A DNA stretch of 64,000 bases, taken from contig NZ_FOZS01000001.1 of assembly GCF_900116205.1 (NCBI RefSeq), positions 1,240,001 to 1,304,000 of the forward strand, given 5' to 3'. The stretch comes from Halostagnicola kamekurae. Lineage in GTDB: Archaea; Halobacteriota; Halobacteria; Halobacteriales; Natrialbaceae. Below the pieces are notes generated by a model. The model searched no databases. It saw only the letters and a list, made by a program, of their open reading frames with translations, and was not told the DNA's origin. This document shows positions 1 through 64,000 of the stretch, one piece after another. How positions within the stretch are numbered: the first letter of the stretch is position 1; each line of letters opens with the position of its first letter. A program made the translations under genes and the position numbers.

Positions 1-52
1 GGGAGGCTTCGGCAACCGTTTCGGAGGTTCCGGTGGTGGCAGTCAGATCTAA
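1..52 (+). CDS. 3' end of an unidentified gene
   Basis: A frame open from the window edge ends with TAA at 50-52. The last residues are glycine-rich (GGFGNRFGGSGGGSQI). Too little is visible to name a family. It lies 39 bases before exporter gene A and on the same strand, so it may be the preceding gene of that operon. By analogy with cassette C that position would hold a small membrane protein, but this tail does not look like one. Confidence 0.35.
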   Translation, partial: GGFGNRFGGSGGGSQI

Positions 53-91
53 TAACCACGATACTCCTCAAGCATTCAAAAATAACAACCA

Positions 92-853
92 ATGGTTGGA
101 ATTGAAACGAATGAGTTGACGAAACGGTATAGTGAGACACTCGCAGTCGATCGCTTAGACCTCTCGATTCCAGAGGGCATCGTCTACGGGTTTCTTGGGC
201 CGAACGGCGCAGGAAAAACGACGACAATGCGACTGCTCACCGGTCTCACTCAACCAACGAGTGGTACCGGATCTGTCACTGACGTTCCGATCACAGATCG
301 GGACGGACTGAGATCTCACATCGGATACCTCCCTGAGGAACCACCACTATACGAACATGCCACCGCATACGAACAACTCGAATACGTCGCTGGACTCCGT
401 GATTTACCCGCAGAGACGACCCGAGAGCGCATCGATACATTACTTGATGAGCTCGATCTCACGGCTGATGCCGGGACACGAATCGCGGATTACTCGAAAG
501 GGATGCGGCAGAAAACCGCGTATATCCAGGCCGTCCTTCACGAACCAGATGTCGTTTTCTTAGACGAACCGACGTCCGGACTGGATCCACGCGCGGCTCG
601 CACGATTCGAGAACTGATTACGGATCTCGCTGATTCGGGAACGACTGTGTTTCTCTCAACGCACATTCTCCCTGTCGTTGAAGAAGTCGCAGATACAGTC
701 GGCATCCTCTACGACGGACAACTCGTTGCTGAAGACGCTCCAGAGACACTCACACAACGCGCAGAAACCGGCGAGACACAAACACTTGAAGACGTGTTTT
801 TGGAACTGACGAGTACTGATCCCGCCGCCGATGAGAGGGCAACCGATGGCTGA
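92..853 (+). CDS. ABC exporter A, ATP-binding subunit
   Basis: This 253-residue cytoplasmic ATPase would drive the adjacent ABC-2 type membrane protein. Visible motifs are Walker A GPNGAGKTT at residues 36-44, signature YSKGMRQ at 134-140, Walker B VVFLDEP at 154-160 and the H-loop histidine at 191, so the subunit looks active. It is closely similar over its whole length to the ATPase at 16025-16840 and more distantly to the one at 5612-6415, which makes it part of an island-internal paralogous family. Its stop overlaps the permease start by 8 bases (ATGGCTGA). Substrate is unknown. The closest general class is the CcmA/NatA-type ATPases of ABC-2 exporters. Confidence 0.93.
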   Translation: MVGIETNELTKRYSETLAVDRLDLSIPEGIVYGFLGPNGAGKTTTMRLLTGLTQPTSGTGSVTDVPITDRDGLRSHIGYLPEEPPLYEHATAYEQLEYVAGLRDLPAETTRERIDTLLDELDLTADAGTRIADYSKGMRQKTAYIQAVLHEPDVVFLDEPTSGLDPRAARTIRELITDLADSGTTVFLSTHILPVVEEVADTVGILYDGQLVAEDAPETLTQRAETGETQTLEDVFLELTSTDPAADERATDG

Positions 854-2621
854 ATCAAACTGGCCACGACATGCGCTGCGTATCGGCGTGTTCGAATTCC
901 GCCGGTCTGTACGCGCACTGTGGCATGATAAAGTTCGGTTTGCGTTGATGGCACTCGGAACGATAGTTCCGTCACTCATCACGCTGGCAGTTGTCTACCT
1001 GTTCGCCGATGCGATACGCGAGATCAGTGGGGTTGCCGTTCCAGATATGGCTCGCGGTATGATCGCGCTGTTCTGGTTGTTCGGTGTCTATCTCATCGCT
1101 CAGCGTGTCGTTTCAGCACGACCACGCATTGACGCGGAACCGCTGATGCTGACGACAGTCTCAGCACGAACTGCTGCCTTCGGATTGCTCATCGCAGAGA
1201 TGCTGCGACTTCTCGCCCACACTGCCATTTCCATCCTTGTACTCACTGGCGTGAGTGTGGCTCTACTGGGATCTCCCGTAAGTGTCCTTCTGCTCCCGGT
1301 CGTGGCTGTTCTCTTCGCTGCGACCGTTGTCGTCACAGGGTCGTTGGTGGGATACGCGATTGCGTTGCTCGTTGCGACGTCGCCGTTCGTCGCCCGGCAT
1401 AAAACGATACTTGGAACGGCCGCGACACTGCTTGCAATGGGCGGGTACTTCCTCTTTCTCTACCCACAGGTTGGTGGTCTGAGCCAAGCCGCGCTCGCGT
1501 GGTTCCCACTCGGATGGCTCGCTGATCTTGCGGTCGTGGGAACGCCGTTTGTCGGCTCGACTATTCGAGCCGTCGGTGTCCTCGCCGGAAGCGCAGCACT
1601 ACTTGTCAGTGGTGGCCTTCTCATCGAACGCGCAACGGTCGCGTTCTGGTTTATTGAACCGGTGGATCCGCAGACAGCAGGTGACCAACCCCTCCCTGAC
1701 CAGACTACTGGGAACAAAACCACCCGGCCACGAACCCGTGATACACTTGCAGATGCTGTCGCGCCGCTCACTATTCCGCAATTTGTTTCGACACCAGTTC
1801 GCCGCGTCGCAGAATGGGCGATCATGCGGACGCGCCGTGACCCGAACCGGTTGATGTTTCTCTTTATCCCCGTATTCGCAATCGGAAGTCCGCTTGTCAA
1901 TACAGCCGTACAATCCGGCTCAATTGGCACGATAGCTGCCCCGCTGAGCGCTGTTGCCCTCCCTTGGATTGCTGGTTCGCTCTTTGCAATGAACCCGCTT
2001 GGTGACGAGGGGTCCGTCCTCCCGGTAACACTCACAGCTGTGTCAGGGACACAGTACGTCCGTGGCCTCATCATACCCGGATTGGTGTTCAGTCTCCCAA
2101 TTATTCTGCTCGTGACTGGTCTTGCAGGAGTTCTTTCACCCTATACGATTGGTGAACAGTTCGGATTAGTCGTCCTGAGCGTCTACCTCACGTGTATTGC
2201 CACCACGGTTGCCCCGGCAATCGGCATGGTATTTCCTCGGTTCAGCGCGATTCGTGTCGGCCAAAGTCAAGATGTACTGCCACCACGAATGACTGCAGTT
2301 GCCGTCCATGCACTCCTCACTGCCCTTCCTGGTGCGTTACTAGCTGCGCTCGTTGTTGCACCACGCACCGCCCGAGCGGTCCTTGCCGGCGTCTTCGGCC
2401 TTGTTCCTACTGTTCTCTTTGAACTCCTCAGCGGTTCTGCTGACGGACTACTAGCAACGGCCGCTGAAACATTCCGGACGATTGGAGAGCGTATTCAGGC
2501 AGTTGATCCCGGCCAACTGCAACTCGCCGGTGGGGGATTCCTACTTCTCGGTGGAGTCCTCTGCTCCTATCTCTTGTACCAGACCGCTGTCCGCCGCTTC
2601 AATCAGTATGTTCCTGAGTGA
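846..2621 (+). CDS. ABC exporter A, membrane permease
   Basis: A 591-residue polytopic membrane protein, the partner of the ATPase just upstream. The ATG at 846 is preferred over the one at 831 because MAESNW matches MAESGW at the start of the paralogue at 16833, and because all three exporters then share the same 8-base overlap. Numerous hydrophobic segments are interrupted by a polar stretch around residues 275-310. The C-terminus (AVRRFNQYVPE) aligns with the ends of the two paralogous permeases. The family is haloarchaeal ABC-2 type permease-like. The substrate cannot be read from the sequence. Confidence 0.85.
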   Translation: MAESNWPRHALRIGVFEFRRSVRALWHDKVRFALMALGTIVPSLITLAVVYLFADAIREISGVAVPDMARGMIALFWLFGVYLIAQRVVSARPRIDAEPLMLTTVSARTAAFGLLIAEMLRLLAHTAISILVLTGVSVALLGSPVSVLLLPVVAVLFAATVVVTGSLVGYAIALLVATSPFVARHKTILGTAATLLAMGGYFLFLYPQVGGLSQAALAWFPLGWLADLAVVGTPFVGSTIRAVGVLAGSAALLVSGGLLIERATVAFWFIEPVDPQTAGDQPLPDQTTGNKTTRPRTRDTLADAVAPLTIPQFVSTPVRRVAEWAIMRTRRDPNRLMFLFIPVFAIGSPLVNTAVQSGSIGTIAAPLSAVALPWIAGSLFAMNPLGDEGSVLPVTLTAVSGTQYVRGLIIPGLVFSLPIILLVTGLAGVLSPYTIGEQFGLVVLSVYLTCIATTVAPAIGMVFPRFSAIRVGQSQDVLPPRMTAVAVHALLTALPGALLAALVVAPRTARAVLAGVFGLVPTVLFELLSGSADGLLATAAETFRTIGERIQAVDPGQLQLAGGGFLLLGGVLCSYLLYQTAVRRFNQYVPE

Positions 2622-3041
2622 AAGATAGGGTCCCGAAGACAACTTCGTGGCCAAGCGAACGGCCGAACCAGCCGATGAATAACGACTCTAATACACGCTC
2701 TTGTGAAGCAGATTATTGGTGAACACCCCGTCGCCGGAAAGTAGCCATCGGATTCGCCACTCAGCTGCTCACACTGCCATTTTGAAAAACTGCTTCTGGC
2801 AGCTAACGAGAACAAAATCGCCAGATAGTCTCCAGAAATAACATTCTTTCGAGTGAATTTATAATCTATTAACTATATATTATTGAAATAAGCAATTAGT
2901 GACAGATAATCACAACAGGTCCTACAGAAGCATGCTGATTCACTGAGTCAGCGAATGCGGATAAATTTCTATCCAGTTACCTACGTAGATACATATCCGA
3001 CAACCAGTCGTTCAGGGTACGTCTCAAAGAAGACCTGACGA
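2622..3041. other. Non-coding gap, AT-rich
   Basis: No supportable gene is seen. Bases 2820-2960 are markedly AT-rich with several TATA-like runs. This gap precedes a decayed regulator and membrane-protein remnant, whose promoter and 5' half seem to be lost. Confidence 0.5.
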
Positions 3042-3569
3042 GTGATTTCTCGGTCAGTATTGTTTCTGTGGTTCTTGTCTACCGACGGACAGAATGACTA
3101 CTTGAATGCGGACTTCTCGCTGAACGACGCGTCCCACAACCTGATGAAAATCACTATAGTCTATACGAAGCATGATTGGATGAACTTACCGTTACTCACT
3201 GCTGAGGGATTTGAGATAACGGTCTCAGAGAAGGCAACTGGCGACCTCACTAATCACTTTACTGATATGTGGGGAGGGATTATGATGTTCGTGATCCAGA
3301 CGGCCGAAACACAGCCGTCGTCCGATTATTTGCTACTGCTCTCTGCATCCCTTATCGCTCTCGGATTGACGCTGTTCATTGTCTTCCACGCCTATCAGGG
3401 ATACCAGCGGAACAGCAGCATCCGGATATTGTCCCTCACCTGTGGTCTCGGTTTCATCACTGTCGTCCCTATAACACTCTCAATCAGGGTTAACTCATTT
3501 GGCCAGATGATCGATCTTAACAGAACTGAAAACTATAAAACCGACAAAGATTGCAAGGATAGGGAGTAG
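3042..3569 (+). pseudogene. Fused remnant of a wHTH regulator tail and small membrane protein
   Basis: From about 3159 the frame matches the C-terminal part of the island wHTH regulators: FEITVSEKATGDLTNHFTDM compares with the tail ending RFTDMWEDI at 15673. It then runs without a stop codon into a segment like the small membrane protein of 15676-16005: LFIVFHAYQGYQRNSSIRIL compares with LYIVFQAFRGYRRNDSQRIL. The helix-turn-helix half is missing and the membrane part degenerates after the second hydrophobic segment. In the intact cassette these are two genes separated by a stop and 2 bases. This is therefore best read as the ruin of another regulator and membrane-protein pair. Confidence 0.65.
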
Positions 3570-3692
3570 AAATTCGGTGCCGAGTCGTATCGGAGTAGTC
3601 ATTCCCTCAGTATAGATGTTGAAGAGCAATATTATGGCCGATGCGCCTACTGCCTTCAGAAGATGAGTAACAACCAAGTCACGGAGTTCCAT
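3495..3692 (-). CDS. Small membrane protein, unknown function
   Basis: A 65-residue protein with two hydrophobic segments (about residues 8-24 and 38-57) and a basic C-terminus. A TATA-like T-rich run about 27-35 bases before the ATG fits a leaderless archaeal promoter, which argues that this is a gene and not a shadow frame. It is antisense to the decayed end of the remnant at 3042-3569. No family is recognised. It is one of several small membrane proteins scattered through the island. Confidence 0.45.
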   Translation of the reverse strand: MELRDLVVTHLLKAVGASAIILLFNIYTEGMTTPIRLGTEFLLPILAIFVGFIVFSSVKIDHLAK

Positions 3693-3879
3693 AGCTTAAA
3701 CTACCCACATAAAGATAAAAAATTTGATTGTTCGGTAGCTATTCGTGAACGGTCCGTTTGCATACCGATTTATCGACCTATTTATCATAGGATTTGCTAT
3801 TATCAACACTGTGAGAGGGCTTTTATGACGAATCAAGGAACCCGCTCGCTCGCCGAGAATTCCATCAAACAGGCCCTCA

Positions 3880-5619
3880 CTAAATTTCATAGGTCTCGAT
3901 GCGGTGAATCGCAACCCGATACGCGGCGGCGATTCCGACAATACCACCAACGAGTACAGCCCTACTGAGGATTGCCAGTGTTTCGACACCGATGTCGAGT
4001 CCGAAGGGAAGCCACCGCGTGAGGAGTACCACACCAACTGCGCGCGCAGTCTCATCAGCGACGAACGCAACGGCGATCACAATCAGACTCAACGTCACCG
4101 AAAAGAGACTGTATGCACGTTTGCTTGGCGGCACCGCTTGTCGAGAACCATCGAAACTAACCGTGTCAAAGCGTGGGAATGCGGACCCGATGCCGGTCGC
4201 CACTATCGCACTTCCAGTGACTGCGACGACACTCGCAACTCCGAGCGCACCCAACACAGGCGGAGAACTGCCAGCGAGATAGCCTGCAGCGAGTGCCACC
4301 ACTGCTGTCAGGGGGACACCGGCGAGTGCTGCCGCGGTGACGTTCCCGTGAACGACATGTCGGCCGCGTGTCGGAGCCGTCAGCAGCGTCGGGAGTGTTG
4401 AACCCTGATTCCCCAGCGGATTCAGCGGCAACACGGCCCCGGCAACCCATGCACCATACCACACGACGAACCACGGCACGTACCAGGGAACCGAACCGGT
4501 TGTCACAGCCCCCTCAATGAAGACGATCGCGGCCACCAGCGGCGGCGCAACGAACACGAACTGGAACGGCGAGCGGACCGCTCGATGAAGTGTCGTACTA
4601 GCGATGCCACGTGTCGCGGGCGCTCGGCAGACAACGGCAAGTACCGCATCGACACGTGAATCCGGCGCGGACGGCAGTTTCGTCCCCTCACCAGTACTCG
4701 TCCGAGCGGTATCAGCCAGCCACGCGTATCGGGCCGCTGGAACCGCAAGCACCGTTCCGCCAATAACGAGGACTGGCATGAGTCCGAGCAGGAAAAGCGG
4801 GCCGGTCAGATCGACGCCGGCGTTCGGTGTCGTCACAAACGCGAGGTGTCCGAACCACGCGACCGGCGGGGACTGTAAGACTGGCTCCAGTCGCTCAACG
4901 ACAGTCAACAACTCTCCGGTGACAGAAAGTGTGACGTACGCAATGCCGAGTACGACGCCGAGAACGGTCGTAAGTTGGCCGAGGTTTTCCGAGCGACGAA
5001 CGAATCCTTTGAGCGCGAACCCGATCGGGTAGCCGATCGCTGCGGCCGTAGCTGGGATCCCGATCGCTGCGGCGGTGATACCCAGCAGCGGGAGAATCGA
5101 GCCAGTCCCGGCGACCAGTCCTGCGCCAGCAGCAAGCCCGAGTCCGATCGTGTACACCGAGAACTTGGCGGCGGCTGCGAGCAACAGCCCCCCGGCGACG
5201 TCGGCTGCCGGGCGAATCGTGAGATACTGTCCGTCATTATCGAGGTTGCCGTTGCTCCCGAATCCATCACCAACGAGCAGGATCGTTAGGAACACCCAGA
5301 GGACACTCGTCGCGGTCACGAGCCACGCTGGAAGTCCCTCGCCAGCAGCGAGCGCCAAACCGACAGATCGGGCAGCATCGAACGTTTGCAAGAGGAAGAA
5401 TGCACTCATAATACCCATGAGGGCGGTGAAGACAAGCCAGAAGTCCTGATGTCTCACCCACCGGTAGCCACGAAGTAACTCGATTCGGGCGATCTCCCGG
5501 CTCCGACTTGAAGACGGGAAAACGCCTGTGAACGAACTGTGTTGGCGCGATCCATGACTGCCGGTTCTGACTGTCGTTGATGACGACGGCTCTGAGAGAT
5601 CTGAGGATTCTTCAGACAT
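3880..5619 (-). CDS. ABC exporter B, membrane permease
   Basis: A 579-residue polytopic membrane protein. The frame is open further upstream, but that extension is the shadow of the ATPase gene. The ATG at 5619 gives MSEESSDL and reproduces the 8-base overlap (ATGTCTGA) seen in exporters A and C. The hydrophilic N-terminal 40 residues are followed by RIELLRGYRW and then many hydrophobic segments. The end (HRIETYEI) aligns with the ends of the other two permeases, and internal patches such as PLNPLGNQGSTLPTLLTAP correspond to GLNPFGDEGAVLPTTLTAV in permease C. The substrate is unknown. Confidence 0.83.
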   Translation of the reverse strand: MSEESSDLSEPSSSTTVRTGSHGSRQHSSFTGVFPSSSRSREIARIELLRGYRWVRHQDFWLVFTALMGIMSAFFLLQTFDAARSVGLALAAGEGLPAWLVTATSVLWVFLTILLVGDGFGSNGNLDNDGQYLTIRPAADVAGGLLLAAAAKFSVYTIGLGLAAGAGLVAGTGSILPLLGITAAAIGIPATAAAIGYPIGFALKGFVRRSENLGQLTTVLGVVLGIAYVTLSVTGELLTVVERLEPVLQSPPVAWFGHLAFVTTPNAGVDLTGPLFLLGLMPVLVIGGTVLAVPAARYAWLADTARTSTGEGTKLPSAPDSRVDAVLAVVCRAPATRGIASTTLHRAVRSPFQFVFVAPPLVAAIVFIEGAVTTGSVPWYVPWFVVWYGAWVAGAVLPLNPLGNQGSTLPTLLTAPTRGRHVVHGNVTAAALAGVPLTAVVALAAGYLAGSSPPVLGALGVASVVAVTGSAIVATGIGSAFPRFDTVSFDGSRQAVPPSKRAYSLFSVTLSLIVIAVAFVADETARAVGVVLLTRWLPFGLDIGVETLAILSRAVLVGGIVGIAAAYRVAIHRIETYEI

Positions 5620-6415
5620 GTGGCTGCTCCTCCGAGCCGGTGGCATCGCTGTCGGTCGCCTGTGACCGTTCAGAGTCCGTCGTGTCCCGTTCGGAAGTGA
5701 CCTCCAAGAAGGCGGTTTCGAGATCAGGTGACTCGTCTGCCCGAAATTTGAGCTCCGCGGGTGGGGCTTCTGCGACGAGCGTCCCGTCGTTGATGACGCC
5801 GATGGTGTCTGCGAGCTCATCGACAATTGGGAGGATGTGTGTCGACAGGAAAATCGTCATCTCGCGGGTGACAAGGTCAGCGATCGTGTCCCGAACGGTA
5901 CGTGCGGCACGGGGATCGAGGCCACTCGTCGGCTCGTCGAGGAACACCACATCCGGGTCGTGAAACAACGCTGCGATGATCCCGACTTTCTTGGTCATCC
6001 CAGTGGAGTAGGATTCGATGCGTTTGTCGGCGTCAGCGAGCAGACCGAAGCGATCGAGCAGTGTTTCAATTCGTCTGTCAGCCTCGTCGTCGGGGATACC
6101 GTGGAGGCGTGCGACGTGGCGGAGTTGTTCCCAGGCGGTTAATTCGTCGAAGACTGGTGGCTCCGCTGGGAGGTAACCGATTCGCTGCGTTATGCGGGGG
6201 CGATCTGTAATCGGAACGCCAGCAATCTGTGCAGTACCGGCTGTTGGTTCGGTGAGTGTGACAAGCATTCGCATCGTCGTGGTTTTCCCGGCTCCATTCG
6301 GACCGAGGAATCCGTAGACGGTTCCCTGTGGGATAGAAAGGGAAAGGTCATCAACGGCATGTTCGGTACCGTATTGTTTCGTCAGTCCGTCCGCGATGAT
6401 CGCGTGATCGGTCAT
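5612..6415 (-). CDS. ABC exporter B, ATP-binding subunit
   Basis: A 267-residue ATPase. Walker A GPNGAGKTT lies at residues 38-46, signature YSTGMTK at 136-142, Walker B VVFLDEP at 156-162 and the H-loop histidine at 193. It is a more diverged paralogue of the ATPases at 92 and 16025. A serine- and acidic-residue-rich tail of about 25 residues follows the ATPase fold. It couples by an 8-base overlap to the permease. In contrast to cassette C, no intact regulator precedes it: the 600 bases upstream hold no recognisable wHTH gene. Confidence 0.92.
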   Translation of the reverse strand: MTDHAIIADGLTKQYGTEHAVDDLSLSIPQGTVYGFLGPNGAGKTTTMRMLVTLTEPTAGTAQIAGVPITDRPRITQRIGYLPAEPPVFDELTAWEQLRHVARLHGIPDDEADRRIETLLDRFGLLADADKRIESYSTGMTKKVGIIAALFHDPDVVFLDEPTSGLDPRAARTVRDTIADLVTREMTIFLSTHILPIVDELADTIGVINDGTLVAEAPPAELKFRADESPDLETAFLEVTSERDTTDSERSQATDSDATGSEEQPHV

Positions 6416-7068
6416 GATTCGGTCACTCTCATTATCGTTGTGTTGCGCCGCTGATGGAGGGCGGCAGGCTGATTTGGTGGCTTAATTCAGGGTACGGCAG
6501 CATTCGTAGTCGGTCAATCACTCGGTGTAAACACTCCTTTACAGTAAAACATGGTTTACATCTCTTGTTAAAACTATCGATCAACTCACCGACGTATTTC
6601 TAACGTTCCGTGCCGAACCATCTGAGAAAGACATACCACCACAAATATTTGTCACGGGGGCATGCTATGTTGCGGTCCTGAAGAAGAACGAGTAGGACAC
6701 GTCGAAGACCAGTTCACGATGCGATGATGACACGAGGTTGAATCGTAAACATCGTGGATTGTACATCTGTCGTGGGAGTAGTAGTCACTACGGACTGCAA
6801 CGGAGCGGAAAACACTCAGCAAATGATAACTCCGGGTCCGTCGTCGACTTTCGGGAGGAAGTCGGCATTTTCGGACAAGGTAGTCCCGACTATCACAAAT
6901 AGTATTCAACTTCATAATGATTCCTTATGATCGCGTAATATATGAAGAGACTCGACCAAAGGAGTGCTCCACAGAGCTGGGGTTCGGGTGCTCTCTATGC
7001 ACTAATCTGCTATCTGGTTGGTTGAGTCAAAACTATTTTTAGCATTTGTTTGTTACCTGTCCAGTACC
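6416..7068. other. Non-coding gap upstream of exporter B
   Basis: No supportable gene is seen on either strand. The gap holds an imperfect palindrome at 6544-6559 and an AT-rich run at 7029-7040, which could be the promoter of the membrane protein that follows. A regulator gene expected from the cassette layout is absent. Confidence 0.5.
6544..6559. promoter_or_regulatory. Imperfect 16-bp palindrome upstream of exporter B
   Basis: GTAAAACATGGTTTAC matches its reverse complement at 14 of 16 positions. It lies about 130 bases before the start of the exporter B ATPase gene. It does not resemble the shared island 15-mer. A role as operator is only a possibility. Confidence 0.3.
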
Positions 7069-7620
7069 GTGGAATGGCCGCCTTGGGAACCGCTGGACAC
7101 GTCACAACTTGTGGCTGGAGTACTGATTTCGATCATTATCATGGGAATGTTTCTTCGGACGCTTATCGACGCTACTTCGTTCACCGAGATGCTTCGGGCA
7201 GTCGGTGGAGTGGTGGTTCTGTGTCTGTTGTTTGGCTACCGGATCGTGAGTCCGAACCTTCAGAATCCGAAAGCTGGCGTGTTACTATTCTTCGTCGGCG
7301 CAGTTACTGCGGGAATCCTTATCGTGCTTACAGAAAATCCGTTTTCGAACGAATTGCTCGCTACGTTTGGGGTATTCTTCCTATATATGAGTGCACTCCT
7401 CGTATCGCCATATGTGGATATTTCGACAAGGGCTATGGGTGGGGTAGCTATTCTAGTCGGCGGTAGTTTCGTAGTTCTTGAATGGCTCGTGTTTCGTGTT
7501 GGAAGCGGCGCTGAAGCTGACACGTATATTTCGGGAGTTCTACTGGCAGTGCTCGGTGTGGTAATGGTCGCTCGGCCAGATACAGTTGATGATGTAGCCG
7601 AGGAGACGAATGAGGGGTGA
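7069..7620 (+). CDS. Multi-spanning membrane protein, unknown function
   Basis: About six hydrophobic segments in 183 residues, ending in an acidic tail (VDDVAEETNEG). The frame opens at a TTG at 7018, but GTG at 7069 is preferred: an AT-rich element at 7031-7040 lies a leaderless-promoter distance upstream, and the protein then begins VEWPPWEP, a natural cytoplasmic start. The start remains uncertain. No family is recognised. The gene stands alone between exporter B and a decayed membrane gene. Confidence 0.6.
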   Translation: MEWPPWEPLDTSQLVAGVLISIIIMGMFLRTLIDATSFTEMLRAVGGVVVLCLLFGYRIVSPNLQNPKAGVLLFFVGAVTAGILIVLTENPFSNELLATFGVFFLYMSALLVSPYVDISTRAMGGVAILVGGSFVVLEWLVFRVGSGAEADTYISGVLLAVLGVVMVARPDTVDDVAEETNEG

Positions 7621-8113
7621 GCAACACAAACAGCTCTGGCTCTGTGAACTCCTCTATTATGCTGGGGGTGCACCCCCTACAGTCAGTATAGACAATTCAC
7701 TGACCGCGAGTGTAGATGAATTGTGATAGTATGAATGCGAACGAGCGGAAAAGAAAATATCCGTTGTCTCAATTGCTAACTCACCGATAGTCCAGTACTG
7801 ATATCAGAGCACAAGAAAGCCAGTAAGTAGAGGCGCTGTGAATCCGCTTCTATAACTTCTCGCCTTATTAGAATCTAAGTCTAAATCTAGGACGGCTTGT
7901 GCAATTTCCATAGGTCACCTGTATCACAATCAAGAATAAATATCACTTCTGAAATATAACGGGGTATGGTGAGTCATGCTTTGGGAGTAGCTCTCGGAAA
8001 TGACACCGAATGAGGTACGATTGACACCATATCTCACTAAGATTTTTCAATTTTCGATACAGAGTGGGCGATGAACAGTCAACCTACTATTGTACCGATG
8101 AGATTGCTGTTCA
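7621..8113. other. Non-coding gap
   Basis: Low-GC DNA without a supportable gene on either strand. A short run of six-base near-repeats (aatcta, agtcta, aatcta) lies near 7870. Nothing else stands out. Confidence 0.45.
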
Positions 8114-8517
8114 TCAGGTAGTGACCGTGGTTACTACCCAACCCCCGATTCGACCGTATACCAGACCGAACAGAGCGACGAGAACAAGCACTACTCTGCC
8201 GAAAATCACCAATCTGGACGATGACGCCAAGTGACCATTGTCTCGATAGCGGGATTATCCGCCATGACGAACGGTGTGAGTATGCCGAGGATCCCACCGA
8301 GAAGACCTGCACGAAGGCCAGCGGCATCTGGATCTGTCGAACGGATTGTGGCGATCACCTCTCCGATGAACGCACCGAATATCATGATGTCGCCCGTAAT
8401 GTTTGCCTCGGAATTCGGAAGCCAGTTTACGAGAACCGTGATCGGGAGAGAATCGAGTGCGCCAATGAACTCGAATCGCCATACTAATGGGACAGAGCGG
8501 TGGAATGACGGGGACAT
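8114..8517 (-). pseudogene. Frameshifted small membrane protein, DUF5518-like
   Basis: The reverse-strand frame from 8517 encodes hydrophobic segments and the motif AGLRAGLLGGILGI, reminiscent of haloarchaeal DUF5518 proteins, and stops near 8206. In another frame of the same strand a further hydrophobic helix (VIFGRVVLVLVALFGLVYG) continues to a stop at 8114. A single indel near 8225 would join the two into one protein with a final transmembrane helix. The family name is tentative. Either the gene is broken or it genuinely ends at 8206. Confidence 0.4.
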
Positions 8518-8605
8518 TCATCTCTAAAGATTCTCGAAGGTGGCATATATTCTTCGTACGAGCGATAGGGGGACGTTGCTCCGGAGTGACGTAGGTCTGA
8601 ATCCG

Positions 8606-8640
8606 ACTCTGTTGAAATCCTATTGGTTCGACAGCTTTCC
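8606..8640. repeat. Orphan end of an IS5-type element
   Basis: The sequence beginning CTCTGTTGAAAT and continuing CTATTGGTTCGA is nearly identical to the reverse complement of the right end of the element at 21197-21643 (CTCTGTTGAAAT followed by TCTATTGGTTTGA). No transposase frame or second inverted repeat is found near it. It therefore appears to be a solo end left by deletion or decay of a second copy. Confidence 0.65.
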
Positions 8641-8737
8641 CACTGAAACGGCCGTTAGGTAGGACTGTGTATCAAGCAGATCGGCTTTAATGTCTAATAG
8701 AAAGCATTATGTGTCTGTGTTTTGAAGTTCTTATTGT

Positions 8738-9010
8738 ATGCCCTCTAAAAAGACAGTTGGAGCTGCGCCATTGATCACAGGAATTTTGCTCGCGTTCCAA
8801 TCAGCCGGCACGATCGTTCAAAACGGACTTTCGCTGTGGTCGGTCCCCGGTTTCATTGGTGGTTGTGCTGCTATCGTTATCGGTCTCGGGATTCTACTTG
8901 AATGGGACACGTTCAAACGAGATGCGGTGGGGCGCAACCGGCCTTCTGTGGCTGTTCTTGGATTCGCTGCCGCCGTATTTTTCGCCGGTGCAGCAATTTC
9001 GATCGCATAG
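8738..9010 (+). CDS. Small membrane protein, unknown function
   Basis: A 90-residue protein with three hydrophobic segments (about residues 9-24, 35-52 and 70-88), a basic N-terminus (MPSKKT) and a short loop containing EWDTFKRDAVGRNRP. The start is ATG at 8738 after an AT-rich stretch. It lies 100 bases from the orphan IS end. No family is recognised. It may belong to the set of small membrane proteins carried by the island. Confidence 0.6.
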   Translation: MPSKKTVGAAPLITGILLAFQSAGTIVQNGLSLWSVPGFIGGCAAIVIGLGILLEWDTFKRDAVGRNRPSVAVLGFAAAVFFAGAAISIA

Positions 9011-9434
9011 AACGACAGAGAACAACATCCGCCCCCATATTTTGTACGCAATGCTGACACCTACTACTCAGGAACTCAAGAAACACCTTCAGCTTTCCCT
9101 GAGAGAGATCGGAACCTTACACGTGTTGCTGTAATATATTATACCATACGCTCTTCTGTAGGAGATTGTTGACACTGCTCAGTTGTCGCTGTGGAATCGA
9201 AGAGAGCAAGGGCACCTCCCGGCGAGCCGTGACAATGTCTGCGACTCACGGGTCGACAGACTCTTTCGTTGAATCTCTGCGCCACTTGTTGACCTCATAG
9301 CGGCTCAGCGTTCATAGACTCTAAATCGCATCAGTGATAAATGCGTCTTGAAATATAGTTTGAGAAAAGCGGATCATAGGCCGGTAGACGTACACAGAAT
9401 CTAATCTGATCTGAATACAAACTCCATCACTTCG
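9011..9434. other. Non-coding gap
   Basis: No supportable gene. A strong AT run (taatatattatacc) near 9133-9146 resembles a TATA element but no convincing start follows it at the usual distance. Confidence 0.4.
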
Positions 9435-9674
9435 TTGAGTAGAGAAGCGGACTCTGGATGCTCTTTCTCAACACAACCGAGCGACGACTTGTTCTCGCTT
9501 GAACGACTGGGAAATGGTTCTTATGCGGGAACTGCTTTATTTACAGTAGACGCAACTGGAGGCCCAACAACGACGTTCCAAGAACGACTCCGATCAATAG
9601 AAGAGCGGTACGACGTAAGCCAGAGCGAACACGCCCAGGAGCTCGGACGCACCGTCGCGGACCTCCAGGACTAA
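9435..9674 (+). CDS. Possible gene fragment, 79 residues
   Basis: The last 45 residues are soluble, helical-looking and acidic (FQERLRSIEERYDVSQSEHA), like the C-terminal end of a cytoplasmic haloarchaeal protein. The first 30 are low in character. It ends 5 bases from a decayed transposase region on the other strand. It is probably the remnant of a gene cut by that insertion, and no family can be assigned. Confidence 0.25.
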   Translation: MSREADSGCSFSTQPSDDLFSLERLGNGSYAGTALFTVDATGGPTTTFQERLRSIEERYDVSQSEHAQELGRTVADLQD

Positions 9675-9679
9675 CGCGG

Positions 9680-10013
9680 TTATTCTGCCTCATCGAGAAA
9701 CGAGACGAATTCTGCTTTGCCAATACCCTCGGTGGTGATGAGCTCGCCGTGTCCAGGACAGGTAACAGATTTAATGAGGAAGTCCGTACAGAGCTCTGTA
9801 TGCACGTCACCATAGTACGCGTAGGCCGCTGAACGAGTGAAATCGCGTGCGGTCGCAATCCTTACAGAGATACCGCTGATGCTCTCGATAGCTGCCGTGT
9901 TTGATCATTGACTCAGACCGTCAGCGCGGGCAGTAGAGCCCGTTGCGCCAGAGAACCTGCTGGAGCAGGTTCGCGGCGCTCGCCTCTGATCTCAGCAATT
10001 CAAATGGGAACAT
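9680..10013 (-). pseudogene. Decayed IS1595-type transposase, N-terminal part
   Basis: From ATG at 10013 the frame reads MFPFELLRSEASAANLLQQV, then LWRNGLYCPR followed by TGA, then RSESMIKHGSYREHQRYLCK and DCDRT near 9846. This is the zinc-ribbon start of haloarchaeal IS1595-family transposases, normally CPxC followed by CxxC. The TGA stands where the second cysteine of the first pair should be. After 9846 the frame shifts and only an unrelated-looking open stretch runs on to a stop at 9680. The catalytic domain and element ends are not seen. Confidence 0.6.
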
Positions 10014-10242
10014 TGCATTCGGGTGACGCGGCAGCGTCACCCTTGCCCGCTACGCTTCTCCAGCGCCAGCTCTACTCAACCAACAACCTGCTTCCGAAGA
10101 GCGTACTTGAATAGAGTTTGATCAACTCTCGCGATAAGCGACGATCGCGACACTGAGCGTAATCCTGTGGTCGTCGGTCAGTCGTCATTCTGTTGGTTAT
10201 TATCTCATCGGATACCTAGTAGTATGAGTGCCCCTCATTGAT

Positions 10243-10257
10243 TTTCCGGGTCAGAAA
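10243..10257. promoter_or_regulatory. Island 15-mer operator, site 1
   Basis: TTTCCGGGTCAGAAA, flanked so that ATTTTC and GAAAAT form the outer arms (10241-10259). Its centre is 53 bases before the ATG at 10303 and just upstream of a TATA-like element at about 10268-10276. Three other island promoters have a similar sequence at the same place. Confidence 0.6.
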
Positions 10258-10302
10258 ATTGCCTCACTTACTTATTGTCAGTAGATACAATAGTTGACTT
10301 AT

Positions 10303-10521
10303 ATGTCTGCAACGAACTCCTTGGTTCGCCCCCGATTACTCGTAGAACTGATCGTGTTAGCTGCACTCGCAATCGCTGTAGACCTTGTAGGTCTGAATTT
10401 GTTTGGGGTTGAGACCATCTCCGGCGCTTTCACGCCATTTGTCGTAATCGTTGTCGGGGGATATCTAGGTATAACACTTTCTGACTATATTTGGAACCTC
10501 TTGTTCACGCCTCAAAACTAG
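10303..10521 (+). CDS. Small membrane protein under the island operator
   Basis: A 72-residue protein with two hydrophobic helices (about residues 12-30 and 40-60) and a hydrophilic start (MSATNSLVRPR). The ATG at 10303 is chosen over the TTG at 10294 because the TATA-like element then sits 29 bases upstream, matching the other promoters with the shared 15-mer. No family is recognised. Its promoter architecture links it to the wHTH regulators at 15326 and 20221, so it is a likely member of their regulon. Confidence 0.6.
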   Translation: MSATNSLVRPRLLVELIVLAALAIAVDLVGLNLFGVETISGAFTPFVVIVVGGYLGITLSDYIWNLLFTPQN

Positions 10522-10706
10522 GATTCCTACATCTGTTACTGCTCTATTCGTATTCAGTTAAGAACGGGGAACCGATGGACAGCGACGCCTTCGACTGTTC
10601 CTGCCGAGTTCACATTCCAAGTTGGAGTCTTCGAAAGCCGTCTCTACAAGCGGAGCAGGCCGAATGTCTCTGAGTCGGTTGGCAGACCATCGGTCTTCCA
10701 TGATGA

Positions 10707-10727
10707 CGAGACGCCTTTGGCGTCTCG
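10707..10727. terminator. Perfect 9-bp hairpin between convergent genes
   Basis: CGAGACGCC, loop TTT, GGCGTCTCG. It lies between the forward gene ending at 10521 and the reverse gene ending at 10771, so it could end transcription from either side. Archaeal terminators usually rely on T-runs, and none follows closely here, so the role is uncertain. Confidence 0.4.
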
Positions 10728-10770
10728 AATCACTCGACCTCGAGGGGGTTCACTCGTCAGAGTAGTCAGC

Positions 10771-11664
10771 CTAACTTGGTCCCAACAGAACATCGCTCAG
10801 TACGCCGGTTTGCTGAGACGGTCCGCCATCGTCATCTTCGGTCTGTACGTACGCCCGTGCCATGATTGCGAGCACAACGAGATTAACGACTCCCGTTTCT
10901 ATGAGTGCGATGAACTGCGCCGGGAGTGGCGGAAGCACCGCGAAGAGACCATACGACACAACCAACTGTAAAATCATTGGGAGCACCGCCAACATGAGGA
11001 GTCGAAGACGGTGGCCTCGCGTGAGTCGCCAGCTGCTGGCGAGCGCACTGATAACGTTCTTGTCCCGGACCGCAATCTCCTGACCGACGAAAATTAGGCT
11101 CACGCCGAGGAGCACGCTCGGCACGAGAAGTACAAGGCCGAATACGGCTAAGAGAAGCCGGCCCAGCCAGTCACCGAGTAAAAACGCAGTTGTTGACGGG
11201 ACAGCGACCGAAAAGAGCCCCCAGAAGCCGACGCCCACGCAGAGCCCAGCGACGATGAGAAATGATAGTGAAACCAGCCAGCTCCCGACGAAACTGTTGA
11301 GCGTCGTCCAGCCTAATCGATGGAAGATGAACTCGTCAGGGATCTGGTCTGTCCACTCACTGACGAACGTCCGGTGGGCGATCACTTGAATCGGGATCGT
11401 GAGCAACCCACCTGTGAATGACACCAGCAGTGCCGCTTGGAGGGACACAAGCGCCGGTAACTGTGACCCAGGCGTCGGGCTGACGCCACCGGTTTCTCCT
11501 GGAATCGTCGGCGGTCCAAGCGGAACCACCGTTGTTGTGACAGCGTAGACGAGCCCGCCCTGAAGCAAATTGACGACGAGGTAGACACCCACCAGAAGGA
11601 GACCGTTCCGGGTAAACGCCCGGCGAAGGCCGTTCTTGAGTGCCGTACGAACGCGGAGGGTCAT
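10771..11664 (-). CDS. Haloarchaeal multi-spanning membrane protein (DUF7847-like)
   Basis: A 297-residue protein with about six hydrophobic segments and a conserved-looking pattern: LKNGLRRAFTRNGLLLVGVY at the start, RLGWTTLNSF in the middle and SALASSWRLTRGHRLRLL near residues 210-230. The layout resembles haloarchaeal membrane proteins annotated as DUF7847. The ATG at 11664 (MTLRVRTAL) is preferred to the upstream one at 11718. It is divergent from the NosFY-like exporter at 12079. The function is unknown, and the family name is from memory and tentative. Confidence 0.65.
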   Translation of the reverse strand: MTLRVRTALKNGLRRAFTRNGLLLVGVYLVVNLLQGGLVYAVTTTVVPLGPPTIPGETGGVSPTPGSQLPALVSLQAALLVSFTGGLLTIPIQVIAHRTFVSEWTDQIPDEFIFHRLGWTTLNSFVGSWLVSLSFLIVAGLCVGVGFWGLFSVAVPSTTAFLLGDWLGRLLLAVFGLVLLVPSVLLGVSLIFVGQEIAVRDKNVISALASSWRLTRGHRLRLLMLAVLPMILQLVVSYGLFAVLPPLPAQFIALIETGVVNLVVLAIMARAYVQTEDDDGGPSQQTGVLSDVLLGPS

Positions 11665-11893
11665 AGTGGTAGTCACGCAAAGGGCTGTCTTAATCGCCAT
11701 GATTTCGATGGGAAACACCGACTATCCATGCTCTGTACCGATGACTGTTCGAAGGATTTGAGGGTTATGACAGTAGGATTGCTGAGCGGCAGTTGGCTTG
11801 ATGCTTTGGCTCGCCGTATCGGTACATGCCGTTTTTCTGGCTCGGAAAATTGGATCATCCGTTTAATGTCTCTGGGTTTGTCCGGTTGAGTGT
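11665..11893. other. Intergenic region holding a divergent promoter
   Basis: The gap contains the shared 15-mer at 11834-11848 and a TATA-like GTTTAATG at 11861-11868. The sequence around the 15-mer (GCCGTTTTTC to GAAAAT) is similar to the corresponding stretch before the regulator at 15326 over about 40 bases, suggesting that promoter segments were duplicated within the island. Confidence 0.5.
11834..11848. promoter_or_regulatory. Island 15-mer operator, site 2
   Basis: TTTCTGGCTCGGAAA, with one further matching base pair on each side. Its centre is 53 bases before the ATG at 11894 and it precedes a TATA-like element by about 12 bases, the same geometry as at site 1. Confidence 0.6.
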
Positions 11894-12076
11894 ATGAAAC
11901 TGAATGGATACACGATACCATCAGCCCTCTGCACATATGTGGGCTGTTGTAGTCCAGTACGAACGTTCCGCACTTCCCCCCGTCTACGGCAGCCGAACAC
12001 TGAACACGTAAATCAGCCGCCGCAACGGGCACTAATGCGAGGCTGCTGCTTTCAGAATCCAGAGGTGGGTGCGTAG
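11894..12076 (+). CDS. Possible cysteine-containing leader peptide gene
   Basis: A 60-codon frame whose ATG is 29 bases after a TATA-like element and 53 bases after the centre of the shared 15-mer, so the promoter points exactly at it. It ends 2 bases before the ATG of the ABC ATPase gene at 12079. The product has five cysteines (residues 13, 18, 19, 51, 52), many prolines and arginines, and no hydrophobic helix. It may be a real small peptide, an upstream frame coupling translation to the exporter, or the ruin of a regulator. Coding character alone is weak. Confidence 0.35.
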   Translation: MKLNGYTIPSALCTYVGCCSPVRTFRTSPRLRQPNTEHVNQPPQRALMRGCCFQNPEVGA

Positions 12077-12078
12077 CC

Positions 12079-13107
12079 ATGTCCGCCATCGAACTCACGA
12101 ACCTGACGAAGCAGTACGGGGGTGTAACCGCGCTTCAGGGATTCGACCTTACGGTCGAAGAAGGCGAGATCTACGGCTTTCTGGGACCAAACGGGGCCGG
12201 AAAGTCAACAACAATCAATATCTTACTTGATTTTGCCAGACCAACGTCCGGAGACACTGAAGTTCTCGGCCACGACGCACAGGCCGAAAGCAAGCGCATC
12301 CGCGAGCGCGTGGGCGTGCTCCCCGAGGGGTTCGACGTCTACGACCGGCTGACCGGCCGCCAGCACCTCAACTTCACCATCAAGTCGAAGAAAAGCGATG
12401 ACGACCCCGACGCACTTGCCGAGAGAGTCGGAATAGCCGACGCGATCGACCGAAAGGCGGGCGGCTACTCGAAGGGAATGGCTCAGCGGCTTGTCCTCGG
12501 GATGGCGCTGGTTGGCAAACCAGACTTGCTGATCCTCGACGAGCCCTCAACGGGACTCGATCCTAACGGTGCGCGCGAGATGCGCGAAATCATCCGTGCA
12601 GAGCGCGATCGCGGCGCGACAGTGTTTTTCTCCTCGCACATCCTCAGTCAGGTTGAGGCGGTCTGTGACCGGGTAGGCATATTGCTTGAGGGCGAACTCG
12701 TCGCTCAGGACACCATTGAGGGGCTCCGCGATACGACGAGCACCGAGGCGACCTTGGTGGTTGAGGTTGATCGAGTGGCTGATGGAGTTCTCGACGAGGT
12801 ACGCACGCTCGTGGAGGTTTCGGAGGCGAGTGCCGAGGGCACCACGATCACGGTGTCGTGCGAGGATTCCTCGAAGACGGTAGTGTTGGACACCATCGAG
12901 GATGCTGGGGTGTCAGTTGAGAACTTCACGACGGAGAGCGCCTCACTCGAAGACCTGTTCGCGTCGTACACCACCGATGGGCACCATCGACCAGCGGATG
13001 AAGCCGACCAGTCGAGAGACGGAAATAATCAATCCGATGGTGCGACCGTCCAGTCGGCTACCGGGGCCGATGGATCAACTGACGAGGACACGGCGGGCCG
13101 CCCATGA
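12079..13107 (+). CDS. ABC transporter ATP-binding subunit, NosF-like
   Basis: A 342-residue ATPase for an ABC-2 type transporter. Walker A GPNGAGKST is at residues 36-44, signature YSKGMAQ at 130-136, Walker B LLILDEP at 150-156 and the H-loop histidine at 187. After the ATPase fold comes a beta-rich domain (about 215-295) as in NosF-type subunits, then a charged tail rich in D, Q and S of about 45 residues. A purine-rich GAGGTGGG lies 10 bases before the ATG. ATGA joins it to the permease gene. It is only distantly related to exporters A to C. A nitrous-oxide reductase role is unlikely because no nos genes are present. Confidence 0.9.
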   Translation: MSAIELTNLTKQYGGVTALQGFDLTVEEGEIYGFLGPNGAGKSTTINILLDFARPTSGDTEVLGHDAQAESKRIRERVGVLPEGFDVYDRLTGRQHLNFTIKSKKSDDDPDALAERVGIADAIDRKAGGYSKGMAQRLVLGMALVGKPDLLILDEPSTGLDPNGAREMREIIRAERDRGATVFFSSHILSQVEAVCDRVGILLEGELVAQDTIEGLRDTTSTEATLVVEVDRVADGVLDEVRTLVEVSEASAEGTTITVSCEDSSKTVVLDTIEDAGVSVENFTTESASLEDLFASYTTDGHHRPADEADQSRDGNNQSDGATVQSATGADGSTDEDTAGRP

Positions 13108-13967
13108 GTGCGATCACAATCGCACAGAAGGATTTTCAAGACGCGATCCGGTCGTGGATGCTGCTCGGGTTGACCGCGGTATTCGTCGTCTTTACAGCCG
13201 GTGCAGCCTACGTCTACATCGCGCTCGGCGCGATCGGTGGCAGTGGTGGCGGAGAACAGGTCTCTTCGCTTGCGCTCATCAACTTCCTCTCCGGGCTGAC
13301 TGTGTTTTTCATCCCATTAATCGGGTTGATCGTCGGCTACAAGTCAATCGTTTCCGAGCGCGAAAGTGGCAGTATCGCGCTACTGCTCTCGCTACCACAT
13401 ACCCGCCGCGACGTTGTTCTCGGGAAAGTGCTCGGACGGACGGGAGTTGTCTTCGTCTCCGCCATCGTCGGGTTTCTCATCGCCGCTGGCGTCGTCGTGG
13501 TGCTGTCCGGGTCCCTCTCGTTCGGCAGCTATGTCCTGTTCGTGCTGGCGTCGCTCGCGCTCGCGTTAACGTTCGTATCCCTCGCAGTTAGCTTCTCGGC
13601 GGCGACGCGTTCCTCGACCCTTTCGCTCGTCGGCGCGGGCGCGCTTACCAGCCTGTTCATCTTCCCGGTGATCTGGAGCCTCATCCCGACACTCGTTCGG
13701 TTTATCCTCAACGAGTACACGCCTCTGACGCTGGATATGGCGACTCAACCCGAGTGGGCACAGTTTTTCGTCCAGCTCGATCCGACAGCCGCATACTCGA
13801 ACGTGCTCCACGTATTGATCCCCGATCTCACGAGCGGGCCACTTGCCGGTGCTGGGGGCGACGTGCCGTTCTATCTCGCCCCCTCGTTCGGGTTCGTGAT
13901 CCTTGCTGCGTGGATCGTTGTCCCACTTATGCTTGGATACTACCGATTCAACTCAACCGACCTCTAA
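13104..13967 (+). CDS. ABC transporter permease, NosY-like
   Basis: A 287-residue membrane protein with six hydrophobic segments, overlapping the ATPase gene by ATGA. The stretch KSIVSERESGSIALLLSLPH followed by TRRDVVLGKVLGR near residues 76-110 is the typical ABC2_membrane_2 (NosY/NatB-like) cytoplasmic motif. Together with the upstream ATPase it should form a complete exporter. The substrate is unknown. Confidence 0.9.
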   Translation: MSAITIAQKDFQDAIRSWMLLGLTAVFVVFTAGAAYVYIALGAIGGSGGGEQVSSLALINFLSGLTVFFIPLIGLIVGYKSIVSERESGSIALLLSLPHTRRDVVLGKVLGRTGVVFVSAIVGFLIAAGVVVVLSGSLSFGSYVLFVLASLALALTFVSLAVSFSAATRSSTLSLVGAGALTSLFIFPVIWSLIPTLVRFILNEYTPLTLDMATQPEWAQFFVQLDPTAAYSNVLHVLIPDLTSGPLAGAGGDVPFYLAPSFGFVILAAWIVVPLMLGYYRFNSTDL

Positions 13968-14003
13968 CAATCAGTATCACTTCGAAGATAGAAACGCCAT
14001 CGT

Positions 14004-14696
14004 ATGAACGACACACCATCCAACAATAACACAATGTCACTCACCAACGTCATTACCGATCCGGACGAATCGTTCCGCAAACGAGCCGAAAACCCCGGTC
14101 TCCTTTGGCCACTCGGTATCGTCTTCCTCGCCGCCATTGCCAGCGTTCTCGCCCCACTTCTCACCTATCGGGAATTCGTGGCCACGGGCGCACCTCCGCT
14201 TGCCTCCCTCAGCCTCGCAGGAAGTGTGATTTTCGGATTCTTCGGACAGTTCTTCGCATGGGTCATCTTTGCGCTCGTATTCTACCTCCTCTCAATCGTG
14301 GTCGGCGGGGAGGGCTCACTCGGCGATACGTTCAAGCTGAACGGATGGGGATTCGCCCCCGCGATCTTCGCAGGAATCATCTCCGCTATCGCCCAGTTCA
14401 TTGCGCTTCAAAACGTCAGTGTCCCTGACCTCCCGCAAAACCTCAATTCAGAGAACGCTGCCGAGTTCACCGAAGCACTGGTAAGCTTTCAGACGGCGAT
14501 CCAAAGTCAGACGGCTGTTCGGATCGCCGTACTGATCGCCATCGCACTCCTGATTTGGCAGGGTATCATCTGGATGCATGCCACGAAACACGCACGTAAC
14601 CTGTCATCCCGTGGGGCCGCAATCGCGGTCTGGATTCCCGTCGGACTGTTGGTTCTCTCGCAGTTGTACAACCTCTTGACCGGGTGGGTAATCTAA
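14004..14696 (+). CDS. Yip1-family membrane protein
   Basis: A 230-residue protein with five hydrophobic segments. The N-terminus TNVITDPDESFRKRAENPGL is the characteristic opening of haloarchaeal Yip1-domain proteins, and the loop VVGGEGSLGDTFKLNGWGFA fits the family. A start at 14034 (MSLTNV) is an alternative to 14004. It follows the NosFY-like exporter by 36 bases and may share its transcript. Prokaryotic Yip1 proteins have no firmly known role, and association with ABC-2 exporters is common in haloarchaea. Confidence 0.8.
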   Translation: MNDTPSNNNTMSLTNVITDPDESFRKRAENPGLLWPLGIVFLAAIASVLAPLLTYREFVATGAPPLASLSLAGSVIFGFFGQFFAWVIFALVFYLLSIVVGGEGSLGDTFKLNGWGFAPAIFAGIISAIAQFIALQNVSVPDLPQNLNSENAAEFTEALVSFQTAIQSQTAVRIAVLIAIALLIWQGIIWMHATKHARNLSSRGAAIAVWIPVGLLVLSQLYNLLTGWVI

Positions 14697-14843
14697 CCGC
14701 CCGACTTCGAGGGGTCATCGTCGTCGCGTCCTGACTGTTTATTCCACTCTCATTAGGGTATCTCGACTTTAGCCGACCCGGCTGCAATCCGAGACACTCA
14801 CTCGTCGTGATGTAAGTGGTCGAAACACCGGCCTGACGAAACG

Positions 14844-15032
14844 ATGCAGTTCGACGACCTCAATTTGAATCCGAGCCGAGTGACGAGGCTCGTTGGGAGT
14901 ATCGTTGCTATCTTCATTGCGCTTCGTCTTACTGATGATTTCTTTACGGGACTCGGAGTTGCGGTTGTGCTGGTGATAGTACTTGATATTCCGTGGTCGC
15001 TTCATAATCGCTACGTCGCGCGGGACAAGTGA
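14844..15032 (+). CDS. Small membrane protein, unknown function
   Basis: A 62-residue protein with two closely spaced hydrophobic segments (about residues 16-28 and 34-50) flanked by charged ends (MQFDDLNLNPSR and HNRYVARDK). No family is recognised. It lies between the Yip1-like gene and exporter cassette C. Confidence 0.55.
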   Translation: MQFDDLNLNPSRVTRLVGSIVAIFIALRLTDDFFTGLGVAVVLVIVLDIPWSLHNRYVARDK

Positions 15033-15228
15033 TACACACGCACGTGTACTTGCTAAATTGAGCGATTCAGTTCAGACCTCGTTTTGAATAAAGGAACCAA
15101 ATTACCAACCACTGTACAGACGGATATTCGTCATGTTATCGATGAGAGAGACGACCATCCACGCTAGATACAGATAACTGTTCGAGAGGCTTGGAGAGCC
15201 GTGATCAGTGGACCTGATGAGCGAAAAT

Positions 15229-15243
15229 TCACTCAATGAGTGA
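15229..15243. promoter_or_regulatory. Perfect 15-bp palindrome upstream of cassette C
   Basis: TCACTCA, A, TGAGTGA. It is centred 90 bases before the regulator start at 15326 and 40 bases before the shared 15-mer. It could be a second regulator site specific to this cassette. Confidence 0.4.
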
Positions 15244-15268
15244 GATATCCGTATAGGTGGTCGCCGTT

Positions 15269-15283
15269 TTTCCAGCCCAGAAA
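15269..15283. promoter_or_regulatory. Island 15-mer operator, site 3
   Basis: TTTCCAGCCCAGAAA, centred 50 bases before the GTG at 15326, with a TATA element GTATTTTA at 15293-15300. The geometry is the same as at the other three sites. The wHTH gene that follows is the most obvious candidate for the factor that binds it. Confidence 0.65.
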
Positions 15284-15325
15284 ATCGAATACGTATTTTA
15301 CCTCACTCCAAGAAGACCGATACAC

Positions 15326-15673
15326 GTGGGTGAGGACTGCTCTCCGAACGAGGTCTTTGCGCTCCTCGACGATGAGTACGCGCGGGCAATCCTCACTGCA
15401 ACGAGTACCCAACCGATGTCCGCCAAAACCCTCAGCGAGGAATGTGACGCCTCCCTCCCAACCGTCTACCGACGCGCTGACCGCCTCATTGAGTGTGGGC
15501 TCCTCGCCGAACGGACGGAAGTTGTCGAGGATGGCCACCACTACAGTGTCTATGAGGCACGACTTGACCGACTCACCGTCGAACTCGATGACGGTGAACT
15601 ACACGTCGACGTCGAAGAGACCCCCGCGGATGACGTGGCGGATCGCTTCACCGACATGTGGGAGGACATCTAA
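15326..15673 (+). CDS. wHTH transcription regulator of cassette C
   Basis: A 115-residue cytoplasmic DNA-binding protein with an ArsR-like winged helix at residues 10-75: FALLDDEYARAILTATSTQP, then MSAKTLSEECDASLPTVYRR as the helix-turn-helix, and VEDGHHYSVYEAR as the wing. The short C-terminal beta region ends in RFTDMWEDI. The GTG at 15326 is chosen because the TATA element lies 29 bases upstream and because the paralogue at 20221 starts at the equivalent place. It is followed after 2 bases by a small membrane protein and then exporter C, which it probably controls. The mode of signal input is unknown. Confidence 0.85.
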   Translation: MGEDCSPNEVFALLDDEYARAILTATSTQPMSAKTLSEECDASLPTVYRRADRLIECGLLAERTEVVEDGHHYSVYEARLDRLTVELDDGELHVDVEETPADDVADRFTDMWEDI

Positions 15674-15675
15674 CC

Positions 15676-16005
15676 ATGCTGCTACAGTTTGGAGTGGCGC
15701 AAGCATACACGGATTATCTCATCCACCTCGCCGTCACGCTGATTGCGATGATGTTGGCGCTCTACATCGTCTTCCAGGCCTTCCGAGGGTATCGACGCAA
15801 TGACAGCCAGCGGATCCTATTCTTAGCCATTGGCCTCGCCCTCCTTACACTCGCCCCCTTCGCGCTCTCTATACTAGGAGCATCACTCGGCAACTCGCTC
15901 GGGCTCGGCCCACGCCTCTATACGTTCTACCTCCCGGTAGCGAGTCGGCTCCTCGAAATCTGCGGCCTTGGCTGTATCCTCTACTCGCTGTTCATCCGCA
16001 ACTAA
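15676..16005 (+). CDS. Small membrane partner of the wHTH regulator (DUF7521-like)
   Basis: A 109-residue protein with three hydrophobic segments. The motif LYIVFQAFRGYRRNDSQRIL between the first two is shared in form with the proteins at 20566 and 20892 and with the remnant at 3042-3569. These look like the haloarchaeal family annotated DUF7521, a name given from memory. The start lies 2 bases after the stop of the regulator gene, so the two are probably made together. A role as membrane sensor or sequestering partner for the regulator is an inference from this strict pairing. Confidence 0.75.
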   Translation: MLLQFGVAQAYTDYLIHLAVTLIAMMLALYIVFQAFRGYRRNDSQRILFLAIGLALLTLAPFALSILGASLGNSLGLGPRLYTFYLPVASRLLEICGLGCILYSLFIRN

Positions 16006-16024
16006 CACCCAGACCGATTCCACC

Positions 16025-16840
16025 ATGACTGCCATCGACACGACCGAACTGACGAAACGCTACGGAAACACACTCGCCGTTGACGACCTAACTCTCTCGA
16101 TTCCGGAGGGTGTCGTCTACGGCTTCCTCGGCCCGAACGGCGCGGGGAAAACCACGACGATGCGGATGCTTACCGGTCTCACGCGTCCGACCAGTGGGAC
16201 TGGCTCTGTCGCCGGCATCTCGATCACGGATCGGGACGGCCTCCGCACGCACATCGGGTACCTGCCCGAGGAACCGCCGCTGTACGACCACGCGACGGCC
16301 TACGAACAGCTTGAATACGCCGCTGGCCTCCGCGATCTCCCTGCGGAGGCGACACGAGAACGAATTGATAGACTCCTCGACGAACTGGATCTTACGGCAG
16401 ATGCCAACACGCGGATCGCGGAGTACTCGAAAGGAATGCGCCAGAAGACCGCCTACATCCAGGCCATCCTCCACGAACCCGACGTCGTCTTCCTCGACGA
16501 ACCCACATCCGGGCTGGATCCACGCGCTGCGCGGACGCTCCGAGAGATGATTACGGATCTCGCCAATGCGGGGACGACGGTCTTCCTCTCGACGCACATC
16601 CTTCCCGTCGTCGAGGAGATTGCCGACACCGTGGGCATCCTCTACGACGGTGAGTTGGTCGCCGAAGGGTCGCCCGCTGATCTCGAACGCCGCGCAGAGA
16701 CTGGTGAGACGCGCTCGCTGGAGGATGCTTTCCTCGAGCTCACGACCGACGAGCGCGACACCGCAGGAGAGTCCGACAGTGAGGCCAGCGCCGCCAATAC
16801 CGCTAACCAGAGGGTCGTTGAGGAGAATACCGATGGCTGA
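16025..16840 (+). CDS. ABC exporter C, ATP-binding subunit
   Basis: A 271-residue ATPase, closely similar throughout to the one at 92-853. Walker A GPNGAGKTT is at residues 36-44, the signature YSKGMRQ and Walker B VVFLDEP match exactly, and H191 follows. The start at 16025 is preferred to the upstream ATG at 15968, which lies inside the preceding gene. It sits 19 bases after the membrane partner gene and overlaps the permease by 8 bases. With the regulator pair it forms the one intact four-gene cassette in the window. Confidence 0.93.
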   Translation: MTAIDTTELTKRYGNTLAVDDLTLSIPEGVVYGFLGPNGAGKTTTMRMLTGLTRPTSGTGSVAGISITDRDGLRTHIGYLPEEPPLYDHATAYEQLEYAAGLRDLPAEATRERIDRLLDELDLTADANTRIAEYSKGMRQKTAYIQAILHEPDVVFLDEPTSGLDPRAARTLREMITDLANAGTTVFLSTHILPVVEEIADTVGILYDGELVAEGSPADLERRAETGETRSLEDAFLELTTDERDTAGESDSEASAANTANQRVVEENTDG

Positions 16841-18578
16841 GTCGGGCTGGCTCGGACATGCCATTCGGATGGGCCGGTTCGACTATCAGCGGTCTGTCCG
16901 AGCGATTCGGGAAGACACTGGTCGGCTGATCTTGCTGGCTGGCGGTGCAGGTTTCATGACGCTCCTGCTAACGGTATTTTCGATCCTGTTCGTTCCGGAA
17001 CTCCGGGGAGCGGATCTAGAGTTCTCGATAAATCGGCTCGTTAGAGGCACGCTCGCCATGCTCTGGGTATTCGGTGTATTCATGCTCGCCCAGCGGACGA
17101 CGACGGCGCACAGTAAACCAGTCGCCGATGCGTTCGTGCTGACGACCGTCTCACCGAGAACTGCTGTCGTCGGAGGCATCGTCGCCGAGAGCCTGCGAGT
17201 GCTGACGTATGTGTTCCCGGTTGGCCTTCTCCTCACCATTGCCGGGGCGTACACCTTCAGTGCACCACTAACCCTTCTGGCAGTCCCGCTGGTCGGCAGT
17301 CTGTACATCGCCAGCGCGGTCACGGTCGGTCGCCTGCTGGGGTATTGTGCCGCATGGCTTGTGGCCACCGTGCCGTTCGTTGCTCGTCACAAGGGTGTGC
17401 TGGGCGGAACGGTCGCAATGCTGTTCTTCGGCACCTACTTCCTGTTCCAAGCACGTCAACTACCGATCTCGATCAGTCCAACCACACTCGGAGTGATTCC
17501 GATTGGGTGGCTCGCAGACTTGCTGGTGGTTGGCACGTCCATCGGCTGGTCATCGACACACGCTCTCGGGGGAGTGGTCGCGGTTAGCGTAGTTATCATC
17601 AGTGGAATCTGGCTTTCCGAGCGTATTGCCACCTCGTTTTGGTTTGGCGAGTCGGTCACTGTTTCGGACGCTGGCAAAACCTCCGTCTCTACCCGCACGG
17701 AGGGCGATCAGCGATCCCTCAAGCAAGCCGTTACCCCCCTCGGCGTACCGTTCATCACCGGTCCAACCCGTCACGTTGCTGAATGGTTTCTGTTGCGAGC
17801 CCGTCGGGAACCTCAGCGGTTAAACTTCCTGCTGATCCCGGTATTCGGTGGCGGCTCAGCATTAGTGAATATGATGCTACAGGGGTCCGGCTCGCTCGCA
17901 ATACTGGGACCAGCCAGCGCTGTGTTGCTGGGGTGGACCGCCGGCGCGGCGTTCGGTCTCAACCCGTTCGGCGACGAGGGGGCCGTCCTGCCGACAACTC
18001 TAACTGCTGTTTCGGGTCAGGCGTTCGTCCGCGGACTCATCGCCCCGAGTCTGCTGTTCGCGCCCGTCGTCAGCGTCGTCACGCTTGTGACGGCACTCAT
18101 AGGAGGGTACGGACCACTGGCGGCGATAGCGCTGACGCTGATCGGCTGCTTCCTCACCGTCGTCGGGGCGACGCTCGCACCGATCGTCGGGATGTGGTTC
18201 CCGCGCTACAGCGCCATCCGCATCGGCAACAGCGACGGAGTCCGACCACCCCGGTTGCTCGCGGGTGTGCTTCACGTTGTGTTGATGTGGCTCCCCGGCG
18301 CGGCACTGGTTGGACTCGTGGCAGCACCGGAGTTGGTGCGGCTGGCGCTCTCTGGGATCGGGTACGTTCCGGGATTCATTCTCGGATTAGTCGCCAACGG
18401 CGGCGTACTCACCACCTTCACGTCGTCGTTGAACGACGCTGGCGCGGCGATTCAGGGATTCCCGCTCACTGCCTTCCGGGGTGGATTCGGCGGGCTGTTG
18501 ATTGTCGCTGGACTACTTGTAGCTCGACGCGCCTATCGCAGGGCAGTACGACGGTTCGAAACCCACGAACTGCACTGA
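16833..18578 (+). CDS. ABC exporter C, membrane permease
   Basis: A 581-residue polytopic membrane protein, paralogous to the permeases at 846 and 3880. The start MAESGWLGHAIRMGRFDYQR matches the A copy, and the internal patch GLNPFGDEGAVLPTTLTAV is conserved across copies. Upstream in-frame ATGs lie inside the ATPase gene and are rejected. It is followed after 78 bases by the detached C-terminal piece of yet another permease. Confidence 0.88.
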   Translation: MAESGWLGHAIRMGRFDYQRSVRAIREDTGRLILLAGGAGFMTLLLTVFSILFVPELRGADLEFSINRLVRGTLAMLWVFGVFMLAQRTTTAHSKPVADAFVLTTVSPRTAVVGGIVAESLRVLTYVFPVGLLLTIAGAYTFSAPLTLLAVPLVGSLYIASAVTVGRLLGYCAAWLVATVPFVARHKGVLGGTVAMLFFGTYFLFQARQLPISISPTTLGVIPIGWLADLLVVGTSIGWSSTHALGGVVAVSVVIISGIWLSERIATSFWFGESVTVSDAGKTSVSTRTEGDQRSLKQAVTPLGVPFITGPTRHVAEWFLLRARREPQRLNFLLIPVFGGGSALVNMMLQGSGSLAILGPASAVLLGWTAGAAFGLNPFGDEGAVLPTTLTAVSGQAFVRGLIAPSLLFAPVVSVVTLVTALIGGYGPLAAIALTLIGCFLTVVGATLAPIVGMWFPRYSAIRIGNSDGVRPPRLLAGVLHVVLMWLPGAALVGLVAAPELVRLALSGIGYVPGFILGLVANGGVLTTFTSSLNDAGAAIQGFPLTAFRGGFGGLLIVAGLLVARRAYRRAVRRFETHELH

Positions 18579-18656
18579 TCATGTGCGAGATAAGGACGAG
18601 TACCACCACCATCGCGGCACAAAGGAAGGAGCGAGACAAGGGAAGGGAAACGGTCT

Positions 18657-18983
18657 GTGCTGCGCGGCGCGTTGTTGGCGGCACTCCTCATTACACCGGA
18701 GCTGGCGCAAGTGGTTATTGCTGGAGCGTTCGGATACGTATCAGAATTTGTACTGGAACTACTTCCTGGCTCAAATAGCGGCTTGCTGGCCGAAGCTATA
18801 GAGTGGTTTAGTGGCGTCGGTCAGGGAGTTCAGGCGATCGGACTTGCCCAGTTGCAACTGGGTAGTGGAGGGGTATTACTGGTTGGCGGTATTCTCATCT
18901 CGTTCCTCCGATACGGAACGGTGTCAATCGGTTCGGGGATACTCGCCACTATGAGAGCACCAAAGAAAGCAAACTACGAATGA
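18657..18983 (+). pseudogene. C-terminal fragment of a fourth exporter permease
   Basis: The frame reads LRGALLAALLITPELAQVVI, then later IGLAQLQLGSGGVLLVGGIL. It aligns with the last 100 residues of permease A (LPGALLAALVVAPRTARAVL and PGQLQLAGGGFLLLGGVL) and less closely with permease C. The final RRF motif is replaced by unrelated residues. No ATPase or N-terminal part is near. It is the remnant of a duplicated exporter, likely reduced by recombination between copies. Confidence 0.7.
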
Positions 18984-19166
18984 CCGGATAAACCAGACGA
19001 CGATCGCGAACAGTTTCCAAGGAATCGACACAGACCATCACGCTTGAGGACATACTCGCTCTTGAGGAAGGAGACGCAATTGCTGTTCGAACCACTCTGT
19101 TGGGAGTCCGATTCGTGAATCCGATTGCCTCTCGAACACTTCGAAGAACCGCACCCTACTGTCGTC
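18984..19166. other. Short gap with a small open frame
   Basis: A frame open from 18992 to a TGA at about 19180 reads ITLEDILALEEGDAIAVRTT and then LLGVRFVNPIASRTLRR. It has soluble-protein character but no convincing start, and its end overlaps the protease gene on the other strand. It may be another gene fragment. Confidence 0.25.
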
Positions 19167-20120
19167 CTACTGCTCAGTGAGTGGATTCCACTGTGTCACA
19201 CGTTCGTCGATTTGTAACTGTCCGTCTCGCAAGCGGATGTACGCGAGAAGTAATAGGCCACCGAGAAGGGCAAAGATGACGTGGACGAGTCCCTGTTCGC
19301 CGATCCATATGTCGGAGCCGACGATCTCGAGAACGACGAGTTCGGGCGTGACTTGGGAGACTCCGAGACCGAGGAATCCCTGTGAGAAGTTGTAGAACAC
19401 GTGAAAGCTGATAGGAAGTGCGAGATCGCCGGAGAGCACGTATACGCTCCCGAGCACGAGACCAGAGATCACATAGTACCCATACTGACTGATGTGAGTT
19501 ACCTTCCCGCCGTGTAGTGTCGCGAAGATGAGCGTGCTGAGGAGGACGGCCAGAAGTACGGCTGGCTTCCGGCCAACATATCCTGCTCCGCCTTCTGCGA
19601 GGTTCTTCAACATGGTCGCTCGGAAGATGAATTCTTCCCAGATTGCTGCGACAGCGATATACGCGAACGTGATGATCACTGCCGGAACGAACGGGAGAAC
19701 ACCGGGGGCTTCGGCGAATCCTGTCACGGAAACCCAGCCAGTCTGAAGGGACACCACGAGAGCCCCGGCGTTGACTGCGAGGCCCGTCACGCACCCAACG
19801 GCGACCGCTTTCCACCAATCGCGGTCGAACGACAGACCGTAATCGACGGCCGGACGTCGATCGAGGAGCCTCGTGGCGACGAGGAGTCCCCCCGAGAGAA
19901 CGACTATCAAGCCGCTCAACTCAAGCAACTCGCGGATTGGATGCTCGAACCGGGCTCGAACCGCCGTCTGGATGACCGCGAGAGCCAGAAACGTCAGGAT
20001 GAGGGGTAACAGCGCCCGGAGCGGGGCCCGAAGTCGTTGATCGTCGTGGTTCCAAACCGGCCAGGTAAGCCAGTACCGGACGCGCCACGTAGGCTTGCCT
20101 TGGGTCTCTGTCGAGGGCAT
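19167..20120 (-). CDS. CPBP-family intramembrane metalloprotease
   Basis: A polytopic membrane protease of the CAAX/Abi (CPBP) family. The glutamate pair is in AIWEEFIFRATML, followed by histidine motifs LHGGKV and SFHVFYNF, in the expected order for the family. The ATG at 20120 (MPSTETQGKP) gives 317 residues. Upstream ATGs at 20141 and 20144 are possible. It is divergent from the cassette D regulator across a 100-base promoter region that contains the shared 15-mer. In bacteria such proteases process or give immunity to exported peptides, which would suit an exporter island, but no substrate is evident. Confidence 0.8.
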   Translation of the reverse strand: MPSTETQGKPTWRVRYWLTWPVWNHDDQRLRAPLRALLPLILTFLALAVIQTAVRARFEHPIRELLELSGLIVVLSGGLLVATRLLDRRPAVDYGLSFDRDWWKAVAVGCVTGLAVNAGALVVSLQTGWVSVTGFAEAPGVLPFVPAVIITFAYIAVAAIWEEFIFRATMLKNLAEGGAGYVGRKPAVLLAVLLSTLIFATLHGGKVTHISQYGYYVISGLVLGSVYVLSGDLALPISFHVFYNFSQGFLGLGVSQVTPELVVLEIVGSDIWIGEQGLVHVIFALLGGLLLLAYIRLRDGQLQIDERVTQWNPLTEQ

Positions 20121-20163
20121 ACTCAACTGGAGAGCTGGCATCATAGTAGCACCCCAGTATCGG

Positions 20164-20178
20164 CTTCCGGTCCAGAAG
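20164..20178. promoter_or_regulatory. Island 15-mer operator, site 4
   Basis: CTTCCGGTCCAGAAG, the most symmetric of the four copies (six of seven pairs). It is centred 50 bases before the ATG at 20221, with a TATA-like TTTTTATTT at 20189-20197. It also lies just upstream of the divergent protease gene and could act on both. Confidence 0.6.
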
Positions 20179-20220
20179 TCGGGAGGGGTTTTTATTTGCA
20201 ACCACTCTCAGGGAGACAGT

Positions 20221-20565
20221 ATGGACGAGGACGGCGACGATGAACTCCTCGCGTTGCTCGACGACGAGTACGCGCGAGCCATCCTCGCCGAACTCACCAC
20301 AGAACCGATGTCTGCCTCCGAACTCTGCACAACCTGTGACATGTCCGATCCGACAGCGTACCGACGCCTCGAACGGTTACAGGAGGCCGATCTCGTGGCT
20401 GAAAAACAGATGATCGACCCAGATGGCCACCACTACAAACGATACGTGGCGACCGTAGACGAAGTATCAGTCACGTTCGAAAATGGTGCGTACGAAGTGG
20501 CCGTGACGAGATCCGCGACGAATCCGGCCGACAGATTCACGGACCTGTTCGAGGGGTTGTCCTGA
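20221..20565 (+). CDS. wHTH transcription regulator of cassette D
   Basis: A 114-residue paralogue of the regulator at 15326. The shared segment is LLALLDDEYARAILAELTTE, followed by a helix-turn-helix (MSASELCTTCDMSDPTAYRR), a wing with DGHHYKRYVA and the end RFTDLFEGLS. The start is supported by the TATA-like element 28 bases upstream. Its stop is directly followed by the ATG of a membrane protein with no spacer. It is divergent from the CPBP protease. No exporter genes follow in this copy. Confidence 0.85.
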   Translation: MDEDGDDELLALLDDEYARAILAELTTEPMSASELCTTCDMSDPTAYRRLERLQEADLVAEKQMIDPDGHHYKRYVATVDEVSVTFENGAYEVAVTRSATNPADRFTDLFEGLS

Positions 20566-20895
20566 ATGCTGGACGTATTGTTACAACTACGTTCGCCATC
20601 GTCGGACCCGGTGATGGTAGCCACCGTCGTTCTCCTGACGCTGCTGTCGATCAGTCTCTCTGTCGGAATCGCCCTCGTACTCATTCGCGGCTATCGTCGG
20701 GGGCCAGGACACCCAGGAATGCTGTATCTCGCGCTCGGCCTGGTTCTGCTCACGACCGTTCCGGAACTCCTCCGAGTCGGACTGCCGACTCTCACGGGCG
20801 TGGGTACAGCCGGCCGGTCTGTACTCGTGAGCGGGAGTGAGCTTACCGGGTTAGGAATCATCCTCTGGACGATCTACGGAGGTGGGTCCCAGTGA
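20566..20895 (+). CDS. Small membrane partner 1 of cassette D (DUF7521-like)
   Basis: A 109-residue protein with three hydrophobic segments and the connecting motif LVLIRGYRRGPGHPGMLYLA, equivalent to LYIVFQAFRGYRRN in the cassette C protein. The ATG abuts the TGA of the regulator gene, implying translational coupling. Its TGA overlaps the next gene as GTGA. Confidence 0.75.
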   Translation: MLDVLLQLRSPSSDPVMVATVVLLTLLSISLSVGIALVLIRGYRRGPGHPGMLYLALGLVLLTTVPELLRVGLPTLTGVGTAGRSVLVSGSELTGLGIILWTIYGGGSQ

Positions 20896-21194
20896 TACCT
20901 GTGTCTCTGGGTACAGAGGTTCTCTCGCCCGGCAGTATTGCCTGGCTCTCGCGAGGATTGACCGCACTCATCGGTCTGTTCGTCGCAGTGCTGGCCTATC
21001 GCGGCTTCAAACGAAATGACGCCCCGAAGATGCGCTTACTCGCTCTCGGGATCGGGCTTCTGACGACAGGAGTATTCCTGGCAGTTTCAGTCGCGAACAT
21101 CGCAGGAGCGGACACAGGAGATATTCTGATAGCACGTGGACTCGTAACCGTGACTGGCCTCTGTGCCGTGCTACTGGCGCTTTTGTATCGATAA
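20892..21194 (+). CDS. Small membrane partner 2 of cassette D (DUF7521-like)
   Basis: A 100-residue protein, three hydrophobic segments, with VAVLAYRGFKRNDAPKMRLL as the family-type loop. It starts at GTG 20892 overlapping the previous stop by 4 bases. Two tandem copies of this family after one regulator is specific to cassette D. An IS-derived element begins 3 bases after its stop. Confidence 0.72.
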   Translation: MIPVSLGTEVLSPGSIAWLSRGLTALIGLFVAVLAYRGFKRNDAPKMRLLALGIGLLTTGVFLAVSVANIAGADTGDILIARGLVTVTGLCAVLLALLYR

Positions 21195-21196
21195 TA

Positions 21197-21643
21197 GCTC
21201 TGTTGAAATCCTCAGAGAGTTACAAGTTGTCCCGGTGGTCTAACCAGATGGAAGCGCTCCCGAAGTCTCGGTTACTCCGGTTTGTTGAGCGGACGTATCA
21301 CTTGTCTCAGCAAGCTGTCGCTCGCTACTCTTCGAAATTCTCGAAACGGCGGTATACACTCCATCAACACATCGTCTTGCTCTGCCTCCAGGTGCGGAAG
21401 AATACAACGTACCGGACTCTTCTCGACGAACGTATCGAGACGCCTCGGATCGCAACGCTCTCGCTCTTGAGGAACTCCCCGTCTCCTTCGACGTTGTGTG
21501 AGTCGTTCAACCGGTTCGATATGGCTGTTTGGCGGGTTCTTCTCAACCTCTCAGTCACGCTTCTTCCGACCAACGACGGGATTGACACCTCTGGGTTCGG
21601 TTTCAGCGGGGAAAATATCAAACCAATAGAATTTCAACAGAGC
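21197..21643 (+). mobile_element. Internally deleted IS5-type element
   Basis: The left end GCTCTGTTGAAAT and the right end ATTTCAACAGAGC are perfect 13-base inverted repeats enclosing 447 bases. Inside is only the N-terminal part of a transposase. No target-site duplication is visible (left flank ATAATA, right flank CCGTAC). This looks like a non-autonomous, deleted copy. The right flank is a truncated integrase gene, so the element probably took part in a deletion. Confidence 0.75.
21248..21643 (+). pseudogene. Truncated IS5-type transposase
   Basis: From ATG 21248 the frame gives MEALPKSRLLRFVERTYHLS and then RYTLHQHIVLLCLQVRKNTT, typical of haloarchaeal IS5-group transposases, up to the first catalytic region near GIDTSGF. 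The frame then passes directly into the right terminal repeat. The rest of the DDE domain is missing, so it should be inactive. Confidence 0.75.
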
Positions 21644-21874
21644 CCGTACAACCGCTTTCGAGATCCCAGACGTAGCGATAGAACCGATCCATGTGGTAGC
21701 AGCGAGGTATCACGGTCCCCGGTGCGTACCCGACAGCCTCGACCGGTTTCTTCCCAAACATCAGCAGCCACTCTAATCACTCTTCGCGCTCGGAGCGGTA
21801 GTCGAGCAGCTGCCGTTTGTCAGGTACGACTCCGAATCTTCAGTGACAATCGGGTAATCATCGAGGTCGATCAT
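21644..21874 (-). pseudogene. N-terminal fragment of a tyrosine integrase
   Basis: From ATG 21874 the frame reads MIDLDDYPIVTEDSESYLT. After a one-base shift it continues KRQLLDYRSEREE, TGA, LEWLLMFGKKPVEAVGYAPG, then HMDRFYRYVWDLESGCT. This is the SAM-like N-terminal domain pattern of haloarchaeal XerC/D-type integrases. The TGA stands where a tryptophan is expected. The gene is cut at 21643 by the IS-derived element, so the catalytic domain is gone. Its position 247 bases from the 3' end of tRNA-Glu fits a tRNA-targeting integrase. Confidence 0.65.
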
Positions 21875-21902
21875 TCTCGCGCCTCCGTCGTGCGGTTTTG
21901 GG

Positions 21903-22038
21903 TATAGCCCTGCGAATCCGCTAATGATGGGCAAATTCTGGAATCACCCGACAGAACCGGAATGCCGTGTGAGTCCTGTGAATCGCATAGCCCGGCAAAA
22001 CCTGAAAACCGCAAGACGACGTAGCTGTATGTGAATCC
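21903..22038. repeat. Three short direct repeats next to the integrase fragment
   Basis: TGCGAATCC (21911), TGTGAATCG (21978) and TGTGAATCC (22030) repeat in the same orientation. The first two are accompanied by GTATAGCCC and GCATAGCCC. GCGGTTTT at 21892 and AAAACCGC at 22005 form an inverted pair around them. They lie between the integrase start and the tRNA, where arm-type or excisionase sites of integrative elements are often found. That function is not proven. Confidence 0.35.
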
Positions 22039-22120
22039 TTCGAATCTACTGGCCTGAGCGTTGAGTCGAACATTGGTGACCTCCGCAGACCAAAACCACA
22101 AGAAGGCGTCGGGAAAGGAG

Positions 22121-22195
22121 TGCTCCGACTGGGATTCGAACCCAGGTCATTGCCGTGAGAGGGCAATATGATTGGCCGGACTACACCATCGGAGC
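22121..22195 (-). tRNA. tRNA-Glu (anticodon CUC)
   Basis: A 75-base cloverleaf. The acceptor arms GCTCCGA and TCGGAGC pair perfectly, and the anticodon stem TTGCC/GGCAA encloses CTCTCAC with anticodon CUC. The T arm is CTGGG TTCGAAT CCCAG and the discriminator base is A. No intron is seen and CCA is not encoded. A TATA-like element lies just upstream. The degenerate integrase lies downstream of its 3' end, marking it as the probable insertion site of the island. Confidence 0.95.
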
Positions 22196-22220
22196 GCATT
22201 CGTTTGTACCGCCGACTGTC

Positions 22221-22228
22221 GTTTAAGC
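22221..22228 (-). promoter_or_regulatory. TATA element of tRNA-Glu
   Basis: On the reverse strand this reads GCTTAAAC, centred about 29 bases before the tRNA 5' end, the expected archaeal distance. Confidence 0.5.
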
Positions 22229-22270
22229 ATTCCGTTTCGACGGCGGGGTGGCCACCGATGGCACACGAAC

Positions 22271-23470
22271 CTACTCGTCGAACGGGGATTTCGTCGCCTC
22301 GGGTTCGTGGCCCTCGAGGCTGATGATGTTCTCGCGGCCGACGCGGAGTTTGCTGATCGTTCCCTCGTCTTCCATCTCCGAGAGGAGCATGCTAACTTTC
22401 GATTTCGACCAGCCAGTTTCCTCGACGATATCGACCTGTTTCATTCGCCCGCCGTTGTCCTCGATCATCGAGACGACGCGATCCTCGTCGGTCAAAAGCG
22501 CCGCCTCCTGAACCTCGTTCGCATCGGATTGTGTGGCCGTCGGCGCTCCCTCCGACCGACTCGAGTCGGCCTCGGCTGTAGACTCGTCGGAACGGGTCAT
22601 ATCCCGCGATCGAGCGAGCGTCCCCGCTCCGATCAGTCCGGCGATAATCAAGGCGAGTATCAGCAGCGAACCGGTCCCGCTCGATCCCAACCAGTCTAGC
22701 ACGCCGGCCGGCCCCGTCGCACTCGAGCGCTCGGTGTTCTCGAGGACGATATGTGGCTCGCCGGGGAGGAACTTCATTTGGCCTGACCAGGTAACGCTGT
22801 TTGCGTTAGCGAGCGTTTCGCCGTTGTATTCGCCCCCTTCGTGGACCGACTGGAACACGAGCGGGTCGTCGGCCGAGACGGTAAGGAGCTGGTTCTCGAG
22901 GAGGGGCCACTCGTCGAACACGTCTCCGGCGCGAACTGTGCCGTCCCGTTCGACCTCCGCGAACCCGTTCCAGACGAACGACATCTCTACGACGCCGGTT
23001 TCGTTGCCCATATTGTTGATGCCTGCCTGTTCGACGTAGGCCTCTCGATGGAAGTTGGTCGCCGATGCGTCTCGTCCTGAGCGTTCGGCGCCCGACTCGG
23101 TCAGGCTCTCGGCCTGGTATTGAAAGCTCTCGTAGAGTTCGGTCTCCCCTGATTCGAAGTCGTCGGCCCACTCTCGGAAATTCTCAGACTCGTTGGTCTC
23201 TACGTTGCTCTCGTTTTCGAGGACGCGTTCGTACTGGAACGTCCAGGTGGCGCTTCCGTTCTCGTGGATCGTTATCTCGAACGTGACGTCATCGAACTCC
23301 TGACTCGTCCCAGCCGGTTCGATGCTGGGTTCGGTCGGCTGTTCGTCGACCGCCGGAGCGATGTCGCTGCTCGGCGTCGAAGTGACCGCCTCACTCGCAA
23401 GCGCCGAGCCACTAAGAGTCCCGAGGACGAGGACGAGGACGAGAAGTCCAACCAGGAGCGACCGCGTCAT
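22271..23470 (-). CDS. Membrane-anchored protein with C-terminal wHTH domain
   Basis: A 399-residue protein with a signal peptide (residues 1-26, LLVGLLVLVLVLGTLSGSAL) and an extracellular beta-rich domain to about 265. A transmembrane helix (SLLILALIIAGLIGAGTLA) follows. The cytoplasmic segment has an acidic serine-rich linker and a winged helix at about 325-385 (VSMIEDNGGRMKQVDIVEET, then GWSKSKVSMLLSEM). The layout matches haloarchaeal DUF7345/DUF7343-type proteins, names recalled tentatively. It is probably a one-component regulator sensing something outside the cell. It is the first core gene after tRNA-Glu. Confidence 0.82.
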   Translation of the reverse strand: MTRSLLVGLLVLVLVLGTLSGSALASEAVTSTPSSDIAPAVDEQPTEPSIEPAGTSQEFDDVTFEITIHENGSATWTFQYERVLENESNVETNESENFREWADDFESGETELYESFQYQAESLTESGAERSGRDASATNFHREAYVEQAGINNMGNETGVVEMSFVWNGFAEVERDGTVRAGDVFDEWPLLENQLLTVSADDPLVFQSVHEGGEYNGETLANANSVTWSGQMKFLPGEPHIVLENTERSSATGPAGVLDWLGSSGTGSLLILALIIAGLIGAGTLARSRDMTRSDESTAEADSSRSEGAPTATQSDANEVQEAALLTDEDRVVSMIEDNGGRMKQVDIVEETGWSKSKVSMLLSEMEDEGTISKLRVGRENIISLEGHEPEATKSPFDE

Positions 23471-23698
23471 TCGTCTACTACTACGTGCCAGTGCTAAAAG
23501 TCCTTGTGAAGTGACTTACGGACGCTCACAGCAATTGATCAGTATTCATCCGCTCCTGGCCGGTCGATCTTGAAACCACGCTCACGCCGACTCGAGCCGA
23601 TCGACACGCCTCGCTCCGTCCGTCTCGGCGAGTTCGTGCACGAACGGGAGATTCACCGATGTCGACACGCACAAAGTGACCGGTCCCGTAGGGTCGGT

Positions 23699-24298
23699 AT
23701 GATCGAGAACCTCGCCGAAGACGTTCACGCGTTCACGAGCAACGTATTCCTGGTGACCGGCGACCGGACCGTGTTGGTCGACGCGGGTGCGAACTTCGAC
23801 GTCGTCTCCGAGATCGAGGCTCACGTCGACGACATCGACGCCGTCGTCCTCACACACACGCACAAAGACCACGTCGCGAACCTCGAGGCAGTGAAGGATG
23901 CCTTCGACGTCGAAGCATGGGGATTCGATACGTCGGTCGAGGGCGTCGACAACGAAATCGCGGACGAGGAGACCGTCGTCCTCGGCGATCACGAGTACGT
24001 CGCGATGCACACGCCGGGACACAAGGACGACCACCTCTGTCTGTACGCCCGCGAACCCGGCGTTCTCTTCGCCGGCGATCTGATCTTCGAGCACGGAAGC
24101 TACGGCCGGACCGATCTCCCCGAGGGAGACCACCAGGAGCTCGTTCTGAGCATCCACGACGTCCTCGATATGATCGAGAAGGACTTGCAGGTCATGTACG
24201 CGGGACACGGCCAGCGCGTGGCGACGAACCCTTACGGCTCCGTAGACCTGTCGGCACAGGAGGCGCTCAACGACGCCGAGGACCCACCGCAGAGTTAG
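23699..24298 (+). CDS. Metallo-beta-lactamase fold hydrolase
   Basis: A 199-residue cytoplasmic protein with the zinc site HTHKDH at residues 53-58, H108 in HTPGHKDD, D127 in FAGDLIF and a final histidine in YAGHG. This is the standard MBL-fold set of a two-metal hydrolase of the glyoxalase II-like class. The ATG at 23699 is chosen because upstream codons lack protein character. The substrate is unknown. It converges with the next gene, the two ends overlapping by 4 bases. Confidence 0.85.
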   Translation: MIENLAEDVHAFTSNVFLVTGDRTVLVDAGANFDVVSEIEAHVDDIDAVVLTHTHKDHVANLEAVKDAFDVEAWGFDTSVEGVDNEIADEETVVLGDHEYVAMHTPGHKDDHLCLYAREPGVLFAGDLIFEHGSYGRTDLPEGDHQELVLSIHDVLDMIEKDLQVMYAGHGQRVATNPYGSVDLSAQEALNDAEDPPQS

Positions 24299-25119
24299 AC
24301 CGCCTCGAGCAGCGCCGCATACGCGGACTCGTAGGCCTCGGCGACGGCCGTCGGATCGGTGCGATCCTCGCCGGAAAGCGGCGGTAACGACGCCGTCGCG
24401 ATCGGCTCGATCGAATCGACGACGTCTGGAACCCGCGTTTCGAGCGTTCCAGCGCCCGAACTCGAGCCGGCAACCGAACAGGCCCGACAGAATCGACCGC
24501 CGTCGTAGATCCGGACGCGTCCCGGTTCGACGACCACGGCCGCCGAGACCGTGTCCTCCACTAAGGACTCGAGCGGACGAGCGACGTCGCCGTAAGATTC
24601 GACGACGGCCAACTCGGTTGCCGCGATCTCCTCCGAGAGCGCACGAAACGCCGGGAGATACTCCCCTTCCATCAGATCGTTCAACTCCGCGAGCGAGTCG
24701 ACTGTCACCGCGTCCTCGAGCGGCAGCGATTCCGCGACGAGTTCCGGAACTTCGACGGTTCCGTTGTGAACGTACAGCGGCTCGTCGCCGTCGGGGTGAG
24801 CAACCCGATCGACGACGAATTCGCGGTCGCGACGGCCCAACATGCCGGCCGAGTCGTCGGCCGAGGGCTGCCAGAGCCTGTGGACCGGGTTGATCGCCTC
24901 CGGAGCCCTCTCGGCTCGCTCCGCGCCGGAAAGCTTCGCCGCGTCCTTGCCGTAGAGTCGTCCCTGGGAAAGCGCCTCGAGACAGTCGTCGTGGTCGAAC
25001 CAGTAGTCGTTCGCCGCGCGCGGTTTGTACCCGAGCGCACCGGTTCGCTCGAGCAGCCCCATCGAGAACGTGGTCTTGCCGGCGTCGACGCGGTCCCCGC
25101 CGGCGACGAGAACGTTCAC
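24295..25119 (-). CDS. P-loop ATPase, unknown function
   Basis: About 274 residues. The N-terminus NVLVAGGDRVDAGKTTFSMG carries a Walker A-like GxxxxxGKTT at the very start, as in haloarchaeal ATPases related to the dethiobiotin synthetase/MinD-like class. Other patches are YKPRAANDYWFDHDDC and LAVVESYGDVARPLESL. A start at GTG 25140 is possible, but GTG 25119 places the first strand at the N-terminus. The specific reaction is unknown. Confidence 0.65.
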   Translation of the reverse strand: MNVLVAGGDRVDAGKTTFSMGLLERTGALGYKPRAANDYWFDHDDCLEALSQGRLYGKDAAKLSGAERAERAPEAINPVHRLWQPSADDSAGMLGRRDREFVVDRVAHPDGDEPLYVHNGTVEVPELVAESLPLEDAVTVDSLAELNDLMEGEYLPAFRALSEEIAATELAVVESYGDVARPLESLVEDTVSAAVVVEPGRVRIYDGGRFCRACSVAGSSSGAGTLETRVPDVVDSIEPIATASLPPLSGEDRTDPTAVAEAYESAYAALLEAV

Positions 25120-25271
25120 GGCTCTCGCCTCCCCTCGCACGCGCTCGACGGTTCGATTCGGTTCGAGACGAACGGAAACGTGACTGAGACGGGCGGCAAA
25201 GCGACGCGCGATCGTCGTATCGATCGTGCCATATCGCTACCAGTGGATCGGGCTTCGTTAATCCGGCGAGA

Positions 25272-25538
25272 TCACTCTTTCAGTCCGTAGTAGCCCGGCT
25301 CGTCCTCGTCGCGCGGTTCGGCGACCACGAGATCGTCTGCGTTAGTCATCACCCACGGAATCGCCCAGTCGAGCAGGATGTCCTCGGTCTCCCGATCGAT
25401 GTCCGCGTCCGGCTCGAGTCCCTGTAGGAGTCGGGCGATCTCGTAGACGGTGTACATCCGGTCCGTCTCGAGCAGTTCGGCCGGCGTGTAGAAATCACAC
25501 GGTGGCAAGCTGTCGAATTCGGATTTCGGAACGGGCAT
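25272..25538 (-). CDS. Conserved haloarchaeal protein, DUF5827-like
   Basis: An 88-residue soluble acidic protein from ATG 25538. It begins MPVPKSEFDSLPPCDFYTPA, has a helical middle with YTVYEIARLLQGLEPDADID and ends EPGYYGLKE. The sequence is of the type annotated DUF5827 in haloarchaea, a name recalled and not checked. There are no catalytic motifs. The larger open frame through this region is a shadow of the superoxide dismutase gene. Confidence 0.7.
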   Translation of the reverse strand: MPVPKSEFDSLPPCDFYTPAELLETDRMYTVYEIARLLQGLEPDADIDRETEDILLDWAIPWVMTNADDLVVAEPRDEDEPGYYGLKE

Positions 25539-25674
25539 GGAAGAGGGTAGGGTGGACCCGCGGGTAAACCGTCTGGTTTCGGTCGGTGGACAACACGGTC
25601 GGCCACAACTCGCAGACTGTCGACGACTATCGATCAAGAAACCGCTCTCGCGGCGAAAAATGGAGCGTGTCGGT

Positions 25675-26277
25675 CTATTCGAAGTGGTCGAGGCAGGTCT
25701 GGTACTCCTCGGCCGCTTTGTCCCAGTTGACGACGTCGAAGAAGCTGTCGATGAAGCTTCCGCGGTCTGGGCCGTAGTCGTAGTAGTAGGAGTGTTCCCA
25801 GACGTCGAGTGCGAGAATCGGGTGCGATCCCCAGAGCGCGCCCTGATCGTGCTTGTCAACGGCGATGTTGCGAAGCTGTTTCGAGACCGGGTCGTATACC
25901 AGCAGCGCCCAGCCGCCTGCGGCACCCGCCGCCGCTTCGAACTCGCCTTTCCAGGCCTCGTAGGAGCCGAAGTCTTCTTCGATGCGGTCGGCGAGGTCGC
26001 CCGAGGGCTCGCCGCCGCCGTCGGGGGCCATGTTCTCCCAGAACAGCGTGTGGAGATAGTGGCCACAGCCGTTGTGCGTGACGTTGCTGAGCGCACCGGG
26101 CGTCGAATCGAAGTCGCCGTTCTCGCGGTTCTCGGCGAGGGTTTCCTCGGCGCTGTTGAGGCCGTTGACGTATCCCTGGTGGTGGGTGTCGTGGTGCCAC
26201 GTAAGCACCTGCTCGGAGAGTGCCGGTTCTAACGCGTCGTAATCGTACGGAAGCGGTGGAAGTTCGTGATCAGTCAT
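25675..26277 (-). CDS. sod: Superoxide dismutase (Mn/Fe)
   Basis: This 200-residue cytoplasmic enzyme converts superoxide to peroxide and oxygen. Metal ligands are visible as H28 in WHHDTHHQGY, H76 in HYLHTLFWENM, and D158 and H162 in LDVWEHSYYYDY. Length and order are standard for the Fe/Mn family, and manganese is usual in haloarchaea. GAGGTGA lies just before the ATG, and a TATA-like CTTAAAGC lies further up, so this gene has a short leader with a Shine-Dalgarno sequence. Confidence 0.96.
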   Translation of the reverse strand: MTDHELPPLPYDYDALEPALSEQVLTWHHDTHHQGYVNGLNSAEETLAENRENGDFDSTPGALSNVTHNGCGHYLHTLFWENMAPDGGGEPSGDLADRIEEDFGSYEAWKGEFEAAAGAAGGWALLVYDPVSKQLRNIAVDKHDQGALWGSHPILALDVWEHSYYYDYGPDRGSFIDSFFDVVNWDKAAEEYQTCLDHFE

Positions 26278-26498
26278 CGTTGGTCACCTCTACGTTGTTT
26301 CTCGGTCGCTAACCTGTTAAGCTTTAAGGAGTGAAATGATACCACGGATCACGAACGTCGTGATCTCGGGCGTACAGGCGCTCACTCCCACGTGCGTTCA
26401 CCACGAATGCGCTGTTAAAACTTTCAGGCACCGAACGAATACCTCGACAGTACGATAGGTCGTCCACTCGAGTGTTGAGTCGAGCGCACTCGATCGAT

Positions 26499-26864
26499 TT
26501 AGTCGATAAATTCCTTGTGCCGTGCGTGTTCGAGCCACTCCTCGAGCGTCGGCTGTTGCCAGTAGCGAACAGTATCGCTCCGGGCATCGTACTCTAAAAT
26601 CCCCGCGTCCTCGAGGCGAGGTAGATGAACGTGCTGTAAAGAGGTCTGGATCTGCTGTCTGTGTTCGTCCCGGTTTTCGGAACCTGCCTCTCGAGCGAGT
26701 ACGTCGTCGACGAGTTTGTCGAACGTCGTGATGCCATCGGTTTGCTCTGCGAGATAGTACAGCGCGTATCGTCGCCTGCGGACCGAAAGCAGGTTGAACA
26801 CCAGATCGAGCGACGGAGACGATGTCGCTCGCATCGCTGTTGATTCACGCTCTGTTTTACCCAT
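26499..26864 (-). CDS. wHTH protein, DUF7344-like
   Basis: A 121-residue DNA-binding protein. LVFNLLSVRRRRYALYYLAE, then the acidic helix region and LQHVHLPRLEDAGILEYDAR are characteristic of the abundant haloarchaeal winged-helix family annotated DUF7344. The end (LEEWLEHARHKEFID) is helical. It is a stand-alone gene and its targets are unknown. Confidence 0.82.
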   Translation of the reverse strand: MGKTERESTAMRATSSPSLDLVFNLLSVRRRRYALYYLAEQTDGITTFDKLVDDVLAREAGSENRDEHRQQIQTSLQHVHLPRLEDAGILEYDARSDTVRYWQQPTLEEWLEHARHKEFID

Positions 26865-27099
26865 CCAGTGACCACCTACCGTACGTTACCATTCGAAACC
26901 ACCACTAGCCCCTATTGCAGGGGACACATTAGATGTTACGCCCTTCGGTAATATTACACATCTGTTGTTTGAGGTTTTCTCTCGATACGATCCGTCGCCA
27001 GCTACCGCCTGTGACCGCAGTATAGCCAATATAACTTCCCACCAGTGTCGTACCTGACAGTCTGTGAACTCAAGGTGAGTTGTCAGCAGTTGTAATTAT

Positions 27100-27114
27100 T
27101 TGAACGACGTTCAA
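27100..27114. terminator. Perfect palindrome after the ndk operon
   Basis: TTGAACG, A, CGTTCAA lies 26 bases beyond the ndk stop and is followed on the reverse strand by an AT-rich run. It may act as a terminator or processing site of the operon. The 275-base gap up to 26864 holds no gene. Confidence 0.35.
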
Positions 27115-27139
27115 AAACTCGAGTCGTTCGACCGACGCG

Positions 27140-27604
27140 TTACTCGTAGAGCCAGTTCGCGTCGTGCTGATCGTAATCGATCAGTTCTTCGTCGTCGAAG
27201 TGGATCGCGATCTCGCGTTCGTTCGCGCCCTCGTCCTCGTGGTCGGCCGCGTGAACGACGTTCCGGCCGAGGTCGAGTGCGAAGTCACCGCGAATGGTAC
27301 CCGGGTCAGCTTCGAGCGGATCCGTATCGCCGATCATCTGGCGGACCTGTCGCGTCGCGTCCTGGCCTTCCCAGACCATCGGGACGACCGGACCGGCCGT
27401 GATGAATTCGATGAGATCGTCGAAAAACGGCTTGTCCGTGTGCTCGGCGTAGTGTTCTTCGGCGCGCTCTTCGGGCATGTTGATGACCTTGATCCCGACG
27501 AGTTTGAGACCGCGGTCCTCGAGTCGGGAGACGACGTTGCCGACGAGGCCTCGAGCGAACGCGTCCGGCTTGACCATCACGAAGGTGCGTTCGTGGTCGC
27601 TCAT
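27140..27604 (-). CDS. ndk: Nucleoside diphosphate kinase
   Basis: A 154-residue enzyme transferring the gamma phosphate from ATP to nucleoside diphosphates. The catalytic histidine is H118 in [10 protein letters not shown], preceded by [20 protein letters not shown]. Length is standard for the family. Its ATG overlaps the eL24 stop by 4 bases. It is the last gene of a ribosomal protein operon, an arrangement found widely in archaea. Confidence 0.97.
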
Positions 27605-27975
27605 TGGTCGTCCTCGTCGTCTTCAGCGTCCGCGTCGTCTTCGAGGGACTCCTCGTCGGAGTCCGTATCCGAATCGTCTGACTCGGTATCGTCCTCGTCG
27701 ACGACTTCGGCTTCCTCGAATTCGTCGTCGAAGGGCGCTTCGTCGTCCGCGGTCGTCTCGGAGTCCTCGGTGGTCGTCTCGGGTTGGGCAGACCCCTTCC
27801 CGCTTCGGCCTTCCTCCGTCCACTCGAGGTCGCGCGGTTCGCGACCGAGCTTGTAATTTTTCTCCGCTTTCGAGTCGACGAAGTGGAGTACGCTGCCGTC
27901 GTTGCGAACGTACATGATGCCCGTTCCGGGCTCGATCTCTTCGCCGGTGTAATCGCAGGTTCGTTTCTCGACCAT
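27601..27975 (-). CDS. rpl24e: Ribosomal protein eL24 with long acidic tail
   Basis: A 124-residue protein. The first 60 residues are the eL24 fold ([20 protein letters not shown], then [20 protein letters not shown]). Three of the four zinc-finger cysteines of classical eL24 (CxxC and CxxxC) are replaced, leaving only C7. The last 60 residues are an almost uninterrupted D/E/S/T tail. The longer frame upstream is rejected because ATG 27975 follows the eS28 stop by 2 bases. Confidence 0.9.
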
Positions 27976-27977
27976 TG

Positions 27978-28202
27978 TTACTGTCCTCCAATCGAGTCGG
28001 CCTCGCGGGCGGTCTCGCGGAGCTGGAGTACGTCTCCTTCGCGGACCGGTCCGAGGCAGTTTCGGGTGATGATGCGACCTTGATTCTCGCCCTCCTTGAT
28101 TCGGCACTTGACCTGCATGGCCTCGCCATGCATTCCGGTCTTGCCGACGACTTCGATAACTTCGGCGGGCGTCGAGCCGCTTTCTCCCTCTTCAGCACTC
28201 AT
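27978..28202 (-). CDS. rps28e: Ribosomal protein eS28
   Basis: A 74-residue small-subunit protein. [20 protein letters not shown] and the end [19 protein letters not shown] are the eS28 signature, an OB-like fold near the decoding site. It lies 11 bases after eL8 in the operon. Confidence 0.96.
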
Positions 28203-28213
28203 CTTGGGTCACC

Positions 28214-28576
28214 TCAGTCCAGATCCTCGATCTTCCCGGCGATGTCCTCGACGTCGTCTCCGGCCTCGCCGGCGTCGACGATCGCCGCAGCGGCCGAGCC
28301 GACCTCGAGGCCGGCGGCGTGTCCGACGTCGTCCTGGGTTTCGACGAAGACGACGGGAATGCCCTTCTCCTCTGCGAGTTCCGGGAGATGCATCACGATC
28401 TCTTCGGGGCTGACGTCCTCCGCGACGTAGACGAGGTCGGCGTTGCCGCGCTCGATCGCTTTGGTGGTTTCGTTCGTTCCTTTCTTTACACGGCCTGTGT
28501 CTCGTGCGACCTCGAGCGCCTCGAGGGCGTCGTCTGCGAGGTCGGCTGGGATTTCTGTTGTTACGTAGACTGCCAT
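28214..28576 (-). CDS. rpl7ae: Ribosomal protein eL8 (L7Ae)
   Basis: A 120-residue kink-turn RNA-binding protein. It is part of the large subunit and, in archaea, of box C/D RNPs, box H/ACA RNPs and RNase [21 protein letters not shown] and [20 protein letters not shown] are the family core. The ATG at 28576 is preferred: the upstream extension is arginine-rich and unlike L7Ae. A leader of about 160 bases separates it from its TATA element. Confidence 0.97.
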
Positions 28577-28758
28577 TGGTTGTTCACCTCTCCTACGCGC
28601 GGGCTCTCGCTCCCCTGCCATCCGGGCGCTGGGTCGCTGTTGGAGTGTCGGACCTATTCCGATACCCACAACCCGGGCCGGTCGATCCGGCAAAAGTCCT
28701 GTGGGGCTAGGAGCATCATCAACCCCGCGTAGGGTGTACGCATCAGTAGCGTAGCCCC

Positions 28759-28767
28759 CCTTAAAAG
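28759..28767 (-). promoter_or_regulatory. Promoter of the eL8-eS28-eL24-Ndk operon
   Basis: Reverse strand CTTTTAAGG, an archaeal TATA element. A start about 26 bases further gives a GC-rich leader of about 160 bases with TGATGATG near its beginning. A 7-bp inverted repeat (28703-28709 with 28752-28758) spans the start region. Confidence 0.5.
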
Positions 28768-28844
28768 CGTGTCCAAACGAACGACGCCGTGCCAGCCACT
28801 CGCAAGCAGGTGCCGGGCGACGCTACCGATCTGCGGTCGAGACC

Positions 28845-28850
28845 TTTTAC
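28845..28850 (+). promoter_or_regulatory. TATA element of tmcA
   Basis: TTTTAC centred 27 bases before the ATG at 28875, consistent with a leaderless transcript and supporting that start. Confidence 0.45.
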
Positions 28851-28874
28851 ACTCGCGGCGACCACTCGAGAGGT

Positions 28875-31199
28875 ATGGATCTCGTCTCTCTCGCTCTCGC
28901 CCTCCGTCGGGAGGCCGCTGCGACGAACGAGCGCCGGGCGCTCGTCATCGCCGGTGAGCGCGAGCGAGGCTACGACCTGCTCGAGTCGGTGCTCGACGCG
29001 CTGTCGGTGGGGATCACCGAGACGACCCTCGTCGGTCCCGACGACCGACTCCGGTGCGAACAGGTCGAGCAGACGGGCGCGGACGAGCTCCTCGGGACGA
29101 CCCGCGAGCTGCTCGTCCTCGACGCGCACGCGGACCTCCAGCCGAACGCGCTCGGAATGGTCGTCGGTGCCGTAGACGGGGGCGGACTGTTGGTCCTGCT
29201 CACCCCGCCGCTCGAGGAGTGGCCGGATCGACGGGGCCGGTTTTCGGAGTCGATGGCCGTACCGCCCGCCTCGCTCGCGGACGTGACCGGCCGGTTCGTC
29301 GGCCGGGTGGCCGAGACGCTTCGGGCCCACCGAGGTATCGCGATCGTCGATGCGGATAGCGAGACGATCGTCGACGACGGTCTCGTCGAGCCGGCACCGC
29401 TCCAGCTAAGGACCTCGGAGCCAGCCACGCCACTCGAGCGCCGAGCGAGCACGGAGTCGCCGATGCGCTTTCCGACCGCCGCCTACGAGGCCTGCCTGAC
29501 CGGCGACCAGGCCGATGCGGTTGCCGCCATGGAGTCGCTGTTCGAACCCGATCGGGCCGTCGTCCTCGAGGCGAACCGCGGCCGGGGAAAATCCAGCGCG
29601 GCGGGGATCGCCGCCGGGTGTTTCGCGCTCGAGGGTTCCGACGTGCTCGTCACCGCACCGGCCGCCAGAAACGCGACGGAACTGTTCGCTCGCACGCGGG
29701 AGATCATCGACTCGCTCGAGCGTGAGCAACCGGACTCCGAACCGGCAGTCGACGCGACTCGAGACGGGCTCGACGTTCGAACGAGCGCGGGCGGCCGAGT
29801 GCGGTTCCGCGATCCGGACGCCGCCGTCCGGACGATACGTACCGGCGGCGAGTGCTCGGATCGAGCGGCGGCATTGGACCCTGACATCGTCATCGTGGAC
29901 GAAGCGGCCGCGCTGCCGGTGTCGACCCTCGAGGGGTTTCTCGAGACCGACCGCGTCGCCTTCGCGACCACGATACACGGCTACGAAGGCGCGGGACGGG
30001 GCTTTTCGGTTCGCTTCCGGGACCGACTCGAGGAGGCCAGTCACGAGGTGGTCAACCGATCGATGACCGATCCGATCCGCTACGCCGCCGGCGACCCGCT
30101 CGAGGTCTGGTCGTTTCGCGCGCTCGGCCTCGACGCCCGACCGCCGGTCGCACCGCTCGTCGACGACGCGACGCCGGATCGCGCGCGATATCGGGCGCTC
30201 GAGCCGTCGGCGCTGTTGGCCGACGAATCCCTGCTTCGGGAGGCGTTCGGACTCCTCGTGCAGGCCCACTATCGCACGGAGCCGAACGATCTGGCTCGCT
30301 TGCTCGACGCGCCGAACCTCACGGCGCGGGCGCTGACAGTCGAGGGCCACGTCGTCAGCGTCGCCCTGCTCGCAAGCGAGGGCGGGCTCGCACGCGAGAC
30401 TCGAGCGGAGATGTACGAGGGGGGCCGGGTTCGCGGCAACCTTCTCCCGGACGTTCTCGCCAGCCAACTCCGCGACGAAGACGCTGGCGAACCGTCCGGA
30501 CTCCGGGTGGTTCGCATCGCGACCCACCACGCCGCGCGTTCGCGCGGACTCGGCTCGGCGCTCCTCGAGCGGATTCGCGAGGAATTTGGCGAGGAAGTCG
30601 ACTGGCTCGGAACCGCCTTCGGTGCGACCCCGGGCCTGCTCGAGTTCTGGGGCGACAACGGATTCGGGGCGGTCCACGTTTCGACGACGAAAAACGCCGC
30701 GAGCGGCGAGCACTCGACGTTCATGCTCGCGCCGACGAGCGAGCGCGGGCGCGAACTCGCTGACAGACACGCAGCCCGGTTCATCCGTCGCCTGCCGGCG
30801 TTCGTCTCGGATTCGCTCGCCGACGTCGACCCGGACGTGATCCGGGCCGTCCTCCGGACGGTCGACGCATCGCCGTCGCTCGCGCTCTCCGACCACGAGT
30901 GGCGAGTCGTCGCCGGAGCCGCGTACGGGCCGGGCCGGTTCGACGTCGATCCCGGCCCGTTTCGCGAGGTCGTCTGTCGCGGCCTCGTGGGGGATTCGAC
31001 GCCGACGGATCTCGCTGCGGCGGACGAGCGGCTTCTCGTCGCCCGCGTCTTGCAGGGCCGAGCGTGGGAATCGGTCGCCGAACTGCTCGAGTACCACTCT
31101 GCGGGCCAGTGTCGACGGGCGCTCGGGGACGCGTTGGTCCCACTCGTCGAAGCGTACGGAACCGACCCCGCACTCGAGGTACGCGACCGATTCAGCTAA
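28875..31199 (+). CDS. tmcA: tRNA(Met) cytidine acetyltransferase TmcA
   Basis: This 774-residue enzyme uses acetyl-CoA and ATP to form N4-acetylcytidine in tRNA, and in archaea in other RNAs. The order is an N-terminal DUF1726-like domain, then a RecD-like helicase domain with Walker A ANRGRGKSS at 233-241 and the DEAA box in IVIVDEAAALP. A GNAT acetyltransferase domain follows with RIATHHAARSRGLGSALLER, and then a C-terminal RNA-binding region. Length is normal for the family. It is divergent from the eL8 operon. Confidence 0.95.
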   Translation: MDLVSLALALRREAAATNERRALVIAGERERGYDLLESVLDALSVGITETTLVGPDDRLRCEQVEQTGADELLGTTRELLVLDAHADLQPNALGMVVGAVDGGGLLVLLTPPLEEWPDRRGRFSESMAVPPASLADVTGRFVGRVAETLRAHRGIAIVDADSETIVDDGLVEPAPLQLRTSEPATPLERRASTESPMRFPTAAYEACLTGDQADAVAAMESLFEPDRAVVLEANRGRGKSSAAGIAAGCFALEGSDVLVTAPAARNATELFARTREIIDSLEREQPDSEPAVDATRDGLDVRTSAGGRVRFRDPDAAVRTIRTGGECSDRAAALDPDIVIVDEAAALPVSTLEGFLETDRVAFATTIHGYEGAGRGFSVRFRDRLEEASHEVVNRSMTDPIRYAAGDPLEVWSFRALGLDARPPVAPLVDDATPDRARYRALEPSALLADESLLREAFGLLVQAHYRTEPNDLARLLDAPNLTARALTVEGHVVSVALLASEGGLARETRAEMYEGGRVRGNLLPDVLASQLRDEDAGEPSGLRVVRIATHHAARSRGLGSALLERIREEFGEEVDWLGTAFGATPGLLEFWGDNGFGAVHVSTTKNAASGEHSTFMLAPTSERGRELADRHAARFIRRLPAFVSDSLADVDPDVIRAVLRTVDASPSLALSDHEWRVVAGAAYGPGRFDVDPGPFREVVCRGLVGDSTPTDLAAADERLLVARVLQGRAWESVAELLEYHSAGQCRRALGDALVPLVEAYGTDPALEVRDRFS

Positions 31200-31314
31200 C
31201 AGGCCGTCACGAGCGATTCAGCGAGTCGAACCCCGCGATCGGTTCAGCTACCCCGCGACGTACCGAATCTGTCCGAGGCGGTAGTAATTTGGGGACTCCC
31301 CGCCCGCATTCTGT

Positions 31315-31800
31315 ATGGTCGATGTCGTCTCGCTGCTCGCGGTCGCGCTGCTGATCGGCGGCGTCGTCGGAACGGTCGTCCCGCTCCTCCCGGGCGGGAC
31401 GCTCTCGCTGGTCGGACTCTTCGTGTACTGGTGGCACTCGGGCTTTACCGAACCGGGCGTGCTGGCGCTCGCCGTGCTCGCGGCGTTGGCGCTGCTCGCC
31501 GTCGTCGCGGAACTCGTCGGCGGGGCGATCGCCGCTCGAGCCGGCGGCGCGTCCTGGCAGACGACCGCGATCGCCGCGATCGCGGGGATTCTGTTGATGG
31601 TCGTCACCGGCCCCATCGGCCTGCTGGCCGGTCTCTTTGGCACCGTCTTCGTCCTCGAGTTCGTCCGCGACGGCGCGTTCGACCGAAGCGTTCGCTCCGC
31701 GTCGTACGCGACGGTTGGCGTCCTCGCCTCGACGGCGGTACAGGTCCTGCTCACGGCGTCGGTCCTGCTCGGGTTCGCGGTCGCGGTCGTCCTCTTTTGA
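31315..31800 (+). CDS. DUF456 family membrane protein
   Basis: A 161-residue protein with four to five hydrophobic segments. The glycine-rich motifs GGVVGTVVPLLPGGTLSLVG and the middle GGAIAARAGGASWQTTAIAA are typical of DUF456. Function unknown. The ATG at 31315 begins directly before the first helix. Confidence 0.85.
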   Translation: MVDVVSLLAVALLIGGVVGTVVPLLPGGTLSLVGLFVYWWHSGFTEPGVLALAVLAALALLAVVAELVGGAIAARAGGASWQTTAIAAIAGILLMVVTGPIGLLAGLFGTVFVLEFVRDGAFDRSVRSASYATVGVLASTAVQVLLTASVLLGFAVAVVLF

Positions 31801-31896
31801 ATCGGACCCAGCGACCGAATCCGCTCAGACGACGCGAACGAACGCCCGAGACCTGCCCGGGGAAAAACTAAATATGTGATAGTTTCACTTCACTGT

Positions 31897-32061
31897 ATGA
31901 TCTGTTCCGAAGACGGGTGCGATCAGATCGCCGCGGTTCTCCTGCACATCCCCTGGGACGAAAATCGGGCCGTCTGCGCACCGCACGCTCGAGTGCTCGC
32001 CCAGGAAGAGGGAATCGTTCCGGACCCGTTACCAGACGACGTAGACGAGACGCTCGAATAG
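31897..32061 (+). CDS. Small cysteine/histidine protein, likely metal-binding
   Basis: A 54-residue protein: MICSEDGCDQIAAVLLHIPW and then ENRAVCAPHARVLAQEEG. C3, C8, C29 and H32 could bind zinc. The ATG at 31897 is preferred to 31876 because AAATAT at 31870-31875 is then a TATA element about 25 bases upstream. Function unknown. Confidence 0.65.
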   Translation: MICSEDGCDQIAAVLLHIPWDENRAVCAPHARVLAQEEGIVPDPLPDDVDETLE

Positions 32062-32162
32062 TATCGAAAACCGAAACGATAGGTGGTACACGTAAATCAC
32101 GCAACGACCGACGAGCGGCGGTACGGCCAAAATGAGCGACGAAACGGCGTAATCTATCCGGA

Positions 32163-33881
32163 CTACGGGTGTGCGTAGTAGGCCACCGTTTCCTCTTCGT
32201 CGTGGCGGTCGATCCGCGCGAATCCGATCCGTTCGAACTGGACCATCTCGTCGGACTCGAGGTCGGCGACCGCGGGTTCCGCGCGGCCGGTCACGTCCCC
32301 GTCGATGGTCCGCATGCGCACCGGAACGCTCTCGGCCGCCGGCACCCAGTGGATCACGTCGACGTCGCCCTCTCGCACCACGTCGATATCTTCGCCCGTG
32401 TACTGGAGCGTTCCGCGAGTGTACTGGAAGCAGCCGAGCCCTTTCAGCCAGATGCGCTCTTCGGGTTCCGGGAGATCGTCGGGCTCGAGCAGGACGCTAT
32501 CGCCGACCGGAATCTCGCGAACCCCGCGTTCCTCGTGGTTCGGGTGCAACGGTGGGTTGCCCTCATCGGGCGGACTACCACCGAGCGGGACCTGATTGCC
32601 CTCGCGGACGAGAAAGCGCCGATCGGTCTCCTCGTCGATCCGATCCCGGTTCGCCGCGTACACCGAACTCATCGCGAGGTCGACGTCGCTCGTGGACGTT
32701 CCCAACTGGACCATCGCCTCGGTGATCGCCTCGCCGCGGATTCCCCGCCGGCGCAGACTTCGCAGCGTCGGCGCTCGGGGATCGTCCCACCCGTCGAGTT
32801 CGCCCGCTTCGATCAGCGATTTGATCGTCGACGTGCTCATCTTGCAATCGTACTCATCGACGTTGACGTGACCCCAGTGGACGACCTCGGGGTACTCCCA
32901 GCCGAAGTACTCGTAGACGAAGCGCTGGCGTTTGGCCGAATCCTGCAGGTCGATCCCGCGGATGATGTGGGTGATGTCGACGATGTGGTCGTCGATACCC
33001 GACTGGAAGTCGAGCATCGGCCAGCAGCGAAACTCCGCGGCTTCCTCGCGCGGATGTGGGGTGTCGATGATCCGGAACGCGACCCAGTCCCGGAGCGCCG
33101 GGTTCTTGTGTTCGATATCGGTCTTGACCCGGAGGACCATCTCGCCGCTGTCGTAGACGCCCGCGATCATGTCTTCGAACTCGTCGAGGACCGTCTCGGC
33201 GTCCTTGTCTCGGTGCGGGCAGGCCTCGCCGTCGTTTTTCAGCTCGCTGAACTCCTCGCCGGAGCACGAACAGGTGTAGGCCCCGCCCATCTCGATGAGT
33301 TTCCGCGCGTGGTCGTAGTAGATCTCGAGGCGGTCGCTGGCCTTGAACGTCGCGTCGGGTTCGAACCCGAGGTACTCGGTGTCCTCGAGAATGGCGTCGT
33401 AGGCGTCGAGGTCCGGACGCTTGGTTTCGGGATCGGTGTCGTCGAAGCGAACGCAGAACCAGCCGTCGTATCGTTCCTTGTAGGTCCCGATGACCGCCGG
33501 CATTCGCGCGTGGCCCATGTGCCACGGGCCGTTCGGATTCGGCGCACAGCGCATCCGAACCTCGTCGTACTCGGAGACGTTCGGCAAGTCCCCGAGCGGG
33601 TGGTCCTCGCCCTCGTCTTCGGCCTCGATCTCGGCTAACTGCTCGGGTGCCAGCGTCTCCAGACGCGCCCGTCGCTCGTCGTGTCCGAGCCCGTTCACCT
33701 CGCTGACGACGCCGCCGACCACGCCGGGAATCGCGTCGGCGTGCTCTCGAAACGCCGGGTTCTCGCCCATCAGCGGCCCCATCACCGCCCCGACGTTCGC
33801 GTCGCTCTCGTGTTTCACCGCGTTCAAGAGCGCGTGTTTTTCGGCTTCGCGCTCGACGCGTTCGCGCAGATCGTCGTCCAT
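32163..33881 (-). CDS. gltX: Glutamyl-tRNA synthetase
   Basis: A 572-residue archaeal-type GluRS. The class I HIGH motif appears as NPNGPWHMGHARMPAV and the KMSKS motif as KMSTSTIKSLIEAG. A C-terminal beta-barrel anticodon-binding region is of the archaeal/eukaryotic type. Archaea without GlnRS use it also to charge tRNA-Gln for amidation. The start at 33881 (MDDDLRERVE) is chosen over a long arginine/serine-rich extension. It is last in a series after RNase J and the prenyltransferase. Confidence 0.96.
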   Translation of the reverse strand: MDDDLRERVEREAEKHALLNAVKHESDANVGAVMGPLMGENPAFREHADAIPGVVGGVVSEVNGLGHDERRARLETLAPEQLAEIEAEDEGEDHPLGDLPNVSEYDEVRMRCAPNPNGPWHMGHARMPAVIGTYKERYDGWFCVRFDDTDPETKRPDLDAYDAILEDTEYLGFEPDATFKASDRLEIYYDHARKLIEMGGAYTCSCSGEEFSELKNDGEACPHRDKDAETVLDEFEDMIAGVYDSGEMVLRVKTDIEHKNPALRDWVAFRIIDTPHPREEAAEFRCWPMLDFQSGIDDHIVDITHIIRGIDLQDSAKRQRFVYEYFGWEYPEVVHWGHVNVDEYDCKMSTSTIKSLIEAGELDGWDDPRAPTLRSLRRRGIRGEAITEAMVQLGTSTSDVDLAMSSVYAANRDRIDEETDRRFLVREGNQVPLGGSPPDEGNPPLHPNHEERGVREIPVGDSVLLEPDDLPEPEERIWLKGLGCFQYTRGTLQYTGEDIDVVREGDVDVIHWVPAAESVPVRMRTIDGDVTGRAEPAVADLESDEMVQFERIGFARIDRHDEEETVAYYAHP

Positions 33882-33993
33882 GAGGAGAGGGTGTTCGCGC
33901 CGACCCAAAACTGTCGCGGTGTCGGTCCGGCCGCTCGAGGCGTATCGATTCCGGTCAGTAAAGCGACCGCGGTGAAACCGACACTCGACTCGG

Positions 33994-35043
33994 TCAGTAA
34001 CCGCGTTCGATGAGGTAGTCGGCCAGCTCACACAGCTGCTGGCGCGCCTCGTTGTCCGCGAGAACGTCCAATCGATTCTTCCCCTGCATGACGAGGTCTC
34101 GAGCCGTCTCGTTGGCGTACGAGATCGACCCGACCGACTCGAGTTCCGAAACCGCGTCGTCGATTTCGGCTTCAGTGACGGTTTCGACCGTGACCGACTC
34201 GAGCAGTTCCTCGACATTGACGCCGCGCTCGCGCGCGTGGACGGTTATCAGCGTTTGTTTGCTCTCGACGAGGTCGCTGCCTCGCTGTTTCCCGAGTTTA
34301 TCGCTCGGGACCGTCAGATCGAGAACGTCGTCCTGGATCTGGAACGCGCGGCCGATGTCGAGTCCGTAGCCGTACAGCGCGTCGACGGTGTCTTCGTCGG
34401 CACCCATCAACACCGCCGGAAGGCACGCCGACGCCGCGTACAACACCGCGGTCTTCTGTTCGACCATCTCGAGGTACTCCTCGGGTGTGACGTCTCGGCG
34501 CTGTTCGAAGGTGACGTCGAGCGATTGGCCCTCGCAGATCTTCGTACAGGTCGTCGCGAGGATGTCGAGGGCTTCGACGATGGCGTCCGGTTCGGCGCCC
34601 GCCTCAAGCATGATCTCGAACGCCTTCGAGTAGAGCGTGTCGCCGGCGAGAATCGCCGTCTCGGTGTCGTACTCCTTGTGGACGGCCGGGACGCCGCGAC
34701 GGAGGTCGTCGTCGTCCATGATGTCGTCGTGGATCAGCGTGAACGACTGGATCACTTCGACGCTCACCGCGGCGGCCATCATGTCGACGGTGCCGTCGGT
34801 CAGCGTCGGAAACTCTCGGTAGGGCGTCGACAGCGGCTCGACGTCCGCGAGCGCTTCCGCAGCCGTCAGCAACACAGCGGGACGGAGCCGCTTGCCGCCG
34901 GCGTCGAGCAAGTACCGCGACGCCTCGTAGAGGCGTTCGGGACGCTGAATCGGCAACTCGTCGGGGATCGCCTCGTTGACCCGTTCTCGGCGCTTGCGAA
35001 CGCCCTCGAGCACGGCTTGTTCTCTCGCCTCTGAAGTGGTCAT
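33994..35043 (-). CDS. idsA: Geranylgeranyl/farnesyl diphosphate synthase
   Basis: A 349-residue trans-prenyltransferase making the isoprenoid chains of membrane lipids. The first aspartate-rich motif is in LIHDDIMDDDDLRRG and the second in IQDDVLDLT, with GGKRLRP for diphosphate binding near residue 50. It starts 1 base after the RNase J stop. It works with mevalonate kinase and isopentenyl phosphate kinase encoded nearby. Confidence 0.95.
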   Translation of the reverse strand: MTTSEAREQAVLEGVRKRRERVNEAIPDELPIQRPERLYEASRYLLDAGGKRLRPAVLLTAAEALADVEPLSTPYREFPTLTDGTVDMMAAAVSVEVIQSFTLIHDDIMDDDDLRRGVPAVHKEYDTETAILAGDTLYSKAFEIMLEAGAEPDAIVEALDILATTCTKICEGQSLDVTFEQRRDVTPEEYLEMVEQKTAVLYAASACLPAVLMGADEDTVDALYGYGLDIGRAFQIQDDVLDLTVPSDKLGKQRGSDLVESKQTLITVHARERGVNVEELLESVTVETVTEAEIDDAVSELESVGSISYANETARDLVMQGKNRLDVLADNEARQQLCELADYLIERGY

Positions 35044-35044
35044 A

Positions 35045-36394
35045 TCAATCGACTAGCTGGATGAGGTTTCCGTTGCTCGAGACGTGCAGATCACGTCCGA
35101 GCTTGTAGCCTTCGCCCTGGCAGAGGTTGACGTAGCCCGACAGTCCCTTGAGGTCCTGGTGGGCCGGGATGATGTTCTGTGGCTCGAGCGCGTCGAGCAT
35201 CGTGTAGTGACCTTCCTGGTTGAGGTGGCCGGACACGTGGATCTCGTCGTAGATTCGCGCGCCCTGCATACCGAGCAGGCGTTCGGCCTGATACCGCTGG
35301 CCCTCGTTCGTCGGCTCCGGGATAACCCGAGCGGAGAAGACGACTTTGTCGCCGTCGTCCAGTTCGTACGGCGTTTCGCCCCGGGCCATACGGGTGAGCA
35401 TCGCACGCGGTTCGCCCTGGTGGCCGGTCACGACGGGGAGGAAGTTCTCCTTGCCTTCGTTCATGATCCGTTTGAACGTCCGATCGACTGACTTGCGGTG
35501 GCCGAACATGCCCAGATCGTCCGGGAAGTCGACGAAGTCGAGTCGCTCTGCGGTTCCGGAGTACTTCTCCATCGACCGGCCCAGCAAGACCGGCTGACGT
35601 CCGATGTCCTTGGCGAACTCGACGAGGCTGGTCACGCGCGAAATGTGACTCGAGAACGTCGTCGCTACGATTCCGCCGTCGTAGTCCTCCATGCTGTAGA
35701 GGACGTCGCGGAGGTGTTCGCGCGCGACGTTCTCGGAGGGCGTTCTCCCCTTCTTGTTCGCGTTGGTACAGTCCTCGATGTAACAGAGAACGCCTTCGCC
35801 TTCGCGGCCGATCTCTCGGAACCGCTTCATGTCGATCGGGTCGCCCACGACCGGCGTGTGGTCCATGCGCTTGTCGAGGCCGTAGACGATCGCGCCCTCG
35901 GGCGTGTGGAGGACCGGGTTGATCGCGTCGATGATCGAGTGGGTCACGTTGACGAATTCGAGTTCGACGCCCTCGTCGCCGATGGTCATCGTCTCGCCGG
36001 CGCTCATCTTGACGAGGTCGTTCTCGACGCCGAACTTCTGTTCGCCTTCGATCTGCTGTTTGACCAGTTCGATCGTAAACGGCGTCGCGACGACCGGCGC
36101 GTTGTATCGGTGAGCCAGCTTCGAGATGGCACCGATGTGGTCGAGGTGGCCGTGTGTCGGGACGATCGCCTGGACGTCGCCCTCGAGTTCGGACATGATC
36201 CGATCGTCGGGGATCGCTCCCATGTCGATCAGATCGAGGCTGTGCATCCGTTCGGTTTCGACGTTGTCGTGGATGAGAACCTTCGAGAGGTTCAGACCCA
36301 TGTCGAAGATGACGACGTCGTTTCCGGCGCGAACGGCAGTCATCTGCCGTCCGACTTCTTCGTAACCGCCAATAGTTGCAATTTCGATTTCCAT
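35045..36394 (-). CDS. rnj: Ribonuclease J, 5'-3' exonuclease
   Basis: A 449-residue MBL/beta-CASP ribonuclease. Zinc ligands are in [12 protein letters not shown], then [10 protein letters not shown] and the beta-CASP histidine region ([19 protein letters not shown]). It is of the archaeal RNase J type that degrades RNA from the 5' end. The ATG at 36394 ([10 protein letters not shown]) is the family start. A TATA-like TTTTTAAC at about 36595 would give a leader of about 175 bases. The 289-base gap to 36683 has no gene. Confidence 0.93.
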
Positions 36395-36683
36395 GGTTGT
36401 AGCACTGAAAGCCGCGTGGACTCTCAACGAAACGGTCCGCGGACTCCTGTTTTCTCGGCCCCGGCGTCTTACAGCACGTCGGCCATCCCGCTATGCGCTC
36501 GCGGAGGTCGTTTCCTCCGTTCGAACCCACGATCGCCGTGAGTCGCGAACGCACTTGCCCGCGGGTTTCGGTATCTCACTGTACACGCCGGGGTGTTAAA
36601 AACGCAGTGGGTTGGAATATCTCGCTGTCAGTGGCTGTTTCGGCGACTGTCACGATCTCCCATGGGCGGGAAAAGAACGACGC

Positions 36684-37436
36684 TCACTCGATGGACGTTC
36701 CGACTCTCTGGCCGGCCAGAAACGAGTCGATCGACTCGAGCCCGAAAATCGAGGCGGGAGCCTCGAGTTCGAGCAGCGTCCGGACCTTTCCCGCCATGCC
36801 GCCGGTCACGTCCGTCGCCTCGCTCTCGCCGAGGATCGCGTCGACGTCTTCGAACGACGTGATCCGATCGACGACGGCGCCGTCGTCGTCGAGCACGCCA
36901 GGAACGGTCGAACAGAGTCCGACGCGGTCCGCGCCGAGCGCTCGAGCGAGTTCCGTGACCAGTTCGTCGCCGCTGATGATCGTCACTCCCGCCCCCGCTG
37001 TCGCGATGATGTCGCCGTAGAGTACCGGGACGAACCCCGCCTCGAGCATCGCCTCGATCTGTGCGGTCGGCAGCGAGAGCGCGCCCGTCTCGTCTCGGGA
37101 GGCAGTCGAAAACGGATGGACGGGAACGGCGGGCACGTCCTGTGCGTGGAGTCGGGAGAGGACGAACTGATTGAGCGTCTCCATCGCGCCGTGGATGTCG
37201 ACCACCGCCTCGATCTCGTCTGTCCCCTCGGTCGTCGTGACCCCGTGTTCGCTCGCGTGGTGGTGGCCGAAGCTGCCGCCGCCGTGAACGACGACCAGCC
37301 CGTCCGTGAGCGACCCCCCCTCGAGTGCAGAAGCGACCGCGGCCGCCGACCGCTCGAGGGCCGGTCCGTCGAGGGTTTCCGGTCGTTCCTTGTCGGTGAT
37401 GACGCTGCCGCCGAGTTTCAGGATCGTCGCGCTCAT
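36684..37436 (-). CDS. ipk: Isopentenyl phosphate kinase
   Basis: A 250-residue amino-acid-kinase-fold enzyme. It phosphorylates isopentenyl phosphate to isopentenyl diphosphate, the last step of the archaeal mevalonate pathway. TILKLGGSVITDKERPETLD, VVVHGGGSFGHHHASEHG (with the catalytic histidine) and DVTGGMAGKVRTLLEL are the family motifs. ATGA overlaps the mevalonate kinase gene, so the two enzymes are made together. Confidence 0.96.
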   Translation of the reverse strand: MSATILKLGGSVITDKERPETLDGPALERSAAAVASALEGGSLTDGLVVVHGGGSFGHHHASEHGVTTTEGTDEIEAVVDIHGAMETLNQFVLSRLHAQDVPAVPVHPFSTASRDETGALSLPTAQIEAMLEAGFVPVLYGDIIATAGAGVTIISGDELVTELARALGADRVGLCSTVPGVLDDDGAVVDRITSFEDVDAILGESEATDVTGGMAGKVRTLLELEAPASIFGLESIDSFLAGQRVGTSIE

Positions 37437-38419
37437 TCGAGCCGACACACCCCTTCGTCGGCGAGTTCCGCCCGGAACGCGTCCTCACAGCCGGGCGTGA
37501 ACTTCAGCGCCGTTTCGGTCGCTTCGCTCGGGTCGAGCGCGACGATACAGCCGCCGCCGCCCGAACCCGTCAGTTTCGCGCCGTATGCATCTGCGTCCCG
37601 GGCCGCCCAGACCATCGCGTCGAGCGACCGAGACGAGACGCCGAGCGCCGAGAGCAAACCGTGATTGAAGTTCATCAACCGACCGAGTTCTTCGACGTCT
37701 CCATCGGCCAGCGCCTGCTCGCCGTTCCGGACAATGTTTCCGATCGATTCGACGGTGTTCGCCGCGAACTCGTACTCCTCGCGCAGGTCGCGCACGTCTG
37801 AGACGAGCTGTCCGGTGTCGCCCGCGCCGCCGTCGAAGCCGATCACGATCGGCAGGTCGGGCGCGTCGATCGTCCGGCAGTCGTCGCCCTCGACCCTGAC
37901 CGCGCCGCCGGTCGCCGAACAGAACGTGTCCGCTCTCGATGCCTGTCCGTCCTGAACCTCGTACTCGGTTCTGAACGCGCGATCTGCGATCTCCTCGACC
38001 TCGAGGGTCGTCCCGAGTTCGCGCGTTCCGGCGTCGATCGCGGCGACGGCGACGGCGGCCGAGGAGCCCAGACCCGCCCCGAGCGGGATATCGCTCTCGA
38101 TGGTGACGTCGAAGCCGACGTCCTCCTCGCCGGTCACGGCCCGGACCTGCGCAATTGCTTCGTCGACGTAGCCCGTCGCGGCCGCCAGCAGCGACTCGGA
38201 GACGTCGATATCAGGTTCGTCCTCGGTCCGTCCGCCGTACTCGACGGTAAACCCGTCGAGGCTGAGATCCTCCGCGTTGACTCGAATCTTCTCGTCGTCG
38301 CGGCGCTCGACGCCGACGCGTGCGCGCTGTTCGATCGCACAGGGAACTGCGGGCTCCCCGTAGACGACCGCGTGCTCCCCGAAGAGGTACACCTTCCCGG
38401 GAGCGCTCGAGAGTGCCAT
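37433..38419 (-). CDS. mvk: Mevalonate kinase
   Basis: A 328-residue GHMP kinase converting mevalonate to 5-phosphomevalonate for isoprenoid lipids. Motifs are the N-terminal GKVYLFGEHAVVYGEPAVPC, the ATP-binding PLGAGLGSSAAVAVA and the C-terminal KLTGSGGGGCIVAL. It is first of the mvk-ipk pair. Upstream is a short promoter gap before a tiny membrane gene. Confidence 0.97.
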   Translation of the reverse strand: MALSSAPGKVYLFGEHAVVYGEPAVPCAIEQRARVGVERRDDEKIRVNAEDLSLDGFTVEYGGRTEDEPDIDVSESLLAAATGYVDEAIAQVRAVTGEEDVGFDVTIESDIPLGAGLGSSAAVAVAAIDAGTRELGTTLEVEEIADRAFRTEYEVQDGQASRADTFCSATGGAVRVEGDDCRTIDAPDLPIVIGFDGGAGDTGQLVSDVRDLREEYEFAANTVESIGNIVRNGEQALADGDVEELGRLMNFNHGLLSALGVSSRSLDAMVWAARDADAYGAKLTGSGGGGCIVALDPSEATETALKFTPGCEDAFRAELADEGVCRLE

Positions 38420-38517
38420 TATCGACAGATTCGTGTCTCTCGGCTTAATACCTGTCTTCCGGAGATTCTGTGTAACTGACCAACACTGTCACGCGGACCG
38501 ATACTGTCGGGTCCGAT

Positions 38518-38646
38518 TTAGAGAACGAGCGCAGCGAGCAGCTGGTAGACGATCCCGGCCGCGAAAATCGCGAACAGCAGACCAACGGCCAACATCACCG
38601 CGGGCGGGAGGTGCTCTTCTTCGAATGTGAAGAGGTACTGTCTCAT
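38518..38646 (-). CDS. 42-residue single-helix membrane protein
   Basis: MRQYLFTFEEEHLPPAVMLA followed by a hydrophobic helix ending in LLAALVL. The ATG at 38646 gives a clean amphipathic start and one transmembrane helix. The frame upstream is basic and unlike a protein. Function unknown. It lies between mevalonate kinase and the divergent regulator gene. Confidence 0.55.
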   Translation of the reverse strand: MRQYLFTFEEEHLPPAVMLAVGLLFAIFAAGIVYQLLAALVL

Positions 38647-38834
38647 ACGTTCACTGTCGAGTCTCGACGGGTATGTCTTTCGTTGTTTCGCGCGGGTTCG
38701 CTGGTTCATCGATCCGGACGACGTGTTCGGCTCGAGCACGGTGTCCGATCCGACTGGAATGCTCGACTCGACGGTGCGTTCGGTTCGCGCAGTGTAGTCG
38801 AATTTATGGCACTGACGGCACAACCACCGAGAAC

Positions 38835-39758
38835 ATGTCGCTGGTCCTGCCGAGCGAACTCGTCGTCGACCGATTCCTTCCGACGGTCAGGGCGATGCTC
38901 GCGAGACGGCTCTCCGAACGTGGGATGACCCAGAACGAGATCGCGATCGAACTGAGCGTCACCCAGGCCGCGATCAGCAAGTACGTCGCCGGGGAGGCGA
39001 GCGGCGAGGAACGGTTCCGGACCGATCCGGATACGGTGGCGACGGTCGACCGACTCGCCGAGGGCATCCACACCGGCGAGATGGACGGCTACGACGCCCT
39101 CGCCGAACTCCTCGCGTTGATCCAGCGCCTCGAGGATCGAGGCCCCATCTGCGAACTTCACGAGGAGGAGATGCCCGAACTGCAGGGACTCGGCTGTGAC
39201 CTCTGCGTTCGCGGGCTCGACACGGACGTTCGGGCCGAACGCGAGGTCCTCGCGGACGTCCGATCGGCCGCGCGCACGCTCGCAACCATTTCCGGTATGG
39301 CCGAGTACGTTCCGAACGTCGGAACCAACGTCGGAATGGCCCTCCCGGACGCGAGCGACGAAACCGACGTCGCCGCGATTCCCGGCCGAATCTACTCGAT
39401 GAGCGGGCGCGTCGAGGTGCCGGCCAATCCCGAGTTCGGCGCCTCGAGCCACGTCGCGACGGCCGTGCTCGCAGCGAACACGGTCGATCCGGAAATCCGC
39501 GGCGCGATCAACATCGCGACAGACGACCGCTTACTCGAGGCCGCGAGCGAACTCGGATACGATCCGCTCGAGTTCGACGCCAGTTACGAGGAGCGGGCGG
39601 ATCGCCTCGAGACGCGCTTCGCCGAAGCGAGTGGCGTTCCCCGCGTCGCATACCACCGCGGCGCGTTCGGCATCGAGCCGATCACGTTCGTCTTCGGCGC
39701 GACGGCGACCGACGCCGCCGCCCGACTGCACGAACTCGTCGAAATCGCCTCGGGCTAA
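38835..39758 (+). CDS. Thiamine-responsive regulator, HTH plus ThiN domain
   Basis: A 307-residue protein. The N-terminal helix-turn-helix is LSERGMTQNEIAIELSVTQA followed by AISKYVAGEA (residues about 26-55). A cysteine pair region (ICELHEEEMPELQGLGCDLC) follows. The C-terminal half from about 135 is the ThiN type (GRIYSMSGRVEVPANPEFGA, and YHRGAFGIEPITFVFG). Archaeal proteins of this architecture (ThiR) repress thiamine genes and sense thiamine phosphates. The start MSLVLPSELV at 38835 suits the family. Confidence 0.85.
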   Translation: MSLVLPSELVVDRFLPTVRAMLARRLSERGMTQNEIAIELSVTQAAISKYVAGEASGEERFRTDPDTVATVDRLAEGIHTGEMDGYDALAELLALIQRLEDRGPICELHEEEMPELQGLGCDLCVRGLDTDVRAEREVLADVRSAARTLATISGMAEYVPNVGTNVGMALPDASDETDVAAIPGRIYSMSGRVEVPANPEFGASSHVATAVLAANTVDPEIRGAINIATDDRLLEAASELGYDPLEFDASYEERADRLETRFAEASGVPRVAYHRGAFGIEPITFVFGATATDAAARLHELVEIASG

Positions 39759-39857
39759 AGCTAACCGCGTATCGAGGAAATCGTTCTCTCGAGTGCGAGT
39801 TGCGACCGCTGGCGGCGCTCTCCGGATCGGAACCGAAACGAGAAAATTCGCGTCGAA

Positions 39858-40649
39858 TCAGACCATACTCTCGAAGTCCTCGAGTGAGTACGACGGCTCG
39901 GCGCCGCGCTTGTCGAGGACTTCGTTCGCGAGCAGCCAGTAGACGACTGAGAGGGCCTTTCGACCCTTGTTGTTCGTCGGAACGACGAGGTCGACGTTAC
40001 TGGTCTGGTTGTTCGAGTCACACATCGCGATGACGGGAATCCCGACGGTGATGGCCTCTTTGACGGCCTGGGCGTCACCGATCGGGTCCGTGACGACGAC
40101 GACGTCGGGTTCGATGTAGCCGTCGTACTTCGGGTTGGTGAGCGTCCCCGGGATGAATCGGCCCGTTCGCGCTCGAGCGCCGACGGCCTCGGCGAACTTC
40201 TCCGCCGGGAACCGACCGTACTGGCGACTCGAGGTGACCAGGATCTGCTCGGCGTCGTAGTTCGAGAGGAAGTCCGCGGCCGTCCGAATGCGGCCGTCGG
40301 TCTTCGAGACGTCGAGGACGTACAGGCCGTCGGTCCGGACGCGGTGGATGAACCGCTCCATGTCCGCGGTCTTTTGCTGGGTACCGATATGGACACCGGC
40401 ACCGAGGTAGTCCTCGACGGGGATGAGCAGGTCCGCTTCCTCGTCGGACATCACGTCGTCGTCGAGGGTCGGTCCCGCGTCCTCGTCTGGTTCGGCCTCG
40501 GCCGGTTCGTCGGCGTCGGCGGACTGTTCGTCTGCTGGCTCGACGTCGTCGGCGGGATCGGCGGCGGGACCGGCCCCTTCGGCCGGCTCCTCGTCGATCT
40601 CCTCCTCGGCGGCGTCGAGCCCTTCCTGTTGTGCGTCGTTGTCAGTCAT
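39858..40649 (-). CDS. rpsB: Ribosomal protein uS2 with acidic N-terminal extension
   Basis: A 263-residue small-subunit protein. Residues from about 75 are the uS2 fold ([40 protein letters not shown]). The first 70 residues are an acidic A/D/E/P-rich extension. It overlaps the enolase stop by 4 bases and ends the long ribosomal/RNA polymerase operon. Confidence 0.96.
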
Positions 40650-41851
40650 GTCGCGTCGTCTGCGATTCTGATAAGCTCGTTTAACTTTGCGGTTCGCTCG
40701 CCGCCGACGGCACCCGTCTTGATGAACGGGGCGTCGGTCGCGACGGCGAGGTGTGCAATCGTCGCGTCTTCGGTCTCGCCCGACCGGTGGGAAACGACCG
40801 AATCGTAGCCGTGCTCGGTCGCGAGTTCGATCGCGTCGAAGGCGTCGGTGAGCGTCCCGATCTGGTTCGGCTTGATCAGGATGCTGTTTGCCGCGCCGCG
40901 GTCGATGCCGGTGGCGAGTCGCTCGGTGTTGGTGACGAACAGATCGTCACCGCAGACGAGCGTCTTGTCTCCGACCCTGTCGGTCAGCTCGGCGAACGCC
41001 CCGTAGTCGTTCTCGTCGAGCGGATCCTCGACGTAGACGAGATCGTATTCGTCGACGAGCGTCGCGATGTACTCGATCTGCTCGTCGGTCGTACAGGTCG
41101 TATCGCTGTACTCGTAGACGCCGGCTTCGTCGTCGTACATCTCCGCGGCGGCGACGTCGAGTCCGAAACCGATCTCGAAGCCGACTTCCTCGGAGACGGC
41201 AGAGACGGCCTCGTCGACGAGTTCGAACGCCTCGTCGTCGTCGATCGACGGTGCCCACGCGCCCTCGTCGCCCTTGCCGCAGGCGACGCCGCGTTCCGCC
41301 AGCAGGTCCGATACCTTCGCGTGGACGGCCGCGTTCGCGAAGACGGCGTCGGCGACGCTCGGCGCGCCGACGGGTGCGGAGAGGAACTCCTGGATGTCGG
41401 TCGCGTCGGCGGCGTGTTCGCCGCCGCCGACGACGTTCCCGAGCGGCGTCGGGAAGTCCCGGCCCCGAAAGGTCCCGCCGAGATGCTGGAACAGCGGCGC
41501 GCCGAGCACGTCGGCCCCCGCTTTCGCCGCGGCCATCGAGATGGCGACGGCGCTGTTCGCACCGATCTTCGAGAAGTCGTCCGTTCCGTCGGCCGCGCGG
41601 AGCGCGCCGTCGACTTCGCGCTGGTTCCCCGCGTAGACCTCACCGACGAGTCGCGGCACGGCGTGTTCGCGCGCCGCAGCGATCGCCTCGCTGGCCGGGC
41701 GCTCGATCGCTTCGTACTCGCCCGTACTTGCCCCCGATGGAGCTGCGGCGCGACCGAACCCGCCGCTTTCGGTCAGCACGTCGGCCTCGACGGTCGGGTT
41801 CCCCCGCGAGTCGAGGATCCGTCGGAGGCGAACGTCGGTGATGAGCGTCAT
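40646..41851 (-). CDS. eno: Enolase
   Basis: This 401-residue glycolytic enzyme converts 2-phosphoglycerate and phosphoenolpyruvate. Family motifs are [18 protein letters not shown], the catalytic lysine region [20 protein letters not shown] and [19 protein letters not shown]. The ATG at 41851 overlaps the RpoK stop by 4 bases. The longer upstream frame is a shadow of rpoK and rpoN. Enolase within the ribosomal operon is a conserved archaeal arrangement. Confidence 0.97.
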
Positions 41852-42027
41852 TGCTTCCCTCGTTTGACCGTAAACGGCAGTGCGTCGGCGTCGTACTCTT
41901 CGGCGGCGACGAGAATCGGCTCGGTCTGGTCGGTGTCGATCAGAACGGGCGCTCCATACGACACCTGCAGTGCTCGAGCGCCGAGAATTCGTGCCTTCTC
42001 GTATCGGTTGTGGTGTTGCTGTTGCAT
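41848..42027 (-). CDS. rpoK: RNA polymerase subunit K (Rpb6/omega)
   Basis: A 59-residue subunit: [20 protein letters not shown], then [20 protein letters not shown] and [13 protein letters not shown]. The [15 protein letters not shown] segment is the Rpb6/omega signature that clamps the largest subunit. It overlaps rpoN by 1 base (TAATG) and enolase by 4. Confidence 0.95.
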
Positions 42028-42218
42028 TACTGGTATGGTGAGACGACGTCGACGAGGTCGCGGTGTGAGACGAGCATGCGCCGACAGCAGTAGCGCTCGA
42101 CACCGAGTTCGTCGAGCACTGCTTCCGGATCCTCGTCTCCCTCGTTCGCTCGTTCGTCGAATTCTTCCCAGTGTTCGGCGACGACGTTACCACACGTGAA
42201 ACACCGGACCGGTACCAT
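42027..42218 (-). CDS. rpoN: RNA polymerase subunit N (Rpb10)
   Basis: A 63-residue zinc-binding subunit: [19 protein letters not shown], with the second cysteine pair in [15 protein letters not shown] 42218 or the adjacent 42221 can serve. It lies between S9 and RpoK in the standard archaeal order. Confidence 0.96.
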
Positions 42219-42233
42219 CATATCTGAATCACC

Positions 42234-42632
42234 TTAGCGGTAGGACTTCTGGTAGCGCGCCCGAGCGCCCGGGCCGCCCCACTTTTTGGGTTCGGACTGG
42301 CGAACGTCGTTGACGAGCAACGACCGATCGAACTCCATGTAGGCGTCTCGGAGTTCGGCGTCGTTTGCGTGCTGGACGATCCCGCGAGCGATGGCGGTTC
42401 GGACGGCGTCTGCCTGCCCGCTGATGCCGCCACCCTCGACGCGAACGTCGATATCGACTCCGTCCCGGAGGTCGTCGCCGGCGATGCGGAACGGTTCGAG
42501 CATCTTGAGCCGGGACATCTCCGGCTCGACCAGCTCGACCGGCTGGGAGTTGATTCTGACGCGACCTTCGCCGTCTTGAACGGTCGCCCGAGCGACCGCG
42601 GTCTTCTTCTTACCACTTGTGTTCGTTACCAT
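42234..42632 (-). CDS. rpsI: Ribosomal protein uS9
   Basis: A 132-residue protein. It opens with [20 protein letters not shown] and ends in the basic RARYQKSYR tail that reaches the P-site t[23 protein letters not shown] is the family core. Its start overlaps the uL13 gene end by 7 bases. Confidence 0.97.
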
Positions 42633-43075
42633 GTGACGTTAGCACCTAACTGTTCTGCGACTTCGTGAAGGTGAACGAAACGGATGTTCGAGAGCCGATC
42701 GAGCGACGTGTCCTCGAGGATCTCGGCCTCGCGGTCGTCGTCGTTCTCGTAGGGGTTGCCGACGTAGACGCGGACGCCTTCGAACGCCTCGCGGCCGCGT
42801 GGTTTCTTGTGCGGCAACATCCCGCGGATGGACCGCTTGAAAATCATGTCGGGACGGCGTGGGTATGCCGGCCCCTGATCGGAACTGAGCTGCGTTCGCG
42901 TCCGGTAGGTGTCGATAACGTCGTCTCTGTCGCCGGTGATGACCGCATCTTCGGCGTTGACCACGGCGACCGTCTCGCCGTCCAGTGCGCGCTGTGCGAC
43001 CTGGCTGGCCACGCGACCGAGGATGCAGTCTCGAGCGTCGACGACGACGTCCGCATCGAACTCTGCGTAGCTCAT
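42626..43075 (-). CDS. rplM: Ribosomal protein uL13
   Basis: A 149-residue large-subunit protein. [20 protein letters not shown] and [20 protein letters not shown] are diagnostic. ATGA overlaps eL18. Confidence 0.97.
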
Positions 43076-43425
43076 GCGATCACCCGGACGTCGCTTCCTT
43101 CTGGGTTCTCTTCGAGCACTTGCTCGAGCGGTACTGGCTCGCCGACCTGGTCGATTTTCGTCTCTGCCGACGACGAGAAGTCGACGGCGGCGACGGTGAC
43201 GTTCTTCTGGAGTGCGCCCGAACCCAGCACCTTGCCGGGAACGACGACGGTCTCTTCTTCTCGCGCGTACCGCTCGATGCGCCCCAGGTTCACTTCCGCG
43301 TGACTCCGACGGGGTTTCTCGAGACGGTCCGCGATATCACGCCAGACGTCTGCGTCCGCGCTTCGCGAGGCGGACTTCAGCTCGGCGATAAGATCGTTGA
43401 GCCTCGGATTGGTTTTACTACTCAT
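43072..43425 (-). CDS. rpl18e: Ribosomal protein eL18
   Basis: A 117-residue protein: [40 protein letters not shown] and [20 protein letters not shown]. It is the first protein gene after tRNA-Leu in the operon. Confidence 0.96.
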
Positions 43426-43451
43426 TGGTGTCCTCCAAATGCTGCAAAGGT

Positions 43452-43474
43452 GCGACTCTCGACGTGAGAGTCGC
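43452..43474 (-). other. Perfect hairpin between tRNA-Leu and eL18
   Basis: GCGACTCTC, loop GACGT, GAGAGTCGC: a 9-bp stem with a 5-base loop, 11 bases after the tRNA 3' end and 26 bases before the eL18 start. It may protect the mRNA 5' end after tRNA excision or influence initiation. Confidence 0.5.
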
Positions 43475-43484
43475 GGAGAAGTGA

Positions 43485-43569
43485 TGCAGGGAGCAGGATT
43501 TGAACCTGCGGACTCCTACGAGACAGCGCCCTGAACGCTGCGCCGTTGGCCTGACTTGGCTATCCCTGC
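43485..43569 (-). tRNA. tRNA-Leu (anticodon CAG)
   Basis: An 85-base type II tRNA. The acceptor arms GCAGGGA and TCCCTGC pair perfectly, and the anticodon stem CAGCG/CGCTG encloses TTCAGGG, giving CAG for CUG codons. A long variable arm (TCTCGTAGGAGT region) and T loop TTCAAAT are present. It is transcribed within the ribosomal/RNA polymerase operon. The longer reverse-strand frame across it is not a gene. Confidence 0.95.
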
Positions 43570-43700
43570 CCGCACTTCCGTCTACCCCTCGCCCCTTCAA
43601 ACCCCTTTCGGTTCGCGTGACTGTCGGCGCGCCGCTCTCGTAGCCGGCGGCGGCGGCCATCATCTGGGTTGCGGGGGGTTGGGGTAGTGTCATCCGTTGA

Positions 43701-44450
43701 TTATAGCTGTACTGCTTCTTCGAGTTCCGTCGCGCGGGCCTCGAGCGTGTCGACGGCTCGCGTGACGAGTTCGGCGACGGTGAACGATCCGTCGGTCTCG
43801 ACGTGGAAGACGAAGGCGTTCGGCACGTCTTCGACGGTCACTTCCTTGCCGGGATACCGGTTCGACAGGTCGTCGTCGAACTCGCTGGTCGGGATCAGTT
43901 CGCCGTCGTCCTCGATGACGCCGCGAACGATCCGGGACTGTTCGTCCTCGAACTCGGGGAGGTCGCCGTCGACGGTGACGCGCTGGAGATGGCGGTAGCC
44001 GACGGCCACGCCGCCCTGATGTTTGGCGTGGTCTTTCCCGCGCTCGACGACGGCGTCGGCCTCGGCCTCGAGACGCTGGTCGTCTTTGAGGTCGATGATC
44101 GGAACGTTGTCCTCGGCCGGCTGGACGAGGCTGTCACTCGAGACGAGATCGCCCGAGTACGCCGTTCGCGGTCCCTCGACGTCGATCGAGAGCGTGACGG
44201 TGTCGCCGTCGACGAACTCGCCTTCGGGCGGAGTCGTAAGCGGGACGAGCCCGAGTCGAAGCGCGAGCTGTTCGTCGAACATCACCGACGAGTTCTCGAT
44301 AAAGCGGACCTCGTCGATGGCCATCGTCGGCACGTCGGCGACCATCGCTCGACGGAGGCCGTTCGCGAACGCGGGGGTGACCCCGCGGACGAGGAATCGA
44401 GCCTTTCGATCCCCGGTTTCGACGAACTCGACGTCGTACTCTGCGGTCAT
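43701..44450 (-). CDS. rpoD: RNA polymerase subunit D (Rpb3)
   Basis: A 249-residue assembly subunit. The dimerisation motif is [20 protein letters not shown], and the end [20 protein letters not shown] is the C-terminal helix. The whole protein has no cysteine, so the iron-sulphur cluster found in subunit D of many archaea cannot form here. Confidence 0.96.
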
Positions 44451-44453
44451 GGT

Positions 44454-44840
44454 CTAGTATCCGCCCTTTCCTTTCGGGGCACGCGATCCGTCGTGTGGGA
44501 TCGGCGTGACGTCCTCGATGCGACCGATCTCGATGCCGGAGCGGGCGAGCGCGCGAATCGTCGCCTGGGCGCCGGGACCGGGTGACTTCTGCAAGTTGCC
44601 ACCGGGGCCGCGCACGCGGACGTGAAGACCTGTGATGCCGGCTGCTTTGACCTCTTCGGCTACCCCTTCTGCCATCTGCATGGCGGCGTAGGGAGACGCT
44701 TCGTCGCGGTTTTGCTTGACCGCGGTCCCGCCGGAGGACTTCGCGATCGTCTCCGCGCCCGTGAGGTCTGTCACGGTCATGATGGTGTTGTTGAACGATG
44801 CGTGTACGTGGGCAACGCCCCATTTATCGTCGTCTGCCAT
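44454..44840 (-). CDS. rpsK: Ribosomal protein uS11
   Basis: A 128-residue protein with [20 protein letters not shown], then [20 protein letters not shown] and the end [20 protein letters not shown], the standard family sequence. It lies between S4 and RpoD. Confidence 0.97.
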
Positions 44841-45362
44841 TTATTGTTCCTCCGCTCGTTCTGGGTGGAGTTCGTCCGCGAGTGGACTGTTCTCGTCGAA
44901 TTCGACGTCGTCTTCCTCGTCGACGTCGACGACGTACGACGGTATCGTGTGTCGACGGTCGCCGACGACGACGTGGCCGTGACTGATGAACTGACGGGCC
45001 TGCTGTGGCGTGTTCGCCAGTCCGTTCCGGTAGACGATGGTTTGAAGACGACGCTCGAGAACGTCCTCGATCTCTAAGGAGAGGACGTCGCCGAGTTCGT
45101 CGGCCTCGTCGAGGTAGCCGACGCGGGCGAGTCGGCCGAGGAACTCCTCGGTTCGTCGGGCGACTGCCGCCTCGTCCTGTGACTGTGCGAGCAGGTCACG
45201 GGCCTCGCGCCGGTAGGAGCGAAGCTGGGACTGTGCACGCCAGAGCTCTTCTTTGTTCGTCAGGCCGTAGCGATCGAGCAGCGAGTGCTCGCTTGCGATG
45301 CGCTCGCCCTGGTAGGGATGGTTCGGCGTCTCGTAGTTTTTGGTGTCCGTTCCGAGTGGCAT
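44841..45362 (-). CDS. rpsD: Ribosomal protein uS4
   Basis: A 173-residue protein: [20 protein letters not shown], the S4 RNA-binding domain [20 protein letters not shown] followed by FISHGHVVV, and an acidic tail. Shares a base with the uS13 stop. Confidence 0.97.
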
Positions 45363-45883
45363 TATTCGTCATCCTCCTCGGCGGCGGCTTCCTCCGCCTG
45401 TTCTTCCCGGATCTCCTCGACGTTGACGCCGATCGTCCCCTCGGTACGACCGGTGGACTTGGTTCGCTGTCCGCGAACCTTCTGGCCGCGCTTGTGGCGG
45501 ACGCCCTTGTAGGAGTCGATCATCTTCATCCGGTTGATGTCTTGCTGTCGGGTCAACTGGAGGTCGTTACCGATCTCGTGAGTGGTTTCGCCGGTGTAGA
45601 AGTCGTTCTGGCGGTTCGCGAGCCAGTCAGGGACTTCGTCGGCGTAGTTCTCGACGACCTCGACGACCTCGTCGATGACGTCTTCGTCCAGTCGACCGAA
45701 GGTTGCGGTGCGGTCGACTTCAGCTTCCTCCGCGATGATACGCGCGGTCCGACGACCGACGCCGTTCAGTTCGGACAGCGACCGTTCGACGGATTTCGTC
45801 CCGTCGAGGTCGGTCTGACCGATGCGGACGAAGTACTGAAGGTCTTCATCCTCTTCTTGTTCTTGTGGTTCTTCCTCGCTCAT
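45362..45883 (-). CDS. rpsM: Ribosomal protein uS13
   Basis: A 173-residue protein. [20 protein letters not shown] is the helix-two-turn-helix region, and [20 protein letters not shown] is the conserved C-terminal RNA-binding stretch. Both ends are extended and acidic ([14 protein letters not shown] at the start). First protein gene of the operon, after tRNA-Ser. Confidence 0.97.
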
Positions 45884-45953
45884 ATGTCGTGTATCTCTGT
45901 CTTTCGTGCGCGCACGGAAGGCTGACGCAAGCGCGCCAGTACTGTGAATCCGA

Positions 45954-46036
45954 CGTCGTGGCGGGGATTTGAACCCCGGAGGCTTGACGCCACATGGTTA
46001 GCAACCATGCGCCTTGGGCCGCTTGGCTACCACGAC
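45954..46036 (-). tRNA. tRNA-Ser (anticodon GCU)
   Basis: An 83-base type II tRNA. Acceptor arms GTCGTGG and CCACGAC pair perfectly. The anticodon stem CATGG/CCATG encloses TTGCTAA, giving GCU for AGC/AGU codons. A long variable arm and T loop TTCAAAT are present, with discriminator G. It leads the ribosomal operon. Confidence 0.95.
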
Positions 46037-46116
46037 ACCGTGTCTGTTATCGTCGCCCGTCTGGACTCGGGGATCGGTCCCCTACACGTATCGCATCGAA
46101 AGCTACCCCCGTCGAG

Positions 46117-46125
46117 TACTTAAGG
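46117..46125 (-). promoter_or_regulatory. Promoter of the tRNA-Ser/S13 operon
   Basis: Reverse strand CTTAAGTAC in an A/T patch preceded by purines, an archaeal TATA/BRE arrangement. Transcription would begin about 60 bases before the tRNA. Confidence 0.5.
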
Positions 46126-46240
46126 GCAACGAAAGGAATTTCGCGACCGCCTCGTGGATCGGCCAATTCGACCCGTCTCGTCGCTGAACCCATCAACGCG
46201 GCTACGAGCAATTGTGAACCGATTGAACTTATTGTGATCC

Positions 46241-47221
46241 GTGAAAAACGCGGACCAACAGGTGTCCCGAAACGACCTCGCCCTCCGAATCGGTGCCGCC
46301 CTCGCCGCTATCGTCTCGATCGGACTGGTTGCTGCCACGATCCGATCACCGCTGGAAACGGGCGGCACCGGTGGATCCGGCGGGGGTGAAGATGGCGGTT
46401 CCGGTGTAGGTGGGCAATCGGGATTCCAATCGGGAGGTGGAGAAAGCGTCCCGGAGTTCTTCGAGTACCTCGTGTATGCGCTCCTCATCGTCGTCGCGAT
46501 TGCCATCGCTTGGTACTTGCTCTTTCATCGGCGGGAGCTCCTCGGGATGGTCGCAGCAGTGATCGCGGTCGTTGGCGTTCTCGTCCTTTTGGTGTGGCTG
46601 TTCATGGAGCTCGGCGGGGACCCGAACCTCGAGCCGCCGAACCGCAGCGCCGGGTCACAACCGGGCCAGGGCGGAGGAAATCCAGGTCAGGGAGAGAGAG
46701 AGCGCACTCCGATTTCGATCGGACCGCTGGTGGGTGTGCTGGCGGTCATCACCGCGATCTTCGCCGGCGCGCTCGTGCTCACCAACCGGCGGTCCGACGG
46801 CGACGAACTCGCTGCGAGCGAGGAGTCCGGCCTCGAGGACGATATCGAACGCGCGGCCGTCGGCGAAGCGGCCGGTCGCGCTGCGACGCGGATCGAGGCG
46901 GCCGACGACGACGTCGACAACGAGGTGTACCGGGCCTGGGAGGAGATGACCGAGCTTCTCGAGGTCGATCGCCCGGAGACCAGCACGCCGGGCGAGTTCG
47001 CCGACGCGGCGATCGACGCCGGTCTCGCCCGCGAGCACGTCAAAGACCTGACTCGGCTGTTCGAAGCCGTCCGCTACGGCGGCGTCGAGACGACGGCCGA
47101 AATGGAAGCGCGTGCCGTCGCCGTCCTCCGCGAGATCGAAACCGAGTACGCCGACGATGGAGATGGGAGCACCGACCACGTGGATGGAGGCACTGACGGG
47201 CAGACCGGAGGTGGTACCTGA
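46241..47221 (+). CDS. DUF4129 domain membrane protein
   Basis: A 326-residue protein from GTG 46241. A first helix (about 17-34) is followed by a glycine-rich low-complexity stretch, two helices (about 76-122), a linker and a fourth helix near 165. The C-terminal soluble DUF4129-type domain is from about 215 to 300 (VYRAWEEMTELLEVDRPETS, TPGEFADAAI). This domain order is common next to DUF58 genes, where it is linked to MoxR-type chaperone systems. Its TGA shares a base with the next ATG. Confidence 0.85.
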   Translation: MKNADQQVSRNDLALRIGAALAAIVSIGLVAATIRSPLETGGTGGSGGGEDGGSGVGGQSGFQSGGGESVPEFFEYLVYALLIVVAIAIAWYLLFHRRELLGMVAAVIAVVGVLVLLVWLFMELGGDPNLEPPNRSAGSQPGQGGGNPGQGERERTPISIGPLVGVLAVITAIFAGALVLTNRRSDGDELAASEESGLEDDIERAAVGEAAGRAATRIEAADDDVDNEVYRAWEEMTELLEVDRPETSTPGEFADAAIDAGLAREHVKDLTRLFEAVRYGGVETTAEMEARAVAVLREIETEYADDGDGSTDHVDGGTDGQTGGGT

Positions 47222-49194
47222 TGAGCGTGCGCACCGGATGGCTCGCTCTGGGCCTTCTCAGTTTTCTCGGCGGCGTCGCCGTGCTGACCGGGGCTATCGG
47301 CCTCGGGGTCGGACACGGGACTCTCGTCACGGTCGCCTGCGGCCTGTTGCTCGGGGCCGTTACGACGCTCTCGAGACGTCGGGGTAACAGAGAACAGACC
47401 GGGACGCCGGATCCCGAACGCACCTATCGCGTACCCGCCCCCGGGTCGTCGCTCGCGGACGCGATCGGGCAACTTCGAGAGACCCAAGGGATCTACACCG
47501 CCCACAGTCGACGGTTCGTCGACGGGCTTCGGACCGCCGTCGTCGCCGTGCTCACGCGCTTCGAAGGGCGGCCCGTCGAGGAGGCGCAGGATCGACTCGA
47601 GACGGGCGAGTGGACCGACGACCGGCGGGCGGCGGCGTTCCTCTCCGAATCGGTCGACCCGCCCTCGAGTTCGGTCCGGCGACGCCTCTCGGCCGCGCTC
47701 AATCGCGAGACGACGTTTCGGAACGGGATTCGACGGACCGGTGCGAGCATCGCACGTATCGGGTACGGCGACGGATCGACCGGTTCCGACCCAAATTCGC
47801 TACCGAAGTACGAGGAAACCGATACCACGCAAACTGACCGGGATCCGCGGACGACGAGCAAACGCGTTCGCGGAACCGAACACGCTCGCGAGCGTTCGAC
47901 CGGGTACTGGACCGGCGTCGGGGCCGTCGCGCTTCTCGCGGTCGGTATCGGCACTCTCGCCGAGTCCCCGGCGGTCGTTCTCGCGGGCGTCGTCGGCGTC
48001 GGATACGCTGGCTTCGCTCGCGCGTTCGACCCCCCGGTCCCGCGGATCGCTCTCGACCGAACGGTGTCGAACGAGTCACCCGAACCCGGCGACGAAGTGG
48101 ACGTGAGCCTGACGGTCACCAACGAGACCGATCGGTTGCTCCCCGATCTCAGACTCGTCGACGGCGTGCCGCCGGGGCTGACCGTCACCGACGGCACGGC
48201 CCGGATCGGAACCGCGTTGCGACCGAACGAGTCGGTCGCGCTCGAGTACACCGTCACCGCTCGTCGCGGCACTCACGAGTTCGATCCCGCGCTCGTGCTC
48301 ACGCGCGACCCGTCGCGAGCGAACGAGCGGCAGGTCTACGTCGGCGAGGAAACGTCGATCGTCTCCGCACCCGTCTTGCGTCCGATCGCTGCGCCCGTCC
48401 CGCTTCGGGCGACGGCGGCGTCGTTCGCGGGTCGCCTCCAGACGACCGACGGTGGCACCGGAACCGCGTTCCACTCGGTTCGGGAGTACCGGCGCAACGA
48501 TCCGCTCAACCGGATCGACTGGAACCGCCACGCCCGAACGGGCGAACTCGCGACCCTGGAGTTCCACGAGGAGCGGGCGGCACGAGTCGTTCTCCTGCTC
48601 GACACCAGGATCGACGCCTATCTCGCGCCGTCACCGGACGACCGACACGCCGTCGATCGATCGGTCGCCGCTGCGGGACGAACCGCGGCGACGCTCCTCG
48701 AGAACGGCGACACCGTCGGACTCGCCGCGATAGGCCCCGGACGATCGACGGCCGAGGAGGGGGCCTCCTCGAAACAGGAGCCCTGCTGGCTCGCTCCGGC
48801 GGCGGGGCGACACCACCGCGTCGAGTTCGAACGGCTGCTCGCGACCCACTCGCAGTTTTCCGCCGTAGCGCCCAAACGCGGGACACAGTGGTTCGGTCAG
48901 CTTCGAACGCTCCGTCGGCGATTCTCCGCGGAAACGCAGATCCTCTTTTTCTCGCCACTGTGTGACGCGGGGAGCCTCGAGATCGCCCAGAAACTGGAGG
49001 CACGCGGCTACCCGGTGACGGTCGTTTCGCCGGATCCAACGACGGATCGAACGACCGCCCAGCAACTGGCGGGCGTCGCGAGACGCATCCGGCAGTTCGA
49101 CCTGCAACGCGCCGGGGTTCCAGTCGTCGACTGGGCGGCCGGAGAGTCGATCGACGACGCCTTCGCTCGCGTCGACGCGGGTGATATCAGATGA
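47221..49194 (+). CDS. DUF58 domain protein
   Basis: A 657-residue protein. Two N-terminal helices (8-45), a charged region, two more helices (about 228-265) and a beta-sandwich CARDB-like stretch (RTVSNESPEPGDEVDVSLTV) precede the DUF58 motif. That motif is FHSVREYRRNDPLNRIDWNR followed by HARTGELATLEFHEERAARV, and a von Willebrand A-like fold runs to the end. Proteins of this type are partners of MoxR AAA+ ATPases, but no moxR gene adjoins here. Confidence 0.88.
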   Translation: MSVRTGWLALGLLSFLGGVAVLTGAIGLGVGHGTLVTVACGLLLGAVTTLSRRRGNREQTGTPDPERTYRVPAPGSSLADAIGQLRETQGIYTAHSRRFVDGLRTAVVAVLTRFEGRPVEEAQDRLETGEWTDDRRAAAFLSESVDPPSSSVRRRLSAALNRETTFRNGIRRTGASIARIGYGDGSTGSDPNSLPKYEETDTTQTDRDPRTTSKRVRGTEHARERSTGYWTGVGAVALLAVGIGTLAESPAVVLAGVVGVGYAGFARAFDPPVPRIALDRTVSNESPEPGDEVDVSLTVTNETDRLLPDLRLVDGVPPGLTVTDGTARIGTALRPNESVALEYTVTARRGTHEFDPALVLTRDPSRANERQVYVGEETSIVSAPVLRPIAAPVPLRATAASFAGRLQTTDGGTGTAFHSVREYRRNDPLNRIDWNRHARTGELATLEFHEERAARVVLLLDTRIDAYLAPSPDDRHAVDRSVAAAGRTAATLLENGDTVGLAAIGPGRSTAEEGASSKQEPCWLAPAAGRHHRVEFERLLATHSQFSAVAPKRGTQWFGQLRTLRRRFSAETQILFFSPLCDAGSLEIAQKLEARGYPVTVVSPDPTTDRTTAQQLAGVARRIRQFDLQRAGVPVVDWAAGESIDDAFARVDAGDIR

Positions 49195-49736
49195 GCGACG
49201 TCACCCGACGGCCCACGGCGGTTTCGCGGGCGGTCGCTATCGGCGGTGCGATCGTCGCCGTACTGGCCGCGACGATGGGGTCGATATACGGCTTCGGAAT
49301 CGGCGTCGTCGGCCTGGCGGTGCTCGCGCTCGGACTCGCATGGGGCAACCGAGACGCTATCGACGTCGGCTCGCTGGCAATCTTCGCCGGCGTCGTCGCC
49401 GGTGGATTACAGGGAGAATCGGTCGAGTTGACCGTCCTCGCGACGATCGGAACGGTCCTCGCGTGGGACCTCGGCCACGACGCGACGGACCTCGGCGAAC
49501 AGCTCGGCAGAGAGGCCGAGACGGCGCGCCTCGAGGGCGTCCACGTCCTCTCGAGTCTCTTGATCGGTCTCGTCGCGGCGACGCTCGGCTACGGCGTCTA
49601 CGTCTTCGCGGCCGGCGGCCAGCCGATCGCGGCGGTCGTGTTGTTCGTCCTTGCGGGGGCCGCTCTCGTGGTCGCGCTGGGCTCGAGTCGCGATGGCGGC
49701 GAGTGGACGGAGAGTTCTAGCTCCCGTCGTCGTTAG
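49191..49736 (+). CDS. Membrane protein of the DUF58 operon (DUF7519-like)
   Basis: A 181-residue protein with five hydrophobic segments and a conserved-looking soluble patch [20 protein letters not shown] followed by [11 protein letters not shown]. It overlaps the DUF58 gene as ATGA. It corresponds in place to haloarchaeal proteins named DUF7519, a name recalled tentatively. Its stop overlaps the convergent moaA stop. Confidence 0.75.
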
Positions 49737-50785
49737 TTCTCGGCCGCCGAGGTGTCGGGACCGTCCTCGAGGTAGCTCTCGTTTACCACCCAGTGGCCGT
49801 CGTCGTTCCGGACCATGTACTCGCCGTAGTAGGGGACCCGCTGTTCGACGACGTCGCGAAACGCGTCGCGGATCTCGGGTTTGGACATCTCTCCCATCGG
49901 TTTGAGGTCGTCGTTGCGGTTGAGACAGCCCTTGAGATAGCCGTCGTGAGTGACCCGTACTCGGTGGCAGTTCGCACAGAACGTCGGGTTTTCGACGGGG
50001 TCGACGATCTCGACCATGCCGCGGCCGGTTTCCGACTCGTTCGACGTTTCGTCGCCCGCGTCATCGGTTTCGGCACCCGCGTCATCGGCGGCGATCCAGT
50101 AGCGCTTTCGGTCGTGCATCTCCCGGTGTTCGATCTCGTCGGCCCGTTCTGCGAGCCAGTCGTGGACTCGTTCGATATCGATCGCCCACTCCGGATTGCC
50201 GGTCAACTCCGGCATGTACTCGATGAGCTGGAGCTGGAGGCCCTCGTTTTCGGCGACGTGGTCGACCATTCCTGGCACGTAGCCCGCCGTGTGCTCGAAG
50301 ACGACCATGTTGAGCTTGACGGGGTCAAGTCCGGCTTCGAGCGCCGCGTCGACGCCCTCGAGCACTCGTTCGTAGGCGCCGCTTTTGGTGACCGCCGCGA
50401 AGTCCTCTGGGTCGAGGGCGTCCTGCGAGACGTTGACCCGCTCGAGGCCCGCCTCGACGAGGTCGGGCGCGCGACCGGGAAGGAAAGTTCCGTTCGTCGT
50501 CAGCGAGACTTCCATCGAATCGGGCGTTCGAGCGATGATCTCCTCTAAGTCCTGCCGGAGCATCGGTTCGCCGCCGGTGAACTTCACCGCGTCTACGTCG
50601 AACTCCGCGGCGACCTCGAGAAAGCGGACCACGTCGTCGGTCCCCATCTCGTCGTCCTGCGGGTCCATCGGTCCGCGGGTGTCGCCGAGTCCCTCGTTGT
50701 GACAGTAGACGCAGTCGAAGTTACACCGATCGGTGAGCGAGACGCGAACCCCCGTCACGTCGCGTCCGAACTCGTCGGTGAGCAT
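49733..50785 (-). CDS. moaA: GTP 3',8-cyclase MoaA (molybdenum cofactor)
   Basis: This 350-residue radical SAM enzyme makes the first molybdopterin intermediate from GTP. The N-terminal cluster motif is [12 protein letters not shown], the SAM-binding motif is [17 protein letters not shown], and the C-terminal second cluster cysteines are in [20 protein letters not shown] 30-residue acidic insert lies before the second cluster. ATG 50785 is preferred to GTG 50791. TATA-like CTTTAAGC lies 28 bases upstream. Confidence 0.95.
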
Positions 50786-50923
50786 GTTCACACGTTGCAG
50801 ACGGATCCGCTTAAAGACGCCGGGAAATAGCGGGTATCGTAACCTAAACCAGTTACGTCAGACGGGCGGTAGCGATCGCACCTAGGGGAGTCTTTCTTGA
50901 GTATGGTCCGCGTAGTTCAGCGT

Positions 50924-51625
50924 ATGAGTACGATTGCGGAACTAACGATTCCGACCGACGAGTTCGCGCTTCGGGAAACCCTCGAGTCGGTCGACGACAT
51001 CTCCGTCGAGATCGAACGCGTCGTCGCCCACGGTCCCGATAGCGTCATGCCCTACCTCTGGATCTCCGGGGACGAATCGTCGATGGCGAATATCGATGCC
51101 CTCCTCGAAGACGATCCGAGCGTCGACGAGGCCGACCTCCTCACCGATCTCGACGAGGAACGGCTCTACCGGCTCAACTGGATCGACGACGTGACCGTGA
51201 TCGTCCACATCCTGACCGAGGAGAAGGCGACGGTCCTACAGGCGGCAAGCGAGGGTCAGTGGTGGCAGTTTCGCGTGCTCTTTCCCGAACGGGAGTCGCT
51301 GGCGAACACATACGACTTCGCGCGCGAGCAGGGATTCTCGCTCGACATCCAGAAGATCCACCAACTCGAGGAGGGCCGAGAGGGGCGCTACGGCCTGACC
51401 GACGCTCAGTACGAAACGCTCGTCTCGGCGCTCGAGGGCGGTTACTACGAGATCCCGCGGGATACAGACATGGAGTCGCTCTCCGACGAACTCGACATCT
51501 CCCATCAGGCGCTCTCCGAGCGGCTCCGGCGGGCGCATCGCTCGCTCGTCGAGGAAGCCGTCACGATCGGTCACGACGAGAACGGCGACGCCGTCGAGGG
51601 CGTCGAGCCGGACGCGACGAACTAG
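50924..51625 (+). CDS. Bacterio-opsin activator-type HTH regulator
   Basis: A 233-residue protein. The N-terminal sensor-like domain starts STIAELTIPTDEFALRETLE. The C-terminal HTH-10 domain is YGLTDAQYETLVSALEGGYY followed by the helix-turn-helix LSDELDISHQALSERLRRAH (about 195-215). ATG 50924 is the usual start for this family. Such regulators are very numerous in haloarchaea and targets are rarely known. Confidence 0.88.
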   Translation: MSTIAELTIPTDEFALRETLESVDDISVEIERVVAHGPDSVMPYLWISGDESSMANIDALLEDDPSVDEADLLTDLDEERLYRLNWIDDVTVIVHILTEEKATVLQAASEGQWWQFRVLFPERESLANTYDFAREQGFSLDIQKIHQLEEGREGRYGLTDAQYETLVSALEGGYYEIPRDTDMESLSDELDISHQALSERLRRAHRSLVEEAVTIGHDENGDAVEGVEPDATN

Positions 51626-51676
51626 CGGATCGAGTTCGACACAAGACATACCCCGGAACGAACTGTAGGACTCGCC

Positions 51677-51907
51677 ATGAACGAGGACATGCTCGAGGAT
51701 CAGGCCCGGTTGGTCGCGCTGCTCCGCGAGGAGGGCTGGGACGTCACCGACGTCGAACTGTCGGCCTACGACAGCCCGTGGGAGGACTCGAACGATCCCG
51801 AGGCGACGATCACGCTCACGGCGCGAAAACCCTACGAGGACGACGCGGAACGCGATGAAGAAGAGTCCGACGGGACGGGCGACGACAATCCGTTCAGGAT
51901 CAAGTAG
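51677..51907 (+). CDS. Small acidic protein, unknown function
   Basis: A 76-residue protein: EDMLEDQARLVALLREEGWD, then VTDVELSAYDSPWEDSNDPE and TITLTARKPYE, with an acidic tail ending NPFRIK. Secondary structure looks like helix then beta hairpin. No family is named. It is likely a conserved haloarchaeal gene. Confidence 0.7.
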   Translation: MNEDMLEDQARLVALLREEGWDVTDVELSAYDSPWEDSNDPEATITLTARKPYEDDAERDEEESDGTGDDNPFRIK

Positions 51908-51955
51908 CCGCCCGAAACCTACCGTCGTCAGCCGTTCTACTCGTCGCCAGCTATC

Positions 51956-52540
51956 CTACTCGTCGTCGACCATGCCACCGAACGCGGCGTCGGCGTCGGC
52001 GGGCACGTCGAAGTCGTGGTAGTGTTCGCCCTTCTCCTTCGTAAGAATATTCAGGGCTGCCGCCGCGCCGTCGCCCGCGGAGATAACCGCCTGCCACTCC
52101 TCGGCGCGTCCCATCGCTCCTGTCGCGTAGGCGTCTTCGACGCTCGTCTCCATCGTGATATCGACGTCGACCACGTCGCCGTCGAACGCCACGCCGAGCG
52201 AATCGGCGAGCTCGCGGTTGGCTCCCGTCGCGAGGACGACGTAGTCCGACTCGAACGAGTCGTCTTCGGTCTCGACCGCGAACCCGTCGTCGGTCTCGGA
52301 GACGTCGGTCACTTCCTCGCCCTGCCGGAGGTCGACGCCGTAGCTTTCGACCTGACGGCGGGCCGTCGCCATGAACGCCGTCCCGTCCTCCGAGCCGAGC
52401 CCGAGGTAGTTGAACAGGTGGGCCTTGTGCATCCACGTCCCGTCGGTGTCGAACACGGTCGTCTCGAGGCCGTTTTTCTGTGTGAACATCGCTGCGCTCA
52501 GTCCGGCGGGGCCGCCGCCGACGACGATTACGTCAGTCAT
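51956..52540 (-). CDS. FAD-dependent oxidoreductase, thioredoxin reductase-like
   Basis: A 194-residue flavoprotein. The dinucleotide-binding motif is DVIVVGGGPAGLSAAMFTQK at the N-terminus, YVVLATGANRELADSL in the middle and AYATGAMGRAEEWQAVISAG near the end. It is shorter than thioredoxin reductase (about 300) and lacks both the NADPH domain and the CxxC redox pair, so it is a single-domain member. The substrate is unknown. Confidence 0.85.
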   Translation of the reverse strand: MTDVIVVGGGPAGLSAAMFTQKNGLETTVFDTDGTWMHKAHLFNYLGLGSEDGTAFMATARRQVESYGVDLRQGEEVTDVSETDDGFAVETEDDSFESDYVVLATGANRELADSLGVAFDGDVVDVDITMETSVEDAYATGAMGRAEEWQAVISAGDGAAAALNILTKEKGEHYHDFDVPADADAAFGGMVDDE

Positions 52541-52684
52541 GAACGATCGTATCTACGTGGTTCTGTCCTGTTAGCTGTTGGTGTCCCCACCACCGACTGC
52601 CGCAGAGTCTCCGCGAGCGGGACAGAACGCGACCCCACTCGAGGTAAACGACGGAAAACTGTCGAAATCGGCCAGAGCCTCGCT

Positions 52685-52903
52685 TCAGGAGCTATCGCCC
52701 GCGCCGCCGAAATTCCGTTTCCAGCCGCGCCGCGATCGTTCGTCGTCGTCCGTAGACAACACCCGGTAGAGGACGTACCCGACGACGACCACGGGCAACA
52801 ACGGCAACAACAAAATCGCGATCAACACGGCGACGATGTAGCCGAGCGTCGACATCTCGAAGTTCGGTCCGTAGCCCGTCGATTCGGACACGTCGGTAGC
52901 CAT
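52685..52903 (-). CDS. Small membrane protein, DUF7535-like
   Basis: A 72-residue protein with one long hydrophobic segment (LGYIVAVLIAILLLPLLPVV and on to YVLYRVL), a short polar N-terminus (MATDVSESTGYGPNFEMST) and a basic-acidic tail. The ATG at 52903 is preferred to 52924. It is of a type annotated DUF7535 in haloarchaea, by recollection. Confidence 0.65.
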   Translation of the reverse strand: MATDVSESTGYGPNFEMSTLGYIVAVLIAILLLPLLPVVVVGYVLYRVLSTDDDERSRRGWKRNFGGAGDSS

Positions 52904-52962
52904 ACGTGTCGCTTGCGGACCCACAGTAATCCCCTTTTCGAAGACGAGGGGCGATCGCTCGC

Positions 52963-53763
52963 CTAGCCGGTTTCGAGACCGGCCCGATCGTCGGGTTCAT
53001 CGTCTAGCACGTCGCTCGAGTCGTCTCGCGGACGGTAACCGAGCGCGAGCATCGTTTCTGTCAGCGAGAGGAATCGATCCGCGTTCCGCGAGATGCCGTG
53101 TGCGACCACCGGCGACGCCTCGAGCGTACACGTCGCCGCACGCCGGAGGACGCGCCGACAGTCCTCGGGACTGAGCCACATCGCACGCGCGTAGCGCTCG
53201 CCCGCGCCGTCGCGGTCGGCACACTCGGCGCGCAACTCCTCGCGGCTGAGGAGCCAGCCGATTCGGAGGCTGACGACCTCTATCCCAGTCCGGTCGGCGT
53301 AGTACTCGCCCATCGCTTCGCCGAGCACTTTCGTCACGCCGTAGTAGGTGTCGGGGGCCGGCGGGTCGTCCGGTCGGATTGCGGTCGGATTCCCGACGGT
53401 CGACTCCGGGCGGATCGGCGAGACGGTGTTTCCCATGTTGACGGCGTGGTTCGAACTCGCGAAGACGACGCGCTCGAGCCCGTTCTCCGCGGCCGCCTCG
53501 AAGGCGTTGTAGACGCCCTCGACGTTCGGTCCCGAAACCTCGTCCCACTCGGCCCGCGGATCGGCGTTCGCGGCGAGGTGAATCAACACGTCCTCGTCGG
53601 CCAGCCCCGCCGCGAACGCCGCCCGGTCTTCGATCTCGAGCGTCGTCGTCTCGAGGTCGTCGCTCTCGCTGTGGGAAAACAGCGTCAGCGCGTCGTCGGG
53701 AAACGCTCGGATCGCTTCCCGGCCGACGCGTCCCGACGCGCCCGTGATCGCGATAGCTGTCAT
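52963..53763 (-). CDS. NAD-dependent sugar epimerase/dehydrogenase
   Basis: A 266-residue extended SDR protein. The cofactor motif AIAITGASGRVGREAIRAF, the serine region VVFASSNHAVNM and the catalytic YxxxK in YYGVTKVLGEAMGEYYAD are all present. The sequence resembles haloarchaeal proteins of the uronate dehydrogenase / NAD-dependent glucose-6-phosphate dehydrogenase (Azf) group, but the substrate cannot be fixed from sequence. Confidence 0.85.
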   Translation of the reverse strand: MTAIAITGASGRVGREAIRAFPDDALTLFSHSESDDLETTTLEIEDRAAFAAGLADEDVLIHLAANADPRAEWDEVSGPNVEGVYNAFEAAAENGLERVVFASSNHAVNMGNTVSPIRPESTVGNPTAIRPDDPPAPDTYYGVTKVLGEAMGEYYADRTGIEVVSLRIGWLLSREELRAECADRDGAGERYARAMWLSPEDCRRVLRRAATCTLEASPVVAHGISRNADRFLSLTETMLALGYRPRDDSSDVLDDEPDDRAGLETG

Positions 53764-53852
53764 ACGGTGTCGTCGACTTCGAGTGAGAAAGAACTCGGGG
53801 CGGCGTCTGCCGGGGCGACAGGCGCATTGCCTCTCGAGTGGTAGAGAGCACC

Positions 53853-54341
53853 ATGATAACTGTCGAGGCTTTCGAGGAGATCGACGCGCCTCGAGCGGCC
53901 GTCTGGGAGACCCTCCTCGCGTTCGATAGCTATCCCGCCTGGAATCCGTTCGTCCGCTCGGTAGTGGGGCTCCCGGTCGAAGGCGAACGCCTGGTGGTTA
54001 CCGTTCGGCCGCCCGGCGGGCGCGCGATGACGTTCACGCCCGAGGTCGTCGCCGTCGAGACGAACCGACGGCTCGCGTGGCGCGGAGAGCTGGGCGTTCC
54101 CTTCGTATTCGACGGCTACCACGAGTTCAGGCTCGAGGCCCTCGACGACGGGCGACGGACGCGGCTGCTCCAGCGCGAGACGTTTCGGGGCGCGCTCGTC
54201 CCGGTACTGCTGGATCGGGACGGAATCGAACGCGGATTTCGGGCGATGAACCGCGCGCTCAAGACGCGAGTCGAGAACGCATCTCGGCACCGAACCGAGG
54301 CGGAATCGCGGACGAAGCCGAGCGGATCGCTGCGCGGCTAA
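53853..54341 (+). CDS. SRPBCC (START-like) family protein
   Basis: A 162-residue protein. EIDAPRAAVWETLLAFDSYP then AWNPFVRSVVG is the typical N-terminal helix-grip opening, and RLEALDDGRRTRLLQRETFR the later strands. It would bind a hydrophobic ligand. The ATG at 53853 is preferred. It is divergent from the epimerase gene. Confidence 0.83.
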   Translation: MITVEAFEEIDAPRAAVWETLLAFDSYPAWNPFVRSVVGLPVEGERLVVTVRPPGGRAMTFTPEVVAVETNRRLAWRGELGVPFVFDGYHEFRLEALDDGRRTRLLQRETFRGALVPVLLDRDGIERGFRAMNRALKTRVENASRHRTEAESRTKPSGSLRG

Positions 54342-54452
54342 CCTCGTCCTGACGTTCAAGTAGGGTGGCGGCACCAAGCCCGGTGATGGAGCCCCACGAA
54401 CGACCGATTGTTCGCATCGATTCGGAGTATCCACACGCGCTTCCCGAGGCGA

Positions 54453-55013
54453 ATGGGACATAGAGCGCTCGTCGCCTACCGACGGCCCGACCACCTCTAC
54501 GACCTCCGTTACAGTCACTGGGGCGCGGCCGACCTCGAGGTGGCAGCTCGGATCGACGCCGACGCGCCGCTGGGATCGGGCACCGTCGATTCGGCGGTGC
54601 TCGCCGACTCGGTCGCGCTCGAGCGCGTCCTCACGGGTTATCTCGATCCCTGCGCGTACGAGGCGCTCTATCTGGTCTCGACGGACTTCGAGGTCAGATC
54701 CTACCGCGTCTGCTGGCTCGAGTGGGGGGACGGCCGCCAGCAGGGCCGGGGAGCCATCGTCGAGGTGCCGTCTGCCGACGACGGTCGGACGCTTCCGGTC
54801 TGGTTTCGCGCCACGAAGACCGTCCTCGCGGACGCCATCGAGATGGGCGCGCTCTCGAGGCGCGCCGCCCAGTCGTATCTCGAGGCGCGAGTCGCCGAGG
54901 AGAGAGACGGCCGCGTCTACACCTATCGCGGAACGGATGGCACCGACGATGACGACGGTTCCGACGAGTTCGTGCCGACGCCGGACCAGTGGCTCGACGA
55001 GGACGACTGGTGA
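54453..55013 (+). CDS. Conserved haloarchaeal protein, DUF6735-like
   Basis: A 186-residue protein that begins MGHRALVAYRRPDHLYDLRY followed by SHWGAADL, the typical opening of haloarchaeal DUF6735 proteins (name recalled). It ends in an acidic tail (DEFVPTPDQWLDEDDW). There is no known function. The start at 54453 is preferred over an arginine-rich extension. Confidence 0.78.
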   Translation: MGHRALVAYRRPDHLYDLRYSHWGAADLEVAARIDADAPLGSGTVDSAVLADSVALERVLTGYLDPCAYEALYLVSTDFEVRSYRVCWLEWGDGRQQGRGAIVEVPSADDGRTLPVWFRATKTVLADAIEMGALSRRAAQSYLEARVAEERDGRVYTYRGTDGTDDDDGSDEFVPTPDQWLDEDDW

Positions 55014-55117
55014 TCGGACGCCCCGGCGACGAGTCGCCGATAGGCCTCGACCGGTTGGACTTTCGAATTCTGGCAGCGGGTTTTCGAGCCTCTAGAACGG
55101 AGTCTCCAGTACACGTC

Positions 55118-55273
55118 ATGTCTAAATACTGTCTCCAGTGCGAGTGGCACGTCAGCGACGCCATGGACTACACCGAAGCGGAGGCCTCGAGGGAGGCGAT
55201 CGAACACTTCGTGGAAACCGGTCACTCGATCGACTCGCTCCGGCTCCCGCCGCCGGTCGTGTCTCGCAACTGA
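55118..55273 (+). CDS. 51-residue zinc-finger-like protein
   Basis: MSKYCLQCEWHVSDAMDYTE then ASREAIEHFVETGHSIDSLR. A CxxC pair (C5, C8) and two histidines (H32, H38) suggest a C2H2-type metal site, a common small protein type in haloarchaea. ATG 55118 is used; the frame upstream has no protein character. Confidence 0.65.
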   Translation: MSKYCLQCEWHVSDAMDYTEAEASREAIEHFVETGHSIDSLRLPPPVVSRN

Positions 55274-55347
55274 CGGTCGGACGGCGGCCGGTGCAAGAAA
55301 CGGCGTCCGCTCGCGGATTCGCGCTTCCGTACGAACCCGGTCGACGA

Positions 55348-55815
55348 TCAGCCGCGACGCTTGAGGATCCGGTCGACGATCAGCCGCGTCGAGAGGAGTT
55401 CGTCGTCGTGGGCCGGCTCTCGGGGATCGGCCCGTTCGACTTCGCAGGTAATGCCCCGTCGCGCGAGTTCGGCTTCGATCGCCTCGTCGTCGTGGTGCTG
55501 GTCGTGACCGAGCGCGATTACGTCCGGTTCGAGTTCCTCGATCGGGACGAAGATGTCTTCTTCGTGGCCGAGGATCGCCTCGTCGACCACCTCGAGTGCG
55601 TCGACGACGTCGCGACGCTGGCGAGCGCTGCAGATCGGCCGTTCCTTGTGGTCGACGTTGCTCTTTCTGGCGACGATGACGACGAGTCGCTCGCCCATCG
55701 CCGCCGCTTGCTCCAGATAGTGGACGTGTCCGGGGTGAAGGATGTCGAAGGTCCCTTGCGCGACCACCGTCTGGGGAGCGGATCTGACACCCTCGTCCGC
55801 GTCGCTCCGCGTCAT
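55348..55815 (-). CDS. ribL: FAD synthetase RibL (archaeal)
   Basis: A 155-residue nucleotidyltransferase forming FAD from FMN and ATP (or CTP). The HxGH motif is in [20 protein letters not shown], with [20 protein letters not shown] next and [17 protein letters not shown] later, the archaeal RibL pattern. The end [16 protein letters not shown] holds the S/T motif region. Confidence 0.9.
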
Positions 55816-55906
55816 CGTTCGCCTCCCGGTCTCGTTCGGGGACGGTTCGATCGCTCGAGGCGTCGGTTCGGCTTCGATACGTCCGCCGTCGGCGCGTCGG
55901 TGCGAA

Positions 55907-56407
55907 TCACTCCCATTGCAGATCCTCGTCGATGTCGGCCTGTGTGAAATCGAAGAACTCCTCGGCGTCGGGTAGCTCGACCTCGAGGACGTTCAACTGC
56001 GTCGGTTTTCCCTGCGAATCGAACGCCCGCCAGTCCGAGCGCTGATACGGCGCGCCGATGATGACGTGGACGCTGCCGCGGCCGAACGTCTCGAGGTCGG
56101 CGTCGCTCGGTCGAACGACGCCGTTCGGGTGGGAGTGGATACTCCCGAGCGCCTTGACGTCGTTCGGAATCATGTTCGTTCGAACGGTCGCGCTGACGCT
56201 GTTGGTCTCGGTCCCCGGAACGACGAGCACGTCGGTGATGACGAGCCCGTCTCGCTCGAGTCCGAGCGCGCTCGCCTCGGTCCCGCGGAGAAAGCCCATG
56301 TACTCGTTGGGATGGGTCTCCGCCGAGGACTCGAGTGCGAACTCGAGCGTTTCCTCGGCGATTCCGAGGACCTCGCTCGAGCGAAACAGCGCGTCGAACA
56401 GCCCCAT
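55907..56407 (-). CDS. JAMM/MPN metalloprotease
   Basis: A 166-residue protein with the full JAMM zinc site: E35 in HPNEYMGFL and [14 protein letters not shown] with H91, H93, S101 and D104. In haloarchaea such enzymes (HvJAMM1-type) remove ubiquitin-like SAMP proteins from targets. The assignment as desampylase is by family, and sulphur-mobilising JAMM proteins are the alternative. Confidence 0.88.
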
Positions 56408-56660
56408 ACACGCCTATCCGGCCTTGCGGTTGCTAAACGTTCCGAATGGAGCACGAAGGGGTCCGTTTCCCGGCGAACCGCTTCGCTTCCTCGCCGAATG
56501 GCTGTGTGTGCCCTCTCAAGCGGCTCGACACGCTCACACGACCGAACGGCTGCAAACGGACAGCCGATTGCGTAGCTTGTTTCGGAAACCGTGTCGAATA
56601 TACACATTCTACATCCATTGTAGATCAATACTTTAAATTCGCCCTGACAAACGGCTATCC

Positions 56661-58913
56661 ATGGGACTCGAAGAGGACGCCCTCGACTATCACAGCGACG
56701 ACCCGCCCGGAAAGATCGAAATTCGAACGACGAAACCGACGAACACCCAGCGCGATCTCTCGCTGGCGTACTCGCCGGGCGTTGCGGGGCCGTGTCGCGA
56801 AATAGCGACGAACGCCGACGACGCCTATCGGTACACCGCAAAGGAGAACCTCGTCGGCGTGGTCTCGAACGGCTCCGCCGTGCTCGGCCTGGGCGACATC
56901 GGCGCGCAGGCGTCGAAACCGGTCATGGAGGGAAAGGGCGTGCTCTTCAAGCGCTTCGCCGATATCGACGTGTTCGACGTCGAACTCGACCTCGAGGACC
57001 CGGACGCGTTCGTCGATGCGGTCGCGGCCATGGAGCCGACCTTCGGCGGCGTCAATCTCGAGGACATCGCCGCGCCGGAGTGTTTTCGCATCGAGGAGCG
57101 GCTTCGCGAGCGGATGGACGTGCCGGTGTTTCACGACGACCAGCACGGGACCGCGATCATCAGCGGGGCCGCGCTGTTGAACGCCGTCGAACTCGTCGAG
57201 AAGGATCTCTCCGATCTCGAGGTCACCTTCGCGGGCGCGGGCGCGGCGGCGGTGGCGACCGCCCGGTTCTTCGTCTCGCTCGGGATCGACCGCGCGAATA
57301 TCACGATGTGCGATATCGACGGGATACTCACGACCGAACGGGCGGAAGCGGGCGATCTAAATCCGTACAACCGCGAGTTCGCGTCCGATCGCTCGGGCGA
57401 GGAACTGGCCGACGCGATGGTCGACGCCGACGTCTTCGTCGGCCTCTCGGCGGGCGGGATCGTCTCACAGGAGATGGTCCGCTCGATGGCCGACGATCCG
57501 ATCCTCTTCGCGATGGCCAACCCCGACCCCGAAATCGGCTACGAGCGAGCGAAGGCCGCCCGAGACGACACCGTCATCATGGCCACGGGCCGGTCGGACT
57601 ACCCGAATCAGGTCAACAACGTCCTCGGCTTCCCGTTCATCTTCCGGGGCGCGCTCGACGTGCGAGCGAGGCAGGTCAACGAAGCGATGAAAGTCGCCGC
57701 AGCCGAGGCGCTCGCCGACCTGGCGAGACGCGACGTTCCCGACGCCGTCCGCAAGGCCTACGGCGACCAGCCGCTCCAGTTCGGTCCCGAGTACATCATC
57801 CCGAAACCGCTCGATCCGCGGGTACTCTTCGAGGTCGCACCCGCCGTCGCCGGGGCCGCGATGGAAACCGGCGCTGCTCGAACCGACATCGATCTCGAGG
57901 CGTACGTCGAGCGACTCGAGGCGCGACTCGGAAAGTCCCGCGAGATGATGCGGATCGTGCTCAACAAGGCCCAGAACGAGCCACAGCGGCTCGCCCTCGC
58001 TGAGGGCGACCACGAGAAGATCGTTCGAGCGGCCTTCCAGATCGCAGACCGCGGGATCGCCGATCCCGTGTTGATCGGCGACGAGGACGAGATCGGATCG
58101 ATCGTCGAGGAACTCGGTCTCGAGTTCGATCCCGACGTGGCCGATCCGACCACTGGATCGTACGATCGCTACGTCGAAACGCTGTACGACGACCGAAAGC
58201 GAAAGGGCGTCACCCGCACCGAGGCCGAGGAGATGATTCGAGAGAGCAACTACTTCGCCTCCGCGATGGTCGAGAGCGGCGACGCCGACGCGATGTTGAC
58301 GGGACTGACCCACCACTACCCGTCGGCGCTTCGCCCGCCGCTGCAGGTCATCGGCACCGCCGAGGACGCCGACTATGCGGCCGGCGTCTACCTGCTGGCG
58401 TTCAAGAACCGCGTGATCTTCGTCGCCGACGCGACGGTCAACCAGAACCCGGACGAGGCGGTGCTGGCCGAGGTAACGAAACACACGGCGGCGCTCGCTC
58501 GGCGGTTCAACGTCGAACCCCGCGCGGCGTTGCTCTCGTACTCGGACTTCGGGAGCGTAGACAACGACGGGACGCGCAAACCGCGTCGCGCCGCCGAACT
58601 GCTCTCGGAGGATCCGGCGGTCGACTTCCCCGTCGACGGCGAGATGCAGGCCGACACCGCGGTCGTCGAAGACATGCTGACAGACACCTACGAGTTCTCC
58701 GACCTAGAGGAGCCGGCTAACGTGCTCGTCTTCCCGAACCTGGAGGCGGGTAACATTTGTTACAAGCTGCTCCAGCGACTCGGCGGTGCGGAGGCGATCG
58801 GCCCGATGCTCGTCGGCATGGACAAACCGGTTCACGTCCTCCAGCGCGACGACGAAGTCACCGACATCGTCAACCTCGCGGCCGTCGCCACCGTCGACGC
58901 ACAGCGACGGTGA
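56661..58913 (+). CDS. maeB: NADP-dependent malic enzyme fused to phosphotransacetylase-like domain
   Basis: A 750-residue MaeB-type protein. Residues about 1-420 are malic enzyme: [20 protein letters not shown], the lysine region, [20 protein letters not shown] and the NADP fold. From about 430 the phosphotransacetylase-like domain follows ([40 protein letters not shown]). It decarboxylates malate to pyruvate. The C-terminal domain is usually regulatory, responding to acetyl-CoA. A TATA-like CTTTAAAT lies about 30 bases before ATG. Confidence 0.95.
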
Positions 58914-59060
58914 CTACCGGCTTGCATCCGCCCCCGGTCGTTCGATCGGGATGATTTCGAGTCGAACTCGAGTCCGCATCAAGTCGCCGTTCGACCGGAC
59001 TGCGGTTCGTCTCGCGTCTTGACAAGGGTTATACGCGCCCATCTCAAATACCGGGGCAAG

Positions 59061-60965
59061 ATGACACGTGAGTCTGCCGGGGGCCCCGGCGACGACGACG
59101 GAGATTCCGTCGTATATGATCTTGCTGCCGATTGCACCGCTGATGATCTCGAAGAGGGACGCTCGTATCTCGCCGAAATCAACGGTATCGTCGAGTACGG
59201 CGTGTTCGTCGACGTCTCCGACTCCGTCTCGGGACTCGTCCACGAGTCCGTCCTCGACGGCACCTACGGGGTCGGCGACGAACTCGTCGTCGAACTCGAG
59301 AGCGTACGCGACAACGGCGACCTCGCGTTCGAACCGTCCGACACCGAGAGCTACACGCTCGAGACGGTCGAACACGATTACGCGCTCACCGGCACCAACC
59401 GACTCGAGGCGAACGTCGGCGACCAGATCCACCTCGAGGGCGAGGTCGTGCAGGTCAAACAGACCGGCGGCCCGACGATTTTCCACGTGAGCGACGAGTA
59501 CGGCGTCGTCCCCTGTGCCGCGTTCGAGGAAGCTGGCGTCCGCGCCTATCCGTCGATCGAGGTCGGCGACGTCGTTCGCGTCACCGGCAGTCCGGAGCGC
59601 CACGAGGGGACCGTCCAGATCGAAGTCGATGGGCTCACGAAACTCGACGGCGAGATCGAAGCCGAAGCGCGAGAGCGACTCGAGGCCGCCCTCGAGGAGC
59701 GCGCCCAGCCACACGACGTCGAACCGCTCATCGACTGGCCCGCGTTCGAGAAACTTCGCCCGAACCTCGAAGAAGTCGCCACGCGGCTTCGCCGAACGGT
59801 TCTCGAGGGCCGTCCGATCCGCGTTCGCCACCACGCCGACGGCGACGGGATGTGTGCCGCCGTTCCCGTCCAGATCGCACTCGAGCGCTTCATCGCCGAG
59901 GTTCACGAGGACGACGACGCATCCCAGCACCTCATCAAGCGCCTGCCGGCGAAAGCGCCGTTCTACGAGATGGAAGACGCGACGCGAGACCTGAACTTCG
60001 CGCTCGAGGATCGGGAGAAACACGGCCAACAGTTGCCGCTCCTGTTGATGCTCGACAACGGCTCGACGGCCGAGGACGTTCCGGCCTACGAGACGCTCGC
60101 CCACTACGACATTCCGATCGTCGCTATCGATCACCACCATCCGGATCCCGACGCGGTCGAAGGACTGCTCGACGCTCACGTCAATCCGTACCTCCACGAC
60201 GAGGATTACCGGATCACGACGGGCATGCTCTGTGTGGAACTCGCGCGGATGATCTTCCCCGAACTGACCGACGAACTGCGACACATCCCGGCCGTCGCCG
60301 GCCTCTCGGATCGGTCGAAAGCCGACGCGATGGACGACTACCTCGCGCTCGCAGACGAGGAAGGCTACGACGAGCAGCGATTGCAGGACCTGAGCGAGGC
60401 GCTCGACTACGCCGCGTTCTGGCTTCGCTACAACTCGGGCGACCAGTTGATCACCGATCTCCTCCAGATCGACTGCGACGACGAGGCCCGTCACCGCGAA
60501 CTCGTCGAGTTCTTCTCCGACCGCGCTCGCACCGAAGTCGACGAGCAACTCGAGGCCGCGATGTCCCACCTCGAGCACGAGGACCTCGCGAACGGCGCGC
60601 ACCTCTACCGGATCGATGTCGAGAACTACGCCCACCGGTTTACCTACCCAGCCCCCGGGAAGACGACGGGCGAGATTCACGACCGGAAGATAGAGGAGAC
60701 GGGCGACCCCGTCATCACGGTCGGTTACGGCCCGGACTTCGCCGTCCTGCGCAGCGACGGCGTCCGCCTCGACATTCCCGTGATGGTCTCGGAACTCGAG
60801 GAGGAAGTGCCGGGTGCGGGCGTCTCCGGCGGCGGTCACCTCGTCGTCGGTTCGATCAAGTTCGTCAAGGGCAAACGCGAGGACGTGATCGACGCACTCG
60901 TGGAGAAGATGGCCGAAGCCGACATCGACGAGGAGCTTTCGGCCGCGGCGCCAATCGACGACTGA
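59061..60965 (+). CDS. DHH-family RecJ-like nuclease with S1 domain
   Basis: A 634-residue protein. An S1-type domain (about 36-95, EEGRSYLAEINGIVEYGVFV) is followed by an OB-like nucleic-acid domain (about 125-200), then the DHH domain with VRHHADGDGMCAAVPVQIAL and IVAIDHHHPDPDAVEGL. The C-terminal DHHA1-type motif is PGAGVSGGGHLVVGSIKFV. This architecture is the archaeal RecJ-like exonuclease group (COG1107 type). ATG 59061 is chosen: GTTATAC at 59026-59032 is a TATA-like element about 32 bases upstream. Confidence 0.9.
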   Translation: MTRESAGGPGDDDGDSVVYDLAADCTADDLEEGRSYLAEINGIVEYGVFVDVSDSVSGLVHESVLDGTYGVGDELVVELESVRDNGDLAFEPSDTESYTLETVEHDYALTGTNRLEANVGDQIHLEGEVVQVKQTGGPTIFHVSDEYGVVPCAAFEEAGVRAYPSIEVGDVVRVTGSPERHEGTVQIEVDGLTKLDGEIEAEARERLEAALEERAQPHDVEPLIDWPAFEKLRPNLEEVATRLRRTVLEGRPIRVRHHADGDGMCAAVPVQIALERFIAEVHEDDDASQHLIKRLPAKAPFYEMEDATRDLNFALEDREKHGQQLPLLLMLDNGSTAEDVPAYETLAHYDIPIVAIDHHHPDPDAVEGLLDAHVNPYLHDEDYRITTGMLCVELARMIFPELTDELRHIPAVAGLSDRSKADAMDDYLALADEEGYDEQRLQDLSEALDYAAFWLRYNSGDQLITDLLQIDCDDEARHRELVEFFSDRARTEVDEQLEAAMSHLEHEDLANGAHLYRIDVENYAHRFTYPAPGKTTGEIHDRKIEETGDPVITVGYGPDFAVLRSDGVRLDIPVMVSELEEEVPGAGVSGGGHLVVGSIKFVKGKREDVIDALVEKMAEADIDEELSAAAPIDD

Positions 60966-61103
60966 GCCGCGCCGATTCGGTTTCGCTCGAGTAGCGACGA
61001 ACGCCTGGAGTCCCGTTTTCACATTCTTTCGGTCGGTGGTGAAGGACCCGAAGGGAACTTCGAGTCGACAACGAGTCGCGAGTGTGACTCCCGCGTTCGA
61101 GAG

Positions 61104-61143
61104 CTATTGTTTGTCACACTATTAATTGCATATATAACAATAG
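61104..61143 (+). promoter_or_regulatory. Promoter with inverted repeat before the aldolase gene
   Basis: CTATTGTT (61104-61111) and AACAATAG (61136-61143) are perfect inverted arms around an AT-rich core with CATATATAAC as TATA candidate. A second pair GTTTGT/ACAAAC overlaps it. The downstream cluster encodes a DeoR-type repressor, GlpR, which might bind here. Confidence 0.45.
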
Positions 61144-61197
61144 AAAACAATCACAAACGGTACTACTTAGCCACTATGTCTACTCATTTATGATTGA

Positions 61198-61986
61198 ATG
61201 CGACAGCTTACCGACTCACCGCTCGTACGGAACGGCAAATCGATCATTCTCGCCCACGACCACGGACTTGAGCACGGGCCGACCGCGTTCGACGAGGTTC
61301 CGGAACGGCTTGATCCCCGATCGGTCTTCGAACTCGCGACCCACGACGCCGTAACCGGGTTCGCCGTACAGAAGGGGTTGGCGGAGACGTACTACCCGTC
61401 CTACGAGGACGACGTGAATTTGCTCGCGAAGCTCAACGGGACGAGCGGTCTCTGGATGGGCGAACCGTACTCGCCCCAGACGTGCTCGGTGGACTACGCG
61501 CTCGAGCTCGGTGCCGACGCGGTTGGCTACACCGTGTATCCGGGGACCAACCGCGAACCGGAGATGTTCGAGGAGTTCCGGGACGTTCAGGAGCAGGCTC
61601 GCGAACACGACGTACCGGTCGCCATGTGGTCGTACCCGCGCGGACAGGCGCTCAAAGAACACCGCAAACCGTCGGTCATCTCGTACGCGACTCGAATCGC
61701 ACTCGAGCTCGGCGCTGACATCGCGAAGGTGAAGTACCCGCGCAGCGGCCGGGCGATGGCCGACGCGGTGGCGGCGGCCGGCGACGTCAACGTCGTGTTG
61801 AGCGGCGGCTCCAAGACCGACGACTACGAGTTCCTCTCGCTGGTCGAGACGGCGATGAACGCGGGCGCGAGCGGCCTGGCGGTCGGTCGCAACGTCTGGC
61901 AACGCGAAAATCCCGAACAGATTCTCGACGCGCTCGAGGCGGTCGTCTTCGAAGAGGCAACGGCCGACGAGGCGCTTGCCGAGTGA
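61198..61986 (+). CDS. Fructose-bisphosphate aldolase, archaeal class I
   Basis: This 262-residue enzyme is of the DeoC/FbaB (DhnA) type and splits fructose 1,6-bisphosphate by a Schiff base. IILAHDHGLEHGPTAFDEVP is the N-terminal signature, the likely catalytic lysine is in DIAKVKYPRSG, and VVLSGGSKTDDYEFLSLVET with ASGLAVGRNVWQRENP binds phosphate. It heads a cluster with glpR and 1-phosphofructokinase. Some haloarchaeal homologues serve in other aldol reactions, such as aromatic amino acid precursor synthesis, but the context favours fructose. Confidence 0.88.
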   Translation: MRQLTDSPLVRNGKSIILAHDHGLEHGPTAFDEVPERLDPRSVFELATHDAVTGFAVQKGLAETYYPSYEDDVNLLAKLNGTSGLWMGEPYSPQTCSVDYALELGADAVGYTVYPGTNREPEMFEEFRDVQEQAREHDVPVAMWSYPRGQALKEHRKPSVISYATRIALELGADIAKVKYPRSGRAMADAVAAAGDVNVVLSGGSKTDDYEFLSLVETAMNAGASGLAVGRNVWQRENPEQILDALEAVVFEEATADEALAE

Positions 61987-62122
61987 TGGCCGCTCGAGCG
62001 ATCTATCGCGCGAACGGCACTCACAACTCTCGTATCGCCCGCCAAAAGCACTCGAGCAGAAACGAACACAATCAGATAGAAATATGAACGCATCCGCAGT
62101 AGTTGGGAGCAGACAGACAGCT

Positions 62123-62890
62123 ATGCTCCCCGCAGTCAGAAAACGCGAGATCGTCGAGTTGGTGTCCGAAGAGGGCGAATGTTCAGTCGGCGATCTCGCC
62201 GCGGAGATGGACTGTTCGAAGGCGACGATTCGCCGTGACTTAAGCGACTTAGAAGACCGGAAGTTAATCGAGCGCTCACACGGCGGTGCGGTGCCGGTAA
62301 CGACCGTCGGGAACGAACAGACCTACGGGCAAAAGGAAGTCCAGAACCTCGACGGGAAGATGCGAATCGGCGAGCGAGCCGCCGAGGAAATCACCGAGAA
62401 TCAGGTCGTGTTCTTCGACGCTGGCTCGACGACGATGCAGGTGGCCAAGAACGCCCCCGAGAACAGGTCGTTCCTCGCGGTCACCAACTCGCCCGTTCTC
62501 GCCCTCGAGCTCGGCGAACAGGCCAAGGACGTGAAACTCACCGGCGGATCGCTTCGCCACGAGACGCGAGCGCTCACCGGGCCGAGCGCGGAGCGGTTCA
62601 TGGAACGCACGAATTTCGACGTGTTGTTCCTGGGGACGAACGCGATCAAACCACCCGAGGGATTGATGACGCCAAACGAGGACGAAGCCCGGCTCAAGTC
62701 GCTCATGATCGAGAACGCGGGACGGGTCGTCCTCGTCTCGGACGGGTCGAAACTCGGCAAACAGAGTTTCGTGAAATTCGCCGAGGTCGAGGATATCGAC
62801 GTGTTTATCACCGACGCGAAGCTGACCGACGAACAGCACGAACCGTTCGACGCCGCCGACGTAGAGGTAATCGAGGAGGTCGAGCAGTGA
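62123..62890 (+). CDS. glpR: DeoR-family repressor GlpR
   Basis: A 255-residue regulator. The N-terminal DeoR HTH is MLPAVRKREIVELVSEEGEC followed by DLAAEMDCSKATIRRDLSDL. The sugar-phosphate sensor domain includes VFFDAGSTTMQVAKNAP and FLGTNAIKPPEGLMTPNEDE. The ATG at 62123 matches the start of Haloferax GlpR, with 62084 as alternative. It is co-transcribed with the kinase gene through a GTGA overlap. In Haloferax the homologue represses fructose and glucose kinase genes. Confidence 0.9.
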   Translation: MLPAVRKREIVELVSEEGECSVGDLAAEMDCSKATIRRDLSDLEDRKLIERSHGGAVPVTTVGNEQTYGQKEVQNLDGKMRIGERAAEEITENQVVFFDAGSTTMQVAKNAPENRSFLAVTNSPVLALELGEQAKDVKLTGGSLRHETRALTGPSAERFMERTNFDVLFLGTNAIKPPEGLMTPNEDEARLKSLMIENAGRVVLVSDGSKLGKQSFVKFAEVEDIDVFITDAKLTDEQHEPFDAADVEVIEEVEQ

Positions 62891-63810
62891 TTCTGACGGT
62901 GACGCTCAACCCGGCGGTCGATCACACGCTGACCGTCGACGACTTCCCCGAGGCCGACCGGGTCGCACGGGCGAACGCCGCTCGCGTCGATCCCGGCGGA
63001 AAGGGGATCAACGTCTCGAAATATCTCGCCGAACTCGAGACCGAGACGGTCGCGACGGGCGTCGTCGGCGACTTCCTCGGTCGGTTCGTTCGCGATCGGT
63101 TGTCTGCGGGGGAAATAGAGGGCGATTTCGTCGAAATCGACGGTCGAACCAGGCTCAATACGACGATCCTGACCGACGACGCGGAGTTCAAGATAAACCA
63201 CGACGGACCGCGGGTTTCGGCGGACGCAATCGACGAACTCCTCGAGACGATCGAGCGAAACGCACCCGACACCGTGGTCGTCGGCGGCAGTCTGCCGCCG
63301 GGTCTCGGCCCCGACGCGATCGATCGAATCGCCCGCGCTAGCGACTGGGAGACCGTCGTCGACGTCGGCGGATCAATACTCGAAGCGCTCGAGGCATCGT
63401 ACGCGCTGTGTAAACCCAATCGCGAGGAACTCGCGACGGCGACCGGCCGCCCGGTGAACTCGCTCGAGGACTGTTACGACGCGGTCGAGACGCTTCGTCG
63501 AATGGGGTACGACCGGGTTATCGCGTCTCTGGGTGCAGACGGCGCGATCATGTCGACCCCGGAAGAGCGCATCCACGCGGGAGCGCTCGAGACCGAGGTC
63601 GTCGACACGGTCGGTGCCGGCGATTCGCTGCTGGCGGGCGTTCTGGCTGCGCTGGATGGTGGAGCGACGGACCGGGAAGCGTTACGAACCGGCGTTGCAG
63701 TCGCTTCGCGGGTCGTTTCGGTTCCCGGAACCGATATTCCGCCGCTCGACGAACTCGCCGGGACGACCGATCGCGTCGCCGTTTCGGCGTCGGCCGACCG
63801 CTCCAGATAG
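62887..63810 (+). CDS. pfkB: 1-phosphofructokinase
   Basis: A 307-residue PfkB-family kinase. The N-terminal MILTVTLNPAVDHTLTVDDF is diagnostic of 1-phosphofructokinases, and DPGGKGINVSKYLAELETET and DTVGAGDSLLAGVLAAL (catalytic aspartate) complete the set. It makes fructose 1,6-bisphosphate from fructose 1-phosphate, the product of a fructose PTS. It starts at GTG 62887. The remaining 190 bases of the window hold no gene but have AT-rich promoter-like sequence near 63970. Confidence 0.93.
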   Translation: MILTVTLNPAVDHTLTVDDFPEADRVARANAARVDPGGKGINVSKYLAELETETVATGVVGDFLGRFVRDRLSAGEIEGDFVEIDGRTRLNTTILTDDAEFKINHDGPRVSADAIDELLETIERNAPDTVVVGGSLPPGLGPDAIDRIARASDWETVVDVGGSILEALEASYALCKPNREELATATGRPVNSLEDCYDAVETLRRMGYDRVIASLGADGAIMSTPEERIHAGALETEVVDTVGAGDSLLAGVLAALDGGATDREALRTGVAVASRVVSVPGTDIPPLDELAGTTDRVAVSASADRSR

Positions 63811-64000
63811 TTCACGATCAGTTATGATCGAATGGACTCCATCGATGTTCGCGTGCTCGACTCTGATCGATCGATGCTCGAGTTCGGACTCCGACTACAT
63901 GCTGAATCTAACACACATTCGAAGCCGATTTTCGGTAGGCAGTTCGATAAACTTCGTGAACGCGCTAGTGTTTTATCCGGATTTTATATCCAGAAACAAT

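Follow-up and report, generated by a model that had tools for sequence, protein, structure and literature searches.

A deletion anchored at the ends of an ISHla2-like insertion sequence probably truncated a tRNA-Glu-associated integrase gene in Halostagnicola kamekurae

An IS remnant joins a truncated integrase gene

In the window, the whole 64,000-nucleotide stretch of H. kamekurae DNA analysed here, which spans 1240001-1304000 of contig C1 in this haloarchaeal genome (G000), an internally deleted insertion sequence (IS) directly abuts the remnant of an integrase gene beside an intact tRNA-Glu gene. Both joints of this scar are exact, a target duplication is absent, the remainder of the integrase did not turn up in the genome, and a relative carries the intact counterpart. 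We consider it likely that a deletion anchored at the IS ends made the scar, and homologous recombination between two IS copies is the most likely route. The reading as an IS-anchored deletion is well supported, and the scar is of an ordinary kind.

The IS is of the ISHla2-like, IS5 type and lies on the forward strand at 21196..21644, as judged from its end repeats and the comparison of copies. It was first delimited at 21197-21643 (447 bp), one base shorter on each side than the canonical ends, which were taken from 37 of the 42 related elements described below. The inverted repeat arms at 21197-21212 and 21628-21643 are 94% complementary over 16 nt (15/16) and identical over the outer 13, so that the two 13-base ends reported in an earlier note on this DNA are indeed present, with the canonical ends one base further out. 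The terminal repeat of the relatives, GGCTCTGTTGAAAT, starts at that additional base and is found at both ends of the remnant (left, 21196..21209, forward strand; right, 21631..21644, reverse strand), with an A instead of the consensus G at the outermost left base, 21196.

Between the ends, the 5' part of a transposase gene, with small indels, runs on the forward strand from 21248 to approximately 21599 and reaches about residue 118 of 273. The encoded N-terminal fragment belongs to the family's transposase and shows 76% identity over residues 2-121. The earlier note had spoken of the first third of the transposase; it is the 5' part alone that remains, as stated, but the share is larger, about 43%. 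In a Pfam scan of an intact relative, DDE_Tnp_1 occupies residues 109-268 of the transposase. Compared with copies that have both ends, the first ~403 bases of the remnant match the left end and the transposase 5' part (84% DNA identity to the copy in genome G056 over query bases 1-403, E 1.7e-121), the last ~45 bases match right ends, and the middle is missing. The right-end module occupies 21600..21644, which places the internal deletion joint at about 21599/21600; by eye it shows little or no sequence repeat. Deletions between short repeats have been reported for haloarchaea in the available text of PMC3119063. The window copy holds no passenger gene, its cargo slot being lost. As the earlier note had it, there is no target-site duplication: the flanks agree at 3/8 positions at the canonical ends and at 4/8 at the first-delimited ends, against 8 bp in intact relatives. 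Because the 8-bp duplication is absent, the window IS is a remnant and not an intact member of its family.

The outer right base of the IS meets integrase codons directly, exact to the base. The integrase remnant (21645..21874, reverse strand) comprises ~77 N-terminal codons with one frameshift and one in-frame stop, and its protein is 83-84% identical to its two best homologues. The intact counterpart has 367 residues, or 387 when the upstream extension of the ORF is included. In the 387-residue ORF the break falls at about residue 97, inside a stretch (65-137) that resembles Phage_int_SAM_4 just below the Pfam cut-off of 27 (25.7 bits, E 1.5e-5 in the intact homologue); the right end of the IS thus abuts the middle of an integrase N-terminal domain, as had been proposed. 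The Phage_integrase catalytic domain spans residues 231-373 of the intact homologue (E 4e-16), and the remnant, ending at ~97, is without it. The gene is that of a tyrosine integrase of viral type.

A spacer at 21875..22119 separates the integrase start from the intact tRNA-Glu (CTC) gene (22120..22195, reverse strand), the presumed integration site. The spacer is conserved with the intact loci of genomes G038 and G079, the stretch containing it showing 81% and 85% DNA identity, respectively. The remnant adjoins the tRNA 3' end, as is the case for tRNA-targeted elements. The rest of the integrase, which the earlier note had called missing, was not found anywhere in this genome (99.94% complete, 16 contigs) with the 387-aa intact homologue as the query and E values up to 10; the matches were the two remnant pieces and five distant ones of at most 33% identity. 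The missing part was also looked for, as an intact sequence, to the left of the IS remnant, and no integrase sequence was found there.

The integrase locus in related genomes

Comparison with related genomes, which the earlier note had suggested, yielded complete IS copies as well as an uninterrupted integrase. In G038, an intact integrase lies beside tRNA-Glu(CTC) in the same layout, the next gene past the tRNA is the same as in the window, and a second integrase stands convergent to the intact one. DNA identity between the window and the intact loci is continuous through the integrase start, the spacer and the tRNA. Integrase matches occur in 59 of 125 family genomes. Thirty loci were fetched, one of which is the window itself (L033), leaving the 29 best homologous loci; at 23 of these the fetched flank contains tRNA-Glu (22 CTC, 1 TTC), and the others have tRNA-Gly (2), tRNA-Met (1), tRNA-Arg (1) or no tRNA (2). 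Locus L061 (9440-10875) of G079 has the same integrase and spacer beside a sequence that matches only about the 3' two-thirds of tRNA-Glu, where no tRNA was called, and two further integrase-like genes adjoin it.

This location resembles that of the haloarchaeal tRNA-Glu integrase islands (Nmag_0465, HVO_2815A and another) described in the available text of PMC3119063, where an integrase likewise sits beside a complete tRNA-Glu; the likeness is one of location. In contrast to those islands, the integrase in the window is cut to ~77 codons by the IS, and no truncated tRNA copy was found. The intact homologue also shares features with SNJ2-type integrases as presented in the part of PMC8371274 at hand, namely Phage_integrase, a sub-threshold Phage_int_SAM_4 and the association with a tRNA, and the likeness is by these features alone.

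None of four same-genus relatives has an integrase match at E 0.001. Synteny with these four genomes runs to window positions 22114-22118, just past the tRNA 3' end, and then stops. Past tRNA-Glu, G002 has a tRNA-like gene and guaB, G001 and G004 have a carbamoyltransferase-like gene (all named by eye), and G003 has others. The neighbours of tRNA-Glu thus vary between genomes, and the tRNA gene is therefore a busy site. The guaB-tRNA block, again named by eye, lies ~330 bp from tRNA-Glu in G002 (G002:C9:352077-367144) and ~160 kb off, inverted, in the genome of the window (G000:C1:1101078-1116288); the region has therefore undergone other rearrangements too.

This displaced block lends some colour to an alternative origin of the scar, in which an inversion or translocation through IS copies split the integrase halves and the distal half was lost later: a block near tRNA-Glu in G002 is here far off on the other strand. 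We regard this origin as unlikely. No IS end of the family (at most 2 mismatches) occurs in the 19.5 kb that surround the tRNA end of the displaced block and extend past it, the genome search recovered no split-off integrase part, and G002 itself may be derived, because the tRNA has still other neighbours in G001, G003 and G004.

The far border and the left flank

A 20-mer search of the whole genome, allowing up to 2 mismatches, found no copy of the tRNA-Glu 3' end that would mark a far border. A search with shorter words over 461 kb hit the tRNA itself and, apart from it, a single word of 12 nt at 1046271 together with a few that were 11 nt long or had one mismatch; the longest exact repeat of the tRNA 3' end elsewhere over 319 kb is 10 nt. 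Archaeal attachment sites can be shorter than the 20-mer searched, 13 bp being given for SNJ2 in the available text of PMC8371274. Among 11 comparison loci (a twelfth, G009, was dropped for its contig end), the tRNA 3' end recurs 5-54 kb away at four: the copy is exact over 40 nt at two loci and has at most 3 mismatches in 24 at the two others. The remaining seven have none within the 40-60 kb looked at. The missing far site is weak evidence, because these seven loci are without one too.

To the left of the IS, a winged-helix regulator gene and two genes for DUF7521-type membrane proteins, the first of which scores under the Pfam cut-off for DUF7521, form an operon (20221..21194, forward strand). 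The operon's final stop codon ends 2 bp short of 21197, directly before the IS left end. Homologues of this operon are present in four genomes (G053, G056, G057 and G065), with no tRNA within the fetched stretches; for this reason, the operon need not be cargo of the integrase. In the sequence downstream of the homologous stop codon, G056 and G057 resemble each other, and G065 and G053 differ. This comparison of operon homologues turned up no uninterrupted left flank, which counts against our best explanation.

The DNA left of the joint is thus not supported as part of the integrated element, and the scar warns against naming it the island of the integrase. It follows that the earlier note's further proposal, that the deletion fixed the island in place, finds no support: besides the left DNA not being tied to the integrase and a distal site not being found, the integrase remnant carries lesions of its own, the frameshift and the stop, which may have arisen before or after the deletion.

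Origin of the scar

The following course would account for the scar. A mobile element may have entered tRNA-Glu(CTC) and left its integrase gene beside the tRNA. Copies of the ISHla2-like IS would then have inserted at two places, one in the integrase gene and one, separately, just downstream of the DUF7521 operon. A deletion between the two copies would have taken out four-fifths of the integrase gene from its 3' side, together with the remainder of the integrated element and probably the far attachment site, leaving one hybrid IS whose flanks come from two different target sites; the lack of a target duplication would follow from this origin of the flanks. A separate, internal deletion may have cost the hybrid IS its cargo slot and the second half of the transposase. 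The former second IS copy, the recombination and this order of events are what we infer from the joints and the comparisons above.

Both joints fall on terminal bases of the IS. This supports a deletion at the IS ends and speaks against a random deletion, as the latter would not be expected to end there. In addition, unmatched flanks are found among the both-ended IS copies in relatives, 7/18 of which agree at 4/8 positions or fewer. Recombination between IS copies is preferred, at modest odds, because it accounts in a single step for flanks that do not match, for the integrase loss and for the absent far site, and because IS-to-IS rearrangements are reported in a haloarchaeon: the available text of PMC10544981 describes how, in Halorubrum lacusprofundi, fusion and loss took place at copies of ISHla1, which its authors ascribe to homologous recombination. 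Against recombination, neither site shows a second IS copy.

A deletion made by the transposase would leave an identical scar, so that the earlier note's IS-mediated deletion, borne out by the breakpoints lying exactly at the IS ends, the missing duplication and the integrase rest not being found, stands undivided between two processes. According to this second process, a single IS located downstream of the DUF7521 operon took a site within the integrase gene as its target; its transposase deleted the intervening DNA, and the IS stayed at the joint. Joints exactly at the IS ends and the lack of a target duplication are what it predicts, and IS903, of the IS5 family, makes such adjacent deletions; nothing in the scar separates it from recombination. 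We nevertheless judge it the less probable course, with perhaps a minor chance of being right, since the sole full-length copy of the same subfamily seen in the genome (contig C5, 1928 bp) carries a frameshift in its transposase gene. An active source could have been present in the past, however, or a more distant intact transposase, at C5:7931-8752 (45% identity), might serve.

A plain insertion is disfavoured, because it should show a duplication. An insertion into the integrase gene whose duplication decayed, the rest of the gene being lost independently later, would agree with the degenerate state of the integrase remnant (frameshift and stop), but we hold it to be very unlikely. The right repeat is intact and the left is off at one outer base, yet 5/8 positions of the supposed duplication differ; one would not predict a later random deletion to halt precisely where the IS begins on its left; and no integrase sequence turned up on that side. 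Even harder to credit is that the 447-bp piece is a mobile non-autonomous (MITE-like) derivative that jumped as it is. It has both ends and an incomplete transposase, and transposase-less elements are common in Haloquadratum according to the available text of PMC3119063, but it lacks a target duplication, and among the matches listed from the 125 family genomes, with few candidates scored per genome, none but the window's own crosses the joint at base 403. The genome of the window has five other matches to the remnant, all partial, and these searches did not find several copies with duplications. As a scar, the locus shows one way for an integrated element to be deprived of its integrase and to persist as anonymous DNA.

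The ISHla2-like family and its target duplications

The name ISHla2 is the nearest one seen and comes from the annotation of a relative. This relative, on plasmid pHLAC01 of Halorubrum lacusprofundi (NC_012030), is annotated as IS5-like ISHla2 family, and its transposase is 81% identical to the query. Across 25 plasmid records listed for relatives, 17 are annotated as IS5 family, 1 as IS5-like ISHla2 family, 1 as IS6 and 1 as IS4, and 5 are unnamed. The pHLAC01 copy has the same kind of terminal repeat and the same transposase family as the window copy, and the flanks are unmatched in both. It differs in being a 1193-bp element with a 57-residue ORF between the transposase and the right end, whereas the window copy is without the second half of the transposase and without cargo.

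Two sets of elements were examined for target duplications. In the named-genome set, the best 80 of 288 related loci, from 28 named haloarchaeal genera, identical 8-bp flanks are found at 32/80 loci and a 7/8 agreement at one more. The family-genome set has 37 loci, 20 of them with both ends; 18 of these 20 were analysed, and nine of the 18 have identical 8-bp flanks. The two not taken, L021 and L097, lack matching flanks. Over all 117 stretches this gives 41 elements with identical 8-bp flanks and one with 7/8. Identity over 8 bp has a chance of 1 in 65,536 per flank pair, to be read with the fact that the named-genome set kept the best of all end pairs at each locus.

The 42 elements run from 1,071 to 3,237 bp (among those named are loci in the L161-L240 range, L016, L079, L084, L088-L091, L100 and L103), and two pairs, L079/L161 and L192/L194, are repeats with the same length, flanks and cargo. 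The transposase starts at base 53 in 39/42 elements. In the remaining three, L221, L224 and L225, additional DNA precedes the transposase. Two of these, L221 and L225, have another left end immediately ahead of the transposase and within the outer flanks, as a fusion of two copies would produce. Two neighbouring elements are present in L213 (577-2058). The full copy in the window's own genome, on C5, has flanks that agree at 7/8, and its cargo ORF appears lipoprotein-like by eye.

Variable cargo between transposase and right end

In other elements of the family, surplus DNA sits between the transposase stop codon and the conserved right end, with a surplus ORF of at least 50 codons in 40/42 elements. 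An all-against-all comparison of the cargos found three related pairs only, the repeats L079/L161 and L192/L194, and L100/L199 at 65%. A Pfam scan of 19 of the 41 cargo ORFs gave nine matches at E 0.01, one of them to the transposase of a nested IS, and none for 10/19. The matches include an O-methyltransferase, a TehB-like methyltransferase, RibD_C, an alpha/beta hydrolase, DUF7344, BAT, maltose acetyltransferase and, in L076, an element with unmatched flanks, phosphatidylserine decarboxylase. The reading of these ORFs as genes is limited by a shuffle test, in which the longest cargo ORF was reached by at most 5 of 100 base shuffles in only 23/35 stretches; the test covered 35 of the 42 elements and omitted three with extra left DNA, two repeats, one with the nested transposase hit and one without an ORF. 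By eye, two cargos recur under other flanks: L082 has the O-methyltransferase of L172, and L083 has the secreted-looking protein of L084. This suggests that element and cargo move together.

We tentatively propose, at somewhat less than even confidence, that ISHla2-like elements are gene collectors: the transposase and left end are constant, a right-end module of ~60 bp is conserved, and the content of the slot between them is swapped so often that nearly every element differs. A slot may gain its content where a gene lies between two copies that then collapse into one by internal deletion, and the extra left ends in L221 and L225 may be half-collapsed pairs. ISs that bear passenger genes are known in general; the available text of PMC3129680 uses the term transporter IS for them, and that of PMC10544981 mentions one transposon passenger gene in H. 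lacusprofundi. Like transporter ISs, the intact ISHla2-like relatives have within their mobile units ORFs with no relation to transposition; they differ in having another ORF at the same slot in almost every element, a slot that the window copy has lost. We found no earlier description of variable cargo in the ISHla2-like family in the literature, mostly the openly readable part of it and ISfinder apart, so that a prior description is possible. This family matters more than the scar: its elements are 1-3 kb long, hold mostly single, varied genes, and would be a simple vehicle of gene transfer.

The window may hold two products of slot collapse, the deleted element at 21196-21644 and an orphan right end with its neighbouring ORF at 8605-9010. 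The orphan right end of the family (8605-8664) faces a 90-aa ORF (8738-9010) that looks like a membrane protein by eye, has no Pfam match, and is matched in 8 other genomes of the 125, in four of them at the DNA level. At the four closest of these loci, no IS end lies near the homologue within 3 mismatches; three remoter loci have an end-like word at 3 mismatches, about the chance level; and none of ten loci of the ORF (0/10) has an ISHla2-like transposase. The stretch 8605-9010 may thus be what is left of a cargo-bearing element, or the ORF may be a chance neighbour. Homology of the window to the closest locus begins at ~8671, just inside the right-end module. Further along, window positions 9147-9216 and 9846-10105 match a region of G079 (L061, 12911-13170) where an ORF resembles, by eye, the transposase of a different IS type, and they are perhaps a further IS remnant.
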